Part shown: positions 1 to 64,000 of the stretch, piece after piece | Position numbering within the stretch: position 1 is the first letter of the stretch | How the letters are laid out: every line of letters starts with the position of its first letter | Source of the DNA: a virus | Reading direction: 5' to 3' (one strand) | DNA length: 64,000 nucleotides | Virus record (IMG/VR): IMGVR_UViG_3300046820_003928 | Coordinates: 1 to 64,000 of that record | Program-made: the position numbers and the translations under genes | Notes under the pieces: generated by a model | The model's database searches: none | The model's input: only the letters and a program-made list of their open reading frames with translations | Told to the model about the DNA's origin: nothing

Positions 1-906
<906 letters not shown>

Positions 907-910
<4 letters not shown>

Positions 911-1710
911 CCGTAAATCGGTGCAAACGTCTTAGAGTAGTTCTTCCAGGCAGTCTCATTTACCATTGAGAAGAAACGCAATGAAGTCAGATTGCGGCGA
1001 AGAGAATCAAGGCTAACCTCGGGAGGACTGATCTCAAGCTCTTCGTGATTGACAATCTTGAGACGAATGAGCTGTAGATTGCGCTCATAAGATGCTCTGT
1101 TATCGCCCACGCTTAGAAACTCCTCAAGCTTTTCTGGATTAGCAAGGATCTTTTCTGCTGCTTTGTCTGTCATTCCTGCAACTGCAGGGACATTGTCGGC
1201 TTTGTCGCCTCGTAGCGCTTTCCACGCGACATAGTCATAAAGAACGCCTTCAATGTATTCCTTTCTAACGGGATTGTAGAGGTGAGCATTGTCCCTGCTT
1301 AGCAGCTGGATAAAGTCTGTGTCTGTTGACACAACAGTGCATTCATCCTCAGCATGTTGATCTACGAGGGATGCAATCACATCATCGCATTCAAAATTAG
1401 GATGCCTAACAACCGTAATGGGAAGATATCGAAGTAGATCGACTATGATCTTCTTCTGCCGTCGAAATTCAACCATCTCATCCCACTGGGGCGTTCCTTC
1501 CTCGACGCGACGATTTGCCTTGTATTCTGTATCAAGAGCCTGCCGGTGGACTGGCATTCCCTCGAGAACAAGGTAGATCTTATCAGGAGAAAGCTTCTCA
1601 ACGAGGGGACGTAAGCTTCGAAAGAATGTAAAGACAATGCTGTTGTCTCCTTTCATTCCAAAGCGGGCCCGATGCATCAGATTATACCCATCAAGAATCG
1701 CAATCTTCAC
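907..1710 (-). CDS. 5'-3' exonuclease / flap endonuclease family (second copy)
   Basis: Member of the Pol I N-terminal 5' nuclease / T4 RNase H family, which removes RNA primers and cuts 5' flaps with two metal ions. Metal-binding acidic motifs are visible: LDGYNLMHR at the start, FECDDVIASLV and STDTDFIQLL, followed by LRGDKADNVPAVAGMT, the helix-hairpin-helix region that grips DNA. At 267 residues it is a stand-alone nuclease without polymerase domain. The start is GTG at 1710 with GAGGTGA five bases upstream. A paralogue of the same family lies at 38137-39093; this one is shorter and sits beside groEL rather than with the replication genes. Confidence 0.88.
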
Positions 1711-1740
1711 TGGTCACCTCTATGTAAGCATCATACCACA

Positions 1741-2073
1741 CTAGTCCTCTTCCCGCACGGGACCAGGGTCGGTGCCACGATCAGGAGCATCAAAGGATCG
1801 AGAGACGTTTCGAGCTCTCTCGATGATGCCATCAATTGTCCGCATTGCATTCTCAGACATGTGAGATCTTAAATCAGCAGGAGAAGTAAAGACAGAGACG
1901 TCAAGCTCAGCAAGATCAACAACAGTTCGCTCCTTGTTGGGTAGCGAAACCTTGTAAGATACCACCTCAGATCCAACCCGTCTGCGAACTATCTCCTCTT
2001 CAATCCGCGCAGGAAAGACCTTCATTTCTCTGTTATCAAGAAGAAAGACGATGCTACCAACTTCATGTTTCAT
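1741..2073 (-). CDS. hypothetical protein, beta-rich N-terminus
   Basis: A 110-residue protein that I do not recognise. The first half is rich in alternating hydrophobic residues (VGSIVFLLDNREMKVFPARI), like a small SH3/KOW-type beta barrel; the C-terminal third is charged and ends acidic. The ATG at 2073 lies seven bases after a strong hairpin, and its only ribosome-binding candidate (GGAG) is inside the 3' arm of that hairpin, which may restrict translation. Confidence 0.65.
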   Translation of the reverse strand: MKHEVGSIVFLLDNREMKVFPARIEEEIVRRRVGSEVVSYKVSLPNKERTVVDLAELDVSVFTSPADLRSHMSENAMRTIDGIIERARNVSRSFDAPDRGTDPGPVREED

Positions 2074-2110
2074 AAAAAAGCTCCAGCCCCTAATGATAGT
2101 GGGCTGGAGC
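2071..2110 (-). terminator. terminator hairpin abutting the next start codon
   Basis: On the minus strand a perfect 10-base-pair stem (arms 2101-2110 and 2080-2089, GGCTGGAGC core) with an 11-base loop is followed at once by six T residues and then the ATG at 2073. This is a classical rho-independent terminator shape for the gene ending at 2135. The 3' arm contains GGAG eight bases from the downstream ATG, so the same element could also hide that ribosome-binding site. Confidence 0.75.
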
Positions 2111-2134
2111 CTAATTTTTCAATTTTATCTGTGA

Positions 2135-2584
2135 TTACTTCTTAAAGCCAATTCCAAATCCACCGCGAGAGATCTGGCCTGCGCGAGAAGCTGTGGGCTT
2201 GTCAGCACCGTAGACCCATGAACCGCTCTTGTCGCTCAGAGCGCGACGGATCTCATCACGAACTGCATCGCGAACTGCTGATTCCTCGAGGCGCTGCTGG
2301 CGCATCTGAACGAGAGCCTCCATCAGCTCAGTCTCGTCGATGTCATAGGTCTCCTCATCGCTGAACTCCATCTCATCAGCTTCATCATAGGAGCCCATCT
2401 CGTCCATTGATGTGCCATCGGGTGTCATCTCAGCTGCGTCCTCTTCAGACATCTTCTTTTCTGCTGCAGGAGCCACCTTGCTGTGGGCTGCGGCTGCAGC
2501 TGGAACGACTGCCTCAGAGAGAAGGCCACCGGTCGCAGCATCAAGGCCGGCGAGCTCACAAATACGGTTGACATCAAAACGCAT
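2135..2584 (-). CDS. hypothetical acidic protein, possible virion or internal head protein
   Basis: A 149-residue protein that I do not recognise. It opens with a short helix (MRFDVNRICELAGLD), passes through an Ala-rich stretch and a strongly acidic middle (DEADEMEFSDEETYDIDETE), then a basic helical section ending in Gly and Lys. The ATG at 2584 is chosen because AGGAG lies five bases upstream; an in-frame upstream start at 2605 lacks this. It is followed by a strong terminator, suggesting an abundant product. Low sequence complexity prevents a family call. Confidence 0.65.
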   Translation of the reverse strand: MRFDVNRICELAGLDAATGGLLSEAVVPAAAAAHSKVAPAAEKKMSEEDAAEMTPDGTSMDEMGSYDEADEMEFSDEETYDIDETELMEALVQMRQQRLEESAVRDAVRDEIRRALSDKSGSWVYGADKPTASRAGQISRGGFGIGFKK

Positions 2585-2621
2585 AAAGTCTCCTGCGATA
2601 ATCACTAACTATCAATTAGAA

Positions 2622-2948
2622 TCAATTGTTCCCAGAATTTTGTGATTTTTTTCTAGCTTTTTCAAGTGCAACCTGAACGGGATCAAGCCCAAGCGCGACT
2701 CGAACCTGGTCAAAGACTTCTTCAGATAGATTTGCCTTCAGTTCAGACATATCAGCGTACTGATGCATCACCCATTGCATCACTGGATACTCTACTCCTT
2801 CAGAATCTACCTCAGTCTCTTCTGTCTCTCTTGACTCATAGATGTAGAGAAGCTTAGGCATCTGTTGGTCGTTAGGAACGGGAATAAAAGGAAAATTCTG
2901 TGTCTGACCCTCTTGAGGATCCTCATACATGATCTCTGGCTGCCACAT
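2622..2948 (-). CDS. hypothetical protein
   Basis: A 108-residue acidic protein with no recognised domain. It contains the aromatic and proline-rich opening MWQPEIMYEDP, a central EESR/ETEETEVDSEG acidic run and a basic Asn-rich tail (ARKKSQNSGNN). There is no membrane segment. It is codirectional with its neighbours in a block of unrecognised small genes (2-10 kb). Confidence 0.65.
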   Translation of the reverse strand: MWQPEIMYEDPQEGQTQNFPFIPVPNDQQMPKLLYIYESRETEETEVDSEGVEYPVMQWVMHQYADMSELKANLSEEVFDQVRVALGLDPVQVALEKARKKSQNSGNN

Positions 2949-2999
2949 GTTTACCTCGTATGCAGATTCTAATCAGAATCACTGCTGGGTAAAACTCAG

Positions 3000-3854
3000 C
3001 TATTCATCACTGATGGCTTCGTGGGCCGTCTTAAATGCGCCAATATTTGAAAACTGTCTTACAAGAGCATCTGTTACAGTGCTAACCTGTTGCATTTCAT
3101 CTTGATCTTTCGCAATGCTAGCAAGCTCCATAGAGGCATCTCCGATTGCGAACTGAATGTCAGCAGCATGCCTGGCGACAATCAATCGTGATGCCCAGGC
3201 CTTTGCTGCGGGATCTCCTCCGACGATATTGTCAATTTGCGACTTTAGAGGACTAAACTGTCTGATCTTTGAAATAACTGCGTCGTATTCACCTGAGGCA
3301 GTCCCTATGTTTGCAGACGTAAAGCTTTTTTGCAACGTGATACCTGATACATTTGACAATATTTTTTCAAAGTGTTCTCTAAATAATTTTATTTTTTCTG
3401 TCGTTGTCTTTGATGCATCATTTGTAGTATCTGAATCGAAGGCGATATCATTCATGAGATCGCTACTGTTCTTGGAGAATAATTCGCCGAGCTGAGATTC
3501 TATGTTCAGCATCTCATCTTCAGAATTTTGAACTTCCGTTTCTGCATTGTCGTCATTAGATTTCTTTCCGCTCTTCAGCCAGGAGAAAAGTGCAATACCT
3601 CCGACAACAGCAGATCCGATTCCTGCTCTTTTGCCCCATGCAGACTTTTTCCTGTTTCCGCTGAAGAGGCTCATCCTGCCTAAAAAGCTTAGACCTTTAC
3701 TGAACAAATTTTTAGAATAATTGTACGCCTTGCTGATTATTCCTTTTTCTTCTGAACTGGAGACAGCACGTTCGATGCCACCTTTCATCCAGGTCGTCTG
3801 TTCAATCTCTACAAGTAGAGACTCTCTAATGAAGTGTCTCAGAGTATCGCTCAT
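3000..3854 (-). CDS. hypothetical protein with one hydrophobic segment and amphipathic N-terminus
   Basis: A 284-residue protein that I do not recognise. The N-terminal 18 residues form an amphipathic helix (SDTLRHFIRESLLVEIEQ) resembling the short leaders of T4 internal head proteins. A basic Gly-rich stretch and a single hydrophobic segment (SAVVGGIALFSWL, about residue 80) follow, then a long helical, Asp/Ser/Thr-rich region. The segment could be membrane-interacting. The stop lies 45 bases before the next gene; the start overlaps the end of the gene at 3851. Confidence 0.65.
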   Translation of the reverse strand: MSDTLRHFIRESLLVEIEQTTWMKGGIERAVSSSEEKGIISKAYNYSKNLFSKGLSFLGRMSLFSGNRKKSAWGKRAGIGSAVVGGIALFSWLKSGKKSNDDNAETEVQNSEDEMLNIESQLGELFSKNSSDLMNDIAFDSDTTNDASKTTTEKIKLFREHFEKILSNVSGITLQKSFTSANIGTASGEYDAVISKIRQFSPLKSQIDNIVGGDPAAKAWASRLIVARHAADIQFAIGDASMELASIAKDQDEMQQVSTVTDALVRQFSNIGAFKTAHEAISDE

Positions 3855-4066
3855 AGATCATCCTCAGATAGCAGACCCAGGTTGAGACCGTGCTTAGCTG
3901 CTCGGCGCTTTAGATCTCGAAGGCTTTCCATGGCACGGCTAATCGTGAAGCGCTCCTTGCGATCAAATTTGCTCAGATGTTTTCTGACACCATCGAGGTT
4001 CCCCAGGATCTCATCAAGTTCCTGGAGATACTCAATTGTGCCGTAATTCTCAGGTATCTTTGCCAT
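3851..4066 (-). CDS. small basic hypothetical protein
   Basis: A 71-residue helical, basic protein (EELDEILGNLDGVRKHLSKF-like spacing of charges, then SLRDLKRRAAKHG) that I do not recognise. It overlaps the gene upstream by 17 bases and the one downstream by four, so it is probably real and coupled. No membrane segment or signal peptide. Confidence 0.6.
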   Translation of the reverse strand: MAKIPENYGTIEYLQELDEILGNLDGVRKHLSKFDRKERFTISRAMESLRDLKRRAAKHGLNLGLLSEDDL

Positions 4067-4256
4067 CAGGTGTTACATATTCAGCTGCTGCTCGATCGAG
4101 TGCGACGTTTGAGGCTTCTTTAAAAAATCCAAAGATCATCTCGTTGCTAACGCTACTAGGTGCAACTCCGACGCGCTGTGCAACGATTTCAACAAGCTGA
4201 TCAGAAACCTCGATCTCAATGTCACCCACTGGACTCTGGCTCGTTATCTTTCTCAT
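4050..4256 (-). CDS. small hypothetical protein
   Basis: A 68-residue acidic protein, unrecognised. It begins MRKITSQSPVGDIEIEVSDQ, which reads as a beta hairpin, followed by helical sequence with FGFFKEASN. Overlap with the next gene by 17 bases supports coupled translation. Confidence 0.6.
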   Translation of the reverse strand: MRKITSQSPVGDIEIEVSDQLVEIVAQRVGVAPSSVSNEMIFGFFKEASNVALDRAAAEYVTPDGKDT

Positions 4257-4268
4257 AGAGAAAGTCTA

Positions 4269-4967
4269 TTACCTGGTACGACCCAGTAAATCCCTTATCT
4301 TTGCACGATAGGCCTCAGAGACCGGCTCTCCTACGCGAATAGGAGGAGTAGTGTCCTCCTCGCCGGCTGGAGCAGAGGATGCTGCAGGAGCGGATTTCTT
4401 TGCTGCAGGAGCTGCAACCTGAGCTGCACCGCCCTCTGCGGGCTTCTTGGTTGTTAGAATATCGTATTGCTCGGGCTCAGGTGCCTGTGCACCTACTAGA
4501 TTCTGCTGCATTATTCCAGCGATGCTACGCATCATAACGATCAGAGAGATGCGTTCTGCTTCGTCAAGTCGATCGAAATAAGCAGTAAGTTCTGCCTCGA
4601 CAGCACTATCAGATGCACCACGCCCGCCACGCATTTCTTTGATGGCATCGACTAGGGCGCTTAGTGTGGGATTGAGCTCAGATGTGTCTGCTGTTGCAGG
4701 TGTCGGAGCTGCAGGAGGCTTCGCAGCAGCAGGTGCCTCTTCCGGAGATGCAGCAGGAGGTGCCTTCTTCTCAGGGGCGGCAGGCGCTGCAGACTTCTCT
4801 GGATCCTCTTCTGTTAGGGCTGCTTTGTCGCGCTGGATGCTGCGAGCCATTGACTTCTGTCGAGAAGGCTCATCAGCAACAGCACGAGCTTGCATGACGC
4901 TCTCTTCGGCAAGAATCTTTAGAAACTTCTCAAGCTCTGATGCAGAGCCTAGCTTGATTGTGCTCAC
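4269..4967 (-). CDS. Ala/Pro-rich hypothetical protein
   Basis: A 232-residue protein that I do not recognise. A helical N-terminus (ASELEKFLKILAEESV) leads into two Ala/Pro/Lys-rich linkers flanking a helical core (DRLDEAERISLIVMMRSIAGIM), and it ends with a small basic C-terminus. Low-complexity linkers around a compact centre are common in phage structural or scaffold-type proteins, but there is no specific evidence of that role. The start is GTG at 4967, overlapping the previous stop as GTGA. Confidence 0.65.
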   Translation of the reverse strand: MSTIKLGSASELEKFLKILAEESVMQARAVADEPSRQKSMARSIQRDKAALTEEDPEKSAAPAAPEKKAPPAASPEEAPAAAKPPAAPTPATADTSELNPTLSALVDAIKEMRGGRGASDSAVEAELTAYFDRLDEAERISLIVMMRSIAGIMQQNLVGAQAPEPEQYDILTTKKPAEGGAAQVAAPAAKKSAPAASSAPAGEEDTTPPIRVGEPVSEAYRAKIRDLLGRTR

Positions 4968-5137
4968 TTGTCACCCCGATAGACGACGCGATTCTGCGGG
5001 AGCTCACGATATAGCTTGTTATAGCGACGTTGTGGGTGGTCTTCCTGTCCACGTCCATACTCTTCAAGGCGACGTTGCGTCTCTTCCTCGCGTCTGCAGA
5101 TGTCGTCTACAAACTTATCAAATGTAAAGTCTTCCAT
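4964..5137 (-). CDS. 57-residue basic hypothetical protein
   Basis: A short gene starting at ATG 5137 and stopping at 4964. The product opens MEDFTFDKFVDDIC, then becomes very rich in Arg, Glu and Gln and ends VVYRGDK. The stop TGA overlaps the GTG start of the following gene by the usual four-base pattern, and the start sits 19 bases after the stop of the upstream gene, so spacing and coupling support it as real. Function unknown. Confidence 0.65.
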   Translation of the reverse strand: MEDFTFDKFVDDICRREEETQRRLEEYGRGQEDHPQRRYNKLYRELPQNRVVYRGDK

Positions 5138-5156
5138 GGGGATTTCTCCGTTTCTA

Positions 5157-5486
5157 CTACTTATCTCGAACGATCATGCTAATTATAACACGACCGCCAC
5201 GAGGTAGAAATTCATAACCAACTTGAGCAATTCTACCAGATGCAACGAATGCTCCGTCAGCAAGTTCGATCTTTACATCAGCATTTTCTCTCAGATTAAG
5301 GATGCTAATTGCGTCATTGGGATTTCCGGACGCATAGACCCTAACAGACTTTCTATCAGTAATAAAACCGTCAATGGCATATGTCGTTCCATTGACATCA
5401 ATCTTTCCAAGAAAGTCAAAACCTTCATCTTCGAGAGAGTTCACATCAATGATGTCTGCAATTGAATCACTAAAAAGAAGGCTCAC
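5157..5486 (-). CDS. hypothetical beta-rich protein
   Basis: A 109-residue protein if started at GTG 5486, which has AGGGA eight bases upstream and overlaps the previous gene by only 17 bases; an ATG at 5543 would force a 74-base overlap. The sequence alternates polar and hydrophobic residues (VKIELADGAFVASGRIAQVGYEF) and looks like an all-beta fold. Not recognised; the setting among putative structural genes suggests a virion component. Confidence 0.6.
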   Translation of the reverse strand: MSLLFSDSIADIIDVNSLEDEGFDFLGKIDVNGTTYAIDGFITDRKSVRVYASGNPNDAISILNLRENADVKIELADGAFVASGRIAQVGYEFLPRGGRVIISMIVRDK

Positions 5487-5850
5487 TGTAGTCGTCCCTT
5501 GCGTATTTTGAATCAGCAAAAATCTGATCGCACATTCTGGCAATCTGTAGATCCATCTCAGTCACGTCCATCAGGTCTCGTGTGTATGTCTCAATCAAGA
5601 CGTCTGATTCTTCAATGGTTATCTTGATGCCATGCTGCCAGGTCTCAGGAAGCTCCATAACACCGGATACAAAGGCCCGCTGTGAGGTGGGACGTTGGAA
5701 GCTATAGATCTTTGCAATTCGAAATGGGTTCTCAAGGTGCTCCCAGTTCTTCTTTCTGATCTTTACAGGCATCTCAGAAGCACCAGTAATCGAGTCGAGA
5801 CCCAGATCGGGACTTCTTATTGATTCTTTAAGAAAATAGAAACTTGCCAC
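5470..5850 (-). CDS. hypothetical protein
   Basis: A 126-residue protein with a GTG start at 5850, immediately after the stop of the 804-residue gene. It contains basic and aromatic patches (KIRKKNWEHLENPFRIAKIYSF) and acidic beta-like stretches. No family recognised. Together with the next gene it forms a coupled pair. Confidence 0.6.
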   Translation of the reverse strand: MASFYFLKESIRSPDLGLDSITGASEMPVKIRKKNWEHLENPFRIAKIYSFQRPTSQRAFVSGVMELPETWQHGIKITIEESDVLIETYTRDLMDVTEMDLQIARMCDQIFADSKYARDDYSEPSF

Positions 5851-5852
5851 GA

Positions 5853-8267
5853 TTACTTCTTCTTGGATCCCTGCTTGGGTTTGACCTTCAGCAAGGAGTC
5901 GACAGTTGCAGAAATCTTAGGTGCTATTTTGTTGAAAGCAGGATCGTCCTCAGCTGTCATTTGCATATCAGTTACAAACTTCTTGATGTAGTTGAGAACA
6001 GGCTTTGCAGCTGGATCGCTGATGTCACTTAAATCGACAAAGTCTGGTGACATAATCATTATAAAATTATCAATTGCTTCTTCGACTTTTGCATCGATGT
6101 TCCTTTGGACTCTTTGGCTTAGGCCTTTCTTTAGTCTAGCCGACATCAACGGAGAAACGATGTCAAAAATCTTTTTGGGGTCTTTGCTAAATGTATTTGC
6201 CAAACCCGATACTCCCTCTATCCCGTTTGATATGAGTAGCGCTCTGTAATCAGTGAAGAATCTGGTTGGATCTTTCTCAATCCCAGTGGCAATCTGTTTG
6301 GCGACTATCATTTTAAGCTTTTCAGGATTAGATATGTCATCAGCAAAATCAACTTTTCCTGACATCTCTTGCAATCTTGTGGTAACATCAATTGCCTTCA
6401 TGAAGGCAACGGGCGTCTTTAGATATTGGAAGATTGCGCGGAGTCGTCCTTTATCTTCGATTCCAAGCAGTCTAAAGCGACCCTCAAAAGACGACAGCGT
6501 CTTCTCATCTTTGGTCTCAACTGCCTTTCTAATCTTAGCAAAATCTGGCATAACTTCATCAAAGAGATCCGAATTATTTGTCAAGACTTCTTTGATAACT
6601 CCGTTAAAGAAGTTAATAAATGCAGCCCTATCATCGACGTTTTCTATGAAGTTTTCATAGCTATCAAAGGCAAATAGCTCGAGAACGTCATCGATTCCTA
6701 TTTCGATGTCTGGATTGTTATCAAGCATTGTGTCAACAACGTCTCTCATTGCCGGCTCAATAGCGGACCCAAAGAATTCTTTGGAAAGCTTTCCTACACC
6801 CAGCGCAACTGGGTCGCTTACAAAGACTCCCTCGTCTGTAACTGTGTATTTGTCATCAGACTCTTCAGAGAAAATATCTCTCAAATAATCCATGTCACCG
6901 ACTTCGTAATATGGACCCCTCTCCTTGTCAAGAACTGCGACAACCTTTGAAAGAACAACATCCTTTTCGTCTTCTGACAGATTATCAAAATCGGAAAGAG
7001 TCATGCTGGGATCAAGACTGCCAAGTATCTTCTCAAGCTTCTTTGGATCGTCCTCTCTCATTGATACAGCACTAGTCTTTGCAAGTCCTATAGAGAGAGA
7101 CTTTTGCATCGTGGCTGATCTTTTCTTCTTTTCGGAATCAGTAACCTTTTCCTGCTCTTTATCTTCTGCATTTCTCTGCTTTCTAGTGAGGTCTGCAAGT
7201 GCTTGATCGTGCATCTTTCGCCTTTCAGCCTGGAACGCCTCTCTAAAAGCATCAATATACTCCTGCTCAGAGAACGGAAAATTATTCAGAAGATAGTAGA
7301 TCTGGTCTATCTCTTTTCCATTCTGGTCTACGGTGTAAACCTCGATTGGCCCACCAGTGTGCACTATTGGAAGAAGCTTTCCTTTTAGTTTCTCTCTTTG
7401 CGCAAGGTCTTCAAATTTGACCCTTACTACGACTGTGGGAAGATCAAATCCCTTTGGCACAACATTTGAAATTGTTTCAGTTGAAATCTTTATCTGTGCC
7501 TGATCAAATGTACTTGGCAACTCAAGATCTGCCTTCAAGAAGGCGTCAAGAAGCCTGCTAGCATCTCCCGCAATAACGGTCGATAGCGGAACTTTTACCT
7601 GATCTCTTATCTGCCTCATGGCAATCAGATCAGGGGCAGCTGTCCATCTCTGGCGCATCAACTCTAGCTCATCAATAGTTGTGCTATCGAGTTTCTTTCC
7701 GCCAATTGATACAATTGGTGCTTCTCCGGCCTTTGCTCTTGCAATCTTTCCAGCAACCTTTGCAGCTTTCTTGGCTTCGACTGATTTTCTCTTTGGGGGA
7801 CCACCAGGTGCATCGTAAGTTGGCCCAGCACGAAACCCAGTTTCAGGTTTCTCGTCATTGTCTTCGTCCCCGTCTGGAACGAACATCCCAAGCTTTGCCT
7901 CTTTTGCAATAATTGGCCGAAGGGCCTCCATCAGGTCTGTCTCACTCATACCCTTGTATTGTTTGGGCTCAGACGACTTTCTTAGTAGCTTCTTTAGACC
8001 TGCGTAAAAGCCTTGGATCTTTCCAGGTGAGACCTCCCGGGCAATCTCAGATGCTGCCTTTGACAGCTGAAGCTTGTTGACAGGAAGAAAGTCTGGATCC
8101 TCAACTGGGACACGCTGTGTTGAGAGCTGTGTTGCCATTTGAGCATCTGGCAGGACAGGGTGATCATCTCCTGCAATCTGGTCTATTCTTCTGCTGTGAT
8201 ATCCGCGCTCTTCTGCCAGCTGCTTGACAATCTGATCAAGCGCGCTCTTTTTGACAACAACCTTCAT
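5853..8267 (-). CDS. large hypothetical protein (804 residues), possible internal virion protein
   Basis: A long, highly charged, mostly helical protein that I do not recognise. It begins with an amphipathic helix (KSALDQIVKQLAEERGY), has a Pro/Lys linker near residue 150-170, a mixed alpha/beta part near residues 190-330, a coiled-coil-like Lys/Glu run near 355-390 (RKQRNAEDKEQEK), and a long C-terminal region of repeated acidic helices. No catalytic motif stands out. Its size and its position in a block of unassigned genes suggest a virion or injected protein, but this is inference. Confidence 0.65.
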   Translation of the reverse strand: MKVVVKKSALDQIVKQLAEERGYHSRRIDQIAGDDHPVLPDAQMATQLSTQRVPVEDPDFLPVNKLQLSKAASEIAREVSPGKIQGFYAGLKKLLRKSSEPKQYKGMSETDLMEALRPIIAKEAKLGMFVPDGDEDNDEKPETGFRAGPTYDAPGGPPKRKSVEAKKAAKVAGKIARAKAGEAPIVSIGGKKLDSTTIDELELMRQRWTAAPDLIAMRQIRDQVKVPLSTVIAGDASRLLDAFLKADLELPSTFDQAQIKISTETISNVVPKGFDLPTVVVRVKFEDLAQREKLKGKLLPIVHTGGPIEVYTVDQNGKEIDQIYYLLNNFPFSEQEYIDAFREAFQAERRKMHDQALADLTRKQRNAEDKEQEKVTDSEKKKRSATMQKSLSIGLAKTSAVSMREDDPKKLEKILGSLDPSMTLSDFDNLSEDEKDVVLSKVVAVLDKERGPYYEVGDMDYLRDIFSEESDDKYTVTDEGVFVSDPVALGVGKLSKEFFGSAIEPAMRDVVDTMLDNNPDIEIGIDDVLELFAFDSYENFIENVDDRAAFINFFNGVIKEVLTNNSDLFDEVMPDFAKIRKAVETKDEKTLSSFEGRFRLLGIEDKGRLRAIFQYLKTPVAFMKAIDVTTRLQEMSGKVDFADDISNPEKLKMIVAKQIATGIEKDPTRFFTDYRALLISNGIEGVSGLANTFSKDPKKIFDIVSPLMSARLKKGLSQRVQRNIDAKVEEAIDNFIMIMSPDFVDLSDISDPAAKPVLNYIKKFVTDMQMTAEDDPAFNKIAPKISATVDSLLKVKPKQGSKKK

Positions 8268-8302
8268 TTGGCACCCATTTGATTGCTAACTATCACTTTC
8301 CG

Positions 8303-8578
8303 TTAATTTGTGAACTCTGGGCCAGAACTCTTCTTAGTAGTTGCTGGTTTCTTTTTCTCTTTTTGCGACAGAAGATCCGAGATCTCGTTGAGAAGTCTTG
8401 CCTGGATAATTGCAAGTGTCGCAAGAGCACGTGAATTTTCCTTGAGATCAGACTGAATCTGATTTAGTCTGGCATTGATTTCGTCTTGTCCGTCCTGCAG
8501 TCTTTGCAATTGGGCATCTACTGCTAGATCTCTTTCCTTGTCGACAAAGAGATTCTTAAGCTCTTCTTTTAATCTCAT
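8303..8578 (-). CDS. coiled-coil hypothetical protein
   Basis: A 91-residue protein that is nearly all heptad-like helix (LQRLQDGQDEINARLNQIQ), ending in a Lys-rich tail (KEKKKPATTKKSSG). It overlaps the upstream gene by four bases. Probably an oligomerising small protein; no family recognised. Confidence 0.65.
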   Translation of the reverse strand: MRLKEELKNLFVDKERDLAVDAQLQRLQDGQDEINARLNQIQSDLKENSRALATLAIIQARLLNEISDLLSQKEKKKPATTKKSSGPEFTN

Positions 8579-8883
8579 GTTGCATCCTTTAGCGGGCTTT
8601 CTAACTCCAGGATGCTATAGATTGCATCAGAGTCGGCTTCGTCAAGCTGCCTTAGCTGTCTATTCAGCTTTCTAGAAGCAGCAGATTCTAAGACTCCAAT
8701 GGCATCAGGACGTCCTATTGTTACAAGCCGAGCAAATTCTTCAAGAACTTCTTGCATGCTTAGATCGTGATTAAAGCATGCAATCCTAAACCCTGCATGA
8801 GAAGAGACAGACATGCTGACATGTATTGTCTTCTTGGTTGCAAGATTTACTAGCTTTCTTTCTCTGCTTGACTTTTTCTTCAT
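8575..8883 (-). CDS. small basic protein, possible ribbon-helix-helix-like DNA binder
   Basis: A 102-residue protein with a very basic N-terminus (MKKKSSRERKLVNLATKK), a strand-like IHVSMSV and then two helices (HAGFRIACFNHDLSMQEVLEEFARL). This strand-helix-helix order resembles ribbon-helix-helix regulators, but the match is by pattern only. It is coupled to the coiled-coil gene downstream. A DNA-binding role is possible and not shown. Confidence 0.6.
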   Translation of the reverse strand: MKKKSSRERKLVNLATKKTIHVSMSVSSHAGFRIACFNHDLSMQEVLEEFARLVTIGRPDAIGVLESAASRKLNRQLRQLDEADSDAIYSILELESPLKDAT

Positions 8884-8889
8884 CTGACG

Positions 8890-9420
8890 TTAGCCGCCAG
8901 CAGACCCCTTACCTGCAGCACCGGGAGCAATTGGAACATCAATGATGTCATCCTCTCCATCAAGGTCGAAGCCATACTGATTATCAAGGATATCCTGCAT
9001 TTGATCGACGTAACTCTGATCGTAGTTTTCTCTGAGATATTTCATTGCACGTGCAACAATAACCTCTTGGACAGGAAGTAGATCTGTTGCATTATTCACA
9101 AGTCTTGCAATCTTGCTTGTGAAAACCTCGATATCAAGGGGCAACCTGGGCTCCTTGGCGTCGTCTTTCGTGGCATCAGCTGGCTTTGCGCCCTTTTCAG
9201 GGGTTGTCTCTTCTTCCTCAAGAAGGAATCCAAGTGAAAGATTGGCTAGTGATTCCATCAATTCATCAGATTCTTGGTCATCTTCTGATTTAAGAGATTC
9301 ACTTTCATATCGAACAATACGTGCATCAATCTCAGAATCAAGAGAATCAGCAGGTGGACCCGGGTCCTTCATCATTCCTGCAACGGGAGAATCGTTCATC
9401 TCCTCATCTATTCTTTTCAT
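8890..9420 (-). CDS. acidic hypothetical protein
   Basis: A 176-residue very acidic protein with a DQESDELMESLANLSLG region, an Ala/Lys/Pro linker and a helical C-terminal part (VARAMKYLRENYDQSYVDQM) ending Gly-rich. Not recognised. Its start overlaps the stop of the SOD-like gene upstream by four bases, which suggests co-production with it. Confidence 0.6.
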   Translation of the reverse strand: MKRIDEEMNDSPVAGMMKDPGPPADSLDSEIDARIVRYESESLKSEDDQESDELMESLANLSLGFLLEEEETTPEKGAKPADATKDDAKEPRLPLDIEVFTSKIARLVNNATDLLPVQEVIVARAMKYLRENYDQSYVDQMQDILDNQYGFDLDGEDDIIDVPIAPGAAGKGSAGG

Positions 9421-10112
9421 GATGCACTCACCTTCATCGCCTGTGCGACCTTTTCAGCCTTCCTGATTCTCTCTTCTACAACAGTCCAATTAAGCTCCTT
9501 CATCATAGCATATGTGAAGGTCTTGACATCGGAAAGATAATCGCGGTAGTAAGCATGCTGCCAGACATCCATTACGATCACTGGAATACATCCAATCGGA
9601 ACCTGCTGGCTGTGCAAGTCGATGAATGTGTTCATGTATGTTTGTGTGAAGATGTTGTAATATGTCATCGCCCATCCGCATCTTGATGAAAGACAGCAAG
9701 CAATAAAATCTGACTGCCATCTGTCAAAGTCACCAAAATCTCGGGAAAGACGCATGAAAGACAGCGTGTCCATTGAGATGCTACTTGCAACATCGCTGAT
9801 GTTTGCAAAATAAAGCTCGTGGAGATACATCGCATTCATGTTATAGGTCTCATCTTGCTTGAGAGATCTAAACTGCGATCCATTTGATCGTGCGGAAGCA
9901 CGATCTACAGTGTCAAGCTCGGCACTGATTCTATTGAAAGATTCAACATATCCCTGATAAAGACCTTCATGGGCCTTCTTTGTTGCAGCACTCTGGAATT
10001 CTGTGGAAAGATTAAAAGCCTTCTCCTGTGCTACGAGAGCTTCATCAAGTGACGCTCTCTTTGCTCCAAGAGACTCACTGATTATCTTTGCAACATCTGA
10101 ATTTTTTATCAT
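9417..10112 (-). CDS. Fe/Mn superoxide dismutase-like protein
   Basis: Resembles iron/manganese superoxide dismutase, which converts superoxide to hydrogen peroxide and oxygen. All four expected metal ligands can be placed: His48 (AHEGLYQGYV, the helical hairpin motif), His98 (YLHELYFANI), Asp182 and His186 (MDVWQHAYYRDY). The GWAM segment and the DVWxHAYYxDY signature are typical. At 231 residues it is slightly longer than the usual ~200 because of an N-terminal helix (NSDVAKIISESLG). It lies between unassigned genes, so it may act in the infected cell or be a virion protein. Enzyme activity is inferred from ligand conservation. Confidence 0.82.
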   Translation of the reverse strand: MIKNSDVAKIISESLGAKRASLDEALVAQEKAFNLSTEFQSAATKKAHEGLYQGYVESFNRISAELDTVDRASARSNGSQFRSLKQDETYNMNAMYLHELYFANISDVASSISMDTLSFMRLSRDFGDFDRWQSDFIACCLSSRCGWAMTYYNIFTQTYMNTFIDLHSQQVPIGCIPVIVMDVWQHAYYRDYLSDVKTFTYAMMKELNWTVVEERIRKAEKVAQAMKVSAS

Positions 10113-10113
10113 C

Positions 10114-10377
10114 TTAAAGTCCTCGATACTGCTTAAAATCTGAGCTGTGAATCTCTATTGGATTTCCATCGCCTGCAGTTGCTGTGAGAATGGGCTTTCC
10201 TTTTTCAATTCTTACGTCTTTAACTGTATATGTCAGTCCAGACTTGATGTGTTCTAGCTTGAATCCAGGAGCAATAACAACCTGCTGATTTTTTCCTTTC
10301 CCAACAGTTGCCTTTAGATGCTCAGCAACTCGTGCTTCGACCATGGCCTCAATGTCTTTTGCAGAAATTATTTTCAT
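10114..10377 (-). CDS. small hypothetical protein, helix plus beta barrel
   Basis: An 87-residue protein with an N-terminal helix (SAKDIEAMVEARVAEHL) and a beta-rich C-terminal part (VVIAPGFKLEHIKSGLTY, then IHSSDFKQY) resembling small SH3-like barrels. Not recognised. Placed one base upstream of the SOD-like gene, so probably cotranscribed with it. Confidence 0.6.
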   Translation of the reverse strand: MKIISAKDIEAMVEARVAEHLKATVGKGKNQQVVIAPGFKLEHIKSGLTYTVKDVRIEKGKPILTATAGDGNPIEIHSSDFKQYRGL

Positions 10378-10391
10378 ATCTTAATCCGCTT

Positions 10392-10841
10392 TCAGCTACT
10401 TATCTTCCTTACTAAAATTCCTGCGCTTCTCAAGAGATCAATTCCTCCAAAGTCGCGATATTCTTCTCTAAAGACGACTTCTTTTATGCCAGAATTGATG
10501 ATTGACTTGGCACACATTCTGCATGGACTCATACTGACATACATGATTTTTTTCTTAGGATTATTGTAATCAAGCTTGATAAGAGCATTTACCTCTGCAT
10601 GGATAAATCCAGATTCTCCGGGCATGTCAGATTCTCTCTGATTCTTTCCCCCCGAATGATCTCCGTTATAGCCAAGAGCAAGAAGCTGAGTGTTGTCGCT
10701 TGTTACAACAATGGCAGCAACTTTATGCACTGAATCTGCAGACCTCTTTTCGATAGTCTTGACAACATCCATCCAGACTTGATCCCAGGTTGGCCTTTGA
10801 TCTTGTGTGTGTCTTAGATCATCAAGGAAATCATTTCTCAC
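10392..10841 (-). CDS. dCMP deaminase (cytidine/deoxycytidylate deaminase family)
   Basis: Converts dCMP to dUMP, the precursor for thymidylate synthesis. Zinc-site motifs are clear: HAEVNALIKL (His ligand and catalytic Glu) and SPCRMCAKSI (two Cys ligands). The GTG at 10841 is preferred because it overlaps the preceding stop by 11 bases and has GAGGGTG upstream; an ATG-led 160-residue form would overlap 44 bases. It works with ThyX, thymidine kinase and the dUTPase-type enzymes elsewhere in the window. In the same transcript as DHH phosphodiesterase and TK. Confidence 0.92.
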   Translation of the reverse strand: MRNDFLDDLRHTQDQRPTWDQVWMDVVKTIEKRSADSVHKVAAIVVTSDNTQLLALGYNGDHSGGKNQRESDMPGESGFIHAEVNALIKLDYNNPKKKIMYVSMSPCRMCAKSIINSGIKEVVFREEYRDFGGIDLLRSAGILVRKISS

Positions 10842-11682
10842 TGGCAGCACCCTCAATGTCAAATATCGTCTCAATGCTTATTCCGGCCGGAAGTGAAAAA
10901 CCAGCAGCCTTTCTGTGACCTCCTCCGCCGAACTTCTTGGCAATTTCACTAACGTCAGAATCGTCGTGGTGAGCTCTAAGGCTTACCTTGACCTGACTTG
11001 TCTCGTGATCCCAATACCAGATAACAGCGAAATCGCATTTAGGGGAAAGCGCGGCGCCGATTTCAGACATCCAATGTGGTGAATTTACAACAAGAACATC
11101 ATTTCCATCAAGCTTCCTTGAAGATGCATGCTTCGCGATCTTCGAGATAACAGTCTTGGAGTAAGCGAGGATGTAAGCACCTCTTTCCTGAGCACTGTCA
11201 ACTGCTGAGTCATCGAGGTACTTGTCGAACTCTTCGAAGTCAAATGGAACCATGTCGAACGCAGCGGAAAACTCCTTGGAGTAGGGAATCTGCCATTTCC
11301 AGAGATCACGATCCTCGATAAACTTGATCATTCGAGGTGCTTCCTTGCCTGGATGGAAGAAGTTCCAAGAGAGCATCGCACCGCTGTGGGTCATGTCAAA
11401 TCGAGTGCAGGTAATGTCATGCAGTTCCACCATCGCAGATTTGTGATGATCGATAACAAGAAATCCCTTTGCCTCTTTCATCAACCGCTTTGTTGTCGCA
11501 TTGTCATACGAGAAATCTAGAATGACAACATTTTTTCCAGCGACATCCGGCGGGGGTTCACCATACTTTGCAGCGTGGTATTCTGCACGATCACCAAGCA
11601 GCTTCCAGGCAGCATAAGCAGCCCCAAATCCGTCTGTACAATTTGCATGATAGATCACAAGATCGACACTACCGGGATCCAT
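10831..11682 (-). CDS. DHH/DHHA1-family phosphodiesterase
   Basis: A 283-residue phosphodiesterase of the DHH superfamily (RecJ/NrnA/GdpP-like), which hydrolyses short nucleic acids or dinucleotides using two metal ions. Motifs in order: YHANCTDGFGAAYA (motif I, Asp ligand), ILDFSYD (motif II), VIDHHKS (the DHH triad), and the C-terminal DHHA1 glycine motif FGGGGHRKAAGF. The ATG at 11682 overlaps the thymidine kinase stop (TAATG) with AGGA upstream, so it is preferred over 11718. The substrate is not readable: nanoRNA, pApA or a cyclic-nucleotide defence signal are all possible. Confidence 0.88.
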   Translation of the reverse strand: MDPGSVDLVIYHANCTDGFGAAYAAWKLLGDRAEYHAAKYGEPPPDVAGKNVVILDFSYDNATTKRLMKEAKGFLVIDHHKSAMVELHDITCTRFDMTHSGAMLSWNFFHPGKEAPRMIKFIEDRDLWKWQIPYSKEFSAAFDMVPFDFEEFDKYLDDSAVDSAQERGAYILAYSKTVISKIAKHASSRKLDGNDVLVVNSPHWMSEIGAALSPKCDFAVIWYWDHETSQVKVSLRAHHDDSDVSEIAKKFGGGGHRKAAGFSLPAGISIETIFDIEGAASEK

Positions 11683-12254
11683 TAGAAGTCCTGCACACGA
11701 TTGTGATGATTCCAGCATCTTGGCTCATATAGCTCAGAACCTCCAACAGCAATTTCTCCGAGATTTTCAACTTTTCGTGTTGTGAAATAAGCATCAGAAC
11801 CGCAAGTTGTGCAAACTGCAGAGCACTTCTCAATGTGTGTCGCCCAGGGTAGAATCTCCTTGATCTCATCAAAGGCATTACAGGATGCTGACATCTCAAT
11901 TGAGGCGACAACAACTGTAAATCCAGATCGATACAAAGAGATCAGAGCATCAGAAACACCGTCGATCATAAATGCCTCGTCGACAGCAATGACATCTGGG
12001 CGCTGGTCTTGGTTTGTTACAACCCTTAGGATATCTTTTCCACTAGAGACATTGATAGCTGGAATCTTTCCACCATTGTGAGTACAGATCTCGCTTGTCT
12101 CATACCTGTCATCCATTCTAGGCTTAAACGCCAGAATTTTCAGACCTTTGTATCTAAACCTGTCAACAAGCGCAATCAGCCTGGTAGTCTTTGACCCCAT
12201 CATAGGCCCTGTAAAAACGTAGAAGGCTGGGTTCATCATGTTAGATTCCACCAT
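11682..12254 (-). CDS. tdk: thymidine kinase
   Basis: Type II thymidine kinase, phosphorylating thymidine to dTMP for salvage. Visible are the P-loop region FTGPMMGSKTTRL, the Walker-B/catalytic motif VIAVDEAFMID, and the structural zinc site (CTTC near the middle, CWNHH at the C-terminus). Length 190 is typical. ATG 12254 has GGAGAAG eight bases upstream; a second in-frame ATG at 12239 overlaps the preceding stop as ATGA and is a fair alternative. Complements the de novo thymidylate route encoded by ThyX. Confidence 0.92.
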   Translation of the reverse strand: MVESNMMNPAFYVFTGPMMGSKTTRLIALVDRFRYKGLKILAFKPRMDDRYETSEICTHNGGKIPAINVSSGKDILRVVTNQDQRPDVIAVDEAFMIDGVSDALISLYRSGFTVVVASIEMSASCNAFDEIKEILPWATHIEKCSAVCTTCGSDAYFTTRKVENLGEIAVGGSELYEPRCWNHHNRVQDF

Positions 12255-13249
12255 TTTAGGGTCTTCTCCAATCCGTCCCTGAAAGAGACCTTGGGTACAT
12301 ATCCGAAATCTCTTTGTGCAGCGCTGTAATCTCCTAGAGTATGCATAACGTCTCCTGCGCGCCAGGGCGCATCGACTATATTAATGCCTTCGAAACGATT
12401 TTTTAAGTAATCGATAATTTCCCTATTTGTGATTCTTTCACCGCAACAAACGTTGTATGATTCACCTGAGAACTTTTTATCAGAAAATGCTGCAAGAATA
12501 TTTGCGTCAACAATGTTATCGACATGACACATATCTCGAGACTGACTTCCGTCTCCATCGGACCTTAGAGGTCTACCATCGTGAATAGCATGGCACCAAG
12601 CAGAGACTGCAGTTGAATAGGGCGAATCTCCAAGTTGCCCCTGACCAAATACGTTGAAGTATCTTAAAAAGACAATGTCAAGATCGTAAAGACTGCTAAA
12701 CAACTTTCCAAACTCTTCTAGGCAAGACTTCTGAAGGGCGTATGGAGAGACGGGATTCTTTGGTACTGATTCGTGAGTTGGCAGAACTTCGGAAGCTCCA
12801 TAGACTGCTGATGACGAAGCTGTAACTACACGGCGCGTATTTCCCGAACATGCAACAAGGAGATGAAGAGACTTCATCAGATTTTCGTCTGTTGTCTCTA
12901 TTGGGTTTTCAACCGAGTAAGAGACACGTGGCATTGCTGCCTGGTGGAAGACTACATCATACATCTTGCTTTGGATTCTTGAAAGTACGACTGGAGATGC
13001 AAAATCGTTCTCGATGACCCACACCTGATCAGCGGGTCGATTTTCAATTTGGGACTCGAAAATGTTGACAAGGTTACCGATAAACGTTTTAAAATTCAAA
13101 CCCTCAAGATTTTCTAGAGACCCATTTGACATGTTGTCAACTACGTCGACTGTGTGGCCGTTTTCAACGAGCTTCTTGACAAGGTTGGACCCAATAAAAC
13201 CGGCTCCTCCGGTTACAAGGATCCGTGAAAAAGGCAAAATCTCAGACAT
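12236..13249 (-). CDS. NAD-dependent nucleotide-sugar epimerase/dehydratase
   Basis: Extended short-chain dehydrogenase of the UDP-glucose 4-epimerase type. Rossmann motif VTGGAGFIGSNLVKKL is at the N-terminus; the active-site Ser/Tyr/Lys set is SSSAVYG and YALQK; RYFNVFG and the C-terminal substrate region follow. 337 residues is the usual length. It interconverts or modifies nucleotide sugars, possibly to alter host surface sugars, decorate virions, or feed DNA glycosylation; no glycosyltransferase is visible in the window to decide. It is coupled to thymidine kinase downstream. Confidence 0.9.
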   Translation of the reverse strand: MSEILPFSRILVTGGAGFIGSNLVKKLVENGHTVDVVDNMSNGSLENLEGLNFKTFIGNLVNIFESQIENRPADQVWVIENDFASPVVLSRIQSKMYDVVFHQAAMPRVSYSVENPIETTDENLMKSLHLLVACSGNTRRVVTASSSAVYGASEVLPTHESVPKNPVSPYALQKSCLEEFGKLFSSLYDLDIVFLRYFNVFGQGQLGDSPYSTAVSAWCHAIHDGRPLRSDGDGSQSRDMCHVDNIVDANILAAFSDKKFSGESYNVCCGERITNREIIDYLKNRFEGINIVDAPWRAGDVMHTLGDYSAAQRDFGYVPKVSFRDGLEKTLKWWNLT

Positions 13250-13283
13250 TCTATAATTCCTCCGCTATCTCAGTACCAATACA

Positions 13284-14156
13284 TTATGGAACAATGTGAG
13301 CGCAATTTAACTTGACTCTCATTTTAATGTTCCTGTTCTTGAGACCGGCAAGAATCTGGGTCTTGAATCCAAGATGGACAAGGGCATCAAGATCGATCTT
13401 TAGATTTTTTGGAATATTTGTTGATCTGCATACAACGTCAAGGACATCCTGTTCATCTCGATGGATAAATCTAACGTAAGAGATGCAGCTTGAGTTCGCT
13501 GTTACAAACCTGCGAGAAGCAGCAGATTGACCACTTGCCATCTCATTCACAATCCTGTTCATTAGATCTGACTCAATTGAAGAGTAATACTCCTCTTCTC
13601 CAGAGACGCTGAGTGAATCGGGACCGGGATCATCGACAGGGGAAAGGATCACCTCAAACTGTGTATCAATTGATTCGTTGCGTCCCGTTGTGGAAAGAGA
13701 CATCTCAGCATACTCGGCGATCCGCTTTGTTGTAACTGCCTCTCTGCTTGTGATAACATCGCGCACCGCTTCGGGATCTGGTAGTTCTCGACAAACAATT
13801 ACAGAGGGGTGATACCGCAGCGCCATCGCGTGACTGTTGAACTCCTCCCACGTTCTCCGTAGTGTATCAAGGTTGTGCATCTCATCACCTCTGGATGCAA
13901 ACCGCGCTGTTACAGTGTTCCACCCGGGGGCAAGAAGAACGACAACGTTGTTTAGATCGTCAAGAAATCTATTTAAGTCTCCCTTTTCATGGCTATCATC
14001 ACGTCCAAAAATCTTGGGATAAACAGCGCGGCTAAGATGACCTCGATCTCTAATGTCATATCGAAAATCTGTTGCCTTGTGGAAATCACGATAGAATGTA
14101 GTCTTCCCAGAGAGATCGCAGCCCTCAAGAACAACCTGCTTCGTTACCAGTCTCAT
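13284..14156 (-). CDS. P-loop nucleotide kinase fused to thymidylate-synthase-like half domain
   Basis: A 290-residue two-part protein. Residues 1-125 look like an NMP/deoxynucleoside kinase: Walker A GCDLSGKTTF at 12-21 and a kinase-like central region. Residues about 195-290 match the C-terminal half of thymidylate synthase / dCMP hydroxymethylase: SRR (214-216, phosphate arginines), Cys224 (nucleophile position), Arg244-Ser245 exactly 20 residues later, Asn247, and Asp255 at the position that is Asn in dUMP enzymes but Asp in dCMP hydroxymethylase, then AHIV with His287 matching AHIY. The usual loop between SRR and Cys is much shorter, and the N-terminal half of TS is missing. The ATG at 14156 forms ATGA with the dnaE stop and has GAGGAAG upstream. 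Kinase call is firm; TS-like reading is my inference from spacing. Confidence 0.8.
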   Translation of the reverse strand: MRLVTKQVVLEGCDLSGKTTFYRDFHKATDFRYDIRDRGHLSRAVYPKIFGRDDSHEKGDLNRFLDDLNNVVVLLAPGWNTVTARFASRGDEMHNLDTLRRTWEEFNSHAMALRYHPSVIVCRELPDPEAVRDVITSREAVTTKRIAEYAEMSLSTTGRNESIDTQFEVILSPVDDPGPDSLSVSGEEEYYSSIESDLMNRIVNEMASGQSAASRRFVTANSSCISYVRFIHRDEQDVLDVVCRSTNIPKNLKIDLDALVHLGFKTQILAGLKNRNIKMRVKLNCAHIVP

Positions 14157-17100
14157 ACTTGAATCTTCCTCATCTTGTTGTTGTTTGTGGAGCATCCCCA
14201 GTTTGCATCTTTGCTAACTTCAGCAATGTAGATCTCATAGTGATTGAGCGGCATTTCACCCCAGATTCTCAGATTCACCATTTGCATCTCATTGTCGCAT
14301 ACCTGGGCACGAATAAAACCCTTGCCATTCTTTGTCTTCTTTACAGTAAAGTCCTGAACCAAGAACCAGCAAATCTGCCTTTCTCCATCTCCAATCGCAG
14401 TGATGGGATCGACCTGGGCCTTTTTGATCTTAGCAATAATGTCATCTGGAAACATTAGATCTTCACGAGAAGTTGACGTTAGGTCAAAGTACATCTTAAG
14501 CTTCTCTGATCGTGTCCAGTCAGGTAGATCTTCAAACTGCTCAAGTAGATTCCAGAACGTCACTTCGGGCTTGATTCCTTCCTTCTGCATCTTCTTGAGC
14601 TGTGTTTTCGTGTACCCAAATCTGCCCCGTCGAAGAACATCATAATTCTTTCCCTCTGTCATGGTGGCAAGAAGCTGTCGATGGTTCTTGACCCGACCCG
14701 ATCTAAAGTCTTCAAGCGAGCTAAGTGCTTCGACGCTACAGAGTGAAGTGAGAGTCGTCTTGTTCACCTTTGAATGACGCCAGGATCCATCAGCAAGATA
14801 GAGCATCTGCTCAATCGACTTATAGGGTCGATTATCCATGATTTCCTTGACAGCAGTTTCACCAACGCCCTTGATCGATGTCAAGGGAGGAACAAAACCC
14901 TGTAGCTCCCGACTAAACATCCAAACATCTCCAGAGCTGTTGATGTCAGGTGGAAAGATCTTGAATCCCTGCTCCTTGATCTCAGCAGCTACCTTCGCGA
15001 GTCCTTCTGGGTTGCTATTCTCAGACTGGAGGCATGTGGCAAGCCACTCTTCTTCATAGTGCTTGTGCAGCCAGGCTGCGTAGTAAGAATCGACTGCATA
15101 TGAGACAGAGTGTGACTTGTTGAACCCGTATGCGGAGAAGGCCTCAATTGTTTCGTAGAGCTCCGTTGCGTCCTTCACCGACATTCCATTGAGATTGACA
15201 GCACCGTCTACGAATCTCTTACGAAGATCCTCACGCTCTTTTGCCTTCTTTTCGTTCATGTCAAGCGACTTCTTGACCAGCGTCTTGCGCATCTGGTCAG
15301 ATTCTCCCGGATTAAATCCAGCAAGCTTCTGGGCCAACAACATGAATTGCTCCTGGTAGACGACGAATCCGTGTGTCGGTCCCAGGATGTCTTTCAGAAT
15401 TGGATGCTTATAGGTTGCTGTTCCCTTGTTCTTGACATCGACGTATTTCTTGTGAACTCCTGCAGCAAGCGGACCAGGACGGTAGATTGCTGTGATGGCA
15501 GAGAGATCTTCGATTGACGTGGGCTTCGCCTCGAGGCAGAACTTTCTAGCTCCGCTATTCGTGAACTGGAAGATCTGGGTAAATCTACCAGAATGATAGA
15601 CGTGCTTCCACACATCTTGATCATCGGGTTCGTTATATCGAATGTTGAGATGCTTATCAAAGAACTCTTTGACCTGCGCAAAGCTAGGGTTTTGGATGCC
15701 AAAGCGAGTCTGCAGCAACATTCGAATGCAGTCTTCGACCATCTTTAGAAGCGACAGACCGAGGAAGTCAAACTTGAGGAATCCGTTCTCCTCAAGATGT
15801 CGGAAGTTCATGCCTTCAGACCACGGCGTCTGCAACTCACCTCGGACTGAGATGACAGGCATATGATCTTCAAGGCGTGGGCAGATAAGAACGCCGCCGG
15901 CATGGCGACCAATCGAACGTGTCTCCATGAAGAGTGACTGAACCTGATCACAAAGGTCAGGATACTTCTCCATGAAGATCTTGTACTTCTCAGAATATTT
16001 CATGCAGTCTGCATGAGAAAGAACGTATGTGCTCTTTTCCTCGTGGTCTCCGAGCGCTTTGTGCATGACATCATCCTGAAGAGGTCCTGTGACTTCATTT
16101 ACCTCTTCGAATGGAATCCCATGAAACTTAGCAATGTCCTTGATCAGAGACTTCAGCTTTAGGGTGTTGAAGTTTGAGACAGGAACAACAGAGTCTTCTC
16201 CAAATAGATTACGTGCCTCATCAATTAGAACGTCTCGGTCACCGACGTCTGTGTCGATATCCGGCCACGCGACCTTGTGACGACCGAGGAATCTCTCCCA
16301 CAGGAGATCGTACTTGATCGGATCGACCGATGTGATTCCGAGGACGTAATTGACCAGAGATCCGGCGCCAGATCCTCGACCTGGTCCGATCAGCGTGCGA
16401 TGCTGTGCTCGATCAAAGACAAAATAAAGTGTGAGGAAGTAGTTCTCAAACTTTAGATACTTGATGTCATCAAGTTCCATCTTAAGACGTTCAACGTACT
16501 CGGGCTTTGTATGAAGACCGAGCTCAACAAGACCCTTCTTGCACATCTCAAGAAGCTGATTGAACGCTGTTTGTTCGGGCTTGTTAAAGCTTGGGAGCTT
16601 AGCAGAAGTATCGAAGGTGATTTCCTCACACTTTTCCCACGCAATATCGTATGTTCGCTCAATTGAGTCGCGAACTAGTTCCTCAGTTCCGCTGTAGAAT
16701 TCAAACTTGTCCTTATGGGCAAGATACTCATCCCACATCTGGCGCGCGTTCTTTGGGTACAACTCACACTTTAGATCTTCAAAAGCAGGCAACGTCTGCT
16801 TCTGCATATCATCAGAGCGACCTCCCATTCTACCCAGCTTCTTGTAAAGCTCACGAGCTTGCCATGCGTTCGGACTATAATAGTGAGAGTCAGCAGTGGC
16901 AATTGTCTTGATACCAGTTCGACCCGCAAGCGTGATTAGATGCTTGTTTGTTGTATGCTGGATGTCAAGACGATTGAACTGAAGCTCTAGGAAAAAGTTA
17001 TCAATTCCAACTGCATCAACAAACCGATCAGTGTGATTCTGGAGCTCGCGCTGGATCTGTTCGTGAGACTTCTTGAGTGCCTCACCCCGGATGGCAGTAG

Positions 17101-17710
17101 AAGCCAAGAGCCCACCGACACACGCTGTCGAGACAACAAGCCCTTCTCCATGCTGCTTAAGCATGTCATAATCGATCCGAGGAAATCGATAGTATCCTTC
17201 AACGTAGGATCGCTTGACAAGGTTGAACAGATTCTTGAGTCCAGTTCGATTCTTGGCAAAAACAACCAAGTGATACCGACGCTTCCACTCGTCAGCGTCA
17301 TCTGACTCAACAGTCTTCGTCTCGTCCTCGTCTTCAACAACAAGTCCGCCTGTGACTTCATCCTCTGCAAGAATATCAGTAGTTTCAGGCTTTCCCTCTT
17401 CGTTCTTTACACGCTTAGATTCAAAATGAGCAGCACGCTTCCGCTCCCATTCAGAGATCGAGGGAACAAAATAGAACTCAGCGCCATAGATCTGTCGAAA
17501 CTTTCTACCCTTGCCTTTCATCTTCTTGGCGTAGGTGTGCGCGTGAGCGAGACCGTTGCCGCTTCCGTGATCTGTCAGCGCCCAGGCATCCATCTCGTTT
17601 GACAGGATCCAGTCGATGTGCTTGTCAGGATACCCAAGACCATCATTGACCGACAGGCCCGAATGGCAGTGAAGTCCGACGAACCGACTTGGAGGCACAA
17701 TGTTACCCAT
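14153..17710 (-). CDS. dnaE: DNA polymerase III alpha subunit, DnaE type
   Basis: Replicative family-C polymerase, 1185 residues, near full bacterial length. The N-terminal PHP domain is present (GLHCHSGLSVNDGLG, ALTDHGS). Polymerase motifs follow: GPGRGSGAGSLVNYVLGIT, the catalytic WPDIDTDVGDRDVLIDEA (Asp pair), YQEQFMLLAQKLAGF and FNKSHSVSYAVDSYY, then an HhH region and a C-terminal OB-fold-like segment. There is no 3'-5' exonuclease insert, and no separate proofreading subunit is visible in the window. Unusual next to a T4-like tail and SSB. It is coupled to the kinase-TS-like gene and has a possible promoter just upstream. Confidence 0.96.
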   Translation of the reverse strand: MGNIVPPSRFVGLHCHSGLSVNDGLGYPDKHIDWILSNEMDAWALTDHGSGNGLAHAHTYAKKMKGKGRKFRQIYGAEFYFVPSISEWERKRAAHFESKRVKNEEGKPETTDILAEDEVTGGLVVEDEDETKTVESDDADEWKRRYHLVVFAKNRTGLKNLFNLVKRSYVEGYYRFPRIDYDMLKQHGEGLVVSTACVGGLLASTAIRGEALKKSHEQIQRELQNHTDRFVDAVGIDNFFLELQFNRLDIQHTTNKHLITLAGRTGIKTIATADSHYYSPNAWQARELYKKLGRMGGRSDDMQKQTLPAFEDLKCELYPKNARQMWDEYLAHKDKFEFYSGTEELVRDSIERTYDIAWEKCEEITFDTSAKLPSFNKPEQTAFNQLLEMCKKGLVELGLHTKPEYVERLKMELDDIKYLKFENYFLTLYFVFDRAQHRTLIGPGRGSGAGSLVNYVLGITSVDPIKYDLLWERFLGRHKVAWPDIDTDVGDRDVLIDEARNLFGEDSVVPVSNFNTLKLKSLIKDIAKFHGIPFEEVNEVTGPLQDDVMHKALGDHEEKSTYVLSHADCMKYSEKYKIFMEKYPDLCDQVQSLFMETRSIGRHAGGVLICPRLEDHMPVISVRGELQTPWSEGMNFRHLEENGFLKFDFLGLSLLKMVEDCIRMLLQTRFGIQNPSFAQVKEFFDKHLNIRYNEPDDQDVWKHVYHSGRFTQIFQFTNSGARKFCLEAKPTSIEDLSAITAIYRPGPLAAGVHKKYVDVKNKGTATYKHPILKDILGPTHGFVVYQEQFMLLAQKLAGFNPGESDQMRKTLVKKSLDMNEKKAKEREDLRKRFVDGAVNLNGMSVKDATELYETIEAFSAYGFNKSHSVSYAVDSYYAAWLHKHYEEEWLATCLQSENSNPEGLAKVAAEIKEQGFKIFPPDINSSGDVWMFSRELQGFVPPLTSIKGVGETAVKEIMDNRPYKSIEQMLYLADGSWRHSKVNKTTLTSLCSVEALSSLEDFRSGRVKNHRQLLATMTEGKNYDVLRRGRFGYTKTQLKKMQKEGIKPEVTFWNLLEQFEDLPDWTRSEKLKMYFDLTSTSREDLMFPDDIIAKIKKAQVDPITAIGDGERQICWFLVQDFTVKKTKNGKGFIRAQVCDNEMQMVNLRIWGEMPLNHYEIYIAEVSKDANWGCSTNNNKMRKIQV

Positions 17711-17727
17711 TTTAATTCCTCATTAAA
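17711..17727 (-). promoter_or_regulatory. ribosome-binding site in hairpin loop before dnaE
   Basis: On the minus strand TTTAAT-GAGGA-ATTAAA sits directly before the dnaE ATG. The six-base arms can pair and leave the Shine-Dalgarno GAGGA in the loop. The stem is AT-only and weak, so any effect would be modest. Confidence 0.35.
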
Positions 17728-17755
17728 TTGTAGTCGAAGAGATGTCGAAATACAA
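17727..17755 (-). promoter_or_regulatory. possible sigma70-like promoter for dnaE
   Basis: Minus strand TTGTAT (17755-17750), a 17-base spacer and TACAAT (17732-17727). The -10 matches five of six consensus bases and the spacing is ideal; the -35 keeps only TTG. It lies between the stop of the gene at 17758 and the dnaE start. The spacer carries a repeated TTCGAC. Confidence 0.35.
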
Positions 17756-17757
17756 GA

Positions 17758-18258
17758 CTAGCCGTCGAAGGCAATGACCATACGCAGACGACCAGAAAGA
17801 TCCTCGCTTCCGATATTTTCAGCAAGAGTGCCAGTCCAGGACATCAGTTTATATCTGTTCTCTGGGCCGGGCAGATAGATCTGAGAGATCTCAGTCTCAG
17901 GACTGGGAATGGTCTCGTGATAGTGGTCTGCACGGGAAAGATCTTCTGGAACGGGATCTCCGTCTTCGATAACATAGGACACATAAAGGTTTCTATTTGC
18001 CTGACGCACCTCGTCAGGATCTAGCCAGGTGTGGCTATGCAAGTTGCGTCCCCAAGCATCAACCAGCTGCTTCCAAGCCTGGGAGCAATCCTCAGGTGTA
18101 CCACGGCGTGCTGAGTAGGGTTGCAGCCCTGGCAAACCGCGCACATTAGCAATGATTCTAAACCATTCGTAGCTCCTGGTGTCATTTATCAGCTCAAAGG
18201 CGATCCAGTCTCCGTGTGGTGCCTTAAACTCCCAAAAACCCCGGATGTCGCAACTCAA
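17758..18258 (-). CDS. phage hypothetical protein
   Basis: A 166-residue protein with the pattern seen in a widespread family of uncharacterised phage proteins: an aromatic start (GFWEFKAPHGDWIAFELI), an RGTPEDCS motif and a W-GRNLHSHTWLDPDEV motif. No function is known to me. The start is TTG at 18258, supported by a strong GAGGAGG five bases upstream. It stands alone between hairpins upstream and the dnaE promoter region downstream, so it may be transcribed separately. Confidence 0.7.
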   Translation of the reverse strand: MSCDIRGFWEFKAPHGDWIAFELINDTRSYEWFRIIANVRGLPGLQPYSARRGTPEDCSQAWKQLVDAWGRNLHSHTWLDPDEVRQANRNLYVSYVIEDGDPVPEDLSRADHYHETIPSPETEISQIYLPGPENRYKLMSWTGTLAENIGSEDLSGRLRMVIAFDG

Positions 18259-18275
18259 GTTGCCTCCTCACCCAT

Positions 18276-18284
18276 ATTGTAACA
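18276..18284 (-). promoter_or_regulatory. possible extended -10 promoter element
   Basis: Minus strand TGTTACAAT (18284-18276) matches an extended -10 (TGnTATAAT) with one mismatch. No -35 is recognisable. A start about seven bases downstream would leave only a short leader before the Shine-Dalgarno of the TTG-started gene, so this is weak. Confidence 0.22.
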
Positions 18285-18288
18285 CAAA

Positions 18289-18323
18289 TTCGGGCCAACG
18301 CACGAGAACGTACGCGGCCCGAA
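18289..18323 (-). terminator. long terminator-like hairpin
   Basis: Arms TTCGGGCC (18323-18316) and GGCCCGAA (18296-18289) pair over eight bases on the minus strand, and the interior GCGTACG/CGTGCGT extends the stem with two wobbles around a TTCT loop. TTTGTG follows. It lies downstream of the gene ending at 18356 and before the TTG-started gene. Confidence 0.6.
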
Positions 18324-18328
18324 TAGAA

Positions 18329-18344
18329 ACCGCCGACCGGCGGT
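18329..18344 (-). terminator. second, compact hairpin in tandem
   Basis: ACCGCC-GGTC-GGCGGT, a perfect six-base stem with a four-base loop, followed by TTTCTATT on the minus strand. It lies just 12 bases after the stop of the upstream gene and five bases before the longer hairpin, giving a tandem terminator arrangement. Confidence 0.55.
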
Positions 18345-18355
18345 GATTAGCCCCC

Positions 18356-18883
18356 TCAGGTGCCTTCGTCTGCTCTCGATGGCTTGCCCTTGACAGCCAT
18401 GAGTGCAGCATTGACAACGGCATCAGGATTATCTGCCCAATCTGCCATCTTTCGTAGTTCCTCATAAGAGGCGCCCTTTTCGATGGCTTTCTTCATTGCA
18501 GCAGAAGCCTTATATGTCTTGCCGTGATATTTTCCCTTTGTTACTCGGCCGTTTTTCTTCTTCTCATTGAGAGGAATCTCATCATGTGATCCGCCATCAG
18601 TGTCATGGTACTCGTACATGAGATAATCAAAAACAGATCCCATCATAGAGTCTACAACAGCAATCTTCTCCTGGACCCACTCAGGAAGATCGTCTCTTTC
18701 TCCGATCAAGTCGTGAAGTTCGTATGCCTTCTGTGCAACTGTGAAGAGATTAGACCTAATCATGTCAGATTCTTGCTCGGGTCCGTTATTGTGAAAGATT
18801 CGACCGGCATGATCCATTTGAACCATGCCCATCTCATGCATCTCACGAAGGACAAGTCGCCTAATGGCGTTTCTATCGATCAT
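18356..18883 (-). CDS. hypothetical protein, possible internal virion protein
   Basis: A 175-residue protein I do not recognise. It starts with a short amphipathic helix (DRNAIRRLVLREMHEMG) like leader peptides of internal head proteins, continues through a helical acidic middle, and has a basic segment (KKKNGRVTKGKYHGKTYKAS) before a helical end. Followed by tandem terminators. The Shine-Dalgarno lies in the loop of a small hairpin upstream. Confidence 0.62.
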   Translation of the reverse strand: MIDRNAIRRLVLREMHEMGMVQMDHAGRIFHNNGPEQESDMIRSNLFTVAQKAYELHDLIGERDDLPEWVQEKIAVVDSMMGSVFDYLMYEYHDTDGGSHDEIPLNEKKKNGRVTKGKYHGKTYKASAAMKKAIEKGASYEELRKMADWADNPDAVVNAALMAVKGKPSRADEGT

Positions 18884-18886
18884 CGA

Positions 18887-18907
18887 TTTAGTTCCTTTTC
18901 AACTAAA
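18887..18907 (-). promoter_or_regulatory. ribosome-binding site in hairpin loop
   Basis: Minus strand TTTAGTT-GAAAAGG-AACTAAA, a perfect seven-base stem whose seven-base loop holds the Shine-Dalgarno AAAAGG, ending three bases before the ATG at 18883. The layout resembles the dnaE leader. Confidence 0.4.
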
Positions 18908-18913
18908 TATCAA

Positions 18914-19357
18914 CTACTCGATTAATCCACCGTAAGTTCGATTAAGAAGGCGTCCCGCCTCTCGACACTGGATGAGATAGCTTCGAAGATCATCAATTGA
19001 AGTACAAACTGCAACACCCGATGCCGCAAGCATTAGATTGAACTTTGCATTCGGAGGAAGTCCTGCGCAGAAATAAACGATGGGCTTATCAAGGCTATAG
19101 AAGTAACCTGCTTCCCAGATTGAACCCATATCCTTGTTGCGAGTATTGCAGATCATCCAGTCACAAAGATCCAGATGATTCACATTTCCATCGAAGATCG
19201 CCTTCTGCGTGTCCGTAGACGAATCTGCCTCGGCAATTGCATAATCCTTAGGAGAGAAATAGTCAAGACTAAGATCCTCGAGGACCTTTTTGATGTCCTC
19301 GACTTCCTGGAACCAATCTGGAGAAAACCAACCGCTTGCAATGTAGACGTTGTTCAT
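18914..19357 (-). CDS. nucleoside 2-deoxyribosyltransferase-like protein
   Basis: A 147-residue protein resembling the nucleoside 2-deoxyribosyltransferase / DNase-like fold, which moves deoxyribose between bases or hydrolyses deoxynucleotide N-glycosidic bonds. Features are the start VYIASGWFSPD, a Rossmann-like order with SPKDYAIAEADSS, LDLCDWMICNTRNKDMGSIWEAGY (the Asp and Gly-x-x-x-Glu active region, Glu in WEAGY) and KPIVYF. It could act in base salvage or in removing non-standard nucleotides. Family assignment is by motif; substrate unknown. Confidence 0.75.
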   Translation of the reverse strand: MNNVYIASGWFSPDWFQEVEDIKKVLEDLSLDYFSPKDYAIAEADSSTDTQKAIFDGNVNHLDLCDWMICNTRNKDMGSIWEAGYFYSLDKPIVYFCAGLPPNAKFNLMLAASGVAVCTSIDDLRSYLIQCREAGRLLNRTYGGLIE

Positions 19358-19399
19358 ATCGTTGCCTCAAAGAAAAGATACGCATCGATCTTTGAGTTT

Positions 19400-20089
19400 T
19401 TAAGAGATTCGCTTTCTTTCTTGCATCTTCTTCCTAGCCCTGTTCATGATATCATCCTTGCTGCCAGGATGAACTCCTGTAGCATACTTGACACCCTCAG
19501 ATATCATCTCATCAGTTACGTAAATCCAGCCGTTTCTTTTGCAAAGCTCTTTTATGACTGCAATCTTATTTTCTTCAGTGGCATTTATCCAATACCACTC
19601 AATAGAATTCCTAATTCGAGCTATCTCGTCTTCAAGAATCTTGGAACGTCGGCGCAAAGAAGCTGCGATTGCAAGATCATCAAAACCCGTATCAAGATCA
19701 AGGTCGACAGCAATCTCAACAAGTGTATCAGAATCAGCATCTCTAAGAGCCGCTGCGGCTCTCTGATAGGCTTTAACACGCTTATCTATCTCTTTTTGAG
19801 AAAGTCCCATCTTTTCTGTTTTGTCAGGATGGGTCTCTTGCACGATCTTTCGATAGAGCTTTTTTATCTCTGTTTCAACAGGAGACTTTTCTTCCTGTTG
19901 CTTTTGATCAACGTCGGCGGGCTTCTGCTGGGGATCTGAAGTCGGTCTTTGAGCTTCTGGGTCAACGCGTATGTGACGAAGAGCGTCAAGCATTTCACGC
20001 TTTCCCTTTTCGAAAAGCTCCTGGTGATGCTCTCTTTCTCCCCTGACGTATTTAAAAAGATTTACTGCTCTTGAGAGCTCTTTATCCAT
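19400..20089 (-). CDS. J-domain (DnaJ-like) protein
   Basis: A 229-residue protein with a central J domain: helix KKLYRKIVQET, the HPDK signature at residues 87-90 and a following helix (KRVKAYQRAAAAL). J domains stimulate the ATPase of Hsp70 (DnaK). The N-terminal part is helical with a Gln/Pro linker, and there is no Gly/Phe or zinc-finger region, so it is a class III type J protein. The C-terminal part contains a helical region and a basic tail. It may recruit host DnaK for virion assembly or for replication complexes. Confidence 0.82.
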   Translation of the reverse strand: MDKELSRAVNLFKYVRGEREHHQELFEKGKREMLDALRHIRVDPEAQRPTSDPQQKPADVDQKQQEEKSPVETEIKKLYRKIVQETHPDKTEKMGLSQKEIDKRVKAYQRAAAALRDADSDTLVEIAVDLDLDTGFDDLAIAASLRRRSKILEDEIARIRNSIEWYWINATEENKIAVIKELCKRNGWIYVTDEMISEGVKYATGVHPGSKDDIMNRARKKMQERKRIS

Positions 20090-20336
20090 TGCTCTGCTTT
20101 GCTCGAATCCAATTAATGACAGGCTTTGCCTTCTTCGCCAGCGTCACAGGCCAAAGAAGGTCTGATTTGAAATTTGCAGCAAGGAAAAATGCGTAGTTCT
20201 TAATGTGCGACTTCTGCTCTCTAGCCCTTATCATCTGATATTCATCATGCAAAGAAACGATCGAATTAACACGATTTGCAGCAAGGAAAAGTGCTACAAA
20301 AAAATAGGAAAATAGAACAGAAAGAACTATTGTCAT
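20082..20336 (-). CDS. small membrane protein
   Basis: An 84-residue protein with an N-terminal hydrophobic segment of about 18 residues (IVLSVLFSYFFVALFLAA), then a charged helix and another moderately hydrophobic stretch (NYAFFLAANF). This suggests one membrane anchor with a basic cytoplasmic C-terminus. It overlaps the J-domain gene by eight bases. Function unknown; lysis-related or membrane-tethering roles are possible and unsupported. Confidence 0.62.
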   Translation of the reverse strand: MTIVLSVLFSYFFVALFLAANRVNSIVSLHDEYQMIRAREQKSHIKNYAFFLAANFKSDLLWPVTLAKKAKPVINWIRAKQSNG

Positions 20337-20846
20337 TTATCCCAAGCCTCCTGATCTAATTATCTTCCTAAGATCCTCAGCGGTTATTTTCTTGCCACCA
20401 ACTGTGCCAACAAACTCCTCTTTGATGGGCTTTGGGGCTGCCGGCTTGTTTGACTGAGATTCTATAATGTGATCTTCTCTCTGAGAAGGAGATGCAACAA
20501 TTGATGCGCTGACTCCCAGCTTCTTTTGGACAGGCCTTGTGACAGACTCAGCTGTGACCCTTACAGACTCTTCGAAGCTCGCGTCAAAAGTTAGGGGAGT
20601 GAAATATCTGTCTTCTACCATCACTTCAAGGCTTGCTTTGTAATTACCTTCCTTAATAATGTTCTTCATGGTAGGAATGACAAAGGCAACCTCTCCTGCA
20701 GAAGCCTGTTGCCCCTTGAACGAGTAAGATAGAGATCTATCTTCGAATACTAGGCGATACCTTGGGGTACCGGGCTTTGATCCCTCGATTGAGACGTTAA
20801 AGCGAAGCTCGTTATCCTGATCAAGGTAAAGGGAAATATCACTCAT
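20337..20846 (-). CDS. hypothetical protein, putative virion component
   Basis: A 169-residue protein with an N-terminal all-beta look (ELRFNVSIEGSKPGTPRYRL, YKASLEVMVEDRYF), a Pro/Lys linker and a small basic end (ITAEDLRKIIRSGGLG). Not recognised. It is in a run of five coupled genes (20.1-22.2 kb) next to fibre-like proteins, which makes a structural role plausible. Confidence 0.6.
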   Translation of the reverse strand: MSDISLYLDQDNELRFNVSIEGSKPGTPRYRLVFEDRSLSYSFKGQQASAGEVAFVIPTMKNIIKEGNYKASLEVMVEDRYFTPLTFDASFEESVRVTAESVTRPVQKKLGVSASIVASPSQREDHIIESQSNKPAAPKPIKEEFVGTVGGKKITAEDLRKIIRSGGLG

Positions 20847-21210
20847 CTGACTCTCTTATGATTCTATGTTCACCAATAACTATTCTATATGGGTTGCTCT
20901 TCCTAGAAATTTGATCAGTGAGAGAAACTCCAATCTTTATCTTCTTGTCGTAGATGAGACGTGTGATCTTGTTGAAGAGAGGATTCGAAAGGGGCCTGCT
21001 ATTGACCTCTTGCAATATTGCAGCAAGCTTGTATATTTCTATGCCGTCATCAAAATCATAGGGAGCACCGTCGCCCTTAAGGGCTTCCCTTATCGCCTCT
21101 ATTATCTGGAAATATTCAACAGCGCCCATTACAGCAAGACCGGGCTCGAGAAGCTTTTCTTGTCCCATTCCCATTGTAACGATAAGCGGATTTCCTAGCG
21201 AAATCTGCAT
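20839..21210 (-). CDS. hypothetical protein
   Basis: A 123-residue protein with mixed alpha/beta character (SLGNPLIVTMGMGQEK; EYFQIIEAIREAL; YRIVIGEHRIIRES). No recognised family. It overlaps the downstream gene by eight bases and is two bases from the upstream gene, so it belongs to the same transcript. Confidence 0.6.
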   Translation of the reverse strand: MQISLGNPLIVTMGMGQEKLLEPGLAVMGAVEYFQIIEAIREALKGDGAPYDFDDGIEIYKLAAILQEVNSRPLSNPLFNKITRLIYDKKIKIGVSLTDQISRKSNPYRIVIGEHRIIRESDE

Positions 21211-21211
21211 G

Positions 21212-21661
21212 CTATGTTACTCTATTCCTGTGAAAAACTGACAAATAGCTGGGATCGTTATTTTTGTCCCTTAGATCAAATCGCGCAACCTCTGTAGAAT
21301 TGTCATGCTTGTAGAATATCATCTGAAAATTATCGTGATCAATTACCCATCGACCCCCGATCATGTCTTTGACAAACTCAAGGTCCGCTGAAAGGAATGC
21401 TGCTGAGTCTGTGTAGTTTATTTCTTCAGAAGCGTAGACTGTTGAACCCCCATTGCCAGTATCCCACAGTATTGTGCCGCTGAAGCTTTCGGGTATTGTA
21501 ATCTCAGCACCGTAAATTCCCGTAGTTGAGCCTACCTCATAGACACCCGATGTAGTCCTCGGAGAGATAACAGACCCAGCAGACCCAAAGAGCGTGTATC
21601 CTACAGTAAGGAGACCCGCTTTTGTCTTGCCAAAATTAGCTGTCTTGATTGTCGTCGGCAT
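21212..21661 (-). CDS. putative virion structural protein
   Basis: A 149-residue Gly/Ser/Thr-rich beta protein. Start ATG 21661 has AAGGA seven bases upstream, preferred over an ATG at 21679. The sequence (GYTLFGSAGSVISPRTTSGVY, then RWVIDHDNFQMIFYKHDN) has the feel of head-decoration or tail-fibre accessory proteins. No specific family recognised. Coupled by overlap to the coiled-coil gene upstream. Confidence 0.6.
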   Translation of the reverse strand: MPTTIKTANFGKTKAGLLTVGYTLFGSAGSVISPRTTSGVYEVGSTTGIYGAEITIPESFSGTILWDTGNGGSTVYASEEINYTDSAAFLSADLEFVKDMIGGRWVIDHDNFQMIFYKHDNSTEVARFDLRDKNNDPSYLSVFHRNRVT

Positions 21662-22157
21662 CGTAAGATCCTTCCGCAAGCCCTGGTGTGGTTGCGTAAT
21701 TTCTTATGTCTTTAAGCTTGTGTGGTCGAGATCCAGATTTTCTTCTCTTTTCTAGCTCTCCTGCCATCTGGAGCTCCTGGATCTCTTTTGCTTTTTTTAT
21801 TTCAGAATCAAAAGATGAGCTTGTCTGTGAAAACTTTCCAAGGCTAAAATCCAAAGCCTCGATAAATCCAGTCAGCCTTTTGATTTCATCGTTTGTTTGC
21901 TGGATAACTGCAGATATTCTCTGATCAAGCTCGAGAATGTCTTTCTCGTATGATTCAGAGATTATTCCAGCAGCTTTATTCTTCTTGATAATCTCTTGCA
22001 AAGACAATCGAATTCCGCTTGAAAATTCAGATATGTATGAAACTCTCAGAGCGAGAGAGTCTCTTCTCTGCTTTGCAGCGATCAGGGGTTGTGAAATCTC
22101 AGCAGAAATCGATGTCAGCGCACTTTCTAATGCTTTTTTTACAATATCTTCTGTCAT
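21636..22157 (-). CDS. coiled-coil hypothetical protein
   Basis: A protein of about 173 residues from ATG 22157 (a TTG six bases earlier is also open). It is almost entirely helical with heptad-like hydrophobics (ILELDQRISAVIQQTNDEIK) and a basic tail. There is no good ribosome-binding site before the ATG, and a TACAAT lies five bases before it, so a leaderless transcript is conceivable. Placed next to fibre proteins; could be a chaperone or structural rod. Confidence 0.6.
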   Translation of the reverse strand: MTEDIVKKALESALTSISAEISQPLIAAKQRRDSLALRVSYISEFSSGIRLSLQEIIKKNKAAGIISESYEKDILELDQRISAVIQQTNDEIKRLTGFIEALDFSLGKFSQTSSSFDSEIKKAKEIQELQMAGELEKRRKSGSRPHKLKDIRNYATTPGLAEGSYDADDNQDS

Positions 22158-22192
22158 AGTCAATTGTAACTTAACTATCTAGAAAATAAAAG

Positions 22193-22218
22193 GGGCGGAG
22201 CCCCGAAGAGCTCCGCCC
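22193..22218 (-). terminator. strong rho-independent terminator with UUCG loop
   Basis: An 11-base-pair stem (arms 22208-22218 and 22193-22203, GGGCGGAGC core, one G-U wobble) closes a C(UUCG)G tetraloop on the minus strand and is followed by CTTTTATTTTC. This is the clearest terminator in the window. It ends the transcript of the 646-residue repeat protein, suggesting high expression. Confidence 0.85.
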
Positions 22219-22223
22219 AAAGA

Positions 22224-22244
22224 ATCACGGGATTAGACCGTGAT
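22224..22244 (-). terminator. accessory hairpin before the main terminator
   Basis: A perfect seven-base stem ATCACGG/CCGTGAT with a seven-base loop, located between the stop codon at 22253 and the main terminator. It may protect the 3' end of the message or help termination. Confidence 0.45.
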
Positions 22245-22252
22245 AGCCCAAA

Positions 22253-24193
22253 CTAGGCCTTCTGGACCACGACCACATCACCCTCTTGGAGGGCAAACTT
22301 GAATGCAAGGGTCTTGGCGACTTCGTCGAGTGTGAAGTCGGAATCGTCCATCATGAGCTGTCCGTTGACGAAGATCATCGCATTGGCTGCGCTGAGCTCA
22401 TCCAGGAAGTTCGATGTCAACGAGGCCTGCATTGCAGCGTCAGCAGCAAATCCGCCGGCACCAACAGTGTGGGTTGCCTTCTTGGACGAAGACAGGGCTG
22501 TTGACCTGAGCTCGTTGAGGGCGCCCATGATTGTGGTGGCAGTGAATCCGACGAGTGAGGCGGTGCCGAGGGAGATTGACTTGCCTGCGTCGTACTCGAA
22601 GACGATGGAATCGCCTGCGAGTCCGGCGTGGAGGACAAGACCTTCGCCGCTGGAATCAACGTAGTTGTCGGAGCCATCGAGCTTGACCTGCGCGAACTGG
22701 GGCGAAGCACCAGTGTGGATGTCCTGGGGAAGGCTGAGAACTACGTTACCGAAGGCGCCTGCAGCAAGCTGGACCTGATTGACAGTTCCAGTGACGAAGT
22801 CCATGATTCCAGCAGAGACCAGGAGGCCCGAGGCTGCATTGGTCTTCACCAGACGGTTTGCAGTGAGGTCACCCAGCACAAGGCTGTCGAACTCTACGTC
22901 TGCATCGGTGTGGATGGACTGGGGCAGGCTGAGGGTGATGGTTCCATCTGCATCATCTGCAACGCTGACCTGGTTGGCAGTTCCAGCAACCCAGTTTGCA
23001 AGGTTGGCAACAGAAACTGTGTTCTTGTCTGCGTCAGAAGCCATCAAGCGGGTAGCTGTGAGGCTTGAGAACTTCGCCTTGACGAACTCAGGTGAGGCGC
23101 CAGCGTGAATGTCCTGGGGTCCAGACAGAGTTACTGTGCCATTTGCATTTCCAGTTACAGAAACGCGGTTGAGTGTGCCAGTGACGTAGTCAGCAGCAGC
23201 TGCGTTGATCAGCTTGCCAGAGGGATCGTGCTGGACGAGACGGATGTTGCCCTGGAGGTTGCCGAAGCTTCCCGAGGGGGCGAACATCTGGTGTGAGAAC
23301 TCCCAGCGAGCGTTGGCCTGGCTCCAGGTGAGCCTCTTGTCGCCTGCATCAGACGAAAGAGCGATACCTGCGCCGTTAAGGGACGCACCTGATGCACCAG
23401 AGGCGATGACGATGAGCGTGTCTTCGACAGCAAGCTCAGTGGTGTTCAGGATGGTCTTCGTTCCCTGGACGATGAAGTTACCCATGACTGTGAGGTCATC
23501 AGCAACGACAACGTCTGCACTGAAGGTTGATCCGTTGACTGTGAGAACGCTTGAGCCGTAGGTCATGTTCGCATCGTCGACGAGAGCGCCATCAGCGCCA
23601 GCGTAGACAACGCGAGTTGCAGTCAGGTCAGAGACCTTGGCAGAGGGGACAATCAGGTCAGATCCGTTGAAGGCGAGCGAAGCAGTGCCGACGAGGGCGC
23701 CAGAGGCACCAGCGTAGACAATGTGCGTAGCTGTAAGATCGGAAACCTTGGCAGAAGCCATGGTAAGATCTGTGCCATCGAAGACGAGGTTTGCGCTGTC
23801 AACGAGCTCACCAGCGGCGCCAGCGTAGACAACACGACCTGACGTGAGGTCCTTGACGTTGAGGGAGGCCGCTGTGGCCTGGCCGTCAACTTTGAATGTG
23901 CCTGCAACTGTGCCTGAACCGACGATTGCGATGTCCTTCTTGATTGAAAGCTCGGTTGCACCAGAGGCGTCAATGTGAGCAGCAAGGTCAACGATCTGGA
24001 CCTTGGCATACTCGCCTGCGATCTCTTCCTTGTAGTCAGCAGCACCGATGATGTCCTTGACCTGACCACGAAGGGCTTCGAGGTCAATAGCGAGAGAGCC
24101 AAGTCCGTCCTCGGACTTGATCTGCTCTGCACGCATCTTTGTCATCGAGCCAGTGGGCTGGAGGGATAGAGCCTGATAATTTTTGTTAGCCAT
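22253..24193 (-). CDS. repeat-rich fibre-like virion protein
   Basis: A 646-residue Ala/Gly/Ser/Thr-rich protein. After a helical N-terminus come three 37-residue repeats (units starting at Asp115, Asp152 and Asp189, pattern DLTATxxVYAGAxGALV), then three 65-residue repeats (starting 335, 400 and 465, pattern VTGTxNQVSV-GTVTLSLPQDIHTGASPxF), and a C-terminal NGQL module (about 606-646) shared with the neighbour at 24601. The long repeats resemble those in fibre and appendage proteins of aquatic phages. A separate leader of about 140 bases and a very strong terminator suggest an abundant virion protein. Host-binding role is inferred. Confidence 0.75.
   Translation of the reverse strand: MANKNYQALSLQPTGSMTKMRAEQIKSEDGLGSLAIDLEALRGQVKDIIGAADYKEEIAGEYAKVQIVDLAAHIDASGATELSIKKDIAIVGSGTVAGTFKVDGQATAASLNVKDLTSGRVVYAGAAGELVDSANLVFDGTDLTMASAKVSDLTATHIVYAGASGALVGTASLAFNGSDLIVPSAKVSDLTATRVVYAGADGALVDDANMTYGSSVLTVNGSTFSADVVVADDLTVMGNFIVQGTKTILNTTELAVEDTLIVIASGASGASLNGAGIALSSDAGDKRLTWSQANARWEFSHQMFAPSGSFGNLQGNIRLVQHDPSGKLINAAAADYVTGTLNRVSVTGNANGTVTLSGPQDIHAGASPEFVKAKFSSLTATRLMASDADKNTVSVANLANWVAGTANQVSVADDADGTITLSLPQSIHTDADVEFDSLVLGDLTANRLVKTNAASGLLVSAGIMDFVTGTVNQVQLAAGAFGNVVLSLPQDIHTGASPQFAQVKLDGSDNYVDSSGEGLVLHAGLAGDSIVFEYDAGKSISLGTASLVGFTATTIMGALNELRSTALSSSKKATHTVGAGGFAADAAMQASLTSNFLDELSAANAMIFVNGQLMMDDSDFTLDEVAKTLAFKFALQEGDVVVVQKA
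22676..23191 (-). repeat. three 65-residue coding repeats
   Basis: Protein-level repeats with exact 65-residue spacing (residues 335, 400, 465): the motif (D/N)(Y/F/W)V(T/A)GTxN(Q/R)V followed by GxxxLSxPQ(D/S)IH. The third unit is incomplete before the C-terminal region. Confidence 0.75.
23519..23851 (-). repeat. three 37-residue coding repeats
   Basis: Protein-level repeats with exact 37-residue spacing (residues 115, 152, 189): DLT-x-x-RxVYAGAxGxLV followed by a SAKVS-type end. The nucleotide sequences have diverged, so this is an old duplication. Confidence 0.75.
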
Positions 24194-24334
24194 TTTAGTT
24201 TTCTCCAGTTAATGAAAAGCTCACGCTATGACGTCACGCATGAGTCCAAACTCTAACTAATCTATAGAAACTAAATGAACTGTAACTCGGAAAATCTTCC
24301 CGACAAGCTAATTATGCTTTCAAAAAAATATTAT
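24194..24334 (-). promoter_or_regulatory. 141-base leader of the repeat-protein gene
   Basis: Non-coding in all plausible frames. It contains a seven-base hairpin TCGGGAA/TTTCCGA (24303-24287), a direct repeat GCGTGA around a GACGTC palindrome close to the start, and a good GGAG before the ATG. A weak TTGTCG-16-TACAGT promoter-like pair is present. Probably the promoter/leader region of the abundant structural gene; no single element is certain. Confidence 0.35.
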
Positions 24335-24571
24335 TCAATTCTTTTTAGAGTAGATCATCTTTTTTAGAGACTTAAGATGGGCATCAAAAGTACTGAATTC
24401 TCCTGATAGAAACTCCAATAGCAAATCATCGCACCTGGAGTCCGGATCATCAAACACAAATTGAAACTTTCCTGTTGCTCCCTTGGATGCACTTATCATC
24501 TTAATACCGCGCATCTTGAGATATGCTGCAACTGGCAACTCAGAAGTCGTGTATGTCACATTGTTTTCCAT
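24335..24571 (-). CDS. small DUF5659-like protein
   Basis: A 78-residue protein with the order TTSELPVAAYLKMRGIKMI, KFQFVFDDPD, LLLEFLSGEFSTFDAHLKSL, KKMIY, which matches the pattern I know for the DUF5659 family of small phage and bacterial proteins. Function unknown. Located between two fibre-like genes. Confidence 0.65.
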   Translation of the reverse strand: MENNVTYTTSELPVAAYLKMRGIKMISASKGATGKFQFVFDDPDSRCDDLLLEFLSGEFSTFDAHLKSLKKMIYSKKN

Positions 24572-24600
24572 TATACCCTAAATATCAATCAGGCTGTTAT

Positions 24601-25659
24601 TTAAGACACATAGGAGTATGTTGCCAAAAAAATATCTTCAGAATTGACGAAGGGTGCCAGGAACTGGACGCTAGATCCTGAAAGGATGTAATCAGTATTT
24701 TGAGTTAAAAGTTGGCCATTCATGAAGAGCATCAGAGACTGTGCAGGATTCGGGACCTGATTCAAGCTGACTCCAAGGGATCCCGATACTGAAACAATCG
24801 AGGCAGACTCATTAAGGACAAACTGCTTGACTGTTACTGACTTCTGGTACATACAGATCAAGATGTCGTTGGGATCCGGAGAGAACCCAGTGAAACTAAT
24901 TGTCCGACCAGAAACAGAAAAATCTCGATTGCGTCCCTGTGTAAGAAGCTGTCCGTTCAGCCACATCATGACGCCAGCGGTATTCGTAGGATCCGAGCTT
25001 AGTGTAAATTCTCGATTAGATCCATCAATCAGCCCAATAGGTGTCTCATTCAAGACTAGCTCAGTAAGCACTCCTGGTGAAGCAGCTATCGTTATCTGGC
25101 CAGTAGATCCCGTTGAAATTGAAATTCCAGGCCCAGCAGCAAGGTAAGAAGAACCATCAACAAGTCTTGTAAGAGAACCTGTTATTCCTTCGTGGAATAT
25201 CGAAGGAGACATAACTTCAAGAGGAGATCCTCCAGTTAGAACACCCTCTATCAGTACGTTTCCATCAAAGACTACGTTACCGCCGACAACAAGATTAGAG
25301 CTGCTGGCAAGAGAATCCAAAGTAAGAACGTCGCTAGATAGAGATATCTCGATTGATCCGTTTGATCCAGTTGAGATATCTAGTCCACTCATTCCGAGGA
25401 TATAAGGGCTCCCGTCTTCAAGAGACTGAAGAGACCCAGTGAGTCCACTTGAAAACAAGACGGGGCCGGTAAAAACCGACCCAGTTAGAGCTGCTACAAC
25501 ATTAAAATCATTTTGAACTACAAGGAGATTTCCAATTTGTTCTCTTAGTATTCCACCCTGTGTAGAAAGTTGAAGCTCATTTTCAAAAACACCTCCTGAC
25601 CCCGAATATACAATAACTGGAGAAAGGAGGTGTTCATCTACTACTCTATTTGCTGGCAT
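24601..25659 (-). CDS. fibre-like virion protein with NGQL modules
   Basis: A 352-residue Gly/Ser-rich, beta-predicted protein without signal peptide. It has two copies of a GSLxxLxDGSxYL-GISISTGS-GQITI unit (near residues 75 and 161) and two copies of a C-terminal module starting (L/F)VLNE and containing MNGQLLTQ-x-DY-S (NGQLL at 235 and 314). One copy of the same module ends the 646-residue protein downstream. These are features of tail-fibre or head-fibre proteins. Probably forms an adhesin or its tip; the partner is likely the neighbour. Confidence 0.68.
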   Translation of the reverse strand: MPANRVVDEHLLSPVIVYSGSGGVFENELQLSTQGGILREQIGNLLVVQNDFNVVAALTGSVFTGPVLFSSGLTGSLQSLEDGSPYILGMSGLDISTGSNGSIEISLSSDVLTLDSLASSSNLVVGGNVVFDGNVLIEGVLTGGSPLEVMSPSIFHEGITGSLTRLVDGSSYLAAGPGISISTGSTGQITIAASPGVLTELVLNETPIGLIDGSNREFTLSSDPTNTAGVMMWLNGQLLTQGRNRDFSVSGRTISFTGFSPDPNDILICMYQKSVTVKQFVLNESASIVSVSGSLGVSLNQVPNPAQSLMLFMNGQLLTQNTDYILSGSSVQFLAPFVNSEDIFLATYSYVS

Positions 25660-25702
25660 ACTTGCAGGCTCTTCTTTTTACTATAAACAGCCTGCTTAAG
25701 TA

Positions 25703-26653
25703 TTAAATGCCTCGAGAATTCTTGTAATTGGTAACAATCTGATCAATGTCACCAAGAATCTCATTCCAGAGCTCACGGAAGTGAGGAACTCCACCATCTG
25801 TTCCATTCATGTCATCACGAGTAGCCTGATAGATTGTATCATTTGGATGATAGGTAAGATGCTTCTCGCTGTCCTCGTCGGGCCAATAGAGATTTGTTCC
25901 GGTTCCGTTACGGAACGTCTTGATGTAATGCCAGGCAGGCTCCTTAAGATTGATCGCCACGTGAGCCTCAGGAAAAACCTTGAGAATCTCACGAGCCATG
26001 AGGGCTGCAATGATGTTGTCCTCTTCGGGCTGGATCTGCTTGTCCTGACGCTGCTTGATGAATCCAAAAGCATCGCGGATGTTCATGCGCATGTAATAGA
26101 AAGTTTCTAGGCACTTAGGCAGGACGTGTCGAGCATCCATAAGACTGATCTGCTTGGAATCAACCATGTCAACATAGAGCTGCTTCGCTTCCTTGACGTG
26201 ACGTTTCCACCGATCGTAGAACTCAGGGCTGTTCTGGATAGATCCCGGTACAAGACTGCGCTCGTGAGAAAGCCAGCGATCACCTGTGCACTGTGCAGCA
26301 AAAGAGCCTGCACGATGACGGATGAGGTGAGTTACTGTCTGCGTATCGATACCTCCAACAAGGAAGGTAAGACCAATAAGCTCCATCGCTGCAGGAAGCG
26401 CACGACCTGCAAAGACGTCTTCAAGGGTCTTGCTAAGATCAGCATCTGTTGCTTCTGCATATGGAACATGCTTGTCTGCCCAGGTAGACTTAACGAAGCA
26501 ATAAACAGCCTGTCGAATGGTCTTTGGATCTGGACTATCTACAAGCTCGATCTTTAGTGCATCGAGGCTATTAACGAACTCAGTTGTTGGCTTCTCGTCA
26601 AAACGAATTGCCATGGGAAGGGTGATTGGCTTAAGATCAAGGCTTTGTGGCAA
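25703..26653 (-). CDS. divergent flavin-dependent thymidylate synthase-like protein (ThyX family)
   Basis: A 316-residue ThyX-family protein. The FAD-binding RHR is present (residues 112-114, IRHRAGSF), as are the C-terminal family features ARHVLPKCLETFYY, MNIRDAFGFIKQRQ and an EILKVFPE helix. The classical RHRx7S-xRY active motif is altered: after RHR the sequence is AGSFAAQCTGDRW, with Cys/Thr where the Ser is expected and a longer loop. It is also longer than usual (ThyX is about 210-250). With a canonical ThyX also encoded at 30833, this copy may have another pyrimidine substrate or product. Cotranscribed with two NTP pyrophosphatases. Confidence 0.8.
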   Translation of the reverse strand: MPQSLDLKPITLPMAIRFDEKPTTEFVNSLDALKIELVDSPDPKTIRQAVYCFVKSTWADKHVPYAEATDADLSKTLEDVFAGRALPAAMELIGLTFLVGGIDTQTVTHLIRHRAGSFAAQCTGDRWLSHERSLVPGSIQNSPEFYDRWKRHVKEAKQLYVDMVDSKQISLMDARHVLPKCLETFYYMRMNIRDAFGFIKQRQDKQIQPEEDNIIAALMAREILKVFPEAHVAINLKEPAWHYIKTFRNGTGTNLYWPDEDSEKHLTYHPNDTIYQATRDDMNGTDGGVPHFRELWNEILGDIDQIVTNYKNSRGI

Positions 26654-26661
26654 GTTTTCTC

Positions 26662-27579
26662 CTATGAAAGATTATCGATGATTTGTAGCAGGTTTTCAAC
26701 CAAGATTACACCTTTTTGCTGATGTAGAGCAGTGTTGTATGGCTGAATGGGACTAAATGTCTTGAGACCATGCGAGGCAAATTCAGCAGCATGCTTAGGG
26801 GAGTCATCAACACAAAATGCCACATGTCCAGAGAATTTAGACTGAATGATCCATCTAAACTTCTCGCCGCTGAATGCTAGATCGTCAAAATAGATGCTGG
26901 ATTCCTGTAACCATCTTGCAGTATCAAAAAGACAAAGTGGATTATCTGCAGGTCGAGCAGTAAGAATCTGAACCCAGTAGCCCATGTCTCGAAGAGCATG
27001 TGTGAATCTTACTGCATGATGATCGACTCCCAGACTTCTAAGCTTGCGCTCAGAGATGAAATCCTTGAATAGCTGTTCAGTGTTGTGCCCAAGCTCTTGT
27101 GCAGCTGATGCTGCATAATACTCAGGACAATCATAGGAGATCGTTACACCTTTTGTCTCAGACAGCCAATCAAAAAATCCCTTTCGAAACTCGGCAATCA
27201 CATCATCCATGTCAAGGATAACAACAGGTCGACCATCCCACTGACGCTGAGCTAGCGTGTGCCTAAAGTGAAGATACGCATCTTTGTCATCAAATGCCTC
27301 CTTAAACTCTTCCTGATCGATCTTCCAGACATTCATGATTGCCATCAAGTATCTGAGGACATCAACGCTCTCATAGAGGATCTTTGTCCTGTCTGGCATC
27401 TTTCTATCTGAATGATGCTCCTTAAAGTTAATTGAAGATATCAGATCTGAGACCTCTGAATGAAGTTCAAGAGCAAATGATTTGGTCATCTGCTCTCGAT
27501 CTGTATCTGTGAACTTTGTGCTATCGAAGAAGAGATCAGAAAAAGACTTCTGTCTCTCTAGCATGTCCTTTAGCTTCAC
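26662..27579 (-). CDS. all-alpha NTP pyrophosphatase (MazG/dUTPase-2 type) fused to HAD nucleotidase
   Basis: A 305-residue fusion. Residues 1-110 are helical with the acidic metal-site pattern of all-alpha NTP pyrophosphatases (ALELHSEVSDL, then YESVDVLRYLMAIM). From residue 114 a HAD phosphatase follows: motif I ILDMDDVIAEF, motif II VQILTARP, motif III/IV FCVDDSPKHA, as in 5'(3')-deoxyribonucleotidases. Sequential reactions dNTP to dNMP to nucleoside would clear an unwanted nucleotide such as dUTP or a modified precursor. The fusion is clear; substrate is inferred. Confidence 0.83.
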   Translation of the reverse strand: MKLKDMLERQKSFSDLFFDSTKFTDTDREQMTKSFALELHSEVSDLISSINFKEHHSDRKMPDRTKILYESVDVLRYLMAIMNVWKIDQEEFKEAFDDKDAYLHFRHTLAQRQWDGRPVVILDMDDVIAEFRKGFFDWLSETKGVTISYDCPEYYAASAAQELGHNTEQLFKDFISERKLRSLGVDHHAVRFTHALRDMGYWVQILTARPADNPLCLFDTARWLQESSIYFDDLAFSGEKFRWIIQSKFSGHVAFCVDDSPKHAAEFASHGLKTFSPIQPYNTALHQQKGVILVENLLQIIDNLS

Positions 27580-27588
27580 TAATCCCTC

Positions 27589-27963
27589 TTAGTACTTGGA
27601 TCTAATCCTATCATGAATGATTCGATCTTTACTAACGTAAGCATCAAAAAGCTCATCGGGTGTCACACCCATAATGATTAGAAGAGAAATAAAATAATTA
27701 AAAGAATCAACCATCTCTTCTTTGAATGCTGATCTGTCAAATTCCTTGATCTCCGTCTGTCTGTGTGACTTTGCATTCTTTAGCTCTTGAACCGCCTCAA
27801 AGACCTCTTCAACTCCCCTGAGGGCGAGATCTCTAAGGTGTTGCTGCGTTTGCTTGTCTGTAAGATCGATTGGCATCTCAGGATAGACGTCTGGAACATG
27901 AGCTTGCAAAGCCCTCATAAAGGACTGTCTAAGCTCAAACATCTGGTCGAGCTTATCCTTCAA
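27589..27963 (-). CDS. all-alpha NTP pyrophosphatase (dUTPase/MazG-like)
   Basis: A 124-residue helical protein with EExxE-type motifs (GVEEVFEAVQEL and KEEMVDSFNYFISLL), typical of type-2 dUTPases or dCTPases, which cleave dNTPs to dNMP and pyrophosphate. It likely keeps dUTP out of DNA and supplies dUMP for ThyX. It lies nine bases upstream of the fusion gene, and one is probably the stand-alone paralogue of the other. Confidence 0.78.
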   Translation of the reverse strand: MKDKLDQMFELRQSFMRALQAHVPDVYPEMPIDLTDKQTQQHLRDLALRGVEEVFEAVQELKNAKSHRQTEIKEFDRSAFKEEMVDSFNYFISLLIIMGVTPDELFDAYVSKDRIIHDRIRSKY

Positions 27964-27964
27964 T

Positions 27965-28201
27965 TTATTCCTCTAGCTCAACGGGTGGAGACATTGCTGC
28001 AATTGCAGCGATCATCTTGTTGATGTTCTGATCGAAGCTAGCGAGGTACTCAGGGTCTGGAGAAAGAGTTCCGCCACCATCGACAACGACTCGCAGTGTC
28101 CTTAGATTGTCAACAATATCAGTTCCTGAAAGGATTGCAATCTGTAGAAGTCTTGCAATCTGTCCAATTGTGTCGTCCGAAAGCTTGTATGAATTTGCCA
28201 T
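27965..28201 (-). CDS. small hypothetical protein
   Basis: A 78-residue protein (ANSYKLSDDTIGQIARLLQIAILSG start, acidic end). The opening resembles small uncharacterised proteins that recur in large aquatic phages, as far as I can recall; no function. One base separates it from the NTP pyrophosphatase gene. Confidence 0.6.
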   Translation of the reverse strand: MANSYKLSDDTIGQIARLLQIAILSGTDIVDNLRTLRVVVDGGGTLSPDPEYLASFDQNINKMIAAIAAMSPPVELEE

Positions 28202-28212
28202 TTTTATTTTCC

Positions 28213-29010
28213 TTATTTTTGAATTTCTGGTACCCAGAACGTTGTCCGCCCGTCTTCAGTCGTCTCTCTCTTGATCTCTCTTCCGTCTGGGTCCTTGATT
28301 TGATTGTAGACTGCGAAACGTCTACTGTAATCTCCCTTTTTCCCATCAAATCCAGAAAACGTGTAGATAGTAGCCCCTCCAGTCTCATATGACTTACGGA
28401 TCACTGTCTTTATAACCCTGTTAAGAGTTTCTAGTTCTTTTCTAGATAGATCTAATGCATTTCTATAGGGATTAATCTTACTGAAGTAAAGGCACTCTGA
28501 TTTAAGATAGTTTCCTACTCCAGAGATAATAGACTGATCCATAAGAGTTGCAGCGATAGTCTTTTTACTTTTTCTAATTCTCTTCTCAAAGACTTCATCT
28601 TCTACATCTTCAGATAGCATATCAGGACCAAGAGAAGACAGTTTAGAAGAAAGAAGACTTTTTTGCGTGACCAGTTTTATGGTCCCAAAATTTCTCGTAT
28701 CGTTGAAATAGATCTCTCCTCCGCCGTCAAGACAAAATCGAACTCTACTGTGCTTTGTCTGGTTCTCAGACCAACCACCTGTCATTCCAAGAGTATTGAA
28801 GATGTGTAAATCGTCTTCCAAAGAAACAAAGATAAACTTTCCCTTACAGCCAATCTCAGTCACTTTAACAGGGAGCTTTAGATTCTCCCATCCATCAGGA
28901 TTCTTCTTTGTGTATCTCCCACTCAGAAGTTGAGCATTGACAATTGTTCGACCCAGCATCTTGCTGCTAAGGCCATCAGTTACGACTTTCGTCTCTGGTC
29001 CCTCTGGCAA
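28213..29010 (-). CDS. Fpg/Nei-family DNA glycosylase, zinc-less finger
   Basis: Formamidopyrimidine/endonuclease VIII-type glycosylase-lyase that excises oxidised bases. MPEGPE at the N-terminus supplies the catalytic Pro2 and Glu3; Lys58 lies in CKGKF; the H2TH region is SIISGVGNYLKSECL. The C-terminal finger keeps the shape GRTTFWVPEIQ with its arginine, but all four expected zinc cysteines are absent, as in the zinc-less fingers of NEIL1 and some viral Nei proteins. 265 residues is a normal length. Grouped with an MBD4-like glycosylase, so a small base-excision module. Confidence 0.9.
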   Translation of the reverse strand: MPEGPETKVVTDGLSSKMLGRTIVNAQLLSGRYTKKNPDGWENLKLPVKVTEIGCKGKFIFVSLEDDLHIFNTLGMTGGWSENQTKHSRVRFCLDGGGEIYFNDTRNFGTIKLVTQKSLLSSKLSSLGPDMLSEDVEDEVFEKRIRKSKKTIAATLMDQSIISGVGNYLKSECLYFSKINPYRNALDLSRKELETLNRVIKTVIRKSYETGGATIYTFSGFDGKKGDYSRRFAVYNQIKDPDGREIKRETTEDGRTTFWVPEIQK

Positions 29011-29011
29011 T

Positions 29012-29716
29012 TTAAATTCTCCCTTTGTTTTTGTGAAATTTTTTTAATGATTCTGATATTTTCAGCTTTTGTTCATCGGTCATTTTGTTTCCCTGATTTG
29101 AAGAATGAGATGGTCCTCCTCTTCGAATCATCCCCAAAATAACGTGATGGCCGGTGTCAAAAAGCAATCCTATTTTAGATGCTGACATTCCAGATTCGTA
29201 CAATTCTTTAATTCGCAAATAGTCTTCATATAAAATCTTTTTGGGCTCCCTTCTCTTGCTATAGAACTCGGATCCTGCTAGTTCAAGACCCTTATTCCAC
29301 GGTATTCTGCCTTTTGCAGCATTAGTGACATTTTCTCTCCACTTAGGAGGAAGTCCTGTGTCACCGTAGACATCTTTCATTCTCTCTCTTATCTTTTCTT
29401 TTGTCTCATCTGTGTGCTTGTCGCCTGCACCCATTCCTCCGGTATCATTGCTTGCATTGTAGAAATCTGATGAATTTTTGCAATCAAATTTTAGAAGCCA
29501 TTCTTTTTCAAGATCAATTGCTTCTCTCAGCGATGCTGCATCAGGAAGCTCTTGTAAGATCTCGCGTTTAAAGCTTTCTTTTCCATACTTCTTGATTGCT
29601 TGCTTGAGAAAGACACCAGATCCAAGATACCCAGAATCCCACCTTTCATCTTTGGAACATCTACCAACGTACTTTTTTCCATTGATAAGATTTGTTGTCA
29701 TGTATATTCTGTGCAT
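29012..29716 (-). CDS. GIY-YIG homing endonuclease with NUMOD3 motifs
   Basis: A 234-residue free-standing homing endonuclease. The GIY-YIG module is at the N-terminus (RIYMTTNLINGKKYVGRC, with the later Arg/Glu residues in ILQELPDAASLREAIDLEKEW). DNA-binding NUMOD3-like copies follow (HTDETKEKIRERM, IPWNKGL and MTDEQKLKISESLKK). Such genes spread by cutting intron-less or gene-less alleles. It sits between two glycosylase genes, one or both of which may have been its landing site. No intron is evident around it. Confidence 0.85.
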   Translation of the reverse strand: MHRIYMTTNLINGKKYVGRCSKDERWDSGYLGSGVFLKQAIKKYGKESFKREILQELPDAASLREAIDLEKEWLLKFDCKNSSDFYNASNDTGGMGAGDKHTDETKEKIRERMKDVYGDTGLPPKWRENVTNAAKGRIPWNKGLELAGSEFYSKRREPKKILYEDYLRIKELYESGMSASKIGLLFDTGHHVILGMIRRGGPSHSSNQGNKMTDEQKLKISESLKKFHKNKGRI

Positions 29717-29756
29717 TTATCCTCCTGACAATAGATATCTATGCCCGAGGGTTTTG

Positions 29757-30170
29757 CTATACTTTGTTAATCCATCGCCAGTAATTCTTTAACGCACCAT
29801 CTTTGGGCTCGGGAATTCCTGACCAATTATGCTTACAGAAGATCTCATACGCAGCAGATGCGTACTCACCAATCCCGTGAAGAGACTTTGGATCCGATTT
29901 GTCCCACGAAAGATAGTCAGTGGACATTTTGATCAAAGTCTTTGCTCGTCTTTCTCCAAGCCCTAAGTCTTTGACAAGCTCATGAACCTGATCAAAGTCT
30001 GCAGTTGATGCAGACCCTGGATCTGGCCAACACTCAAAGAATTTCCACATTGTTGGCTCTGCATCAACCCTTCGGGTCAGATTGCAGAAGATACAAACAA
30101 CAAAGACACGCCAGGGATCTTCCTGGACGTGTTCTTGTATGAGATTGTATGGCGATCGTGGTGCGTACAT
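29757..30170 (-). CDS. MBD4-like HhH-GPD DNA glycosylase
   Basis: A 137-residue glycosylase strongly resembling the catalytic domain of eukaryotic MBD4, which removes T or U (and 5-hydroxymethyluracil) mispaired with G. Matching features in order: SPYNLIQEHVQEDPWRVFV, FCNLTRR, MWKFF, DLGLGERRAKTLIK, the HhH motif LHGIGEYASAAYEIF and the catalytic Asp124 in EPKDGALKNYWRW. There is no methyl-CpG domain, 4Fe-4S cluster or C-terminal extension. Lacks an obvious Shine-Dalgarno; a 23-base dyad precedes the ATG. Adjacent to Fpg/Nei-like gene after the homing endonuclease. Assignment from memory of the family. Confidence 0.83.
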   Translation of the reverse strand: MYAPRSPYNLIQEHVQEDPWRVFVVCIFCNLTRRVDAEPTMWKFFECWPDPGSASTADFDQVHELVKDLGLGERRAKTLIKMSTDYLSWDKSDPKSLHGIGEYASAAYEIFCKHNWSGIPEPKDGALKNYWRWINKV

Positions 30171-30193
30171 GCACTTATTTTACGTAAAAGTGC
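30171..30193. promoter_or_regulatory. 23-base dyad at the glycosylase start
   Basis: GCACTT-TTTTACGTAAA-AGTGC type inverted repeat with a central TTACGTAA palindrome, ending directly before the ATG at 30170. It could be an operator or an mRNA hairpin that blocks the start, where no Shine-Dalgarno is visible. Function unproven. Confidence 0.3.
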
Positions 30194-30214
30194 AAAATTT
30201 ACACCCGATAGGGC

Positions 30215-30487
30215 CTATACAGTTTTAGATTTTTTCTTCAATAGGCTTCCTGCCCATTTAGGTGCTCTCTCAACGTACGCCTTAAGAGCATACCTGTGTG
30301 CTTCTTTTCTTTCCTGACCGCGCCGGTTCATGGCATGATCTATGATAGAGCTATAGATTGACCTGAACCGACGCTTCTCCTTCTCTATTTCTTCTGTTTC
30401 TCGCCTAGATTCATCAAGCTTCTTTTCAAAGAATCTAATTACTTTCTTTGATGTCTTGTCTGGATCTGGTGCATATTTTGATGGCAT
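30215..30487 (-). CDS. small basic coiled-coil hypothetical protein
   Basis: A 90-residue strongly charged helical protein (FFEKKLDESRRETEEIEKEK; KKKSKTV tail). No recognised domain; possibly nucleic-acid or protein binding by charge alone. Lies between the secreted-type protein and the MBD4-like glycosylase. Confidence 0.58.
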   Translation of the reverse strand: MPSKYAPDPDKTSKKVIRFFEKKLDESRRETEEIEKEKRRFRSIYSSIIDHAMNRRGQERKEAHRYALKAYVERAPKWAGSLLKKKSKTV

Positions 30488-30499
30488 GTCTCTAATTAT

Positions 30500-30775
30500 T
30501 CAATGCGCTCCACAATGAACTCGACCGTCTCTGTGCGTGTGACATGCTCCCCTGCCAGCCGGAGGTGGAGGTGGAGGAACAGGTCTAACTGCATATGTGA
30601 CCCAATATCCTGGTACCCAAATTCCGCTTCGTGTCCAATATCCGGAAACCCACCTTCTAGCAGGTGCGCTATAGGGAGAAACATAGACAGGTCTCGCATA
30701 ATGGGTGTGGTGATCTACTGGGTGAGCTGACGCTGCGTGAATGACGCAACCAAATAGCAGAGAAAAGAAAATCAT
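30500..30775 (-). CDS. small secreted-type protein, Pro/His/Trp-rich
   Basis: A 91-residue protein with a signal-peptide-like start (MIFFSLLFGCVIHAASA, cleavage after ASA likely) and a mature part rich in His, Pro, Tyr and Trp: RRWVSGYWTRSGIWVPGYW, a six-Pro run and CHTHRDGRVHCGAH at the end. Resembles bacterial periplasmic proteins of the YxWGxY-repeat type. A very strong AAGGAGG lies before the ATG. It may act in the host envelope; His/Cys-rich end could bind metal. Function unknown. Confidence 0.7.
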   Translation of the reverse strand: MIFFSLLFGCVIHAASAHPVDHHTHYARPVYVSPYSAPARRWVSGYWTRSGIWVPGYWVTYAVRPVPPPPPPAGRGACHTHRDGRVHCGAH

Positions 30776-30832
30776 ATTAACCTCCTTTCTCTTAGGTGCC
30801 TCTTGAGATCAATTTATTCTAAATTGAATGTT

Positions 30833-31465
30833 TTAATATCCAAACGCTGAGATCGTTTCTTTGAATGGAGATCCTGGAATTTCTCTAACTTGTCGCAGCA
30901 TCTCTTCTGCGATCCAGCAGATTTCACGTTGAGCATCTGGCTTCATGCGAAGGCCAAGAAAGTGATTGAAAGATCGCCAGTTGAACATGACGTCCATTGT
31001 GATTTGATTTCCATACGGGAGATAGAATCGAGCTGATTCTTTTGCCCGCTTCCGACTCATGCCTCCTGCGACTAACCTCTCAAGTGTATCGTGGTAGCGC
31101 ATAATTGCATCTTCCATGAAAGCAATGTACTTTGCTCTCTCCTCAAGGGGCCAATCGCTTGGAACGTAGTACTTGTCATCCTTCAGCTCCTTATAGCGAG
31201 CTGACTCACCATTTATCGAAACACCAATTCGATGCTTGAGAAGATGGATATGGCTGGCACAATCAACTGTAACAAGGAAATGAAGACTTGACTTCTCAAA
31301 GGGAGTCTCGTGTCCATTCTCAGCCAGCATTTTAAGAAGAGATGAAATTCTCGACCTCTTGTCATCATTTAGATCTCTGCTTGTACTCGTCCAAGCAGAC
31401 AATGCATGAATCTCATCAGATCCGTAATAGCCAACTAGTTCAACTTTGTTTTCTTGAAATGACAT
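30833..31465 (-). CDS. thyX: flavin-dependent thymidylate synthase
   Basis: Canonical ThyX, making dTMP from dUMP with FAD, NADPH and methylene-tetrahydrofolate. The active motif is KHRIGVSINGESARY (residues 77-91), a form of RHRxxSxNExSxRY, with the upstream region TPFEKSSLHF and the C-terminal ARFYLPYGNQITM, NWRSFNHFLGLR and AQREI motifs. 210 residues is typical. It is coupled to the DUF2061 gene upstream and stands apart from the divergent ThyX at 25703. Supplies thymidylate for phage DNA synthesis. Confidence 0.95.
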   Translation of the reverse strand: MSFQENKVELVGYYGSDEIHALSAWTSTSRDLNDDKRSRISSLLKMLAENGHETPFEKSSLHFLVTVDCASHIHLLKHRIGVSINGESARYKELKDDKYYVPSDWPLEERAKYIAFMEDAIMRYHDTLERLVAGGMSRKRAKESARFYLPYGNQITMDVMFNWRSFNHFLGLRMKPDAQREICWIAEEMLRQVREIPGSPFKETISAFGY

Positions 31466-31673
31466 TTCTTAAACTCTCTCTGATTTTTCTATCCCAAATT
31501 ATTTCAAAGAACCACTGGAGAGCTGTAAGAAACAATCCTGATACAAGTACCATGATTGTCGATTTTACAGCATCTCCGGTGAAAAGGTAAGTAATCCAGG
31601 TTCCAAATAGCATTGAAAATATTCGCCAAACAATTGTTTTAATGAAAAGCTCAATGCTATCTGTCTTCATCAT
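31440..31673 (-). CDS. DUF2061-like small membrane protein
   Basis: A 77-residue protein with two hydrophobic segments (TIVWRIFSMLFGTWITYLF and STIMVLVSGLFLTALQWFF) and a basic C-terminus. The order SxxxxIxWRxxxTxxTxxIxxLxTG-x-IE matches the small DUF2061 membrane family. Its start overlaps the glutamine synthetase stop as ATGA. Unknown role in the host inner membrane. Confidence 0.75.
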   Translation of the reverse strand: MMKTDSIELFIKTIVWRIFSMLFGTWITYLFTGDAVKSTIMVLVSGLFLTALQWFFEIIWDRKIRESLRNVISRKQS

Positions 31674-32686
31674 GAAGCCTCAAGAAGAAGTCTTGTTACA
31701 ATATAGGGATCAATATTTGCACATGGTCTCCTATCTTCGAAGTATCCACATTTCTCTTTTGCAACTTGCAAAGGAATTCTAATAGAAGCACCTCTGTCTG
31801 AGACTCCACATCTAAATTCCCTATATGAGCAAGTCTCATGCTGCCCTGTTAGTCGTTGTTCAATTCCGTGACCATAATAGGGAATGTAATCATCATGCAA
31901 TCGACGCAGGACGCTAACAATTCTGTCTATCTCTTTCATTCCTGTTTCTGGATTTCTCGTTGCAGCAGTTGACCAATTTGTATGAGCACCTGCCCCATTT
32001 AGCTCCTTGACCGGCTTCGGATCGAGCTTGGCATTGATACCGTGCTTTTCTCCAACCCGATAGAGAAGCCATCTAGCAATCCAGAGATGGTCTGAAACTG
32101 TGAGAGGATCAGCAGTTCCAATCTGGAATTCCCACTGCCCAGGCATCACCTCAGCATTCACACCGCAAATCACGATTCCTGCGTCCAAACAAGCTCTCAT
32201 GTGGTCTTCAACAAGATCTCGACCACATACTTCATCTGATCCAACGCCGCAGTAGTAGGGGCCTTGCTGTGGTGGATATCCGCCCGCAGGCCACCCGAGA
32301 GGTGTTCCTCCCCTAAACAGCGTGTATTCCTGTTCAATCCCACAAAGCGGTGCCTTGTGAGAATTCTTCTCCATCAGCTTGACAAGATGATGCCGCATAT
32401 TGGAGCGATGAGGTGTTCCATCTGCGTTGTAGACCTCGCAAAGGACAAGAATAGCGAGCTTGTCACTGCTTCTTGTCGGATCCTTGCAGAAAGTGACAGG
32501 AACGAGGATGCAATCACTTTTATCACCGGGAGCTTGATTTGTTGAAGATCCGTCGAATGTCCATTGCGGGATGTCACTGACATCAAGTCTTTCTCCAGAA
32601 AATCCAAAAATCTTTGTCTTGCTTCTAACTCTAGAAGTTGGAAGAGTTCCATCTACCCAAATGTATTCTGCTATAATATTAACCAC
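31670..32686 (-). CDS. glutamine synthetase, type II (eukaryotic/rhizobial-type)
   Basis: Makes glutamine from glutamate, ammonia and ATP. The 338-residue length and motifs match GSII rather than the usual bacterial GSI: WTFDGSSTNQAPGDKSD, CGIEQEYTLF, GPYYCGVGSD, GVNAEVMPGQWEFQIG, the ATP-region NGAGAHTNWST, RLTGQHET, SDRGASIRIP and FEDRRPCANIDPY. Metal ligands and the Glu flap region (HxEDRRP-type) appear intact. The GTG start at 32686 has GGTGAGA upstream. It is coupled to DUF2061 and next to ClpP. Likely boosts glutamine for nucleotide synthesis during infection; a role in base modification is speculation. Confidence 0.93.
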   Translation of the reverse strand: MVNIIAEYIWVDGTLPTSRVRSKTKIFGFSGERLDVSDIPQWTFDGSSTNQAPGDKSDCILVPVTFCKDPTRSSDKLAILVLCEVYNADGTPHRSNMRHHLVKLMEKNSHKAPLCGIEQEYTLFRGGTPLGWPAGGYPPQQGPYYCGVGSDEVCGRDLVEDHMRACLDAGIVICGVNAEVMPGQWEFQIGTADPLTVSDHLWIARWLLYRVGEKHGINAKLDPKPVKELNGAGAHTNWSTAATRNPETGMKEIDRIVSVLRRLHDDYIPYYGHGIEQRLTGQHETCSYREFRCGVSDRGASIRIPLQVAKEKCGYFEDRRPCANIDPYIVTRLLLEAS

Positions 32687-32693
32687 GTCTCAC

Positions 32694-33296
32694 CTATTCA
32701 AACTTGTATTTGATGTCCACGTTGATCTTCAGGTCTGGAACTCTCTTGTGATTTGCAAGACCATGAAGAATTGCTTCATCTGCATCAAGATACCAATCTG
32801 CGTGGCTTTTTTCATGGATTATGTCTAGAAAGTAATTTGGCTCCTTGCCACAATTTGAAGACATCATCTTATAGACTTTCTGATTTAGTCTTTCTGCCTC
32901 TTTTGAGTCTGCCTTAATATCCTCGATCTTTCCAATGGCGCCACTCGAGACGTCATGAATCATGATTGTTGCATCAGGATCGATGAATCTGTAGCCCTGA
33001 TTTCCAAAGCTAAACAAGATTGCACCACAGCTCATTGCCTTTCCCTCGACAATTGTAGCAACAGGAACCTTTGACGACTTAATGTTTCCAATCATCGACA
33101 TTAGGGAGTAAACTTGACCTCCGTAGCTATCGATGACAATTGGTATGATAGGCTGTCCCGTTGATTGAGCCAATGACATCTGTTGTCCAAACTCTTTTGC
33201 AGAGTCTTCATCAAACTTATTGACCCTAATGATTACAGGAGCAGCGCGAAGCTCAATCTCCTTGATCAAGGGAGATACGCAAGTTATTACATTCAT
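32694..33296 (-). CDS. ClpP-like serine protease
   Basis: A 200-residue ClpP-family protease. Elements: IDSYGGQVYS (oxyanion loop), catalytic Ser89 in EGKAMSCGAIL, His114 in IMIHDVSSG, and Asp167 in HADWYLDADEA, all in the expected order. No signal peptide or fused domain. In some phages a ClpP-like enzyme is the prohead protease, but this gene lies far from any head gene here; it could instead pair with a host or phage Clp ATPase. Neighbours are GSII and RNR. Confidence 0.9.
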   Translation of the reverse strand: MNVITCVSPLIKEIELRAAPVIIRVNKFDEDSAKEFGQQMSLAQSTGQPIIPIVIDSYGGQVYSLMSMIGNIKSSKVPVATIVEGKAMSCGAILFSFGNQGYRFIDPDATIMIHDVSSGAIGKIEDIKADSKEAERLNQKVYKMMSSNCGKEPNYFLDIIHEKSHADWYLDADEAILHGLANHKRVPDLKINVDIKYKFE

Positions 33297-33321
33297 TTGA
33301 TTCTCTCGTGTTAGATGAAAA

Positions 33322-36300
33322 CTATCCGCACTTTGCGTATGAACAACTCATACAGCTAAGGCATCCTTCCTGATAGACAAGATCTGAATTTCCACACTGT
33401 GGGCAGGATTTATCTGATGACTTAGTACCGTCCTTGATGTACCCCTTGAGAACGCGAGATATTACCTTTGCAAAGGAAAACATGTCGCTGTTCTTGTCTT
33501 TTTGAAGCTGCTCAACAACGTAGTGAAGAGGAACATCATGTCGCAAAGCAAGAGAGACGGTTCTAGAAAAAGCACCCTGCGTGGGATTGTTGAAGAGATT
33601 GACAACATCCTTGAAGATTAGGTTGTCATCATCTCCAACAGGAACAACAAGATTGTACGTTGTAACCCCGTCTCTCTTTCCGTTCTTAATCAGAGATCCT
33701 GTCTTGTATTTCCGAGGAATCTCAATATTCTCAGGGATACCGCAGAAGACCTCATAGGGCTTTCCGTCATTCAATCCTACGAGAACAAGCCAGGACTCGG
33801 AGATGTCACCATTTCTAATTGTTGCACGGTGAATGTCACAACCAAGGCTCTTTGGGCGCTTCGGCGTAAGACGGCCGTCATCTACCTTCTTTTCTGGTTT
33901 GGGCTCATCAGCCTGGACGAGAACACCTGTCCTGCAACCATCGCGATAGACTGTGAATCCCTTGCAACCTGACTTCCAGGCTCTAAGGTAAACGTCATTG
34001 ACTGTTTCACGGGTTGCTGAATTGGGCAGATTGCAGGTCTTGGAGATCGAATGATCGATCCAGCGCTGTGCTGCAGCCTGGATCTCGACAGACTTCACCC
34101 AATCGATGTCGTTGGCTGTGCCGCCCCAGTACGGGCTCGCCTGTGGATCAGTCTTTCCGGTGACATCCATCCACTTCTTGAACCAGTGGTGATACACTGT
34201 GTACTCCTGCCACTTGTCACCCATGGGATCGACGAAGTCAACGCGGGAGGTGAGGTCTCCCTGTGTGATCTTGCGACGACGCTTGTAGGAGAGGAGGAAG
34301 GCAGGCTCGATGCCGGATGTCGTACGAGTGAGACAGGAGACTGACCCAACGGGCGCTGTCGTGGTGAGAGCGATGTTGCGACGGCCTGTGGTTTCCCACA
34401 TTCTCATGGCATCATCCCCGCATGCCGACATCACCTTGTTGAGGTAGCTGTGATCCTTCTCCTTTCCGTAGTTCCAGACTGGGAAAGCACCTCGCTCCTG
34501 AGCCATAATGAGGGAGGAACGGTGGGCTCCAACCGCGAGGGCCTTGTAGATCTCCTCGGTGACCGCGATCGAACGATCATCGCCGTAACGAACATTCAGA
34601 GCTGCAAGTGCGTCTCCGAGTCCTGTCACGCCGAGACCTGTGCGACGACCGTTAAGACCAGCAGCACGGATCTTGTTCCATAGGTCTGTCTCAATCCGCT
34701 TCACGTGTCCAGGCTGGGGATCATTCTCAATCTTTTGCAAGATCCGATCCACACACTCCACCTCGAGGTCGACAAGGTCATCCATAAGACGCTGGGCCTT
34801 CATGACGACGCTATCGAAACGATCGAAGTCAAACTTTGCCTTGTCGGTGAATGGATTAACCACGAATGACGTGAGATTGACAACCATGAGGCGGCAGCTG
34901 TCATATGGGCTGAGGGGGATCTCACCGCAATTCTTCACACAGACGCCAGAAGATTCTATAAACTTGTCATCTGAATTTGAAGTAATCACAAAATAGTTGT
35001 GGTTGTCATCAACGGTGATGTTGTAGACATCTTCGAAGCCAACGAATTCCACAGAGGCGACCTTGTGGTTTCCAATGACACAGCTCTTGAAGTTGCTGAA
35101 GTTTTCAAATCTAAACTCATTAGAGATGTGGATCGGTGCGCCGATGGACTTGGCGTGCGATGTCCATGACTGCTTGGTGATCTTTCCATCGCGCGCATAG
35201 ATCTTCTGGCCCTCAGAAATTAGCTCTTCGTTCGTGAAGCCGCTGAACCTTCCGTTGGTTTCTCCTGGATGAGATGCGAAGCTATGTTTCCACTCATCAT
35301 CCATCTGATGATAGGGATTGTTCTCCCCTCTCATTTTGGAGGCATGAAGCTCTCGATGGTCTTCGTGAAGAAGAACGGACAGGTTTTCGATTCGATCGTT
35401 GTGGCTGTCAAAATCCAAGTGGTGGATTGCGTGAGTTTTCGCATCAACTGGTCCACTAAAGAACTCGTGAATGAGACGATACTGCCGTCTGTTCCTGAAT
35501 CCGCCTCCCTTGAGCTTCTCTCCCGTATTGCAGATCTGTCTGTATCCGTTTGAATCGAAGGAGTTGAATGGGACGATGCTATCACCCGGCTTCAGCTCGG
35601 AGAGTGGAACATACACGAGATCCTTACGAAGAATCTTGTGATCTGGGGTGGCGCGAAGAGACGATCCATCATCCAGCATTAGCTTCCAAACTTCTCTCTT
35701 TTCCCCGGTGAGGCGAGGACTTCTGCCCATCTTTATGACAGTCTGTCCCGTCTTGAGATCAGTAGAATAGACCGGAACGTCACGTCCCTCTTGAGCGAGG
35801 AGCGCAATGCTCACAGCATTTCGACCGTCGGCGACAGCAATGAGAGAGTCTCCCGTGATGCAGGGATTCGTCGAGATTGTCTTGTAACCAGCGTCACGGT
35901 AGCAATCGACGATACCTTCATTTACCACAGTGTCCCAGAAGAGAGCACCCGGCTCTGCAGATGACCAGGCAGCATCAACAAACTTATCCCAAACCTGCTT
36001 AGCGTTGATGACCTTCGTGATCTGAGCGTCCTCGACCTGAGATTCAACGGGCCAACGAAGGGTGAAGTCGGATCCAATCTCAACAGCCTGCATGAACTCG
36101 TCAGTGAAGCGGATCGAGATGTTGGCTCCTGTCACCTTCTTGAGGTCACGCTTGATATCGATAAAAGTCTCAATCTCCGGATGACGACAGTCAATTGTGA
36201 GCATGAGTGCGCCACGGCGTCCACCCTGCGCCACCTCGCGCGTGGAGTTAGAGAAGCGCTCCATGAATACACCAATGCCATCTGTGGTCCGAGCAGCATT

Positions 36301-36753
36301 GGACGTAGGCTGCCCCTTCGGGCGTATGGTCGAGATGTCAAACCCGACTCCGCCGCGGCGCTTCATGATCTGGACCTGCTCCTGATCAGTGAACAGGATG
36401 CCAGCATAGCTGTCATGTGGCTGCTCAACAACAAAACAGTTCGACAGGCTCTGGAGCTGGTGAGGGTTCCCGATACCAGACATCGGGGAGCCCTGGGGCA
36501 CCACATCCCTGAAATCTCTAAGGAGACTGTAGATCTCATCCTCGCTCATTGCGTTTGGATACTTTGCCTCGACGCGGGCGAACTCCTTTGCAATACGACG
36601 ATGCATCTGATCTGGGTTTGTTTCCAGTAGATCTTCTCCGTTTCGCAAAGCATACTTCATAAAAACATCGGGTGCGAGAGCATCGCCCTCAAAATACTCA
36701 GAGGACTCGCGAAGAGCCCTCTCCTTGACAGATTCAGACATTTCAAGCTCCAT
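33322..36753 (-). CDS. nrdJ: class II (B12-dependent) ribonucleotide reductase with intein
   Basis: Adenosylcobalamin-dependent RNR, 1143 codons of which 311 encode an intein, leaving an 832-residue enzyme that reduces ribonucleotides. Markers are SPMSGIGNPHQLQSLSNCFV (redox Cys), RRGGVGFDIS, NPCGE split by the intein at the thiyl-radical Cys, TAPVGSVSCLT (glycyl/substrate region) and the C-terminal Cys-rich tail (CPQCGNSD, CLSCMSCSYAKCG), which reloads the active site. No NrdB partner is needed. ATG 36753 is used; an ATG at 36741 has a better GGAG and is a fair alternative. Needs host cobalamin. Confidence 0.95.
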   Translation of the reverse strand: MELEMSESVKERALRESSEYFEGDALAPDVFMKYALRNGEDLLETNPDQMHRRIAKEFARVEAKYPNAMSEDEIYSLLRDFRDVVPQGSPMSGIGNPHQLQSLSNCFVVEQPHDSYAGILFTDQEQVQIMKRRGGVGFDISTIRPKGQPTSNAARTTDGIGVFMERFSNSTREVAQGGRRGALMLTIDCRHPEIETFIDIKRDLKKVTGANISIRFTDEFMQAVEIGSDFTLRWPVESQVEDAQITKVINAKQVWDKFVDAAWSSAEPGALFWDTVVNEGIVDCYRDAGYKTISTNPCITGDSLIAVADGRNAVSIALLAQEGRDVPVYSTDLKTGQTVIKMGRSPRLTGEKREVWKLMLDDGSSLRATPDHKILRKDLVYVPLSELKPGDSIVPFNSFDSNGYRQICNTGEKLKGGGFRNRRQYRLIHEFFSGPVDAKTHAIHHLDFDSHNDRIENLSVLLHEDHRELHASKMRGENNPYHQMDDEWKHSFASHPGETNGRFSGFTNEELISEGQKIYARDGKITKQSWTSHAKSIGAPIHISNEFRFENFSNFKSCVIGNHKVASVEFVGFEDVYNITVDDNHNYFVITSNSDDKFIESSGVCVKNCGEIPLSPYDSCRLMVVNLTSFVVNPFTDKAKFDFDRFDSVVMKAQRLMDDLVDLEVECVDRILQKIENDPQPGHVKRIETDLWNKIRAAGLNGRRTGLGVTGLGDALAALNVRYGDDRSIAVTEEIYKALAVGAHRSSLIMAQERGAFPVWNYGKEKDHSYLNKVMSACGDDAMRMWETTGRRNIALTTTAPVGSVSCLTRTTSGIEPAFLLSYKRRRKITQGDLTSRVDFVDPMGDKWQEYTVYHHWFKKWMDVTGKTDPQASPYWGGTANDIDWVKSVEIQAAAQRWIDHSISKTCNLPNSATRETVNDVYLRAWKSGCKGFTVYRDGCRTGVLVQADEPKPEKKVDDGRLTPKRPKSLGCDIHRATIRNGDISESWLVLVGLNDGKPYEVFCGIPENIEIPRKYKTGSLIKNGKRDGVTTYNLVVPVGDDDNLIFKDVVNLFNNPTQGAFSRTVSLALRHDVPLHYVVEQLQKDKNSDMFSFAKVISRVLKGYIKDGTKSSDKSCPQCGNSDLVYQEGCLSCMSCSYAKCG
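34930..35862 (-). mobile_element. HNH-endonuclease intein in nrdJ
   Basis: A 311-residue in-frame intein, residues 298-608 of the precursor. It begins with Cys (CITGDSLIA, block A), has the block B ATPDHKIL, an HNH homing endonuclease region (HAIHHLDFDSHNDRIENLSVLLHEDHRELH spans about 441-470), block F (VYNITVDDNHNYFVI) and ends VCVKN followed by Cys+1. The penultimate residue is Lys, not the usual His. Insertion is exactly before the active-site Cys of NPCGE, the most conserved point of the host protein, so it must splice for RNR to work. Confidence 0.93.
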
Positions 36754-36772
36754 AAGAATTCTTACTCTTAGA

Positions 36773-38140
36773 CTACTTTCCGTTAATCTCTTTCCACTTC
36801 TCTTTTAGAAGCGTTTTCATGGACGTTCCGTCAGCTTTTACAACATCGTTGAGCGACATCTCATCGGCGTTGAGCAACGTGAATTTCGACATGGAAGTAT
36901 CTATCTGCATAGGAAAGAGCATACCATCTCGACCTGCACGATTCTTTGCAACGAAGATTCGACCAGCGCCGGTTGCTTTTTCATTTGGCTTTCTTGAAAT
37001 TGACAAGACAACGTCAGCGACCATTGCTTTACCATAAGCCTCAGACATGTTTTCGAGTCCAACAATGTCTGAGTTTGACGCATCTCGGTTTGCCTGCGAT
37101 GCTGTCCAGATCGGGAAATTCATCTCCATGGCCATGTTTCGAAGCTCCTCATAGACAAGCTTGAGCTCGTGTCGAAGAGAATCAAACTTGCGAGATGACT
37201 TCATAATATCTGCATAGTCAATAATGATGATGCTCGGCACAAACGACTTGAGAAGAAGCTTCTCAATGTGATTCCGCAAGGTCTGAACTGAAGCCGTTCC
37301 TGTTGGATATTCCTTGATGATAAGCCGCCCAAGCTGCGTGCCCTTGTAGAATTCGATCACTTCATCTTTGCGATCGATGACCTCGCTGCTTGGAATGTTG
37401 CACAGATTGGAGTCGTATCTCAGGCCAACTGCAGACTCAGTAAGCTCGAACGTGTAATGCACCACGTTCTTTCCGACTCGCAAGGCCTCAGCGCCCATCT
37501 GAACAAGAAAGTGTGACTTTCCAACGCCAGTCGGAGCGATAACAACCCCGAGCTCTCCGCGACCGAGTCCGCCATTCAAGATGTCAGGAGCATCAATCTG
37601 CGGCAGTCCAGTCGGGCAGACCTGTCGGCGTGTTCTAACAAATCGTGCCTCCATGTCCTCGAAGAAATCATGACCAACAGAGGCTGGCGTTCCTGCAGCA
37701 AGCGCATCTTTCATGAGACCGACAACTGAATCAAGGTTATCGGTTGCGATCATTTCTACGGCTTTCTCGAGTGCCTCCTTCATCGCCTGCTTCTTGCAGA
37801 AGTCAAGAGTCTTATCCTTGACATAGTCAAGATCGCCAACATTTGGATTTGTTCGCATCCGCTGAAGGTAATCAATGATCTGATCTCGAAGAATGGTGTC
37901 TTTCCCTTCTCGAAGATCTTCTTTGATAATCGTAACCAGCAGCGGCAGGGTCGGGAAGTCCTTGTACTTCTGGTGATAGGTAAAGTATGACTTGCAGAGA
38001 TATTGCAGATACTTGAGATCAAAGTACTCTGGCGTCATGATCTCAATCATCTGCATTGCCCAGGCTCGATCAGTCAGGAATGCCTGAAAGATCTTTTCCT
38101 GGAACTGCTTGCCGTACTGGCTGAAAAAAGCCTCACTCAT
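36773..38140 (-). CDS. DnaB/gp41-like replicative helicase
   Basis: A 455-residue RecA-fold hexameric helicase. The N-terminal ~150 residues are helical, as in the DnaB N-terminal domain; then Walker A APTGVGKSHF, IIIIDYADIM (Walker B), WTASQANRD (motif H3 Gln) and GRDGMLFPMQI with an Arg-finger region. It unwinds the replication fork for the phage polymerase. It overlaps the 5' nuclease gene by four bases and the RNR gene follows after 19 bases. No primase is visible in the window. Confidence 0.9.
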   Translation of the reverse strand: MSEAFFSQYGKQFQEKIFQAFLTDRAWAMQMIEIMTPEYFDLKYLQYLCKSYFTYHQKYKDFPTLPLLVTIIKEDLREGKDTILRDQIIDYLQRMRTNPNVGDLDYVKDKTLDFCKKQAMKEALEKAVEMIATDNLDSVVGLMKDALAAGTPASVGHDFFEDMEARFVRTRRQVCPTGLPQIDAPDILNGGLGRGELGVVIAPTGVGKSHFLVQMGAEALRVGKNVVHYTFELTESAVGLRYDSNLCNIPSSEVIDRKDEVIEFYKGTQLGRLIIKEYPTGTASVQTLRNHIEKLLLKSFVPSIIIIDYADIMKSSRKFDSLRHELKLVYEELRNMAMEMNFPIWTASQANRDASNSDIVGLENMSEAYGKAMVADVVLSISRKPNEKATGAGRIFVAKNRAGRDGMLFPMQIDTSMSKFTLLNADEMSLNDVVKADGTSMKTLLKEKWKEINGK

Positions 38141-39093
38141 TCTGCACCAATGTGATTAACTGCGTAGAACATGTTGTCAATGTCAAAATTTCTAATTCCA
38201 ATAGATTGTGCTTCCCGCATGAAGCCAATCTTATCTCGCTTAGGGGCCCATTTTTCATTCGTAAATCGTATTCTTTCGATTTGTTGCGGAGGGATTGATG
38301 ATGAATCAAGGTAGACTAGCTTCCAGTTGCGACGAATTAGATCTGCAGCGTCACAGACTGATTCGAAGACTTTGACCTTGCCAGTCTTCCTAGATTCTGA
38401 TATTGACAAAAAGTCATCAAGAAGAATATCGTCCTGCAGAGAAAGCTCTGGAAACCGCTTTGCAAGCGTCTTAAACCCGACACCTTGAACGCCGGGAATG
38501 TTATCGGAATCATCGCCGCAAACAGCCTTTGCAAGAGCAAAGTTGTTTGGATGAACTCCAAATTTAGAAATCACCTCGCTGGTATCGACTAGCTTTTTCC
38601 AGGTCGGAGAGTAGATGATCGAATTGTCTCGAATTAGCTGATAGTAATCTTTGTCAGCTGAGAGAATAATGTGAAGCGACTCAGGATGCATGTACCTGCA
38701 GATGTATGCAATGACGTCATCTGCCTCACAATCCTGACCATACATCTGCACAATAGGAAGATGATTTAGCAGCTTTACTATTGCAATAATCTGACTATTT
38801 CGATCAGATACTGTCTGTGGGATATCTTCTTCGTAATATCTGTTAAGCTTCTCAGGTCTCCTGTGCATTTTATAGTTGGGATAGAGAGATCGACGTCTAG
38901 CAGATCCTCCGCTTTCCCAAACAACATAGACTCTCTTTGGTCTAAATCTGGTACAAAGAGATCGAAGCTCGCCCAAAAACCCGACAACTCCGCCAAGGTG
39001 GTTACCATTCACACCCATGGCTGGATGTGCAACGAAGTGTCGGGTAAAAAGGTTGAGAGCATCGACCAACAAGATCGATGCGTCTCCTTTCAT
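38137..39093 (-). CDS. 5'-3' exonuclease / RNase H-like flap nuclease
   Basis: A 318-residue 5' nuclease (Pol I N-terminal/T4 RNase H family). Acidic motifs: LLVDALNLFTRH, the helical-arch region with YPNYKMHRRP, DCEADDVIAY, LSADKDYYQLI and CGDDSDNIPGVQGVGFKTL with helix-hairpin-helix. Processes RNA primers and flaps at the fork. It is embedded between recA and helicase genes with four-base overlaps on both sides, so likely the main replicative copy; a shorter one is next to groEL. Confidence 0.9.
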   Translation of the reverse strand: MKGDASILLVDALNLFTRHFVAHPAMGVNGNHLGGVVGFLGELRSLCTRFRPKRVYVVWESGGSARRRSLYPNYKMHRRPEKLNRYYEEDIPQTVSDRNSQIIAIVKLLNHLPIVQMYGQDCEADDVIAYICRYMHPESLHIILSADKDYYQLIRDNSIIYSPTWKKLVDTSEVISKFGVHPNNFALAKAVCGDDSDNIPGVQGVGFKTLAKRFPELSLQDDILLDDFLSISESRKTGKVKVFESVCDAADLIRRNWKLVYLDSSSIPPQQIERIRFTNEKWAPKRDKIGFMREAQSIGIRNFDIDNMFYAVNHIGAE

Positions 39094-40247
39094 TCTTCTG
39101 ACGCTCCATCAAGATCCGAGAAGTCATCTTGAGGTTCATCGCCAGTTCGCGTAAGAACAACGTCGATTAGAGAATCAAGGTACTCTTTGTATTCTGGATT
39201 CTGTAGAAGCTCTCCAAAGTCTGATTTGTGGAACTTCTTCTCAATGATGGTGTTCCCAGAAGCATCGGTGACTGTAAATGTCTTCCAGGCAGTCGTTCCT
39301 GCAACGCAGATAGTCTTTCCTCCGATGGTCCTCTCTCCAGCATCTCGAAGAACGTCAAAGACCTCCTCGTGCTCAAAGATTCCCTTTCCAAAATGAATCT
39401 GGAAATTGGCAACCCTGAATGGAGGGGCTACTTTGTTCTTCACAGTCTTTGCAGAAACGTTGATTCCAATGATATCTCCGTTCTTGTTCTGGATCTGCTG
39501 ACCTGCGCCCAGCTTGATTCGAACTGAGGCATGGAATGGAATTGCCATTCCACCCGGGACAGTTGTCGGGTCTCCGTGCAGAACACCGATCTTTGTTCTC
39601 GTCTGGTTCAGACAAACCATCAAGACAGACTGGTCACCGATGACACCAGTGATCTTTCGCATGCCCTTCGAGATCGCGCGTGCCTGAAGTCCGATGCTTT
39701 CTTTATCGTAATCCCCTAGAAGCTCTGCCTTCGGAGACGATGCGGCAACGGAGTCCCAGATGATAGTGATGGGAACGTCTTTCTGCATCGCCTTCGCCTT
39801 GACGATCGTCTTCTCAGCAACATCAAAGACTTCTTCAGTACAGTGAGTATCGACGTAGACAAATCGCTTTGAGACGTCAACGCCCAGGGCTCCGAGGTTC
39901 TCAACCGATGTGGCGTTCTCGGTGTCAATATAAACGCAAATTCCTCCCATTCGCTGCGTGGATCGTGCAATCTGTGTCGCGATGTGAGACTTTCCAATAG
40001 AAGGAGGCCCAAAGATCTCGACAATGCGACCTTCGGGCAATCCGCCGTCATGCCTGTTGGATACAATGTAGTCTAGCAGGGTCGAACCCGTTGAGATCCA
40101 CCGCTTTACATGTGTGGGTGATTCATCTTCTGAGAGGTTGTATGCAATTCGTGATCCGTGCTCCTTGTTAAGAGAAGAGATTAGATCAGAGGTAAAGTCG
40201 CCAGAAGCGTCTTCTCCTCTAGTTTTTTCCTTCGCAATTCTTGCCAT
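39090..40247 (-). CDS. recA: RecA/UvsX-like recombinase
   Basis: A 385-residue RecA-family strand-exchange protein. Walker A is GPPSIGKSH (a variant of GPESSGKT), followed by VYIDTENA, TIIWDSVAASSPKAEL (Walker B), LNQTRTKIG (loop/allosteric Gln) and GGMAIPFHASVRIKL. The C-terminal end is acidic (EPQDDFSDLDGASEE). It has AAAGGAG before the ATG. First gene after the terminator, so likely transcribed by readthrough or a promoter I cannot see. Recombination supports phage DNA replication and repair. Confidence 0.93.
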   Translation of the reverse strand: MARIAKEKTRGEDASGDFTSDLISSLNKEHGSRIAYNLSEDESPTHVKRWISTGSTLLDYIVSNRHDGGLPEGRIVEIFGPPSIGKSHIATQIARSTQRMGGICVYIDTENATSVENLGALGVDVSKRFVYVDTHCTEEVFDVAEKTIVKAKAMQKDVPITIIWDSVAASSPKAELLGDYDKESIGLQARAISKGMRKITGVIGDQSVLMVCLNQTRTKIGVLHGDPTTVPGGMAIPFHASVRIKLGAGQQIQNKNGDIIGINVSAKTVKNKVAPPFRVANFQIHFGKGIFEHEEVFDVLRDAGERTIGGKTICVAGTTAWKTFTVTDASGNTIIEKKFHKSDFGELLQNPEYKEYLDSLIDVVLTRTGDEPQDDFSDLDGASEE

Positions 40248-40260
40248 TTTTTCTCCTTTT

Positions 40261-40303
40261 AAAAACAGTACGGGCCCGGAGCATGATTTATACCCCGAGC
40301 CCG
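40261..40303 (-). terminator. rho-independent terminator after the SSB gene
   Basis: On the minus strand arms 40293-40303 and 40271-40281 form an 11-base stem (CGGGCTCGGGG with CTCCGGGCCCG, two G-U wobbles), an 11-base loop and then TACTGTTTTT. It lies just after the SSB stop and would limit RecA expression relative to SSB. Confidence 0.78.
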
Positions 40304-40311
40304 AAAGACTA

Positions 40312-41136
40312 TCAAGAATCGATTAGATCATTGAAAGCATCATCAAGGGTCTTGAAAGACTTCTTGGGTGCGCTTGCTGTAGACTTCGTAGTCTGGCTAG
40401 GAGCATCATCGTCGTCTGCAGATAGCGTAGAAGTGCGAGAATCGGATCCTCCGCGTGCTGTTCCATCGCCATCTGTCGGCATACCGCCCTCGACCCAGTC
40501 ATTTACGATCTTGGAGAGCTCATCATATGACTTGAGCTCAAACATCTTGTTCACATCTGGAATATTCTCAATCCACTGCTTGGCAGTTGCAGAAGATGGA
40601 GAAAGCGGGCTTGCCTTGCCACGAGGCATAACCTCAGTTTCAGAGTACTTCTTGCCCTGTGGCTTATAGCACTTAACTTTCACGTCACGACCGCTCTCGG
40701 GATCGGTGATATCACCGTAGTCCTCATCGAGCATGATGCCGAGAAGAGACTGGTAAACCTGCTTACCAAAGCCCCAGATCTGTACTCCCTTGTCTTCCTC
40801 GCCGCGGACGATGACTGCAGCATAGCAGCGCATCTTTGGATAGAGCTTCTTAGCAAGCTCATAGGAATCCTTTGTGCCCTCGTTGCGAAGCTTGGTGATT
40901 AGCTCCTGAATCGGATCAGACTTTCCAAACTGGTTCGGTGTAAGAAGACCCGGGTTGTTTCCGATGTTGTAGTAGAACCAGAGCTCCTTGAACGGCTGAC
41001 CATCATTGTTCGGGAAGGAGAGGAGTCGAACTGTGTACTCCTCGCCCTCCTTAGGCTTCCAGGAGGTGGACGACTTCTTTGTGTTTCCAGACAGATTGTC
41101 GAGACGCTTGCGGATTGCGTCAAAATTAATTGCCAT
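40312..41136 (-). CDS. gp32-like single-stranded DNA-binding protein
   Basis: A 274-residue SSB resembling T4 gp32: N-terminal basic helix region (FDAIRKRLDNLSGNTKKSSTSW), an OB-fold core with YTVRLLSFPNNDGQPFKELWFYY and YAAVIVRGEEDKGVQIWGF, and an acidic, Ser/Asp-rich C-terminal tail (DDDDAPSQ, ending LDDAFNDLIDS) that in gp32 contacts helicase and polymerase. No zinc-ligand cluster is obvious in the core, unlike gp32. Followed by a strong terminator, so likely a high-level product. Confidence 0.85.
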   Translation of the reverse strand: MAINFDAIRKRLDNLSGNTKKSSTSWKPKEGEEYTVRLLSFPNNDGQPFKELWFYYNIGNNPGLLTPNQFGKSDPIQELITKLRNEGTKDSYELAKKLYPKMRCYAAVIVRGEEDKGVQIWGFGKQVYQSLLGIMLDEDYGDITDPESGRDVKVKCYKPQGKKYSETEVMPRGKASPLSPSSATAKQWIENIPDVNKMFELKSYDELSKIVNDWVEGGMPTDGDGTARGGSDSRTSTLSADDDDAPSQTTKSTASAPKKSFKTLDDAFNDLIDS

Positions 41137-41250
41137 GTTGTTTTTCCTTTAATGTTTAATGTGCAACTTACAATTCTTAAGTCTCAAGATTATTCTTGCG
41201 GCTTGCGTTGTAAGCTCACACCCCAATCATAGCCTGGGATGCGAGAGTTT
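41137..41250. other. 114-base intergenic region before the SSB gene
   Basis: No gene or convincing promoter is visible. An AAAGGA ribosome-binding site precedes the SSB ATG. A direct repeat (CTTGCGGCTTGCG on the plus strand) and AT-rich stretches are present. A promoter for the abundant SSB is expected here, but no good -35/-10 pair can be named. Confidence 0.4.
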
Positions 41251-42498
41251 TCATGGTTTTGGCTTAAGAGTTTTCGCTGGGTCAACCAGATACTCACTTC
41301 CAGCAACCTTTGCCATGGTATTGTAGAACTTTTTAGGATCTTTGGGACCAGCGAGGGGTCCAGTATATCCTGCGACTGATCCGGCGCCGCTAAACTCATC
41401 AGTCCTGCGACGCTTCTTTCTATTGCGCTTCTCAGCAAGGGGCATCGAATCATCAGGAGATTCAGACTCCTGCTCAAGAGTTGAAATTCTAATGTACACT
41501 AGAGCTAGATTTGCAATTAGATTAGAAAGCTTGTTGAGCTCAGCAGCGTCTTTTCCGGGAATTACTCGACCGAGCATGCTCTCAGCCGATCTCAGAGCCC
41601 CAGAGAGACCGATGGCAGCCTGATAAAACACATCAGCAGTCCCTTCTCCTTCAGGATCAAAGGTTGTGCCCAGTGTTGTTATGCTAGAGAGCACAGCATC
41701 AAGAGCAGAGTCTAGCATTCCAAGACCTATTGTCTCAAGGGGAATTGCAGAAAAAGAGTTTACTAAAAACTCAACACAAAGCGTTGCAATTCTAACCAGT
41801 CTTTCCTTGATGATAGCACGATCAGCAGGAAGTCTTAGAGATAGATCAAGTTCTCCCTTCTGCAGTTTTTCATCGTTTTGTTCGGGAGGTGCAAAGAAAT
41901 CCAGACTTTCTGTCTTTCCCTTTAGCATCTCGCTAAGATCTTCTATTGCTTCATTAACATCTTTGAAGTTGTTGAAGGCGAGATATCCCTTGTAGATATC
42001 TCCTGCAAAAGGTATGAAAGAAGTCCCTGCTCCAAGAGCACCCCTTTCGAGGTCTGATGCATCTTCTCCCTTTGCAACCCTAAGCAGTCCCTTTCCAAAA
42101 TCTTTAATATCTTCAAGAGAAAACTCAAAGAGCTTGTATCGCTCTCCAATTTCCTCATTTGTCATATTGAGCGTCTCATTAAGAGGCGTTGTGTGAAGAT
42201 ATCTCTTCATATTTCCCAGCTTTCTAGGTAAATATCTTCGATCCGATGTTTTTCTGCTTACGATTGACCCAACGTTGATCTGATCCTCGGGCATCTCCTC
42301 ATCAACGTTGTGTCTACCCATCGAGATCGACGCCATTGTATCTGCTGACGTGCTCATACCGCCAGTCGATCTAAACGGTTTTGGAACAAAGGGTCTTGCA
42401 AGTCGTGTAAGCGCAGTGTCAGCACCCCCAAAACCGCCCGCGGCTGGAGGTGCTGTCCCACGACCTGATCTTTCTGTTCCGTCTGGTTTTCTGCTCAC
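41251..42498 (-). CDS. hypothetical protein with Gly/Pro-rich N-terminus
   Basis: A 415-residue protein that I do not recognise. It opens with a low-complexity Gly/Ala/Pro/Arg region (about 60 residues), continues with mixed sequence and a hydrophobic helical central part (residues about 160-320, LGAGTSFIPFAGDIYKG), then a basic Lys/Arg-rich stretch (KRNRKKRRR) and a short C-terminal region. GTG start at 42498. It lies between HD hydrolase and SSB genes. A role in virion, replication or membrane binding is open. Confidence 0.62.
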   Translation of the reverse strand: MSRKPDGTERSGRGTAPPAAGGFGGADTALTRLARPFVPKPFRSTGGMSTSADTMASISMGRHNVDEEMPEDQINVGSIVSRKTSDRRYLPRKLGNMKRYLHTTPLNETLNMTNEEIGERYKLFEFSLEDIKDFGKGLLRVAKGEDASDLERGALGAGTSFIPFAGDIYKGYLAFNNFKDVNEAIEDLSEMLKGKTESLDFFAPPEQNDEKLQKGELDLSLRLPADRAIIKERLVRIATLCVEFLVNSFSAIPLETIGLGMLDSALDAVLSSITTLGTTFDPEGEGTADVFYQAAIGLSGALRSAESMLGRVIPGKDAAELNKLSNLIANLALVYIRISTLEQESESPDDSMPLAEKRNRKKRRRTDEFSGAGSVAGYTGPLAGPKDPKKFYNTMAKVAGSEYLVDPAKTLKPKP

Positions 42499-42502
42499 AT
42501 TT

Positions 42503-43099
42503 CTAATTATTCTCTGGCCCGCACGAATCTTGCATTCCTGTGATCTTTAGTGCTGTCTGAAGAAGCGCCATAAGCGGGATCTCGTGGCCGACATAAAACT
42601 TTCCTTCCTCGAAGGCAGTCGGCTGTGACACAATTGCCATCCACTCGTCCTGCGTTAGTTTCACTCCAGCAGACTGCAAAAGATATAGACCTCTATGCGG
42701 ATGAGTCATCCGTCTGATATCTGGATTATAGACGTAATTGATTCCTCTCTCCAGGTGCCAAGACGACGTCTGAGGCAGATAGTAATCGCCAATATCATCT
42801 CCAATTCTTCCGATATCGTGAAGTAGAGAGACTACAATCACAGATTCGATATCGATCTCTTTCTCAGAAAAAGCAGGAAGTCTACAGATCTCACGTGCAT
42901 TTGCAAATGTCTGCAAGCTCCTCTTGACAAGGCCTCCCGGGACCGCTGCGTGCTTATTATTTCGATCGTGTCCAGGAGCAGTTGCGATCCTGTCTCCGTA
43001 TGTGTCAAGAAGCACCTCAAGAGAGCCCCTGCGACTCTCAACCTTTAGAAGCAGCTTCTTAAACTTCTCAAAGTTGTCAAAGATCTCACTTTCACTCAT
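42503..43099 (-). CDS. HD-domain phosphohydrolase
   Basis: A 198-residue protein with HD superfamily motifs: an initial His in DRNNKHAAVPGG, SLLHDIGRIGDD (the HD doublet), and H-P-H in RMTHPHRGLYLL, then a C-terminal helical end. HD proteins hydrolyse nucleotides or phosphate monoesters/diesters. ATG 43099 has AGGAGG seven bases upstream and overlaps the polymerase stop, so is preferred over a TTG at 43105. Neighbouring polymerase and SSB suggest dNTP or nucleotide-pool processing. Confidence 0.8.
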   Translation of the reverse strand: MSESEIFDNFEKFKKLLLKVESRRGSLEVLLDTYGDRIATAPGHDRNNKHAAVPGGLVKRSLQTFANAREICRLPAFSEKEIDIESVIVVSLLHDIGRIGDDIGDYYLPQTSSWHLERGINYVYNPDIRRMTHPHRGLYLLQSAGVKLTQDEWMAIVSQPTAFEEGKFYVGHEIPLMALLQTALKITGMQDSCGPENN

Positions 43100-44225
43100 C
43101 TCCAAACCTCCTCATCTTGACTGGAAAAATTCTGTCGATAATATCGATGTTCAGACCTGATTTACAGATTGATTCAATCTCTGGGATTGCGTGCTTTTTT
43201 ACATCAAGCACAATCGCATCGTGGATGAGAAAGACCGGCTTTGCAATCTCTGCATCCAGATTCTTGACAAGTCCTAAAAATCCGCTGCAAGCAACATCGA
43301 CCGCGGATGACTGGACGTGGTGACTGATTCTTGCACTTGTCTCTCCTAGCGGTCGACCGAATGAGTTTGAGAAATCTTGCATCTCTCGAAGTCTATCATC
43401 GAGCTGCTTGACTCGCATTAGCCTTCGAATGGCCTCGTAGATCTCAACGGCATCGGGTGTGTCCTGGTATCTAAGGGCGAAGTTTCTTTTTGACATGCCG
43501 TAGATTGCAGATAGCGTCGCCTCTTTGATTACAGCACGCGGCGTATCGACAAATCCTGCCTCTTTTCCGATCCATGTGTATGCGTCATCATCTCCGATAT
43601 CGTTTCCGGATATCCAACCAAGGACGCGTGCTTCAAGACCGTTAAAGTCAATCTCGATAAGTTCGCCGTCGTCCCATCGAGATCTTATTTTTTTCCTAAG
43701 ATCTCGTTGCAAGGTCAGGATGCGAGGTCCCTCCTTGATGGACATTCGACCTGTAGCGGAGTGAACGTTATCATATTTGGGAACATCAACTGTTCTGTCT
43801 TCCTTTGGAACAAATCCATGCTCTGCAAGCGATCCATCACGAACAGCAGACCTGCAAAGCGAGTCAAGGAGTTCCTGCTGGATCTGGAAAGCGCCAGTGA
43901 AATACCCATGCTTCTCGTCTAAAAGAAAGGATGTGACTTGATCAACTTGATCTCGAAGGTGAGCTCCAAACAACTCGCGAGATAGTATCTTGTGCCACGC
44001 TGGGTGCTGCGTGTGCTTGGTCCAGAACCTCGCCTGTGGTGCACTAGGTGCAACAATAGCGTTTAATCCTGCAGCTTCTGACGCTGAGATTACGCATCCT
44101 CGGCGCTGCTGGAGGTCTGAGAGGTGCCAATCAAAGCTTCCTAGATCACCAACGATCAGTGATCCGTCTTCCCAGATAAAATCATGCTTTGCGCCTGTCT
44201 TTTTGTGTGAAAAGTAAATACGCAC
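43092..44225 (-). CDS. short family-A DNA polymerase (polymerase domain only)
   Basis: A 377-residue Pol I-type polymerase without exonuclease domain. Features are TGRMSIKEGPRILTLQRDLRKKI, motif A IDFNGLEARVLG (Asp193), motif B with Arg230, Lys234, Leu238 and YGMS (Tyr242), the GRPLGE/VQSSAVDVA region and motif C HDAIVLDV (His335, Asp336). Two oddities: Leu at the position of E. coli Phe762, and HDA instead of HDE in motif C. The GTG start follows a hairpin and has no Shine-Dalgarno. It coexists with a DnaE polymerase, so a repair, primer-filling or lagging-strand role is more likely than bulk replication. Confidence 0.88.
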   Translation of the reverse strand: MRIYFSHKKTGAKHDFIWEDGSLIVGDLGSFDWHLSDLQQRRGCVISASEAAGLNAIVAPSAPQARFWTKHTQHPAWHKILSRELFGAHLRDQVDQVTSFLLDEKHGYFTGAFQIQQELLDSLCRSAVRDGSLAEHGFVPKEDRTVDVPKYDNVHSATGRMSIKEGPRILTLQRDLRKKIRSRWDDGELIEIDFNGLEARVLGWISGNDIGDDDAYTWIGKEAGFVDTPRAVIKEATLSAIYGMSKRNFALRYQDTPDAVEIYEAIRRLMRVKQLDDRLREMQDFSNSFGRPLGETSARISHHVQSSAVDVACSGFLGLVKNLDAEIAKPVFLIHDAIVLDVKKHAIPEIESICKSGLNIDIIDRIFPVKMRRFGDE

Positions 44226-44254
44226 AACAAACCATAAGCTCGGTATGATTTGTT
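44226..44254 (-). terminator. AT-rich hairpin between baseplate and polymerase genes
   Basis: On the minus strand AACAAATCATA and TATGGTTTGTT pair over 11 bases (one G-U wobble) around a seven-base loop. It falls right after the stop of the 951-residue gene and abuts the polymerase GTG. The 3' arm is U-rich, but no further U tract follows, so it may act as a terminator, attenuator or message-processing site. Confidence 0.45.
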
Positions 44255-44255
44255 T

Positions 44256-47111
44256 TCATGGGATGCCTGTCTTATTTTGGCTCTTTTCGAGCAGAGTCAC
44301 TAGTTCGTTAATCTGTCGCGATGCAGTTCGAACGGTTGCAGAGTTGACTGGAATCATCGTTGCAGTGGTCGTGAAAGAACCTGGGCGAATGGTATGCGTA
44401 ACGCCCTGAACTGCATAGGAGTTGTCGACTGTGGTTCCTGTCGAGAAGTCAACATAGTAGATCTGACCGCGTGACATGCAGACATTTCCCAGCATGTTGA
44501 GTGTCACTGTTGATGGAATGATGATGACATCATCTGCAAGATCACCAGAAGATGTGTCTCCAAGCACAGAGCTTGCACTTCCTCCATCGAGTGCAGTGAG
44601 AAGATAGGATGAGGCGATCTCACCCGAAGGAGAGGACGAGAAGTTGGCTGATGTGACGCAAGATCCATCGGTTCCAACTGTAATAGTTGGATACATCTTC
44701 GAAGCAAGCTCCCTGAATGCTTGCTTGCTTTTGAATCCATAGACTGTTTCTTCACCAGCTATCTGGCTGTTGTTTGTTTTGATTTTATTTAATAGCTCTG
44801 CGCTTAGCGTCTCGCTAGCACCGCCCAGGACAGACGCAAGCCCGTTTGTGTTTGCCATCCCAAAGATCAGATTTCCTAGATCATTGTGACCTCCTGCTCT
44901 TTCGTCATAGATGACAATCCGGATGATGTTCTTGTCTGCTCTTCCCTTTTCATTAGAATTCGAATATGCTCCGAGTGTGTCCATCTGCATCTTAACACGA
45001 GCAGGTATGAATGCTGTGTCGCTGGTGATGTTCTTTTCTCGGAGAATAGCCCTGTTTAGCTCTTCTATTTTTTCATTTGAGGATTTAACCAATGTATCGA
45101 TTTGCTTTTGCGCGCCCTCTTTTGCGTTCTTCTGTGTGTCCTCTTCCTCGCTTGCAAGTTTAGCTGCATCCTGTCTGTATTGTTCTCGGATTGCCTCCAC
45201 AGCCGCACTAAGCCGCTCTGTCTCAGCGCTAAATCCGTAATACCTGGATCCTGGGCTGTTCACCTGCGCAAGAATCTTGTTAAGAGCTGTCTGGGCAGAG
45301 GATCGTGTGTTAAGCCCAGACTTTTTCAGCTTGTTTTCGTCAGACCTCTCTTCTAGAAGATCACTTATCACAATTGGAAAATTTCCAATGTTCTCTCCAG
45401 ACATGACGCCACACGATTTGTTGAATGAGAAGCAGTGGATCCTAACCTCATCTATATCCGGCAAAGTGAGAAGCAGAGGCTTGGCAACAAGCTGAGCCAC
45501 AGCAGTCACAAGTGGAACAGCGTTCACTGACTGAGATCCCGATGCTGGGAGTAGACCCGCATCTTTGTTTATAGCGGCTATCTTTTGTCTAATATCATAG
45601 TTTGAAACAAACTGTGTCTCAGAGTTGAACACGAAGGGTTCTATGTTTATGCCATACTCTAGTGACCCGCTGGGGTCAGCAATAAATTTGAGAGCAGACT
45701 TTAGATGATCTGATGTCTCAAGGGTGACACCTTTGCCGTCTATACTCACTAGTTGCTCAATGATTGCATCTATTTTTTCATTGTCAGGCGTGGTGCCTTT
45801 TGCAGTCTCTTCTACTTTTTTTACAAGATCATAGAAAGCAGAGACAGGAATAAACTTGTTTGATGTGGTCCCATTTGATGTGCTGGCAACGATGGAAGTT
45901 CCAACCTTGCCGGGATTATATGTGACAGTTGTGGGTGCATTTTTACCTGTAGAGCTTCCGGAATTTCTCTTCGTTGTCACATTGACAAACTGTTTTAGAA
46001 GCGTCTGAATGACAGAATATGGAAGATATTCACCACCTGCAGTCACGACTGAGGCGCTCTTTGCAACATAGCTACTCTTTGAGACGAGACTAAGATTGAT
46101 CTTGAGAGAGGACGTGTCTCTTGTTGAGACCGACACTGAGTAGAGAGCAAACTGCTGCTTTGATCTCATCGCATTAAGCAGTTTTGCGAAGGCACCGCCC
46201 GTCATCTTGTTTGTGTCTGGATGTGCCCATCCGTATTCTATCTGAAACGTAAGTGCTGGGAAGACCTCGACAGAGACCAGCTGCTCGATGTCCGAAAGTC
46301 GAGACCTGTCATGCAGGATAATGCTAAGATCGACCTTTGTCTGAGCATATAGAGACCCACCGATTCCTGTTTGTTGGATATTGGCACTCTCAATTGTCAT
46401 CAGCGGGACGAGCGGGTCAAGAACTTCCAGACCTCGATCAGCAAGAAGCTCTGGGCTGTTAAGCTGCGCCTTGTCGCCAGCAAGTGTCTGCGGCATACAA
46501 AAGATCTCCATTCCCGCCACGTCGAAACCGATCAGGCTGTTCGTCTCCAGACTGTTGCTTGAATCAAACCGCTTCTGCTTTTCTGAGCTAAGTCCGACAA
46601 ATCTAAACGGACTAAGTGCTCCAACCCCTGATCCCCCGGTTGGATAGACGATCTTGACATCAAAATAGGGGACGCAGAGAGACATCTCGACAGGAGGAAC
46701 AAGGCCGCAAAACAGCGCTGAGACGTCTGTCTGCGTGGCAGAAAAATCAACTTTTGCGTCAGCTCGATGATAGACAACTGATATTTCTTTTGTACGTTTT
46801 AGCACGCTTTCCGGAATTGCGTAATTCTCTATCGACAGACTAGCACCCTGACCAGGTTCTTCCTGGATGGCTTCGAGTTCTGTTTGAAGTGCGCTGTAAG
46901 TTGGAATGTTCTCTGAGTTTCCTAGCATCTTCTGACACAGGGCAGAATCAAACGAGCTTTGTGGGCTAGCCAGACCGAGAGCTGTGATCTGTGCCTGGGA
47001 AATCTCTTCTTGTGTCGCAAAAGAGACGTACCGCAGAAGGTTATCTGCAGCTTCCCGAAGTTCAGTTAGAGACTCAACTGTGATCGCAGGTGTCGTGATT
47101 GACTGCGGCAT
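44256..47111 (-). CDS. large baseplate-type protein, putative hub
   Basis: A 951-residue protein placed after the gp53-like gene. The first 350 residues contain beta-rich structural sequence including IEYGWAHPDTNKMTGGAF, a motif I associate with baseplate/hub-type proteins of large myoviruses. The middle has a long coiled-coil-like region (EKIEELNRAIL), and the C-terminal part is beta-rich with DFSTGTTVDNSYAVQGVTHTI. No lysozyme motif found. Likely part of the baseplate hub; the specific T4 equivalent cannot be stated. Confidence 0.65.
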   Translation of the reverse strand: MPQSITTPAITVESLTELREAADNLLRYVSFATQEEISQAQITALGLASPQSSFDSALCQKMLGNSENIPTYSALQTELEAIQEEPGQGASLSIENYAIPESVLKRTKEISVVYHRADAKVDFSATQTDVSALFCGLVPPVEMSLCVPYFDVKIVYPTGGSGVGALSPFRFVGLSSEKQKRFDSSNSLETNSLIGFDVAGMEIFCMPQTLAGDKAQLNSPELLADRGLEVLDPLVPLMTIESANIQQTGIGGSLYAQTKVDLSIILHDRSRLSDIEQLVSVEVFPALTFQIEYGWAHPDTNKMTGGAFAKLLNAMRSKQQFALYSVSVSTRDTSSLKINLSLVSKSSYVAKSASVVTAGGEYLPYSVIQTLLKQFVNVTTKRNSGSSTGKNAPTTVTYNPGKVGTSIVASTSNGTTSNKFIPVSAFYDLVKKVEETAKGTTPDNEKIDAIIEQLVSIDGKGVTLETSDHLKSALKFIADPSGSLEYGINIEPFVFNSETQFVSNYDIRQKIAAINKDAGLLPASGSQSVNAVPLVTAVAQLVAKPLLLTLPDIDEVRIHCFSFNKSCGVMSGENIGNFPIVISDLLEERSDENKLKKSGLNTRSSAQTALNKILAQVNSPGSRYYGFSAETERLSAAVEAIREQYRQDAAKLASEEEDTQKNAKEGAQKQIDTLVKSSNEKIEELNRAILREKNITSDTAFIPARVKMQMDTLGAYSNSNEKGRADKNIIRIVIYDERAGGHNDLGNLIFGMANTNGLASVLGGASETLSAELLNKIKTNNSQIAGEETVYGFKSKQAFRELASKMYPTITVGTDGSCVTSANFSSSPSGEIASSYLLTALDGGSASSVLGDTSSGDLADDVIIIPSTVTLNMLGNVCMSRGQIYYVDFSTGTTVDNSYAVQGVTHTIRPGSFTTTATMIPVNSATVRTASRQINELVTLLEKSQNKTGIP

Positions 47112-47114
47112 TCT

Positions 47115-47408
47115 CTACCTCAGAAGCTCATAGACTTGATTTAGATCTGACGGTACATTCAAGACAGTGTCTCTTGGGCACTGGAGGTTCCATCCTATCC
47201 CGGATGCAGCAGCGATCACCCACCAGAGCGTAGAGTCGCTGTATGTCTGACCTGCAATTGTGTCAAGTCGACGTCCCTCTACAAGTCTAATCGTGTTGTA
47301 TCTTATCCTGTTCTGCTGTACAGCAAAGTAGATCCTTGAGCTGATGTCGGTCGTGGAGATCTTTTCTCCGTTTATCCTTGGGACGAATGCGTATCGGCTC
47401 GTTGCCAT
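47115..47408 (-). CDS. baseplate wedge protein with LysM-like fold (gp53-like)
   Basis: A 97-residue protein containing a LysM-type motif (RRLDTIAGQTYSDSTLWWVIAAASGI and a final VPSDLNQVYELL) after a beta-rich start. This resembles T4 gp53 and other small baseplate proteins in which the LysM fold packs against the wedge. Shorter than gp53 (about 196). It overlaps none but lies two bases from the 1207-residue gene, consistent with a baseplate operon. Confidence 0.75.
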   Translation of the reverse strand: MATSRYAFVPRINGEKISTTDISSRIYFAVQQNRIRYNTIRLVEGRRLDTIAGQTYSDSTLWWVIAAASGIGWNLQCPRDTVLNVPSDLNQVYELLR

Positions 47409-47409
47409 C

Positions 47410-50400
47410 TTACTTTCTCACAGTTTGTTGGAATGAGGGAAGGTTGACAATCTCAGGATTCGATGCGTTTTCTGCGACAGCTCCGCCCTTTTTGTAGAAG
47501 TACCTGGATGCATTGCCTCCGTCGGCACGCGGCTGTCCGAAGGTGTCGTTCATAATCTGGCCCACGTTGTAGATGGGAGCGCGGTTGAATCCGTTCGAAT
47601 CGAGACCCGGAGAGATATCGTGGATGGGTGCAAACGAGAGAGTCACCTTGCATGCCATCGGTGCACGAGAGTTCCAGTCTGTCTCCCAGGGTGCTTCCAT
47701 CCAATTGAAGCTCATGGATTTTGCTACCCCTGCGAGTCCCTCACCCATCCGATCTTCAAATGCTTTTGTAAGCGGGTTGTTGTAAGGGGAGGTGAACGTC
47801 CTGGCAACGGAGCCAAAGAAGTCAGCAAGCGGCAAATCAATGGGTGCGCTTCCGACACCTGCTTCGTTAAGTTTGGTCTGAACAAATCCTGCAGCTGCAT
47901 TTGAGGCAATTCCAGTAAGACCTACGAGTGCTCCAATCCCTAGAAGATATCCAGGTGCAGACGTTATATTGACTATCTGTCCTGCATCAACGTAGAGATC
48001 AGCAGCAGAAACCACGACACGCGTACCATTGATGCTGGATCCGGCTGTTGGATCGTCTATCTCGACCTGGTAAGCTGGGCCAGTTCTATTTCTATCGTTT
48101 GTGTTGATAGACTTTACAAACTTAACAAGAACAGGCCTCTGAATTCTGATATTTTGTGAGTCTGTCCTGTACGGCGTACCTCGTGCCTTAAGGATGAGAC
48201 CGCTTCTAAGGTTAAACGTTTCGAGAAAACCCCTTTCATCAGCGTCTTCAGCCTGTGCTGATCCGGGCACACCTGGATCGTTTGTAAAGAACCGAATCCT
48301 GTCTGCATAAAGCAAGGGATTGACAAATCCATTTTTGAGGAAATAGGCGCCGGCTTCGGCTGCAACATCGGTTGCGGCATTAACTATTCCAGATGCAACC
48401 TGCGTCTGCACGAGAGATGAGAGCTGTGTGAGCTCCATCGGAGATGCTGCATAGGCAAGAAACGGTGCAAGACGAATATCAAAGTTCGATACGTTTCTAC
48501 TAGAGTTAAGCACATCCACAGAATCAGCTAGCCCAGAAAGTCCTTCGCTGGCTTCAGTTCCCTTGTTTGCAAAAAACGTGTCGTTTCCAACGCCAAAAAG
48601 CTTTGCAAAGCTTGATCTGCTATAGTTCGTCTTTAACAAATCTCCAATTCGCAACCTAATAACAGGAGTGCCACCGGCAATCTGGCTAAAGGGCTGCTCA
48701 AAAGTCACATCCTGATTAAATAGAGCTGCTCCCAGGCTAGCACTTTCATCTCTCTGCGTGACAGATCTTCCACGCGTATACTGGGGGTATAGCAATGTCG
48801 TCAGCTTGTTGATCTTGAACCACATCTCATCGAAGTCTTCCTTCGAGGTAGCTGCGATCCAGAATGAAATGCTGATGGATCGATTGGTGCTGTTGTAGTT
48901 CTGAACTGGGTCTGCCCTGCCAAATCCTCTTGTTTCAGTGTAGTTTGCTGTAAAGCCGTCTGTGACACTTTCTAGAAAAGCGTGAAAGGCGATGATCTCA
49001 TTGGTGCGCAAATCCCTGAAATAGAAGGGAACATACTCAGAACCGAGCCTATCTTCAAGCACGCGCGCTGCAATGGCAGGTATGTTGCTTGAGTTTCTCA
49101 CTGCTTTCACGTAGGTCTTATCGTATAGGGAGGATCCCAGCATTCCCTTGACAGGATTGGCGCCCTTGTCTGGGTCGAACATGTAATCAAGATCTAGAGT
49201 TGCAGCCATCGCCTCGACTGGCAATATGAACATGCTCGGGAGCACGCTGTTGCGCCATGCCAGTGACGAATTGCTGATGAACTCTCCGTCGCGAGATTTC
49301 ATCTGTCTCGTGCCCGGAGCGTTTGGATAGCTGTCAACATCGTATGGGTTTTTGATCTCATCCCCAGCCGCAGCTGCCTCTGAGCTTATTCCCTGGATGA
49401 CAAGGCGCTGGTACCCAATTGAGCAAAAGACATTCATTATCCTGACAGCCAGGGAGTCCTTCATGCCCATGATCGCTTCTACGAAGTCTGCACCGTTTAT
49501 GCGCTCTGCTGATTTCTGCATCTTAACAATGGATCGATAGGCGCTTTCAGAGACAGCTCGCCAGAAGCCCTGTGACATAAACATGGGAGAATCGTATCTG
49601 CTAGCATAGCCTCCCGCAAGGTCTCCTGCGATTCTTTCGATCTCAGCGGTATACTTTCTTGCAAGATCAGGTGTTTCAAATGGAATGCCAGATCCAAGAG
49701 CAGAGAAGTCGCTTCCGAGACCAAAGTAGGCATAAAGACCCTCAGCAACGCAGGCTGTGTAGCTGTAGATTCCGGTCTGGAACATAAACGAGTGAACGAG
49801 AATTCGGGTCTTGGCACTCACATTAGATCTGATGCTTGTGCCGAGGTGATAGGGTCCACGCAGGACGTTGTCGTTGTCTCCAACTGATAGCTCAGCGATC
49901 TCTCGGGCAACGCTGCTCACCTTTCTGTCAATGATGTTAGCGAGTCCGAGCATTGCGATGCCCGCCTGTAAGGATTGAACTCGCTCACTAGATTCAAGGT
50001 TTAGGTCAAAGTCTCCAAATCTTTGGTCAGTCGTATGAGTCGATCCGCGAGTCTGCGTGTAAACAGCCTCGGCAGATGACTTCTGGATAGCATCGCCGCG
50101 ACCTGTAAGAAGACTATCCTCGCCGTTTTCTGCAAGAGGCATCCCATAGGAATCCTGCGCTCGGAAGTGGTCGGGAGTTCCCTGATTTCGTGATTCGATT
50201 GTTGGAAATTTCCCCATGTCTGCAGATGTGACACCGTCAAATGCGACGTCTGGATCCACTGCCTGATTGGGGAAATCGGAGATATCCCATCCTGCAGCCT
50301 TCAATAACATACTTCTCGCGACAATCTGGAGCTCATCTTGGGAGACGTCAGCCGAAAGCTCGACTGTCTGAGGCTCATAGGTCCCAGCACCTACCTGCAG

Positions 50401-51033
50401 CCTCATCGACCTCGTGTCATCATACTCTGCTGATGTAAGAGGAACCCCGGAGTTATCATCAGCGTAGCTGCTTGGCGACGATGTGGGCGAAAAGTTGTTA
50501 TACTTTCGAAGCGATGCAAAAGATCCAAGAACTGCTCGAGACTGGTCCAGCTCTGCGTCAGAGTTCTGAGTTGCAGGGATGACACTCGATAAGAGGTCAT
50601 TTCCATTTTGTGCAGATCCGTCTCCGGTCTTGTCAACGATTGAGTCAATTGAATACCCAGCAGCATCAAACTGTGCGCTGTTTGATCGATCAAGAGAGAT
50701 GCTGTTCTCTCCGACGCTTGGATCTGCAAAGACCTCGGGTGCGCTGGATGCCTGTGCCTGCTGGATGGCGCTGCCCCGATTAGAGCTGGGTGCCTCGTGT
50801 GTTCCTGGAGACAGAGGGTAGAGATTTCTCTGCGTCGTAAACGAAGTGTAATCTCCCAAGAGGGAGTCACCCGTTGACAGATCGACCAGCTCTCGCTCGG
50901 TCCCGGGATCGACCCCAAGATCATCACCCTCAGCGACAATCCCATCTGGCCCGGGATCGACTGGCATCGAGATTGAGTCAGTCGTCTTTCCGATGCTCGT
51001 TAGAAAATCACGCAGGGTCTGTCGTGTTGCCAT
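47410..51033 (-). CDS. large tail/baseplate structural protein
   Basis: A 1207-residue protein beginning with a long disordered-looking Ser/Asp/Gly-rich region (about 240 residues), then a helical and beta-rich structural body. SISISFWIAATSKEDFDEMW and FAPIHDISPGLDSNGFNRAP are patterns I have seen in baseplate proteins of large phages. Signature for enzyme activity is absent. Position between tape measure and gp53-like genes points to a baseplate or tube-initiator role. Exact equivalent not recognised. Confidence 0.68.
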   Translation of the reverse strand: MATRQTLRDFLTSIGKTTDSISMPVDPGPDGIVAEGDDLGVDPGTERELVDLSTGDSLLGDYTSFTTQRNLYPLSPGTHEAPSSNRGSAIQQAQASSAPEVFADPSVGENSISLDRSNSAQFDAAGYSIDSIVDKTGDGSAQNGNDLLSSVIPATQNSDAELDQSRAVLGSFASLRKYNNFSPTSSPSSYADDNSGVPLTSAEYDDTRSMRLQVGAGTYEPQTVELSADVSQDELQIVARSMLLKAAGWDISDFPNQAVDPDVAFDGVTSADMGKFPTIESRNQGTPDHFRAQDSYGMPLAENGEDSLLTGRGDAIQKSSAEAVYTQTRGSTHTTDQRFGDFDLNLESSERVQSLQAGIAMLGLANIIDRKVSSVAREIAELSVGDNDNVLRGPYHLGTSIRSNVSAKTRILVHSFMFQTGIYSYTACVAEGLYAYFGLGSDFSALGSGIPFETPDLARKYTAEIERIAGDLAGGYASRYDSPMFMSQGFWRAVSESAYRSIVKMQKSAERINGADFVEAIMGMKDSLAVRIMNVFCSIGYQRLVIQGISSEAAAAGDEIKNPYDVDSYPNAPGTRQMKSRDGEFISNSSLAWRNSVLPSMFILPVEAMAATLDLDYMFDPDKGANPVKGMLGSSLYDKTYVKAVRNSSNIPAIAARVLEDRLGSEYVPFYFRDLRTNEIIAFHAFLESVTDGFTANYTETRGFGRADPVQNYNSTNRSISISFWIAATSKEDFDEMWFKINKLTTLLYPQYTRGRSVTQRDESASLGAALFNQDVTFEQPFSQIAGGTPVIRLRIGDLLKTNYSRSSFAKLFGVGNDTFFANKGTEASEGLSGLADSVDVLNSSRNVSNFDIRLAPFLAYAASPMELTQLSSLVQTQVASGIVNAATDVAAEAGAYFLKNGFVNPLLYADRIRFFTNDPGVPGSAQAEDADERGFLETFNLRSGLILKARGTPYRTDSQNIRIQRPVLVKFVKSINTNDRNRTGPAYQVEIDDPTAGSSINGTRVVVSAADLYVDAGQIVNITSAPGYLLGIGALVGLTGIASNAAAGFVQTKLNEAGVGSAPIDLPLADFFGSVARTFTSPYNNPLTKAFEDRMGEGLAGVAKSMSFNWMEAPWETDWNSRAPMACKVTLSFAPIHDISPGLDSNGFNRAPIYNVGQIMNDTFGQPRADGGNASRYFYKKGGAVAENASNPEIVNLPSFQQTVRK

Positions 51034-51202
51034 CTTTCTCCGCCTGTGACCCTAGGTCTCTAAGAATAGGTATCCTGTCGAAGGACTCGTTCGCACTCTT
51101 CAAGAAGTCCTCAGACAGGTAGGCTGAATCGATGGCAGCACATGTATCTGCGATGAGCTGCTCAATCTGAGTTGCAAAGTCCCTAGGGTCGCTCTGATTC
51201 AT
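51008..51202 (-). CDS. small acidic hypothetical protein after the tape measure
   Basis: A 64-residue protein whose ATG overlaps the tape measure stop as TAATG and whose end overlaps the next gene by 26 bases. Helical and acidic (EQLIADTCAAIDSAYLSEDF). Not recognised; overlaps on both sides argue for a translated gene within the tail operon, perhaps an assembly factor. Confidence 0.6.
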   Translation of the reverse strand: MNQSDPRDFATQIEQLIADTCAAIDSAYLSEDFLKSANESFDRIPILRDLGSQAEKDGNTTDPA

Positions 51203-52941
51203 TATGCAGTTCGCTCTTCTGTAACAAATGTGTATTGCTTACTGTTAAATGTGACACCGCCAGCGAGATGCACTGCTATCATTGGTGCAAGCACTGCGGC
51301 AAGCTCACCACCGTCTCCCTTTACAGTTACCGCTGCTGTGCTTGTCACCGTGATTGGCTGCGGGGGTGGCGGAGTTGCAGGAACAGTAGGCGTCGGGACA
51401 GCAGGAGCGCCCGGTGCAGTTGTTGTCCCAGGGGTCCCGGGCGATGCTGGGACTGTGGGTGCAACGGGAGAAGCAGGCTCTGCTCCAGTAGCCTCGATCA
51501 GTCTCTGATTTAATATCGAAATTGCTTTTCTTAACTCTGCTTGTGACTTAATTGCAGCATCTTTCACACCCCCGAGGCTTTTAATCATTTCTTCATTTGT
51601 AGAAATGATAGCACTGCTCTGTGTCCCTATGCTTTCTGCTGTTTGAAGTGATGCTGCTGCTGCTTGTGTCTTTAGCTCAAGAAGGCTTGCAACGTTTTCT
51701 CGGGCTTTCTTTTGAGAATCAGCAAGGGAGTTTAGAAGGCGCTCAGCATCTGCCTGTGTGGTCTCCTCTATCTTGTCTTCAAGTCCAATGCTAGCGCCTG
51801 TGATAGATTCGATGTTCTCATTCATCAGACGCTGTAAGACGCGAGGATCGAGTCCGAAAGCCTGAGAAAGCTGACGCTGCTGAATCAGGTTCAGCTCATC
51901 AAACTGAATTCCTTGCGCTTCAAGTTGCTCGCGCAAATCAACAACAAATGCCTCGGGATCTTCATTTGCAAGCCTGAAGAGTTCCAGAGTATCAAGTGTG
52001 GCTCCAGTAATCGCAGAAAAATTGCTCATTGCCTGTGTGGCAGCATCAAAGCTTTGAAATTTTCCAACAACAGAAGTCAGGTCTGATAGATTCAATCCAA
52101 GGTTGTTTAGTGTAACTGTAAGAGAAGCAGCACGAGCTTCAGTAATATCACCGAACGTGTTGAAATCACGCATCACGTCGATCATCGACTTTGAGACCTT
52201 CTCCGCAGATAGGCCCGTCGCTTTGACTGTTGCTGCAACAGCAGTCTCATATTTGCTAAGTGCTTCTCCCGTTATTTCTCCCGCCTCAGAAAGCTCATTT
52301 TGAAAGATTAGATTGATATCTCTTGCATCCAGCCTCAGCGCTGTTTGAGCGCGTGTGATGCCTCGAACCATGTCTGCGTTGTCAGCTGTTAGAGACTCAG
52401 CAGCAAACTTATAAAGACGGGTATCATTGAGAAGTGCAGCAGAGTAATTTCCTAGCTGTTCCTTGGCACCACCAAAGAGAAGCCCGCTTGTCTTGATCAC
52501 ATTTCCCGATGCGTCTATGAATTCTGTCTGTGAATCTGCAAGTGTGTTCACAAGATCAAAGGAGTTCTGTGAAAACTTCCCAAGTGCTTGATCAGACGCA
52601 ATACCCAGCGATTCAAATGAAGCAGCTGTTAAACCCGTTACCTTGGATATCTCGTTTGAGGTCTCTACAGTTCCCTTGGCAAGGCCCTCGACTGTTCCAA
52701 GTGCCTCATTGAGTGCACTAATTGGAATACTTACAGCTTTTATTGCAGCAGTTTCAACGCCCAATGCTGGCAATGTAGTTGCAAAAGACCTGAGAGAATC
52801 GATGATCTCTTTTCCAGGAACGCTCTTGATAACGTCTGAGAATTCTGAGGCTGCTCCAATTAGAGTGTCAAATTCTTTGCTAAGGGAATCCAGAACCGCT
52901 GAAATCCCGGATTGGGTGCTTGTATCATTAGGGTCTGCCAT
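51202..52941 (-). CDS. putative tail tape measure protein
   Basis: A 579-residue, largely helical protein with Ala/Ser/Thr/Gln-rich amphipathic repeats (for example ISKVTGLTAASFESLGI; QKKARENVASLLELKTQ), a Pro/Thr/Ala-rich linker near residues 495-535 and a short beta C-terminus. It lies right after the gp26-like/overlapping frame genes, as tape measures do. Length is close to T4 gp29 (590), implying a tail of similar length if length scales. No Shine-Dalgarno before the ATG; coupling to the preceding overlapping frame is likely. Confidence 0.78.
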   Translation of the reverse strand: MADPNDTSTQSGISAVLDSLSKEFDTLIGAASEFSDVIKSVPGKEIIDSLRSFATTLPALGVETAAIKAVSIPISALNEALGTVEGLAKGTVETSNEISKVTGLTAASFESLGIASDQALGKFSQNSFDLVNTLADSQTEFIDASGNVIKTSGLLFGGAKEQLGNYSAALLNDTRLYKFAAESLTADNADMVRGITRAQTALRLDARDINLIFQNELSEAGEITGEALSKYETAVAATVKATGLSAEKVSKSMIDVMRDFNTFGDITEARAASLTVTLNNLGLNLSDLTSVVGKFQSFDAATQAMSNFSAITGATLDTLELFRLANEDPEAFVVDLREQLEAQGIQFDELNLIQQRQLSQAFGLDPRVLQRLMNENIESITGASIGLEDKIEETTQADAERLLNSLADSQKKARENVASLLELKTQAAAASLQTAESIGTQSSAIISTNEEMIKSLGGVKDAAIKSQAELRKAISILNQRLIEATGAEPASPVAPTVPASPGTPGTTTAPGAPAVPTPTVPATPPPPQPITVTSTAAVTVKGDGGELAAVLAPMIAVHLAGGVTFNSKQYTFVTEERTA

Positions 52942-52950
52942 GCTAGATAA

Positions 52951-53160
52951 CTATTTGATCTGTGAGATCGGTGTGTCATCGTCAAGGCCATATTGATCTT
53001 TAGGCGCCGACTGTTTCCACAGCTGGATGAGCCTGTTTCTAAACCAGGATCGATATGATACAGGCATTCCACGCAGTGAGACATAGTCGATCTTGAGATG
53101 GTTCATTAGCAGAAACATCTCCTCAAGAATGTCTGCTCGGCTTTGTTCATTCAGGCCAAA
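52951..53160 (-). CDS. overlapping second frame, likely frameshift product of the gp26-like gene
   Basis: An open frame of about 69 codons (read from 53160) in a different frame from the gene ending at 53147. It continues NEQSRADILEEMFLLMNHLK, SYRSWFRNRLIQLW and an acidic end. No usable start exists: the ATGs at 53118 and 53106 are zero and about 12 bases from GAGGAG. It would be reached by a +1 or -2 shift on a run of seven T residues (53158-53164). Frames placed between a chaperone-like gene and the tape measure are typical for tail assembly chaperone extensions. Could instead be a separately started 51- to 55-residue protein. Confidence 0.6.
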   Translation of the reverse strand, partial: FGLNEQSRADILEEMFLLMNHLKIDYVSLRGMPVSYRSWFRNRLIQLWKQSAPKDQYGLDDDTPISQIK

Positions 53161-53983
53161 AAAATGCAGCACCCAGGGGCAAAGCCACCTTCGACTCAAC
53201 GCCACAAGATCTGCATTCCATATCAAGCTGCATGTCAAGACCTGGTTCTGTATCTCTCATTCGCGTCCTAAGCGCGCGGCTATCAGCTGCTGGCATCACC
53301 TTGATGAAAGCTGCGATCGCAGTCCTATCAGTCTTTCCATCGATGCTGATCACCTGGTTCTCGAGCTGTCTAGTCACCGGGTTGTTCTGGTTGGCATCCG
53401 GGAATAGGCGCTGCATTCTCTCTTTGGCAATTCTATCGTCGTCCTCGTCCTGAACTGTGAGAAGCTTAAAGACGACTCGCTTCTTTGAGACAGGTAGCAC
53501 AAACTCAAACTCGTTGGCGCCAGGAGCAACTGGATTAGATCCCATCCTCTTGATTCCGATCTGAGATAGATCGAAGGTGTAGCTGTCACTCTTGCTGCAT
53601 GCGGGACATGTTGCTGTTGCTCGATAGTCAGTTCCATATCCAGTGATTCGAATTGAGACAAGCAGCGCATTTCTGTCTCCCGATAGAAGCTCTGCGGGAT
53701 TGACACTCTTATCAATTAGGCAGTTCTTAATGAGGTGTGTCGTAACTGTCCCCTCCTTCCAGAGCGCCCTTGACATGAGGATATCCTCCTCCTGCGCTGT
53801 CATCGCCTTGATCTGCAAAGTCTCTCTGCCGTGAAGCGGACTGCCCTTAGGGTAAATCAGACCCGCAGACGGGAGCGGAACCTGCTCCACTGGAACTGTC
53901 CACCCAAAGACATCTTGAACAGGCGCTGCCCTTGGGATCTGACTAACAACTTCGCTTATTGGAACATCTGTCCGCTTTGGCAT
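53147..53983 (-). CDS. T4 gp26-like baseplate/tail assembly protein
   Basis: A 278-residue protein resembling the T4 baseplate hub gp26-type family. It has a helical middle (TAQEEDILMSRALWKEGTVTTHLIKNCL) and two Cys pairs (CPAC, CRSC) forming a possible zinc site. ATG 53983 has AAGAGAG upstream and is preferred over an ATG at 54076, which would add a hydrophobic, unrelated 31-residue lead. Its last codons (Phe-Phe-Trp-Pro-Glu) end in a seven-T run where a second frame continues. It is the first gene after the sigma70-like promoter. Confidence 0.75.
   Translation of the reverse strand: MPKRTDVPISEVVSQIPRAAPVQDVFGWTVPVEQVPLPSAGLIYPKGSPLHGRETLQIKAMTAQEEDILMSRALWKEGTVTTHLIKNCLIDKSVNPAELLSGDRNALLVSIRITGYGTDYRATATCPACSKSDSYTFDLSQIGIKRMGSNPVAPGANEFEFVLPVSKKRVVFKLLTVQDEDDDRIAKERMQRLFPDANQNNPVTRQLENQVISIDGKTDRTAIAAFIKVMPAADSRALRTRMRDTEPGLDMQLDMECRSCGVESKVALPLGAAFFWPE
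53156..53167 (-). other. candidate programmed frameshift site
   Basis: GCA TTT TTT TGG in the gp26-like frame contains seven consecutive T residues. A -2 slip (or a +1 slip) after the second TTT moves ribosomes into the overlapping frame that ends at 52951. A -1 slip would meet TGA almost at once (TTG GCC TGA), so -1 is excluded. Confidence 0.5.
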
Positions 53984-54023
53984 CTTTGTCTCTCTTGGGC
54001 AAATAGATGCCCATATTCCCTTT

Positions 54024-54052
54024 ATTATTAAGAGACTTAGACAGACTGTTAA
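54024..54052 (-). promoter_or_regulatory. sigma70-like promoter for the baseplate operon
   Basis: Minus strand TTAACA (54052-54047), a 17-base spacer and AATAAT (54029-54024). Both hexamers match the sigma70 consensus in five of six positions and the spacing is ideal. A transcript would start near 54017 and reach the gp26-like ATG after about 34 bases. It directly follows the tube-gene terminator hairpins. Confidence 0.5.
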
Positions 54053-54108
54053 ACGACAATGAGCCCCAACGCACAAAGAAGCAATTCAGAGAGACGTGCA
54101 AAGCAAAC

Positions 54109-54143
54109 CTGGTCCCGTGGCGACCAGCGCAGCTTGGGACCAG
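54109..54143 (-). terminator. second hairpin after the tube gene
   Basis: CTGGTCCC/GGGACCAG, eight perfect pairs, with an inner GCG/CGC stem in the loop, then GTTTGCTTTGC on the minus strand. Likely reinforces termination after the tube gene. Confidence 0.5.
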
Positions 54144-54158
54144 ATGACTTATTAATTT

Positions 54159-54175
54159 GACAAAATGCTTTTGTC
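54159..54175 (-). terminator. hairpin directly after the tube gene
   Basis: GACAAAA-GCA-TTTTGTC, seven pairs with a three-base loop, 12 bases after the stop at 54187, followed by AAATTAATAAG. U-rich on the 3' arm. Confidence 0.5.
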
Positions 54176-54186
54176 GAATGCTTATG

Positions 54187-54684
54187 TCAAAACTGGAGTA
54201 CGCAGTTATCAAACCGGATCGTGAGTGCGATGTCGATTGGATCATCCTGTCCGTAGTCAACTCCGTTGAAGTTTGCCGACGTCAAGAATGCTCCCTTGAT
54301 GTCCCAAAGCTCAACGACAGTTCCGATTGGATCAAGCATCTTAAGCTGGATGTCGCGCTTGTAGAAGTCAGCATATCCAGATCGCCCTGAGACTGACTCG
54401 TGGTGTGTGCGGATCCATTCCATCACCTGCTGTGAAGCAGAAGGTGCAATCGGATCGTGAAGGTTCACGTTGATTGTGTTGAATGTCAGCTTTCCCGAGA
54501 TGTAACGTTGTGTGTTCATCCAGGGAATCGTTTTATCTGTCATTGTAAACGTGGGACGAGCTGCTGACTTAATCAGAAAAGCATCGATTCCCTCGATGGC
54601 AAAGACCCATCTGTGCTTTCTCTTTGGCTCAAACTTGTTGGGGAGCATATCTGTGACAGATAGTGTCTCAGCGGACGTTGCCAT
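54187..54684 (-). CDS. tail tube protein (gp19-like)
   Basis: A 165-residue protein of the length and type of T4 gp19 (163). It starts after a good CAGGAG and has the alternating beta pattern of tube proteins: PNKFEPKRKHRWVFAIEGI, KSAARPTFTM, SGKLTFNTINVNLHDPI and LKMLDPIGTVVELWDIKGA. It stacks into hexameric rings inside the sheath. Position right after the sheath genes and before terminators fits a highly expressed tail gene. Confidence 0.88.
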   Translation of the reverse strand: MATSAETLSVTDMLPNKFEPKRKHRWVFAIEGIDAFLIKSAARPTFTMTDKTIPWMNTQRYISGKLTFNTINVNLHDPIAPSASQQVMEWIRTHHESVSGRSGYADFYKRDIQLKMLDPIGTVVELWDIKGAFLTSANFNGVDYGQDDPIDIALTIRFDNCVLQF

Positions 54685-54730
54685 TTACTTCTCCTGTTAC
54701 TTTTTAAATATCACGTTATTGTCTTTCTGA

Positions 54731-57607
54731 TCACAGATCTGTGCTGCGTCCCTTGACCTCGAAATCAATCGAGATGAACTCAGCTGTTCTTGTTGGTTGC
54801 AAGAAGATCTTGCCCCTGATAGTGTTGTTTTCGATATCTGCCTGTGTTGTTGTCGTTGTATCGATCTGAACTTTAAACCGTTCTACACCGCCGCCAGACT
54901 GGACACGCTGGAGGATGGGGTTGACAAGTGCGTTGAACTTATCAAGCGTTGCCTGTGTATTGGGCTCAAACAGGAGACTATTGGCGACCTGACGAACCTG
55001 ACGACGGATGAAGATTAGTAGTCGGCGAACGTTGATTCTGTCAAGAGCAGAAGCTGTCCGCAGCAGTGTCTTTTGTCCCCAGACGACGAATCCGCTTCCC
55101 GGGAATTCAACGAGGGGATTCAGCGATGCATCATAGAGAAGATCAAGATCATCCTGTGACAGAGATATGGAAGATCCCACGACGCTTGGAAGCGCTGCCC
55201 TGTTGTATCCTGCAGGAGCGTTCCAGTAGGATCCGATTCTGTCGTTGGCTGCAATGGCACCGAGAACTGCAACTGAGGGTGGCACAGAGCTTAGGTCGCC
55301 TGTGTCCGGATTTGAGACGGTAACGTCAGGGAAGTAAGCAGCTGCAAACGATGTGTTTAGATTTCTTCCCACGAATTGGTCAACTGTGTATGAGACATCC
55401 GGGGTATCACCAGAGCCTGTAATGACAGTGTTGAATGCATCTCTCTCTTCGATGTCCATCACGTACATTGCATCAAAGCGATTTTCAACTGCTGTGATAG
55501 CGTAGTTTGTGACTGATGGATGCCTGATTCCAGGAATTGCAAGAAGCTGAACATCAGTGTCGGACTTGCTTCCCATGATGTCAACTGCTTTCTTGTATGC
55601 AACAACAGTTGGACCAGCAGATGCCCCTCCCTGGTTTCCAGCATCGTCAATTTCACGCTTAATAGCGAGGTTTGTCAGTCTTGACTTCTGTGAGTCGAAG
55701 ATATTGACTCCATCAAATCCGCCCTGCATTATCATCTCAAAAGAGATGTACTGTGAAGTGCGAGAAGTAACGTTAGAAAGGTCGCCCACGGTTAGACCGC
55801 GTGTCTTTGTTGCATTATCTGCGATGATTCCACCTTCTCTAACGTAGACTGCAGAGGCCCATTCATTAGGATCTGCATAAGTGTTCGAAGCAGTCACAAC
55901 CTTGATGTTTTCAATGGAGAACAGGTTGTTTGCAAAATTATCTGCAGCAACAGCATCTTCTACGAAGAATTTTGCACCAGGTGCAAAAGACGGGAAGAAC
56001 TGTGTAAAGCTTCTAATTGAATCATCTTCAGCAGACGTGTAATTGTAATCAGAGAGGCTTTGGAGCTGCAGCTGAGTTCCCCAGGCGAGATCAGAGGTTG
56101 CATTTCCACCCACAACAATGTTCTTTCTCATGGGAACGGGTGGGATTGAAGCCTTCTGGATATCCGCGAGGTGGCCTGCAATCATTGTCCCAGCATCAGA
56201 CGTGTATGTGAGGATGCTACCAGAGGTGTTTAGGTATCCGTATCCTCTGTATCCAAAGGGAAGTGCATTATCTGGAACATTTCCCTGGATGACATCATCT
56301 GACATCTCAACGCGAACGTAGTTGTTTGTAACTGGGTAGTCACCTGTGATCGCAATCTTCTGGGATGCAGCTGATCTATCGAAATCAAAATATACGTGCT
56401 GATCGCCGATAACTCGGGCTATGTAGTTTACCGAGCTTGGATCCAGATTTACGCTGAATCTCTGAAGGACAACATCAGTGCTGTAATCATACACTGCAAC
56501 ATCAAAGCGACCAAAAAGGTATGCAGGATCAGCTGAGGGTATGATATTCTCGACGAGAATGCGATATTTCTCATTTGCATTCGATCCGTCTGAGAGCGCA
56601 AAGAACTTGAACAGTGGGTATCTTGTTCCGCCAAAGTCCTGGGAGACAACACTTGGCGTGTGTGGTGTTGTATATCTCTCTCTAAAGTTTTCAAAGTTTG
56701 GAACAGTTGCGTTTCCTGTATCCCGGGCAATAGAGCTTGTTGTTATGAAGACTGTATCTTGAAGTGTTGTAGATCCGATTGTGGTGGGTTTGGTGAAAAC
56801 GCCAGTACCAGTATGAACTGCGAGAGAAGTCGGAATGTCATAATACGTGTATAGACAGTGTCCTGCCTTTTCGATCAATGTTGGATCTGTGTTTAGCTTG
56901 CTTGAAATATGGTTATCTCCCACCTCAAACGATGCTGTAATGACATTGGGATACTCAGAAGTATTGATGTGACCATTTAGGAGCATCACAAATAGCGATC
57001 CGTCAATCGACAATGATCCAGTAATGCCGCCGTTCGGAGAGGAAGAGAGAGATGCAGGAGAGTTATTTGTGTTGTAGTTGCCCGACAGCGTGAGGGAGAC
57101 TCCAGATGGTGTCATAATGACACCTCTGACTATCGGGTAAGCAGTACTGTCAGATTGGAAGCCCGCTTCGCTGAAGATTGTCGATCCTGCAGACTCGGAC
57201 ATGAAGGCGCCGAGGAAGTGCGTTCTTCCTAGCGTTCCCCCGTTGTTTGCATTTGGGTTTCTTGCAACTATTCCGGAGTTCTGGACCTGCCGATCTCCGA
57301 CAACGAATCCTGCATTTGTAACCTGTCCAGTTGAGACGTCTCTCTTTAGTCCGTTTCCTGCCCCGAGTACACGCAAGTAGGTTGCCTGAGTTGCGCTGGA
57401 GAGCCACTGACTAACAGCGATTGGACCAAACCTATCGCCACTTTCACCAAACAGAGTCTTCCACTCTCCATAAGTCGTAAATGTCACAGGAACAAATGCG
57501 GGGCCTGTCTCGGCCGTTCCAACGATGCCTGCGGGAATGCCAGATGCAACTGCCCTTGCAGGTTGCGACTGGTCAATAATGCTGACTGTTACTTTTGCGC
57601 TGCCCAT
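54731..57607 (-). CDS. tail sheath protein (second copy)
   Basis: A 958-residue contractile tail sheath protein. N-terminal QSQPARAVASGIPAGIVGTA and PAFVPVTFTTYGEWKTLFGE; a variable beta-rich middle; and the C-terminal sheath core (SQKSRLTNLAIKREID, GFVVWGQKTLLRTASALDRI, NVRRLLIFIRRQVRQVANSLL, FEPNTQATLDKF and a TAEFISIDFEV end). It is larger than T4 gp18 (659). It is a paralogue of the protein at 57634, which is also adjacent. Either both build the sheath or one has another role. Confidence 0.93.
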   Translation of the reverse strand: MGSAKVTVSIIDQSQPARAVASGIPAGIVGTAETGPAFVPVTFTTYGEWKTLFGESGDRFGPIAVSQWLSSATQATYLRVLGAGNGLKRDVSTGQVTNAGFVVGDRQVQNSGIVARNPNANNGGTLGRTHFLGAFMSESAGSTIFSEAGFQSDSTAYPIVRGVIMTPSGVSLTLSGNYNTNNSPASLSSSPNGGITGSLSIDGSLFVMLLNGHINTSEYPNVITASFEVGDNHISSKLNTDPTLIEKAGHCLYTYYDIPTSLAVHTGTGVFTKPTTIGSTTLQDTVFITTSSIARDTGNATVPNFENFRERYTTPHTPSVVSQDFGGTRYPLFKFFALSDGSNANEKYRILVENIIPSADPAYLFGRFDVAVYDYSTDVVLQRFSVNLDPSSVNYIARVIGDQHVYFDFDRSAASQKIAITGDYPVTNNYVRVEMSDDVIQGNVPDNALPFGYRGYGYLNTSGSILTYTSDAGTMIAGHLADIQKASIPPVPMRKNIVVGGNATSDLAWGTQLQLQSLSDYNYTSAEDDSIRSFTQFFPSFAPGAKFFVEDAVAADNFANNLFSIENIKVVTASNTYADPNEWASAVYVREGGIIADNATKTRGLTVGDLSNVTSRTSQYISFEMIMQGGFDGVNIFDSQKSRLTNLAIKREIDDAGNQGGASAGPTVVAYKKAVDIMGSKSDTDVQLLAIPGIRHPSVTNYAITAVENRFDAMYVMDIEERDAFNTVITGSGDTPDVSYTVDQFVGRNLNTSFAAAYFPDVTVSNPDTGDLSSVPPSVAVLGAIAANDRIGSYWNAPAGYNRAALPSVVGSSISLSQDDLDLLYDASLNPLVEFPGSGFVVWGQKTLLRTASALDRINVRRLLIFIRRQVRQVANSLLFEPNTQATLDKFNALVNPILQRVQSGGGVERFKVQIDTTTTTQADIENNTIRGKIFLQPTRTAEFISIDFEVKGRSTDL

Positions 57608-57633
57608 TTATTTGCTCCTAGACGTAAGTATTC

Positions 57634-60600
57634 TCAAACGAACTCAACGCCTGCGTTTGTGATAATGAAATCAATGGCGATGTATTCAACAGCGCGCGTT
57701 GGAACGAGTAGAATTCTACCATTAAGCTTGTTTTGCTCAATGTCTACTGCCGTGTTGTTTGTCTCGTCCATTACAACTCGGAATGCCTCTATTCCGCTCT
57801 GGCTTTGCACCAGGGTCAGCTCAGATGTAAGCTGGTTTACAAATCTTGCTCTAACAGATGCTGTATTCTGCTCAAAGACGTACTGAAGTCCGATAACTCC
57901 GACTCGTCTTGCAAGCTCAATCAGCATTCTCATGACGTTTACCCTGTCAAGAGAAGACCTTGCAATCTGGAGCGTCTTCTGACCAAATATAACGAATCCT
58001 GCGCCCGGGAAAGACGTGATGGGATTGATTCTTGCATCATAAAGACTGTCGCGATCTGCACTTGTAAGGCGTGTTGCAAGCCCTGTAACGTCAGCAAGAG
58101 AGGCTCGATTAAATCCGGCAGGTGCATACCATGGGAATGCAAGTTTGTCGTTCTGAGCGATTGCACTAAGCGCTGCAACTGAGGCTGGGACTCGAATCCT
58201 TCTGCCCGATGTGCTATCGATTAGATTCACATCTGGGAAGTATGTTGCTGCATATCTGTTATCAATTCCGCGCCCGGAGAACGCCTGAATTGTATTTGAA
58301 ACATCTGGCATATCAGTTGCGTCAAATATTCTTACGTTATCATCGTCGTAGGTTGGGATATCCATCAGATAGAAACCCCTTGCATATTGACGTGTTCTTA
58401 GGAGCGCGTAGTTTGTGATATTTGAGTCTCGAATCCCTGGGATTGTTATTGTGTTTGATGTGGAGACAAGAGGATCAGTTATGATGCTAATGGCACCCCT
58501 GTATGAATTAACCACAGAGTTTGCTGCACCTGTTCCAAAGGTGTTAGAGGTTGAGCTAATGCTCAAGCCTATATTAGGAGACGTAATTGCCTTGCCGCCT
58601 GTCTCAGAAGATGACGCCCTATCATTGAGAGCTGCCATATCCCTGTCAAGGATGTTGGTTCCATCCCATCCGCCGTACATGACGTTAGTGAATTTCGTAA
58701 AATCAGAGAACCTATTGAACTGGTAAGGTGATGTCTGAGTTGCAAGGGTTGCAAATGTTATTCTTGCTGATTCTCCTGCAAATGTCACCTTGTAGTCGGG
58801 AGCAGCTGGTGTCGCACCTCTACCGTAGAAGGCATTGATCATGTGCTGATTTACTGTTCCTGTCACGTCTGCAACAGCACCGTTATAGAATGCAACCTTT
58901 GCAAGAGTAAACTTGTTTGAACCAAAGGTATCAGCCCCAGATCCAGAGGTAAGCATATCAAGCTTCTGAATTCCTGAGAATTTTACGATGTTTTCAAGAT
59001 ACTTGCTTCGGGATGTTCCTGAGTTTGGATCAAGTGCATCAGTGACGTTTTCTGTCTTGACTCCCCAATAGAGCTGTCCATTTACAGATTCCTGCACTCC
59101 TTCTTGCCCAAAGAATGAAGGTGAACTGTCTGTCTGACCTGTGGTCACCTTGAATCTCATTGGAACAGGAGGTAGAATCGATGCAGTAAGACTCGTTGTA
59201 GCGCCTACAAGACCGAGTCTACGCGTATTACCAGAGTCAATAAGCGTATCTGATGTCTTAACAACAGGCAGACCAGTAAATCCGAAAGGAAGAGCTGCAG
59301 CTGGGACGTTTCCTGATTCAACGAGGCTATTCATTACGACTCGAACAAACCTTGAATTGTTCGGGAATCGACCTGAGGTAATGAATCTGCGCTCAGATTC
59401 AGATGCTGCATCAAAATTAAAGTATCTGCGTCTATCTCCGATCACCTTCGCAATATACCTGTCACTTGCAGGATTTAGATCGCACAAGGGGAACTGCTCA
59501 AGAATTCGAACGTCTGTATCGGAATCATAGAAGTCTCTAACAAGAACCGTAAATGTTCCATACGGATTTGCTGGATCGTCTGAACGACGCAGGTTTGAAA
59601 TAGAGATCTTAAACTTGAGGCTTGTGTCAATTCCGGATCCAATCGTCTCAACGTGGAAGAGCTCGTATTCCTTGTCGACGAATGGCTGGCTGATGAAGGG
59701 TGTTGTTCTTGCAGCCTGGAATCTTGCATCAAACTTTCCAAAACCTCTGACAAAGGGAAGCGAGGCATCACCCGTAGCTGAGGTTGAATTAGATCCGCTG
59801 ACAATTGCTACAGATCCCGCTGAGACAGTGGGTGTGGCAATTGCTGTATCGACTGGGTAGTCAGCATAAAGAAGGTGCTCACTAGACTGAAACATCTCAG
59901 GAGACGTGTTCAGAACATTAGAGATGTAGTTGCTGCTGTTTGGATCTAGAGATGCTGTATAGATTCTTAGTCCCGTATATCCATCTGCCGTTCCGAATCC
60001 GGGAGCTGAGCTCGAAATGACGATCTTAAAGTTGCCAGCGGCACTTGGCGTGGCAAGATCGTCAGAGGCATTTGAAGGTGAATATGCAACTGTGTTATCA
60101 AGAACCTGGACGCGAGTTCCGGATGCAAGCAGCAGCATGCCTCTCACAAGGTTAACAACGGAGCTTGGCGAGGCTCCCGGGAAAGAGCTGTTCTGTGTGA
60201 ATATCGGATAGGCAGCTTCGGCGTCCTGGAGCGTGTGCTTTCCTACGATAAACTGAACAAAGCCCTTGCCTCTAAGATCTGTTGCACTTGCTGCTGATCC
60301 AGAGATAACAAATCCTGCACCTACTGTCGTTCCCTTCGTCTGTGTTGTAAGAGCATCTCCAGACGATGCATTTCCACCTGCACCAAGGACTCTTACGAAG
60401 GTTAGTGCATCTCCGCTTTTGAAATATTCCTGTGCAGCATAGTATGCAGGTGATCGATCGTTCTCAACATCTCCGAAAATGGTTGTGAACTCACTCAACG
60501 ATGTTATAGTCGTTGGAACAAATGCAGGTCCCATAGGAGACGTTCCAATCAGTCCCGCAGGTGTGCCCGCGACTCCAGGAGTCGGCCCACTCTGATCTAT

Positions 60601-60645
60601 TTCAGCCTCAAAAAATCCGGGAGACCGATAGGTTACTTCTGCCAT
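57634..60645 (-). CDS. tail sheath protein (first copy)
   Basis: A 1003-residue tail sheath protein from ATG 60645 (GGAG five bases upstream; a GTG six bases earlier is also open). It has the N-terminal YRSPGFFEAEIDQSG and GTPAGLIGTSPMGPAFVP with FTTIFGDVE, a long Ser/Thr/Gly-rich middle, and the C-terminal core PGAGFVIFGQKTLQIARSSL, RVNVMRMLIELARRV and FEQNTASVRARF. It lies just after the gp15-like gene. Same overall build as the 958-residue sheath, with a divergent middle, which suggests an old duplication. Confidence 0.93.
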   Translation of the reverse strand: MAEVTYRSPGFFEAEIDQSGPTPGVAGTPAGLIGTSPMGPAFVPTTITSLSEFTTIFGDVENDRSPAYYAAQEYFKSGDALTFVRVLGAGGNASSGDALTTQTKGTTVGAGFVISGSAASATDLRGKGFVQFIVGKHTLQDAEAAYPIFTQNSSFPGASPSSVVNLVRGMLLLASGTRVQVLDNTVAYSPSNASDDLATPSAAGNFKIVISSSAPGFGTADGYTGLRIYTASLDPNSSNYISNVLNTSPEMFQSSEHLLYADYPVDTAIATPTVSAGSVAIVSGSNSTSATGDASLPFVRGFGKFDARFQAARTTPFISQPFVDKEYELFHVETIGSGIDTSLKFKISISNLRRSDDPANPYGTFTVLVRDFYDSDTDVRILEQFPLCDLNPASDRYIAKVIGDRRRYFNFDAASESERRFITSGRFPNNSRFVRVVMNSLVESGNVPAAALPFGFTGLPVVKTSDTLIDSGNTRRLGLVGATTSLTASILPPVPMRFKVTTGQTDSSPSFFGQEGVQESVNGQLYWGVKTENVTDALDPNSGTSRSKYLENIVKFSGIQKLDMLTSGSGADTFGSNKFTLAKVAFYNGAVADVTGTVNQHMINAFYGRGATPAAPDYKVTFAGESARITFATLATQTSPYQFNRFSDFTKFTNVMYGGWDGTNILDRDMAALNDRASSSETGGKAITSPNIGLSISSTSNTFGTGAANSVVNSYRGAISIITDPLVSTSNTITIPGIRDSNITNYALLRTRQYARGFYLMDIPTYDDDNVRIFDATDMPDVSNTIQAFSGRGIDNRYAATYFPDVNLIDSTSGRRIRVPASVAALSAIAQNDKLAFPWYAPAGFNRASLADVTGLATRLTSADRDSLYDARINPITSFPGAGFVIFGQKTLQIARSSLDRVNVMRMLIELARRVGVIGLQYVFEQNTASVRARFVNQLTSELTLVQSQSGIEAFRVVMDETNNTAVDIEQNKLNGRILLVPTRAVEYIAIDFIITNAGVEFV

Positions 60646-60699
60646 TTTCACTCCAAGTGCATTCTTAGCAAATACATATCACGGAAAGCAATGAAGTGA

Positions 60700-61881
60700 C
60701 TAATTCTTGGTAGTCTCTATCTTCTTAATTATTCTTCCCGGATCTATGTCTTCTCCTTGTCTCGGAGATCTTTCAATAAGATTATCATATTTTGCAGGAT
60801 CTCCCACGGCAGTTTTAATAATCTCTTCACCTCTATCAGATGCCATATATCCAGAATTATCAAGAATTTCAACATCACTAAGAACGAATCTGTTCACACG
60901 TCCAACAGCAGTTTCAACAGTAGGAGGTTCTGCTACTTGCTGTCTAATCTCATATGTGTCAAACACAACGTCAGGAGCTGTCTGGAACACTCTTGTCGGT
61001 GTCCCTAGGCCAGGATGACGCGGGGCTAGAATATAGGCAGGAACGCGAACAGAGAATGAGTATCGTATAATTCTTTCAGTAGCTGTAAAGTTCTCGAAGT
61101 TATCTCCAGATGTGAGAGTTCCCATTAAGAACGCTGTGAATGTGAAACCCTTGCTAGACTTAATCTGGAACTCTCTCCCTTGCCCGCTCGTCTTAATGAG
61201 CATTGTCTCAATAAGCTGGTTCATCTGGGACATGTATTGAGTCCAAAATGTTATTTCGTAATTGAGCTGAACAAAGACAGGATAGGGAATTGTGATAACT
61301 TCAAAAATGTTATTATTGGGATTGTTTTCAAGCGCAAAGTTTAATTTTCCGGTTCCATACGCAATCCCGGGTCCGTTTCTTCTTGAAGCAACTGTTCCTG
61401 GAACCGCTCCGTATCCCGGTGAGGTGCTAGTATCAAGAAAGTTCTTTCTAGCAGCAACATTATCTTGATTTTTAATAGAGAGACGATTGACAATGTTCTG
61501 GTAGTCTCGATCTGTTTCTGCCAGCCTCTTTCTTATGACGTAGTCAGTGTTCTGTCTGAAGGAGATGGCCACACCTCCCGCATCCGACTCTGTCTTAAAC
61601 CCTACATTGGTGCGCCTAACTGCTATCAGCGGAAGGATTAGAGCGTTGTTTTTATCTCTGATCGGCTTCTGCCTTCGAGTCAATACAAATCTTTCACCGG
61701 CAGCAAAGACAACCGGGACCTTTGTAGTCTGTTCATTGACATGAACTTCAAATGCTAGATCCTTGTCAAAGAGATCAAAAAGGGCCCGATCGACGTCTTC
61801 CATTCCGCAAGAAGGAAAGGAGAAGCTCTCGGGTACATTGTATCCTTCGTATCCTTTTTTAAGTGTCTCTTTAGGAGGCAT
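60700..61881 (-). CDS. tail terminator / sheath stabiliser (gp15-like)
   Basis: A 393-residue protein resembling T4 gp15, which caps the tail and joins it to the neck. Shared order: an early KVPVVFAAGERF, a central LNYEITFWTQYMSQMNQLIE matching gp15 IYELSIFTRYEDDMFQIVE, then FTAFLMGTLTSGDNFENF and RIIRYSFSVRVPAYILAP matching SRRRIEWSLTFEVNGWMYPP. It is longer than gp15 (272). Its position between the gp14-like and sheath genes is as in T4. Confidence 0.82.
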   Translation of the reverse strand: MPPKETLKKGYEGYNVPESFSFPSCGMEDVDRALFDLFDKDLAFEVHVNEQTTKVPVVFAAGERFVLTRRQKPIRDKNNALILPLIAVRRTNVGFKTESDAGGVAISFRQNTDYVIRKRLAETDRDYQNIVNRLSIKNQDNVAARKNFLDTSTSPGYGAVPGTVASRRNGPGIAYGTGKLNFALENNPNNNIFEVITIPYPVFVQLNYEITFWTQYMSQMNQLIETMLIKTSGQGREFQIKSSKGFTFTAFLMGTLTSGDNFENFTATERIIRYSFSVRVPAYILAPRHPGLGTPTRVFQTAPDVVFDTYEIRQQVAEPPTVETAVGRVNRFVLSDVEILDNSGYMASDRGEEIIKTAVGDPAKYDNLIERSPRQGEDIDPGRIIKKIETTKN

Positions 61882-61883
61882 GG

Positions 61884-62549
61884 CTATGACTCATCATAGA
61901 ACGAAGATCCAACATTGTCTGGGTCGCCAAGAAGTGACACCTCAGCCGGACCCGTAATCGGTGCATCAAGAACACCATTCTGTTGCAAAGCGCGGACATC
62001 CCCAGTAGCTCCCTGCTTGTTTTCAGAGAAGCCACGCTGCTGAACAAAGGTCTCTTGGACGGCGTCTGGATCTGAGTACCATTCTGACGTTGGTCCGAAT
62101 ATCTTTGACAAGAACTGTCCTTTTCTTGATTGCTTTCCTGTGATCGTGATGTAGCTTTTGTGTTCAATCTGGCCAAAAATTGTATCAGTTCTAGGGGCCT
62201 GTACGATCTCAAAGAACGTCTCACCGTAAGAGAAGAAATCTCCTTCTACAAGATCAATCTTTTTATCGATAAGATCTCTAACCTGAACATAGCACTCAAC
62301 TGTGTAGTACTCTTCTGATCCGAACTTGTTAGTTGAAATGGCCTGGGGTGAATACTTTACAAGACACTCAAGCTCAATTGGTGTCTCAAATATCTTGTCA
62401 GGTGCTTCTTCATAGACGTCGTGAACTCGCGTCTTGATCTCGTTGATAGAGAAATAGTAGATCTTCTGACCGATTACGTCCTTAATGAGCTCTTTGGCGA
62501 TGTCATTTATGAAGTTGATCTCTCTGGGTGTAACAAAAAGTCTTGACAT
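61884..62549 (-). CDS. neck protein (gp14-like)
   Basis: A 221-residue protein with resemblance to T4 gp14: an initial helical part, KIYYFSINEIKTRVHDVY, DKIFETPIELECL, and the segment VEGDFFSYGETFFEIVQAP ... FGQIEHKSYITITGKQ, which lines up with [21 protein letters not shown] ... LGQNAIRKITAGKF. It has a Gln-rich, Pro-containing tail. Its position between gp13-like and gp15-like genes is as in T4. Call is by gene order plus this local match. Confidence 0.72.
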   Translation of the reverse strand: MSRLFVTPREINFINDIAKELIKDVIGQKIYYFSINEIKTRVHDVYEEAPDKIFETPIELECLVKYSPQAISTNKFGSEEYYTVECYVQVRDLIDKKIDLVEGDFFSYGETFFEIVQAPRTDTIFGQIEHKSYITITGKQSRKGQFLSKIFGPTSEWYSDPDAVQETFVQQRGFSENKQGATGDVRALQQNGVLDAPITGPAEVSLLGDPDNVGSSFYDES

Positions 62550-62561
62550 GTAATCCTCCTG

Positions 62562-63737
62562 TTATCCCATGAAGATTGCTTTGCCATTAGGGACTGGTAT
62601 CTTGGCAAGCTGCTTTGTTAGATTTTCTGCCCGAGTAGCTGCTGTCTCAATTAGCTTGTCATAGGTAAGTGTATCAAGCATCTCTCTAAGCTTTGTATTT
62701 AGGTTTGTCTTGTCTTCTCTTCCACGAGTAATCAGATCTGAGCCGTTCAGGGTTACAGTTCCTCCCGGGATTGGAAGTGTTCCAAATTTATTTCTAATGA
62801 GACCAAGCTGTTCCATGCAGAGAGCAAGCGTATATTGCCTAATCCATTGCTTGCCCATGCTATTTACACGTGTGTAGTCAACATTTCCGAAAGGAATATT
62901 TGAGAGATTGGACACGCCGTTTGTGGATTGATCTTCATAGTCTGGATTGAGCGGGTTTGCGTAAAAGCGAACTCTCACCCAGAGCTTATTTGGGACCTCG
63001 TTCAAGGAAGGGGTCGGATAGATTCGAAGATTTGTTCCGATTACCTTGTAGGAATAGTTCGATCTCCTGACTCTGTTTGAGATGTCAAGCATTCCCGCCC
63101 TTAGTACGTCTTCAAAGACAGGCAAGACGTAAAATATTGTCTCTGGGGTGAAGGATTCAAATGAAAAAGCGTTGTTCAGATAGTTGATAGCCGAAGTTGT
63201 ATCGAAGAATCGATAGGCTGCCTGCGGGCTGAAGTGAAAGACCTCCATTATCCTCATCTTTGTCTTGGGAGATTCATTGTGACTCCCGCTAAAGAGAGCT
63301 ATCCCGTCTCCGCCAAGAAGGTCATTGTAGAGGTTATAGTCCTGCTGACCAGGCTTAAGGGTTATGGACCCTGAGTAGTGATTGTATGATCCTCCGAGAC
63401 CTGCCTCTGTTGCATAGGGCTCAGCAAATCTTGCAAGATATTCAAGGCTCTCTCTTGGCATCTTGTTTGACGCCTCATCTCCAGATCCCGTGTTAAAACC
63501 GAGATATGTAAGAAGTTGAGATTTTGCCTGGTATTGATTTAGTATGTTACCATACTCCAGGGTGGCCTCTTCGAAGTTTCCCCAGACCATCTTTTTCGTG
63601 AGCTCAACAGAAAGAACGTCGTCTCCAAGCTTTCTCTTGACAAAGACAACCATTTTATCCGCATCAGTCTGGAAGACAGAGTCTAAATCGAATATCCCGA
63701 AAGGGGTAGGATTCAGGGTTGTGCTAAAAATTGACAT
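62562..63737 (-). CDS. neck protein (gp13-like)
   Basis: A 391-residue protein. Near residue 30 it has VFVKRKLGDDVLSVELTKKM ... ATLEYGNILNQYQ, lining up with T4 gp13 LKDVILRRLGAPIINVELT ... ALELYGEYHFDG. T4 gp13 is 309 residues. ATG 63737 is chosen, with GGTGA just upstream; a GTG at 63749 is also open. First gene of the gp13-gp14-gp15 series that joins head and tail. Confidence 0.72.
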   Translation of the reverse strand: MSIFSTTLNPTPFGIFDLDSVFQTDADKMVVFVKRKLGDDVLSVELTKKMVWGNFEEATLEYGNILNQYQAKSQLLTYLGFNTGSGDEASNKMPRESLEYLARFAEPYATEAGLGGSYNHYSGSITLKPGQQDYNLYNDLLGGDGIALFSGSHNESPKTKMRIMEVFHFSPQAAYRFFDTTSAINYLNNAFSFESFTPETIFYVLPVFEDVLRAGMLDISNRVRRSNYSYKVIGTNLRIYPTPSLNEVPNKLWVRVRFYANPLNPDYEDQSTNGVSNLSNIPFGNVDYTRVNSMGKQWIRQYTLALCMEQLGLIRNKFGTLPIPGGTVTLNGSDLITRGREDKTNLNTKLREMLDTLTYDKLIETAATRAENLTKQLAKIPVPNGKAIFMG

Positions 63738-63780
63738 TTGCTCACCCACATTCTAGAAGTAAATAGGCTGCAAACGCAAG

Positions 63781-63808
63781 TCAAGCGCCCAAGATTTTGG
63801 ACGCTTGA
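63781..63808 (-). terminator. hairpin after the right-edge gene
   Basis: TCAAGCGTCC/GGGCGCTTGA forms a 10-pair stem (one wobble) with an eight-base loop on the minus strand, ten bases after the stop at 63818. The following bases are not U-rich, so termination is uncertain. Confidence 0.42.
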
Positions 63809-63817
63809 TCTATAATG

Positions 63818-64000
63818 CTAAACTAGATCTTTTTCTGCAACAATTTCAAAGGATCCTGATTCCCATTTGACTTTCATCTTTCTTCCATCGGGATACTTTC
63901 CTATCCAGACGACAGTTCCTGACTTGCCACCCTTTTGAATGCTTGAACCGACAGTCAAGTGAACTGCTGTCTTTGTGCTGCTCTTTTTGGACTTTGGTGA
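63818..64000 (-). CDS. C-terminus of a basic protein, partial
   Basis: Sixty codons in frame with the window edge, ending in TAG at 63818. The product is Lys/Ser-rich, then IQKGGKSGTVVWIGKYPDGR and VKWESGSFEIVAEKDLV, a small beta-barrel (SH3-like) pattern. The start is outside the window. Function unknown; followed by a hairpin and the neck genes. Confidence 0.65.
   Translation of the reverse strand, partial: SPKSKKSSTKTAVHLTVGSSIQKGGKSGTVVWIGKYPDGRKMKVKWESGSFEIVAEKDLV

Follow-up and report, generated by a model that had tools for sequence, protein, structure and literature searches.

A viral kinase joined to a minimal thymidylate-synthase-superfamily domain, probably for dCMP modification

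The stretch of viral DNA analysed here (the window, 64,000 nucleotides, positions 1 to 64,000 of IMG/VR record IMGVR_UViG_3300046820_003928, a 140-kb virus record) encodes a protein in which a P-loop kinase resembling thymidylate kinase (TMPK) and YorR is joined to a minimal domain of the thymidylate synthase (TS) superfamily, hereafter mini-TS (Table 1). We think it rather probable that this two-domain enzyme modifies dCMP at C5 and then phosphorylates the product, yielding a modified cytosine for phage DNA. The initial annotation, made from the letters alone, had seen a nucleotide kinase fused to a TS-like half domain, and fold prediction, profile searches and invariant active-site residues bear out both parts. 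Its further suggestion of a composite enzyme for a modified pyrimidine nucleotide stands as a probable role in making and phosphorylating such a nucleotide, for which we infer catalysis, substrate and product. To that annotation we add the start-stop overlap with a DNA polymerase gene, a ThyX partner and a version in separate genes in Geobacillus phage GR1. Because the ATG of the fusion gene shares its ATGA with the dnaE stop, translation of the two genes is probably coupled.

Table 1. Positions of the fusion gene, its domains and active-site residues, and neighbouring genes in the window
Feature	Position	Strand	Remark
Kinase/mini-TS fusion gene, 290 aa	13284..14156	-	ATG overlaps dnaE stop (ATGA)
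Kinase domain, residues 1-123	13788..14156	-	Walker A, D37-R38, R85/R89-G90-D91; TMPK/YorR-like
Minimal TS-superfamily domain, residues 124-290	13287..13787	-	
S214-R215-R216	13509..13517	-	Counterpart of phosphate-binding Arg pair T4 R123/R124
C224	13485..13487	-	Counterpart of nucleophile T4 C148
R244-S245	13422..13427	-	Counterpart of T4 R168-S169
D255	13392..13394	-	Counterpart of T4 D179 (Asn177 in E. coli TS); dCMP-type, 57/57
H287	13296..13298	-	Counterpart of T4 H216
DnaE-type DNA polymerase III alpha	14153..17710	-	Directly upstream of fusion gene, overlapping
Nucleotide-sugar 4-epimerase-like gene	12236..13249	-	WbgU/WbpP/GalE type; directly downstream
Thymidine kinase	11682..12254	-	
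dCMP deaminase-like gene	10392..10874	-	
Long divergent ThyX	25703..26653	-	Near-obligate genomic partner of mini-TS
Ordinary-length ThyX	30833..31465	-	Probable dTMP source

Searched alone, the fusion reading frame has no Pfam match and weak PHROG matches to the thymidylate kinase family phrog_761 (residues 37-108) and to phrog_35203, a 150-residue family with no assigned function (residues 186-273). With the fusion protein as query, tblastn found no relative among 50,697 phage records, and single-sequence searches of Pfam, NCBIfam and PDB with the C-terminal half returned nothing useful; weak matches of this half to the ribosomal protease Prp (E = 0.027) and to a ryanodine receptor chain were judged to be chance, as the family profile repeats neither. 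The neighbouring DnaE used as query led to two contigs that each have an orthologue next to dnaE (71% and 33% identity), and a profile of the three sequences identified 92 related viral stretches from viral metagenomes, most of the best 80 matching over nearly the full length. These best 80 of the 92 form the homologue set, which thus holds at least 80 homologues, and an alignment of 57 of them, with 26-71% identity, underlies the conservation counts given below. Cellular genome contigs yielded two weak matches only, both to MAGs, so that a cellular origin is not supported. Compared with the 71%-identical relative, both domains are under purifying selection (dN 0.21, with dS about 2 and near saturation). 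No report of a kinase/mini-TS fusion was found in the literature searched, which covered few subscription papers.

The kinase half carries the Walker A motif EGCDLSGKT at residues 11-19. EGxDxSGK, D37-R38, R85 and G90-D91 are invariant in the 57 aligned sequences, and R89 is kept in 56. The kinase family phrog_761 is matched by all 57 members and PF02223 by 35; the score against TIGR00041 (14.7 of 83 bits) misses the cut-off. Of the solved structures, the best match is YorR of SPbeta (PDB 2axp, 3kb2; E = 3.3e-10), a TMPK-like kinase that has no TS domain and is annotated as uncharacterised.

AlphaFold2 runs on the 57-sequence alignment gave a mean pLDDT of 94.0 and a pTM of 0.90 for the whole protein, and 92.5 and 0.86 for the second domain alone. 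With either model, all 50 matches listed by Foldseek against PDB belong to the TS family (E down to 7e-6); the phage dCMP hydroxylase AfhB comes first, TSs are next, and the matches of the domain alone include T4 dCMP hydroxymethylase and the CMP hydroxymethylase MilA. As would be expected of a reduced fold, normalisation by the domain gives moderate TM-scores, most of them 0.42-0.62. In the model a helix (143-157), a strand (165-171) and a second helix (188-207) precede the SRR strand, so that the N-terminal half of TS, given as missing in the initial annotation, is lost to a lesser extent than stated; a counterpart is lacking for the folate-binding part in the middle and for the C-terminal tail. 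Strands 218-220, 225-232 and 237-243, helix 248-269 and strand 277-283 are modelled thereafter. C224 is predicted to start a strand, R244 to follow the next strand, D255 to lie in the helix beyond and H287 past the last strand, and this modelled order agrees with that known for TS, so placed that the catalytic residues would occupy the same fold positions. Had prediction given no TS fold, or profile searches no relation to TS, the initial annotation would have been abandoned by its own account; both the fold and the relation were found.

With a profile of the domain, hmmsearch against PDB chains ranked T4 dCMP hydroxymethylase best (E = 9e-4), followed by AfhB (0.015), and these were the only credible chains. 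In hhalign the domain fits dCMP-type enzymes (96.7%, 3.2e-10) better than TS/dUMP-type enzymes (47%, 1.9e-4). T4-type enzymes alone gave 94.9% and AfhB-type enzymes alone 94.5%, scores so alike that the profiles cannot separate hydroxymethylation from hydroxylation. The phage TS family phrog_160 is matched by 28 of the 57 members; PF00303, the Pfam TS model, is absent from the Pfam families listed at E 0.1 for these members, and it has no match in any of 44 fusion records.

Eight residues of the C-terminal half are invariant in all 57 sequences (E187, R215, C224, R233, R244, S245, D255 and H287), and R216, the second Arg of the SRR pair, is kept in 56. Six of the eight match the nucleotide site of T4 dCMP hydroxymethylase (R123/R124, C148, R168-S169, D179, H216). 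The distance from Cys to Arg is 20 residues and that from Arg to Asp 11, each in 56/57, and shuffling residues 186-290 produces the pattern C-x19-RS-x9-D-x25..40-H in 0.015% of cases. The motif numbering first given for the window protein is correct throughout, from Walker A and SRR (214-216) to C224, R244-S245 (C+20), N247, D255 (R+11) and A286-H287-I288-V289, and two of the readings attached to it had to be revised. The AHIV motif was said to have gained a His with respect to AHIY; in fact the His is kept and the Tyr is replaced by Val. Likewise, the change of the folate-region Asp to Asn holds for N247 of the window protein and is no family trait (Asn in 26, Asp in 24 and Glu in 7 members).

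In the T4 enzyme, C148 is the nucleophile, R123/R124 bind the phosphate from the opposite protomer, and D179 recognises cytosine and protonates N3, the D179N exchange cutting kcat up to about 3600-fold (PMC6400193). The claim of a dCMP-type specificity residue is upheld by D255, which aligns to D179 and is Asp in every member. In an independent metagenome study, virus contigs with modified cytosine were marked by an Asp at the place of Asn177 (PMC8670742); at the second marker of that study, position 147 (C+1), the present family has Ile or Leu, where E. coli TS has His and the dCMP enzymes aligned here have Thr. T4 dCMP hydroxymethylase (gp42; PDB 1b49, 1b5d) thus shares with mini-TS the Cys nucleophile, Arg-Ser, the dCMP-type Asp and the His, along with the Arg pair before the Cys strand, an Arg at C+9 and a Ser two residues before the His. 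R233 aligns with the Arg of an I-R-D stretch in T4 and AfhB enzymes, and it is also present in the TS-family enzyme of Pelagibacter phage HTVC200P.

The two enzymes differ in that gp42 has 246 residues against about 165, is not fused to a kinase, and possesses Glu60, Trp82, Tyr218 and a C-terminal tail. Glu60 of T4 serves folate activation. In profile alignments with dCMP-type and TS/dUMP-type enzymes, Glu60, Trp82 and the tail have no counterpart in mini-TS, nor do the folate-side residues Glu58 and Trp80 of TS. The Tyr two residues past the His (Tyr209 of TS) is replaced in all members, by I, L, V, R or P, and the protein ends shortly past the His; the invariant E187 could stand in for Glu60. 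Since the folate Glu, the folate-side Tyr and the tail are missing, we do not file the protein as a TS or a dCMP hydroxymethylase; it is a member of the TS superfamily by its fold and nucleotide site.

Within 5 kb of the gene at 81 loci, some of them cut by contig ends, DnaE is found 77 times, the nucleotide-sugar epimerase and thymidine kinase 59 times each, dCMP deaminase 50 times and a DHH phosphoesterase 40 times. With this frequency, lowered in part by contig ends, the epimerase was rejected as a pathway member; it may serve virion glycans. Among the operon genes, no DNA glycosyltransferase or other enzyme for further modification of the base was recognised. The nucleotide operon ends with an Fe/Mn superoxide dismutase-like gene (9417-10112, minus strand) that is kept in 28 loci, and by eye related operons hold a cupin-like protein (23 loci; L083:6888-7328) and a GMP reductase/IMPDH-like protein (20 loci; L011:6969-8006). 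Elsewhere in the window, also on the minus strand, are a glutamine-synthetase-like gene (31670-32686) and, near the ThyX genes, an Fpg/MutM-like DNA glycosylase gene (28213-29010), which could be relevant should an unusual base be present in the phage DNA. A dUTPase_2-type pyrophosphatase is seemingly split over two adjacent minus-strand genes, the end of the profile (105-162) lying in 27589-27963 and its start (1-95) in 26662-27579, where it is fused to an NT5C-like 5'-nucleotidase; this layout recurs in many related records. Outside the window, G000 113141-125451 (loci L096, L097) holds a cluster whose products look by eye like glycosyltransferases, a cupin and nucleotide-sugar enzymes and which might provide glycans for the virion or the DNA.

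ThyX is present in 40 of the 44 fusion records, and together with the lack of a PF00303 TS in all 44 this indicates that dTMP synthesis is covered otherwise. A long divergent ThyX, with open frames of about 320-350 aa and the motif RHRxxSFxAQCTGDRW, occurs in 38 of the 44; in the window genome it is found alongside an ordinary-length ThyX, a coexistence that suggests a different role for the long form. Among the 50,697 phage records, long ThyX is seen once, in phage GR1 (L114:2850-3818, 46% identical). The reverse search gave 45 viral records with long ThyX, 30 of which contain mini-TS 0.2-17 kb downstream. In all 15 records that lack it, the contig ends within 14 kb downstream, and wherever at least 18 kb is available mini-TS is present (25/25), in records that are not independent, several being near-identical. 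The pair is kept in both fused and split versions, and of all the evidence this reciprocal co-occurrence speaks most strongly for a pathway common to the two proteins. On one contig (L126/L037 in G022), long ThyX is 91% identical to the window copy and the kinase-TS fusion only about 30%, a mismatch that hints that the ThyX region was transferred separately.

GR1, a cultured phage, carries kinase, mini-TS, long ThyX and DnaE as separate genes and is the only one of the phage records with a stand-alone mini-TS. Its mini-TS gene overlaps the end of the ThyX gene near DnaE and a homologous kinase gene, and a nitroreductase-like flavin enzyme, absent from locus L117, is encoded between kinase and ThyX. 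The 151-residue GR1 protein (UDY80710, phrog_35203) shares Cys, RS, Asp, His and a YY motif with mini-TS; it is unfused, R233 and the second SRR Arg are not kept, and its Arg-to-Asp distance is one residue shorter. Pairing of a kinase with a TS-family enzyme also occurs unfused in Pelagibacter phages HTVC200P and HTVC119P, in each of which the gene for a related kinase overlaps one for a TS-family enzyme. The enzyme of HTVC200P has an Asp at R+11 as mini-TS does, whereas these phages use two genes and a full-length TS-family partner.

A narrower form of dCMP modification, in which mini-TS would be a folate-independent dCMP 5-hydroxylase like AfhB, appears to us somewhat unlikely. AfhB, a TS-family flavin-dependent dCMP hydroxylase and 5-hydroxy-dCMP synthase of Mosigvirus type, leads the fold matches of both models. 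AfhB (PDB 9iqu, 9iqc) shares with mini-TS the dCMP-type Asp, the absence of the folate Glu, an Asn after RS-x and the S-A-H motif; the family as a whole has Asn, Asp or Glu after RS-x and not a strict Asp, and the AfhB-type enzymes as aligned here lack the folate Glu and most lack the Tyr. The flavin enzyme of GR1 would suit such chemistry. AfhB differs from mini-TS in that it has about 235 residues, stands alone and retains an N-terminal part and a short tail. Against the hydroxylase reading, T4-type and AfhB-type profiles score equally, the T4 enzyme does better in the sequence search, and L117 is without the nitroreductase.

The loss of the folate-side residues, of the tail and of many TS contacts would also be consistent with a catalytically dead mini-TS that binds dCMP as a regulatory or dimerisation domain for the kinase, but the nucleophilic Cys is retained in 57/57 and also in stand-alone proteins of GR1 type that have no kinase in cis, which makes this quite unlikely. 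Still less credible is a short-form TS that acts on dUMP while the kinase makes dTDP: the TMPK-like kinase, the TS fold and a dUMP supply from dCMP deaminase and dUTPase-like genes are in its favour, yet the invariant Asp occupies the specificity position where Asn would be expected, folate residues are missing, the fit to TS/dUMP-type profiles is poor and ThyX accompanies the fusion in 40 of 44 records. Synthesis of dTMP by the fusion protein was rejected on account of this Asp and of ThyX. That the C-terminal half has no relation to TS, its motif match being coincidental, is very unlikely; the Pfam TS model is silent, but fold search, profile searches and invariant residues concur.

For C5 modification of dCMP by the fusion protein, we envisage that mini-TS would hold dCMP through its phosphate, bound by R215/R216 and R244-S245, and through its base, bound by D255. 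C224 would attack C6 and the C5 hydrogen would be replaced, giving a 5-modified dCMP with a hydroxymethyl, hydroxyl or another group. The N-terminal kinase may then convert this product to the diphosphate, which a diphosphate kinase would raise to the triphosphate for incorporation by the probably co-translated phage DnaE. The fusion would be functionally T4 gp42 and gp1 in one chain, with the divergent ThyX in the same pathway. The missing counterparts of Glu60, Trp82 and the tail, the replaced Tyr, the moderate TM-scores, Ile/Leu in place of Thr at C+1 and the lack of an identified downstream base-modifying enzyme in the operon count against dCMP modification.

More tentatively, mini-TS and long ThyX may form one two-enzyme pathway, a possibility that we put forward with reserve. 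A TS fold devoid of its folate site would activate dCMP via the Cys, the flavoprotein partner would supply a one-carbon unit, an oxidant or a hydride, and the fused kinase would commit the product, which would give these phages a modified cytosine not described before. That mini-TS is reciprocally linked to a ThyX clade with a single occurrence among 50,697 phage records speaks for a pathway and against a stray gene.

If dCMP modification by the fusion protein is correct, mini-TS would be an unusually small enzyme core of the TS superfamily, and the protein a natural fusion of T4-style steps in which dCMP is modified and then phosphorylated. The gene would then be a marker of modified cytosine in the DNA of viruses that escape present family models. 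As GR1 has a named host strain, the idea can be tested directly by nucleoside mass spectrometry.
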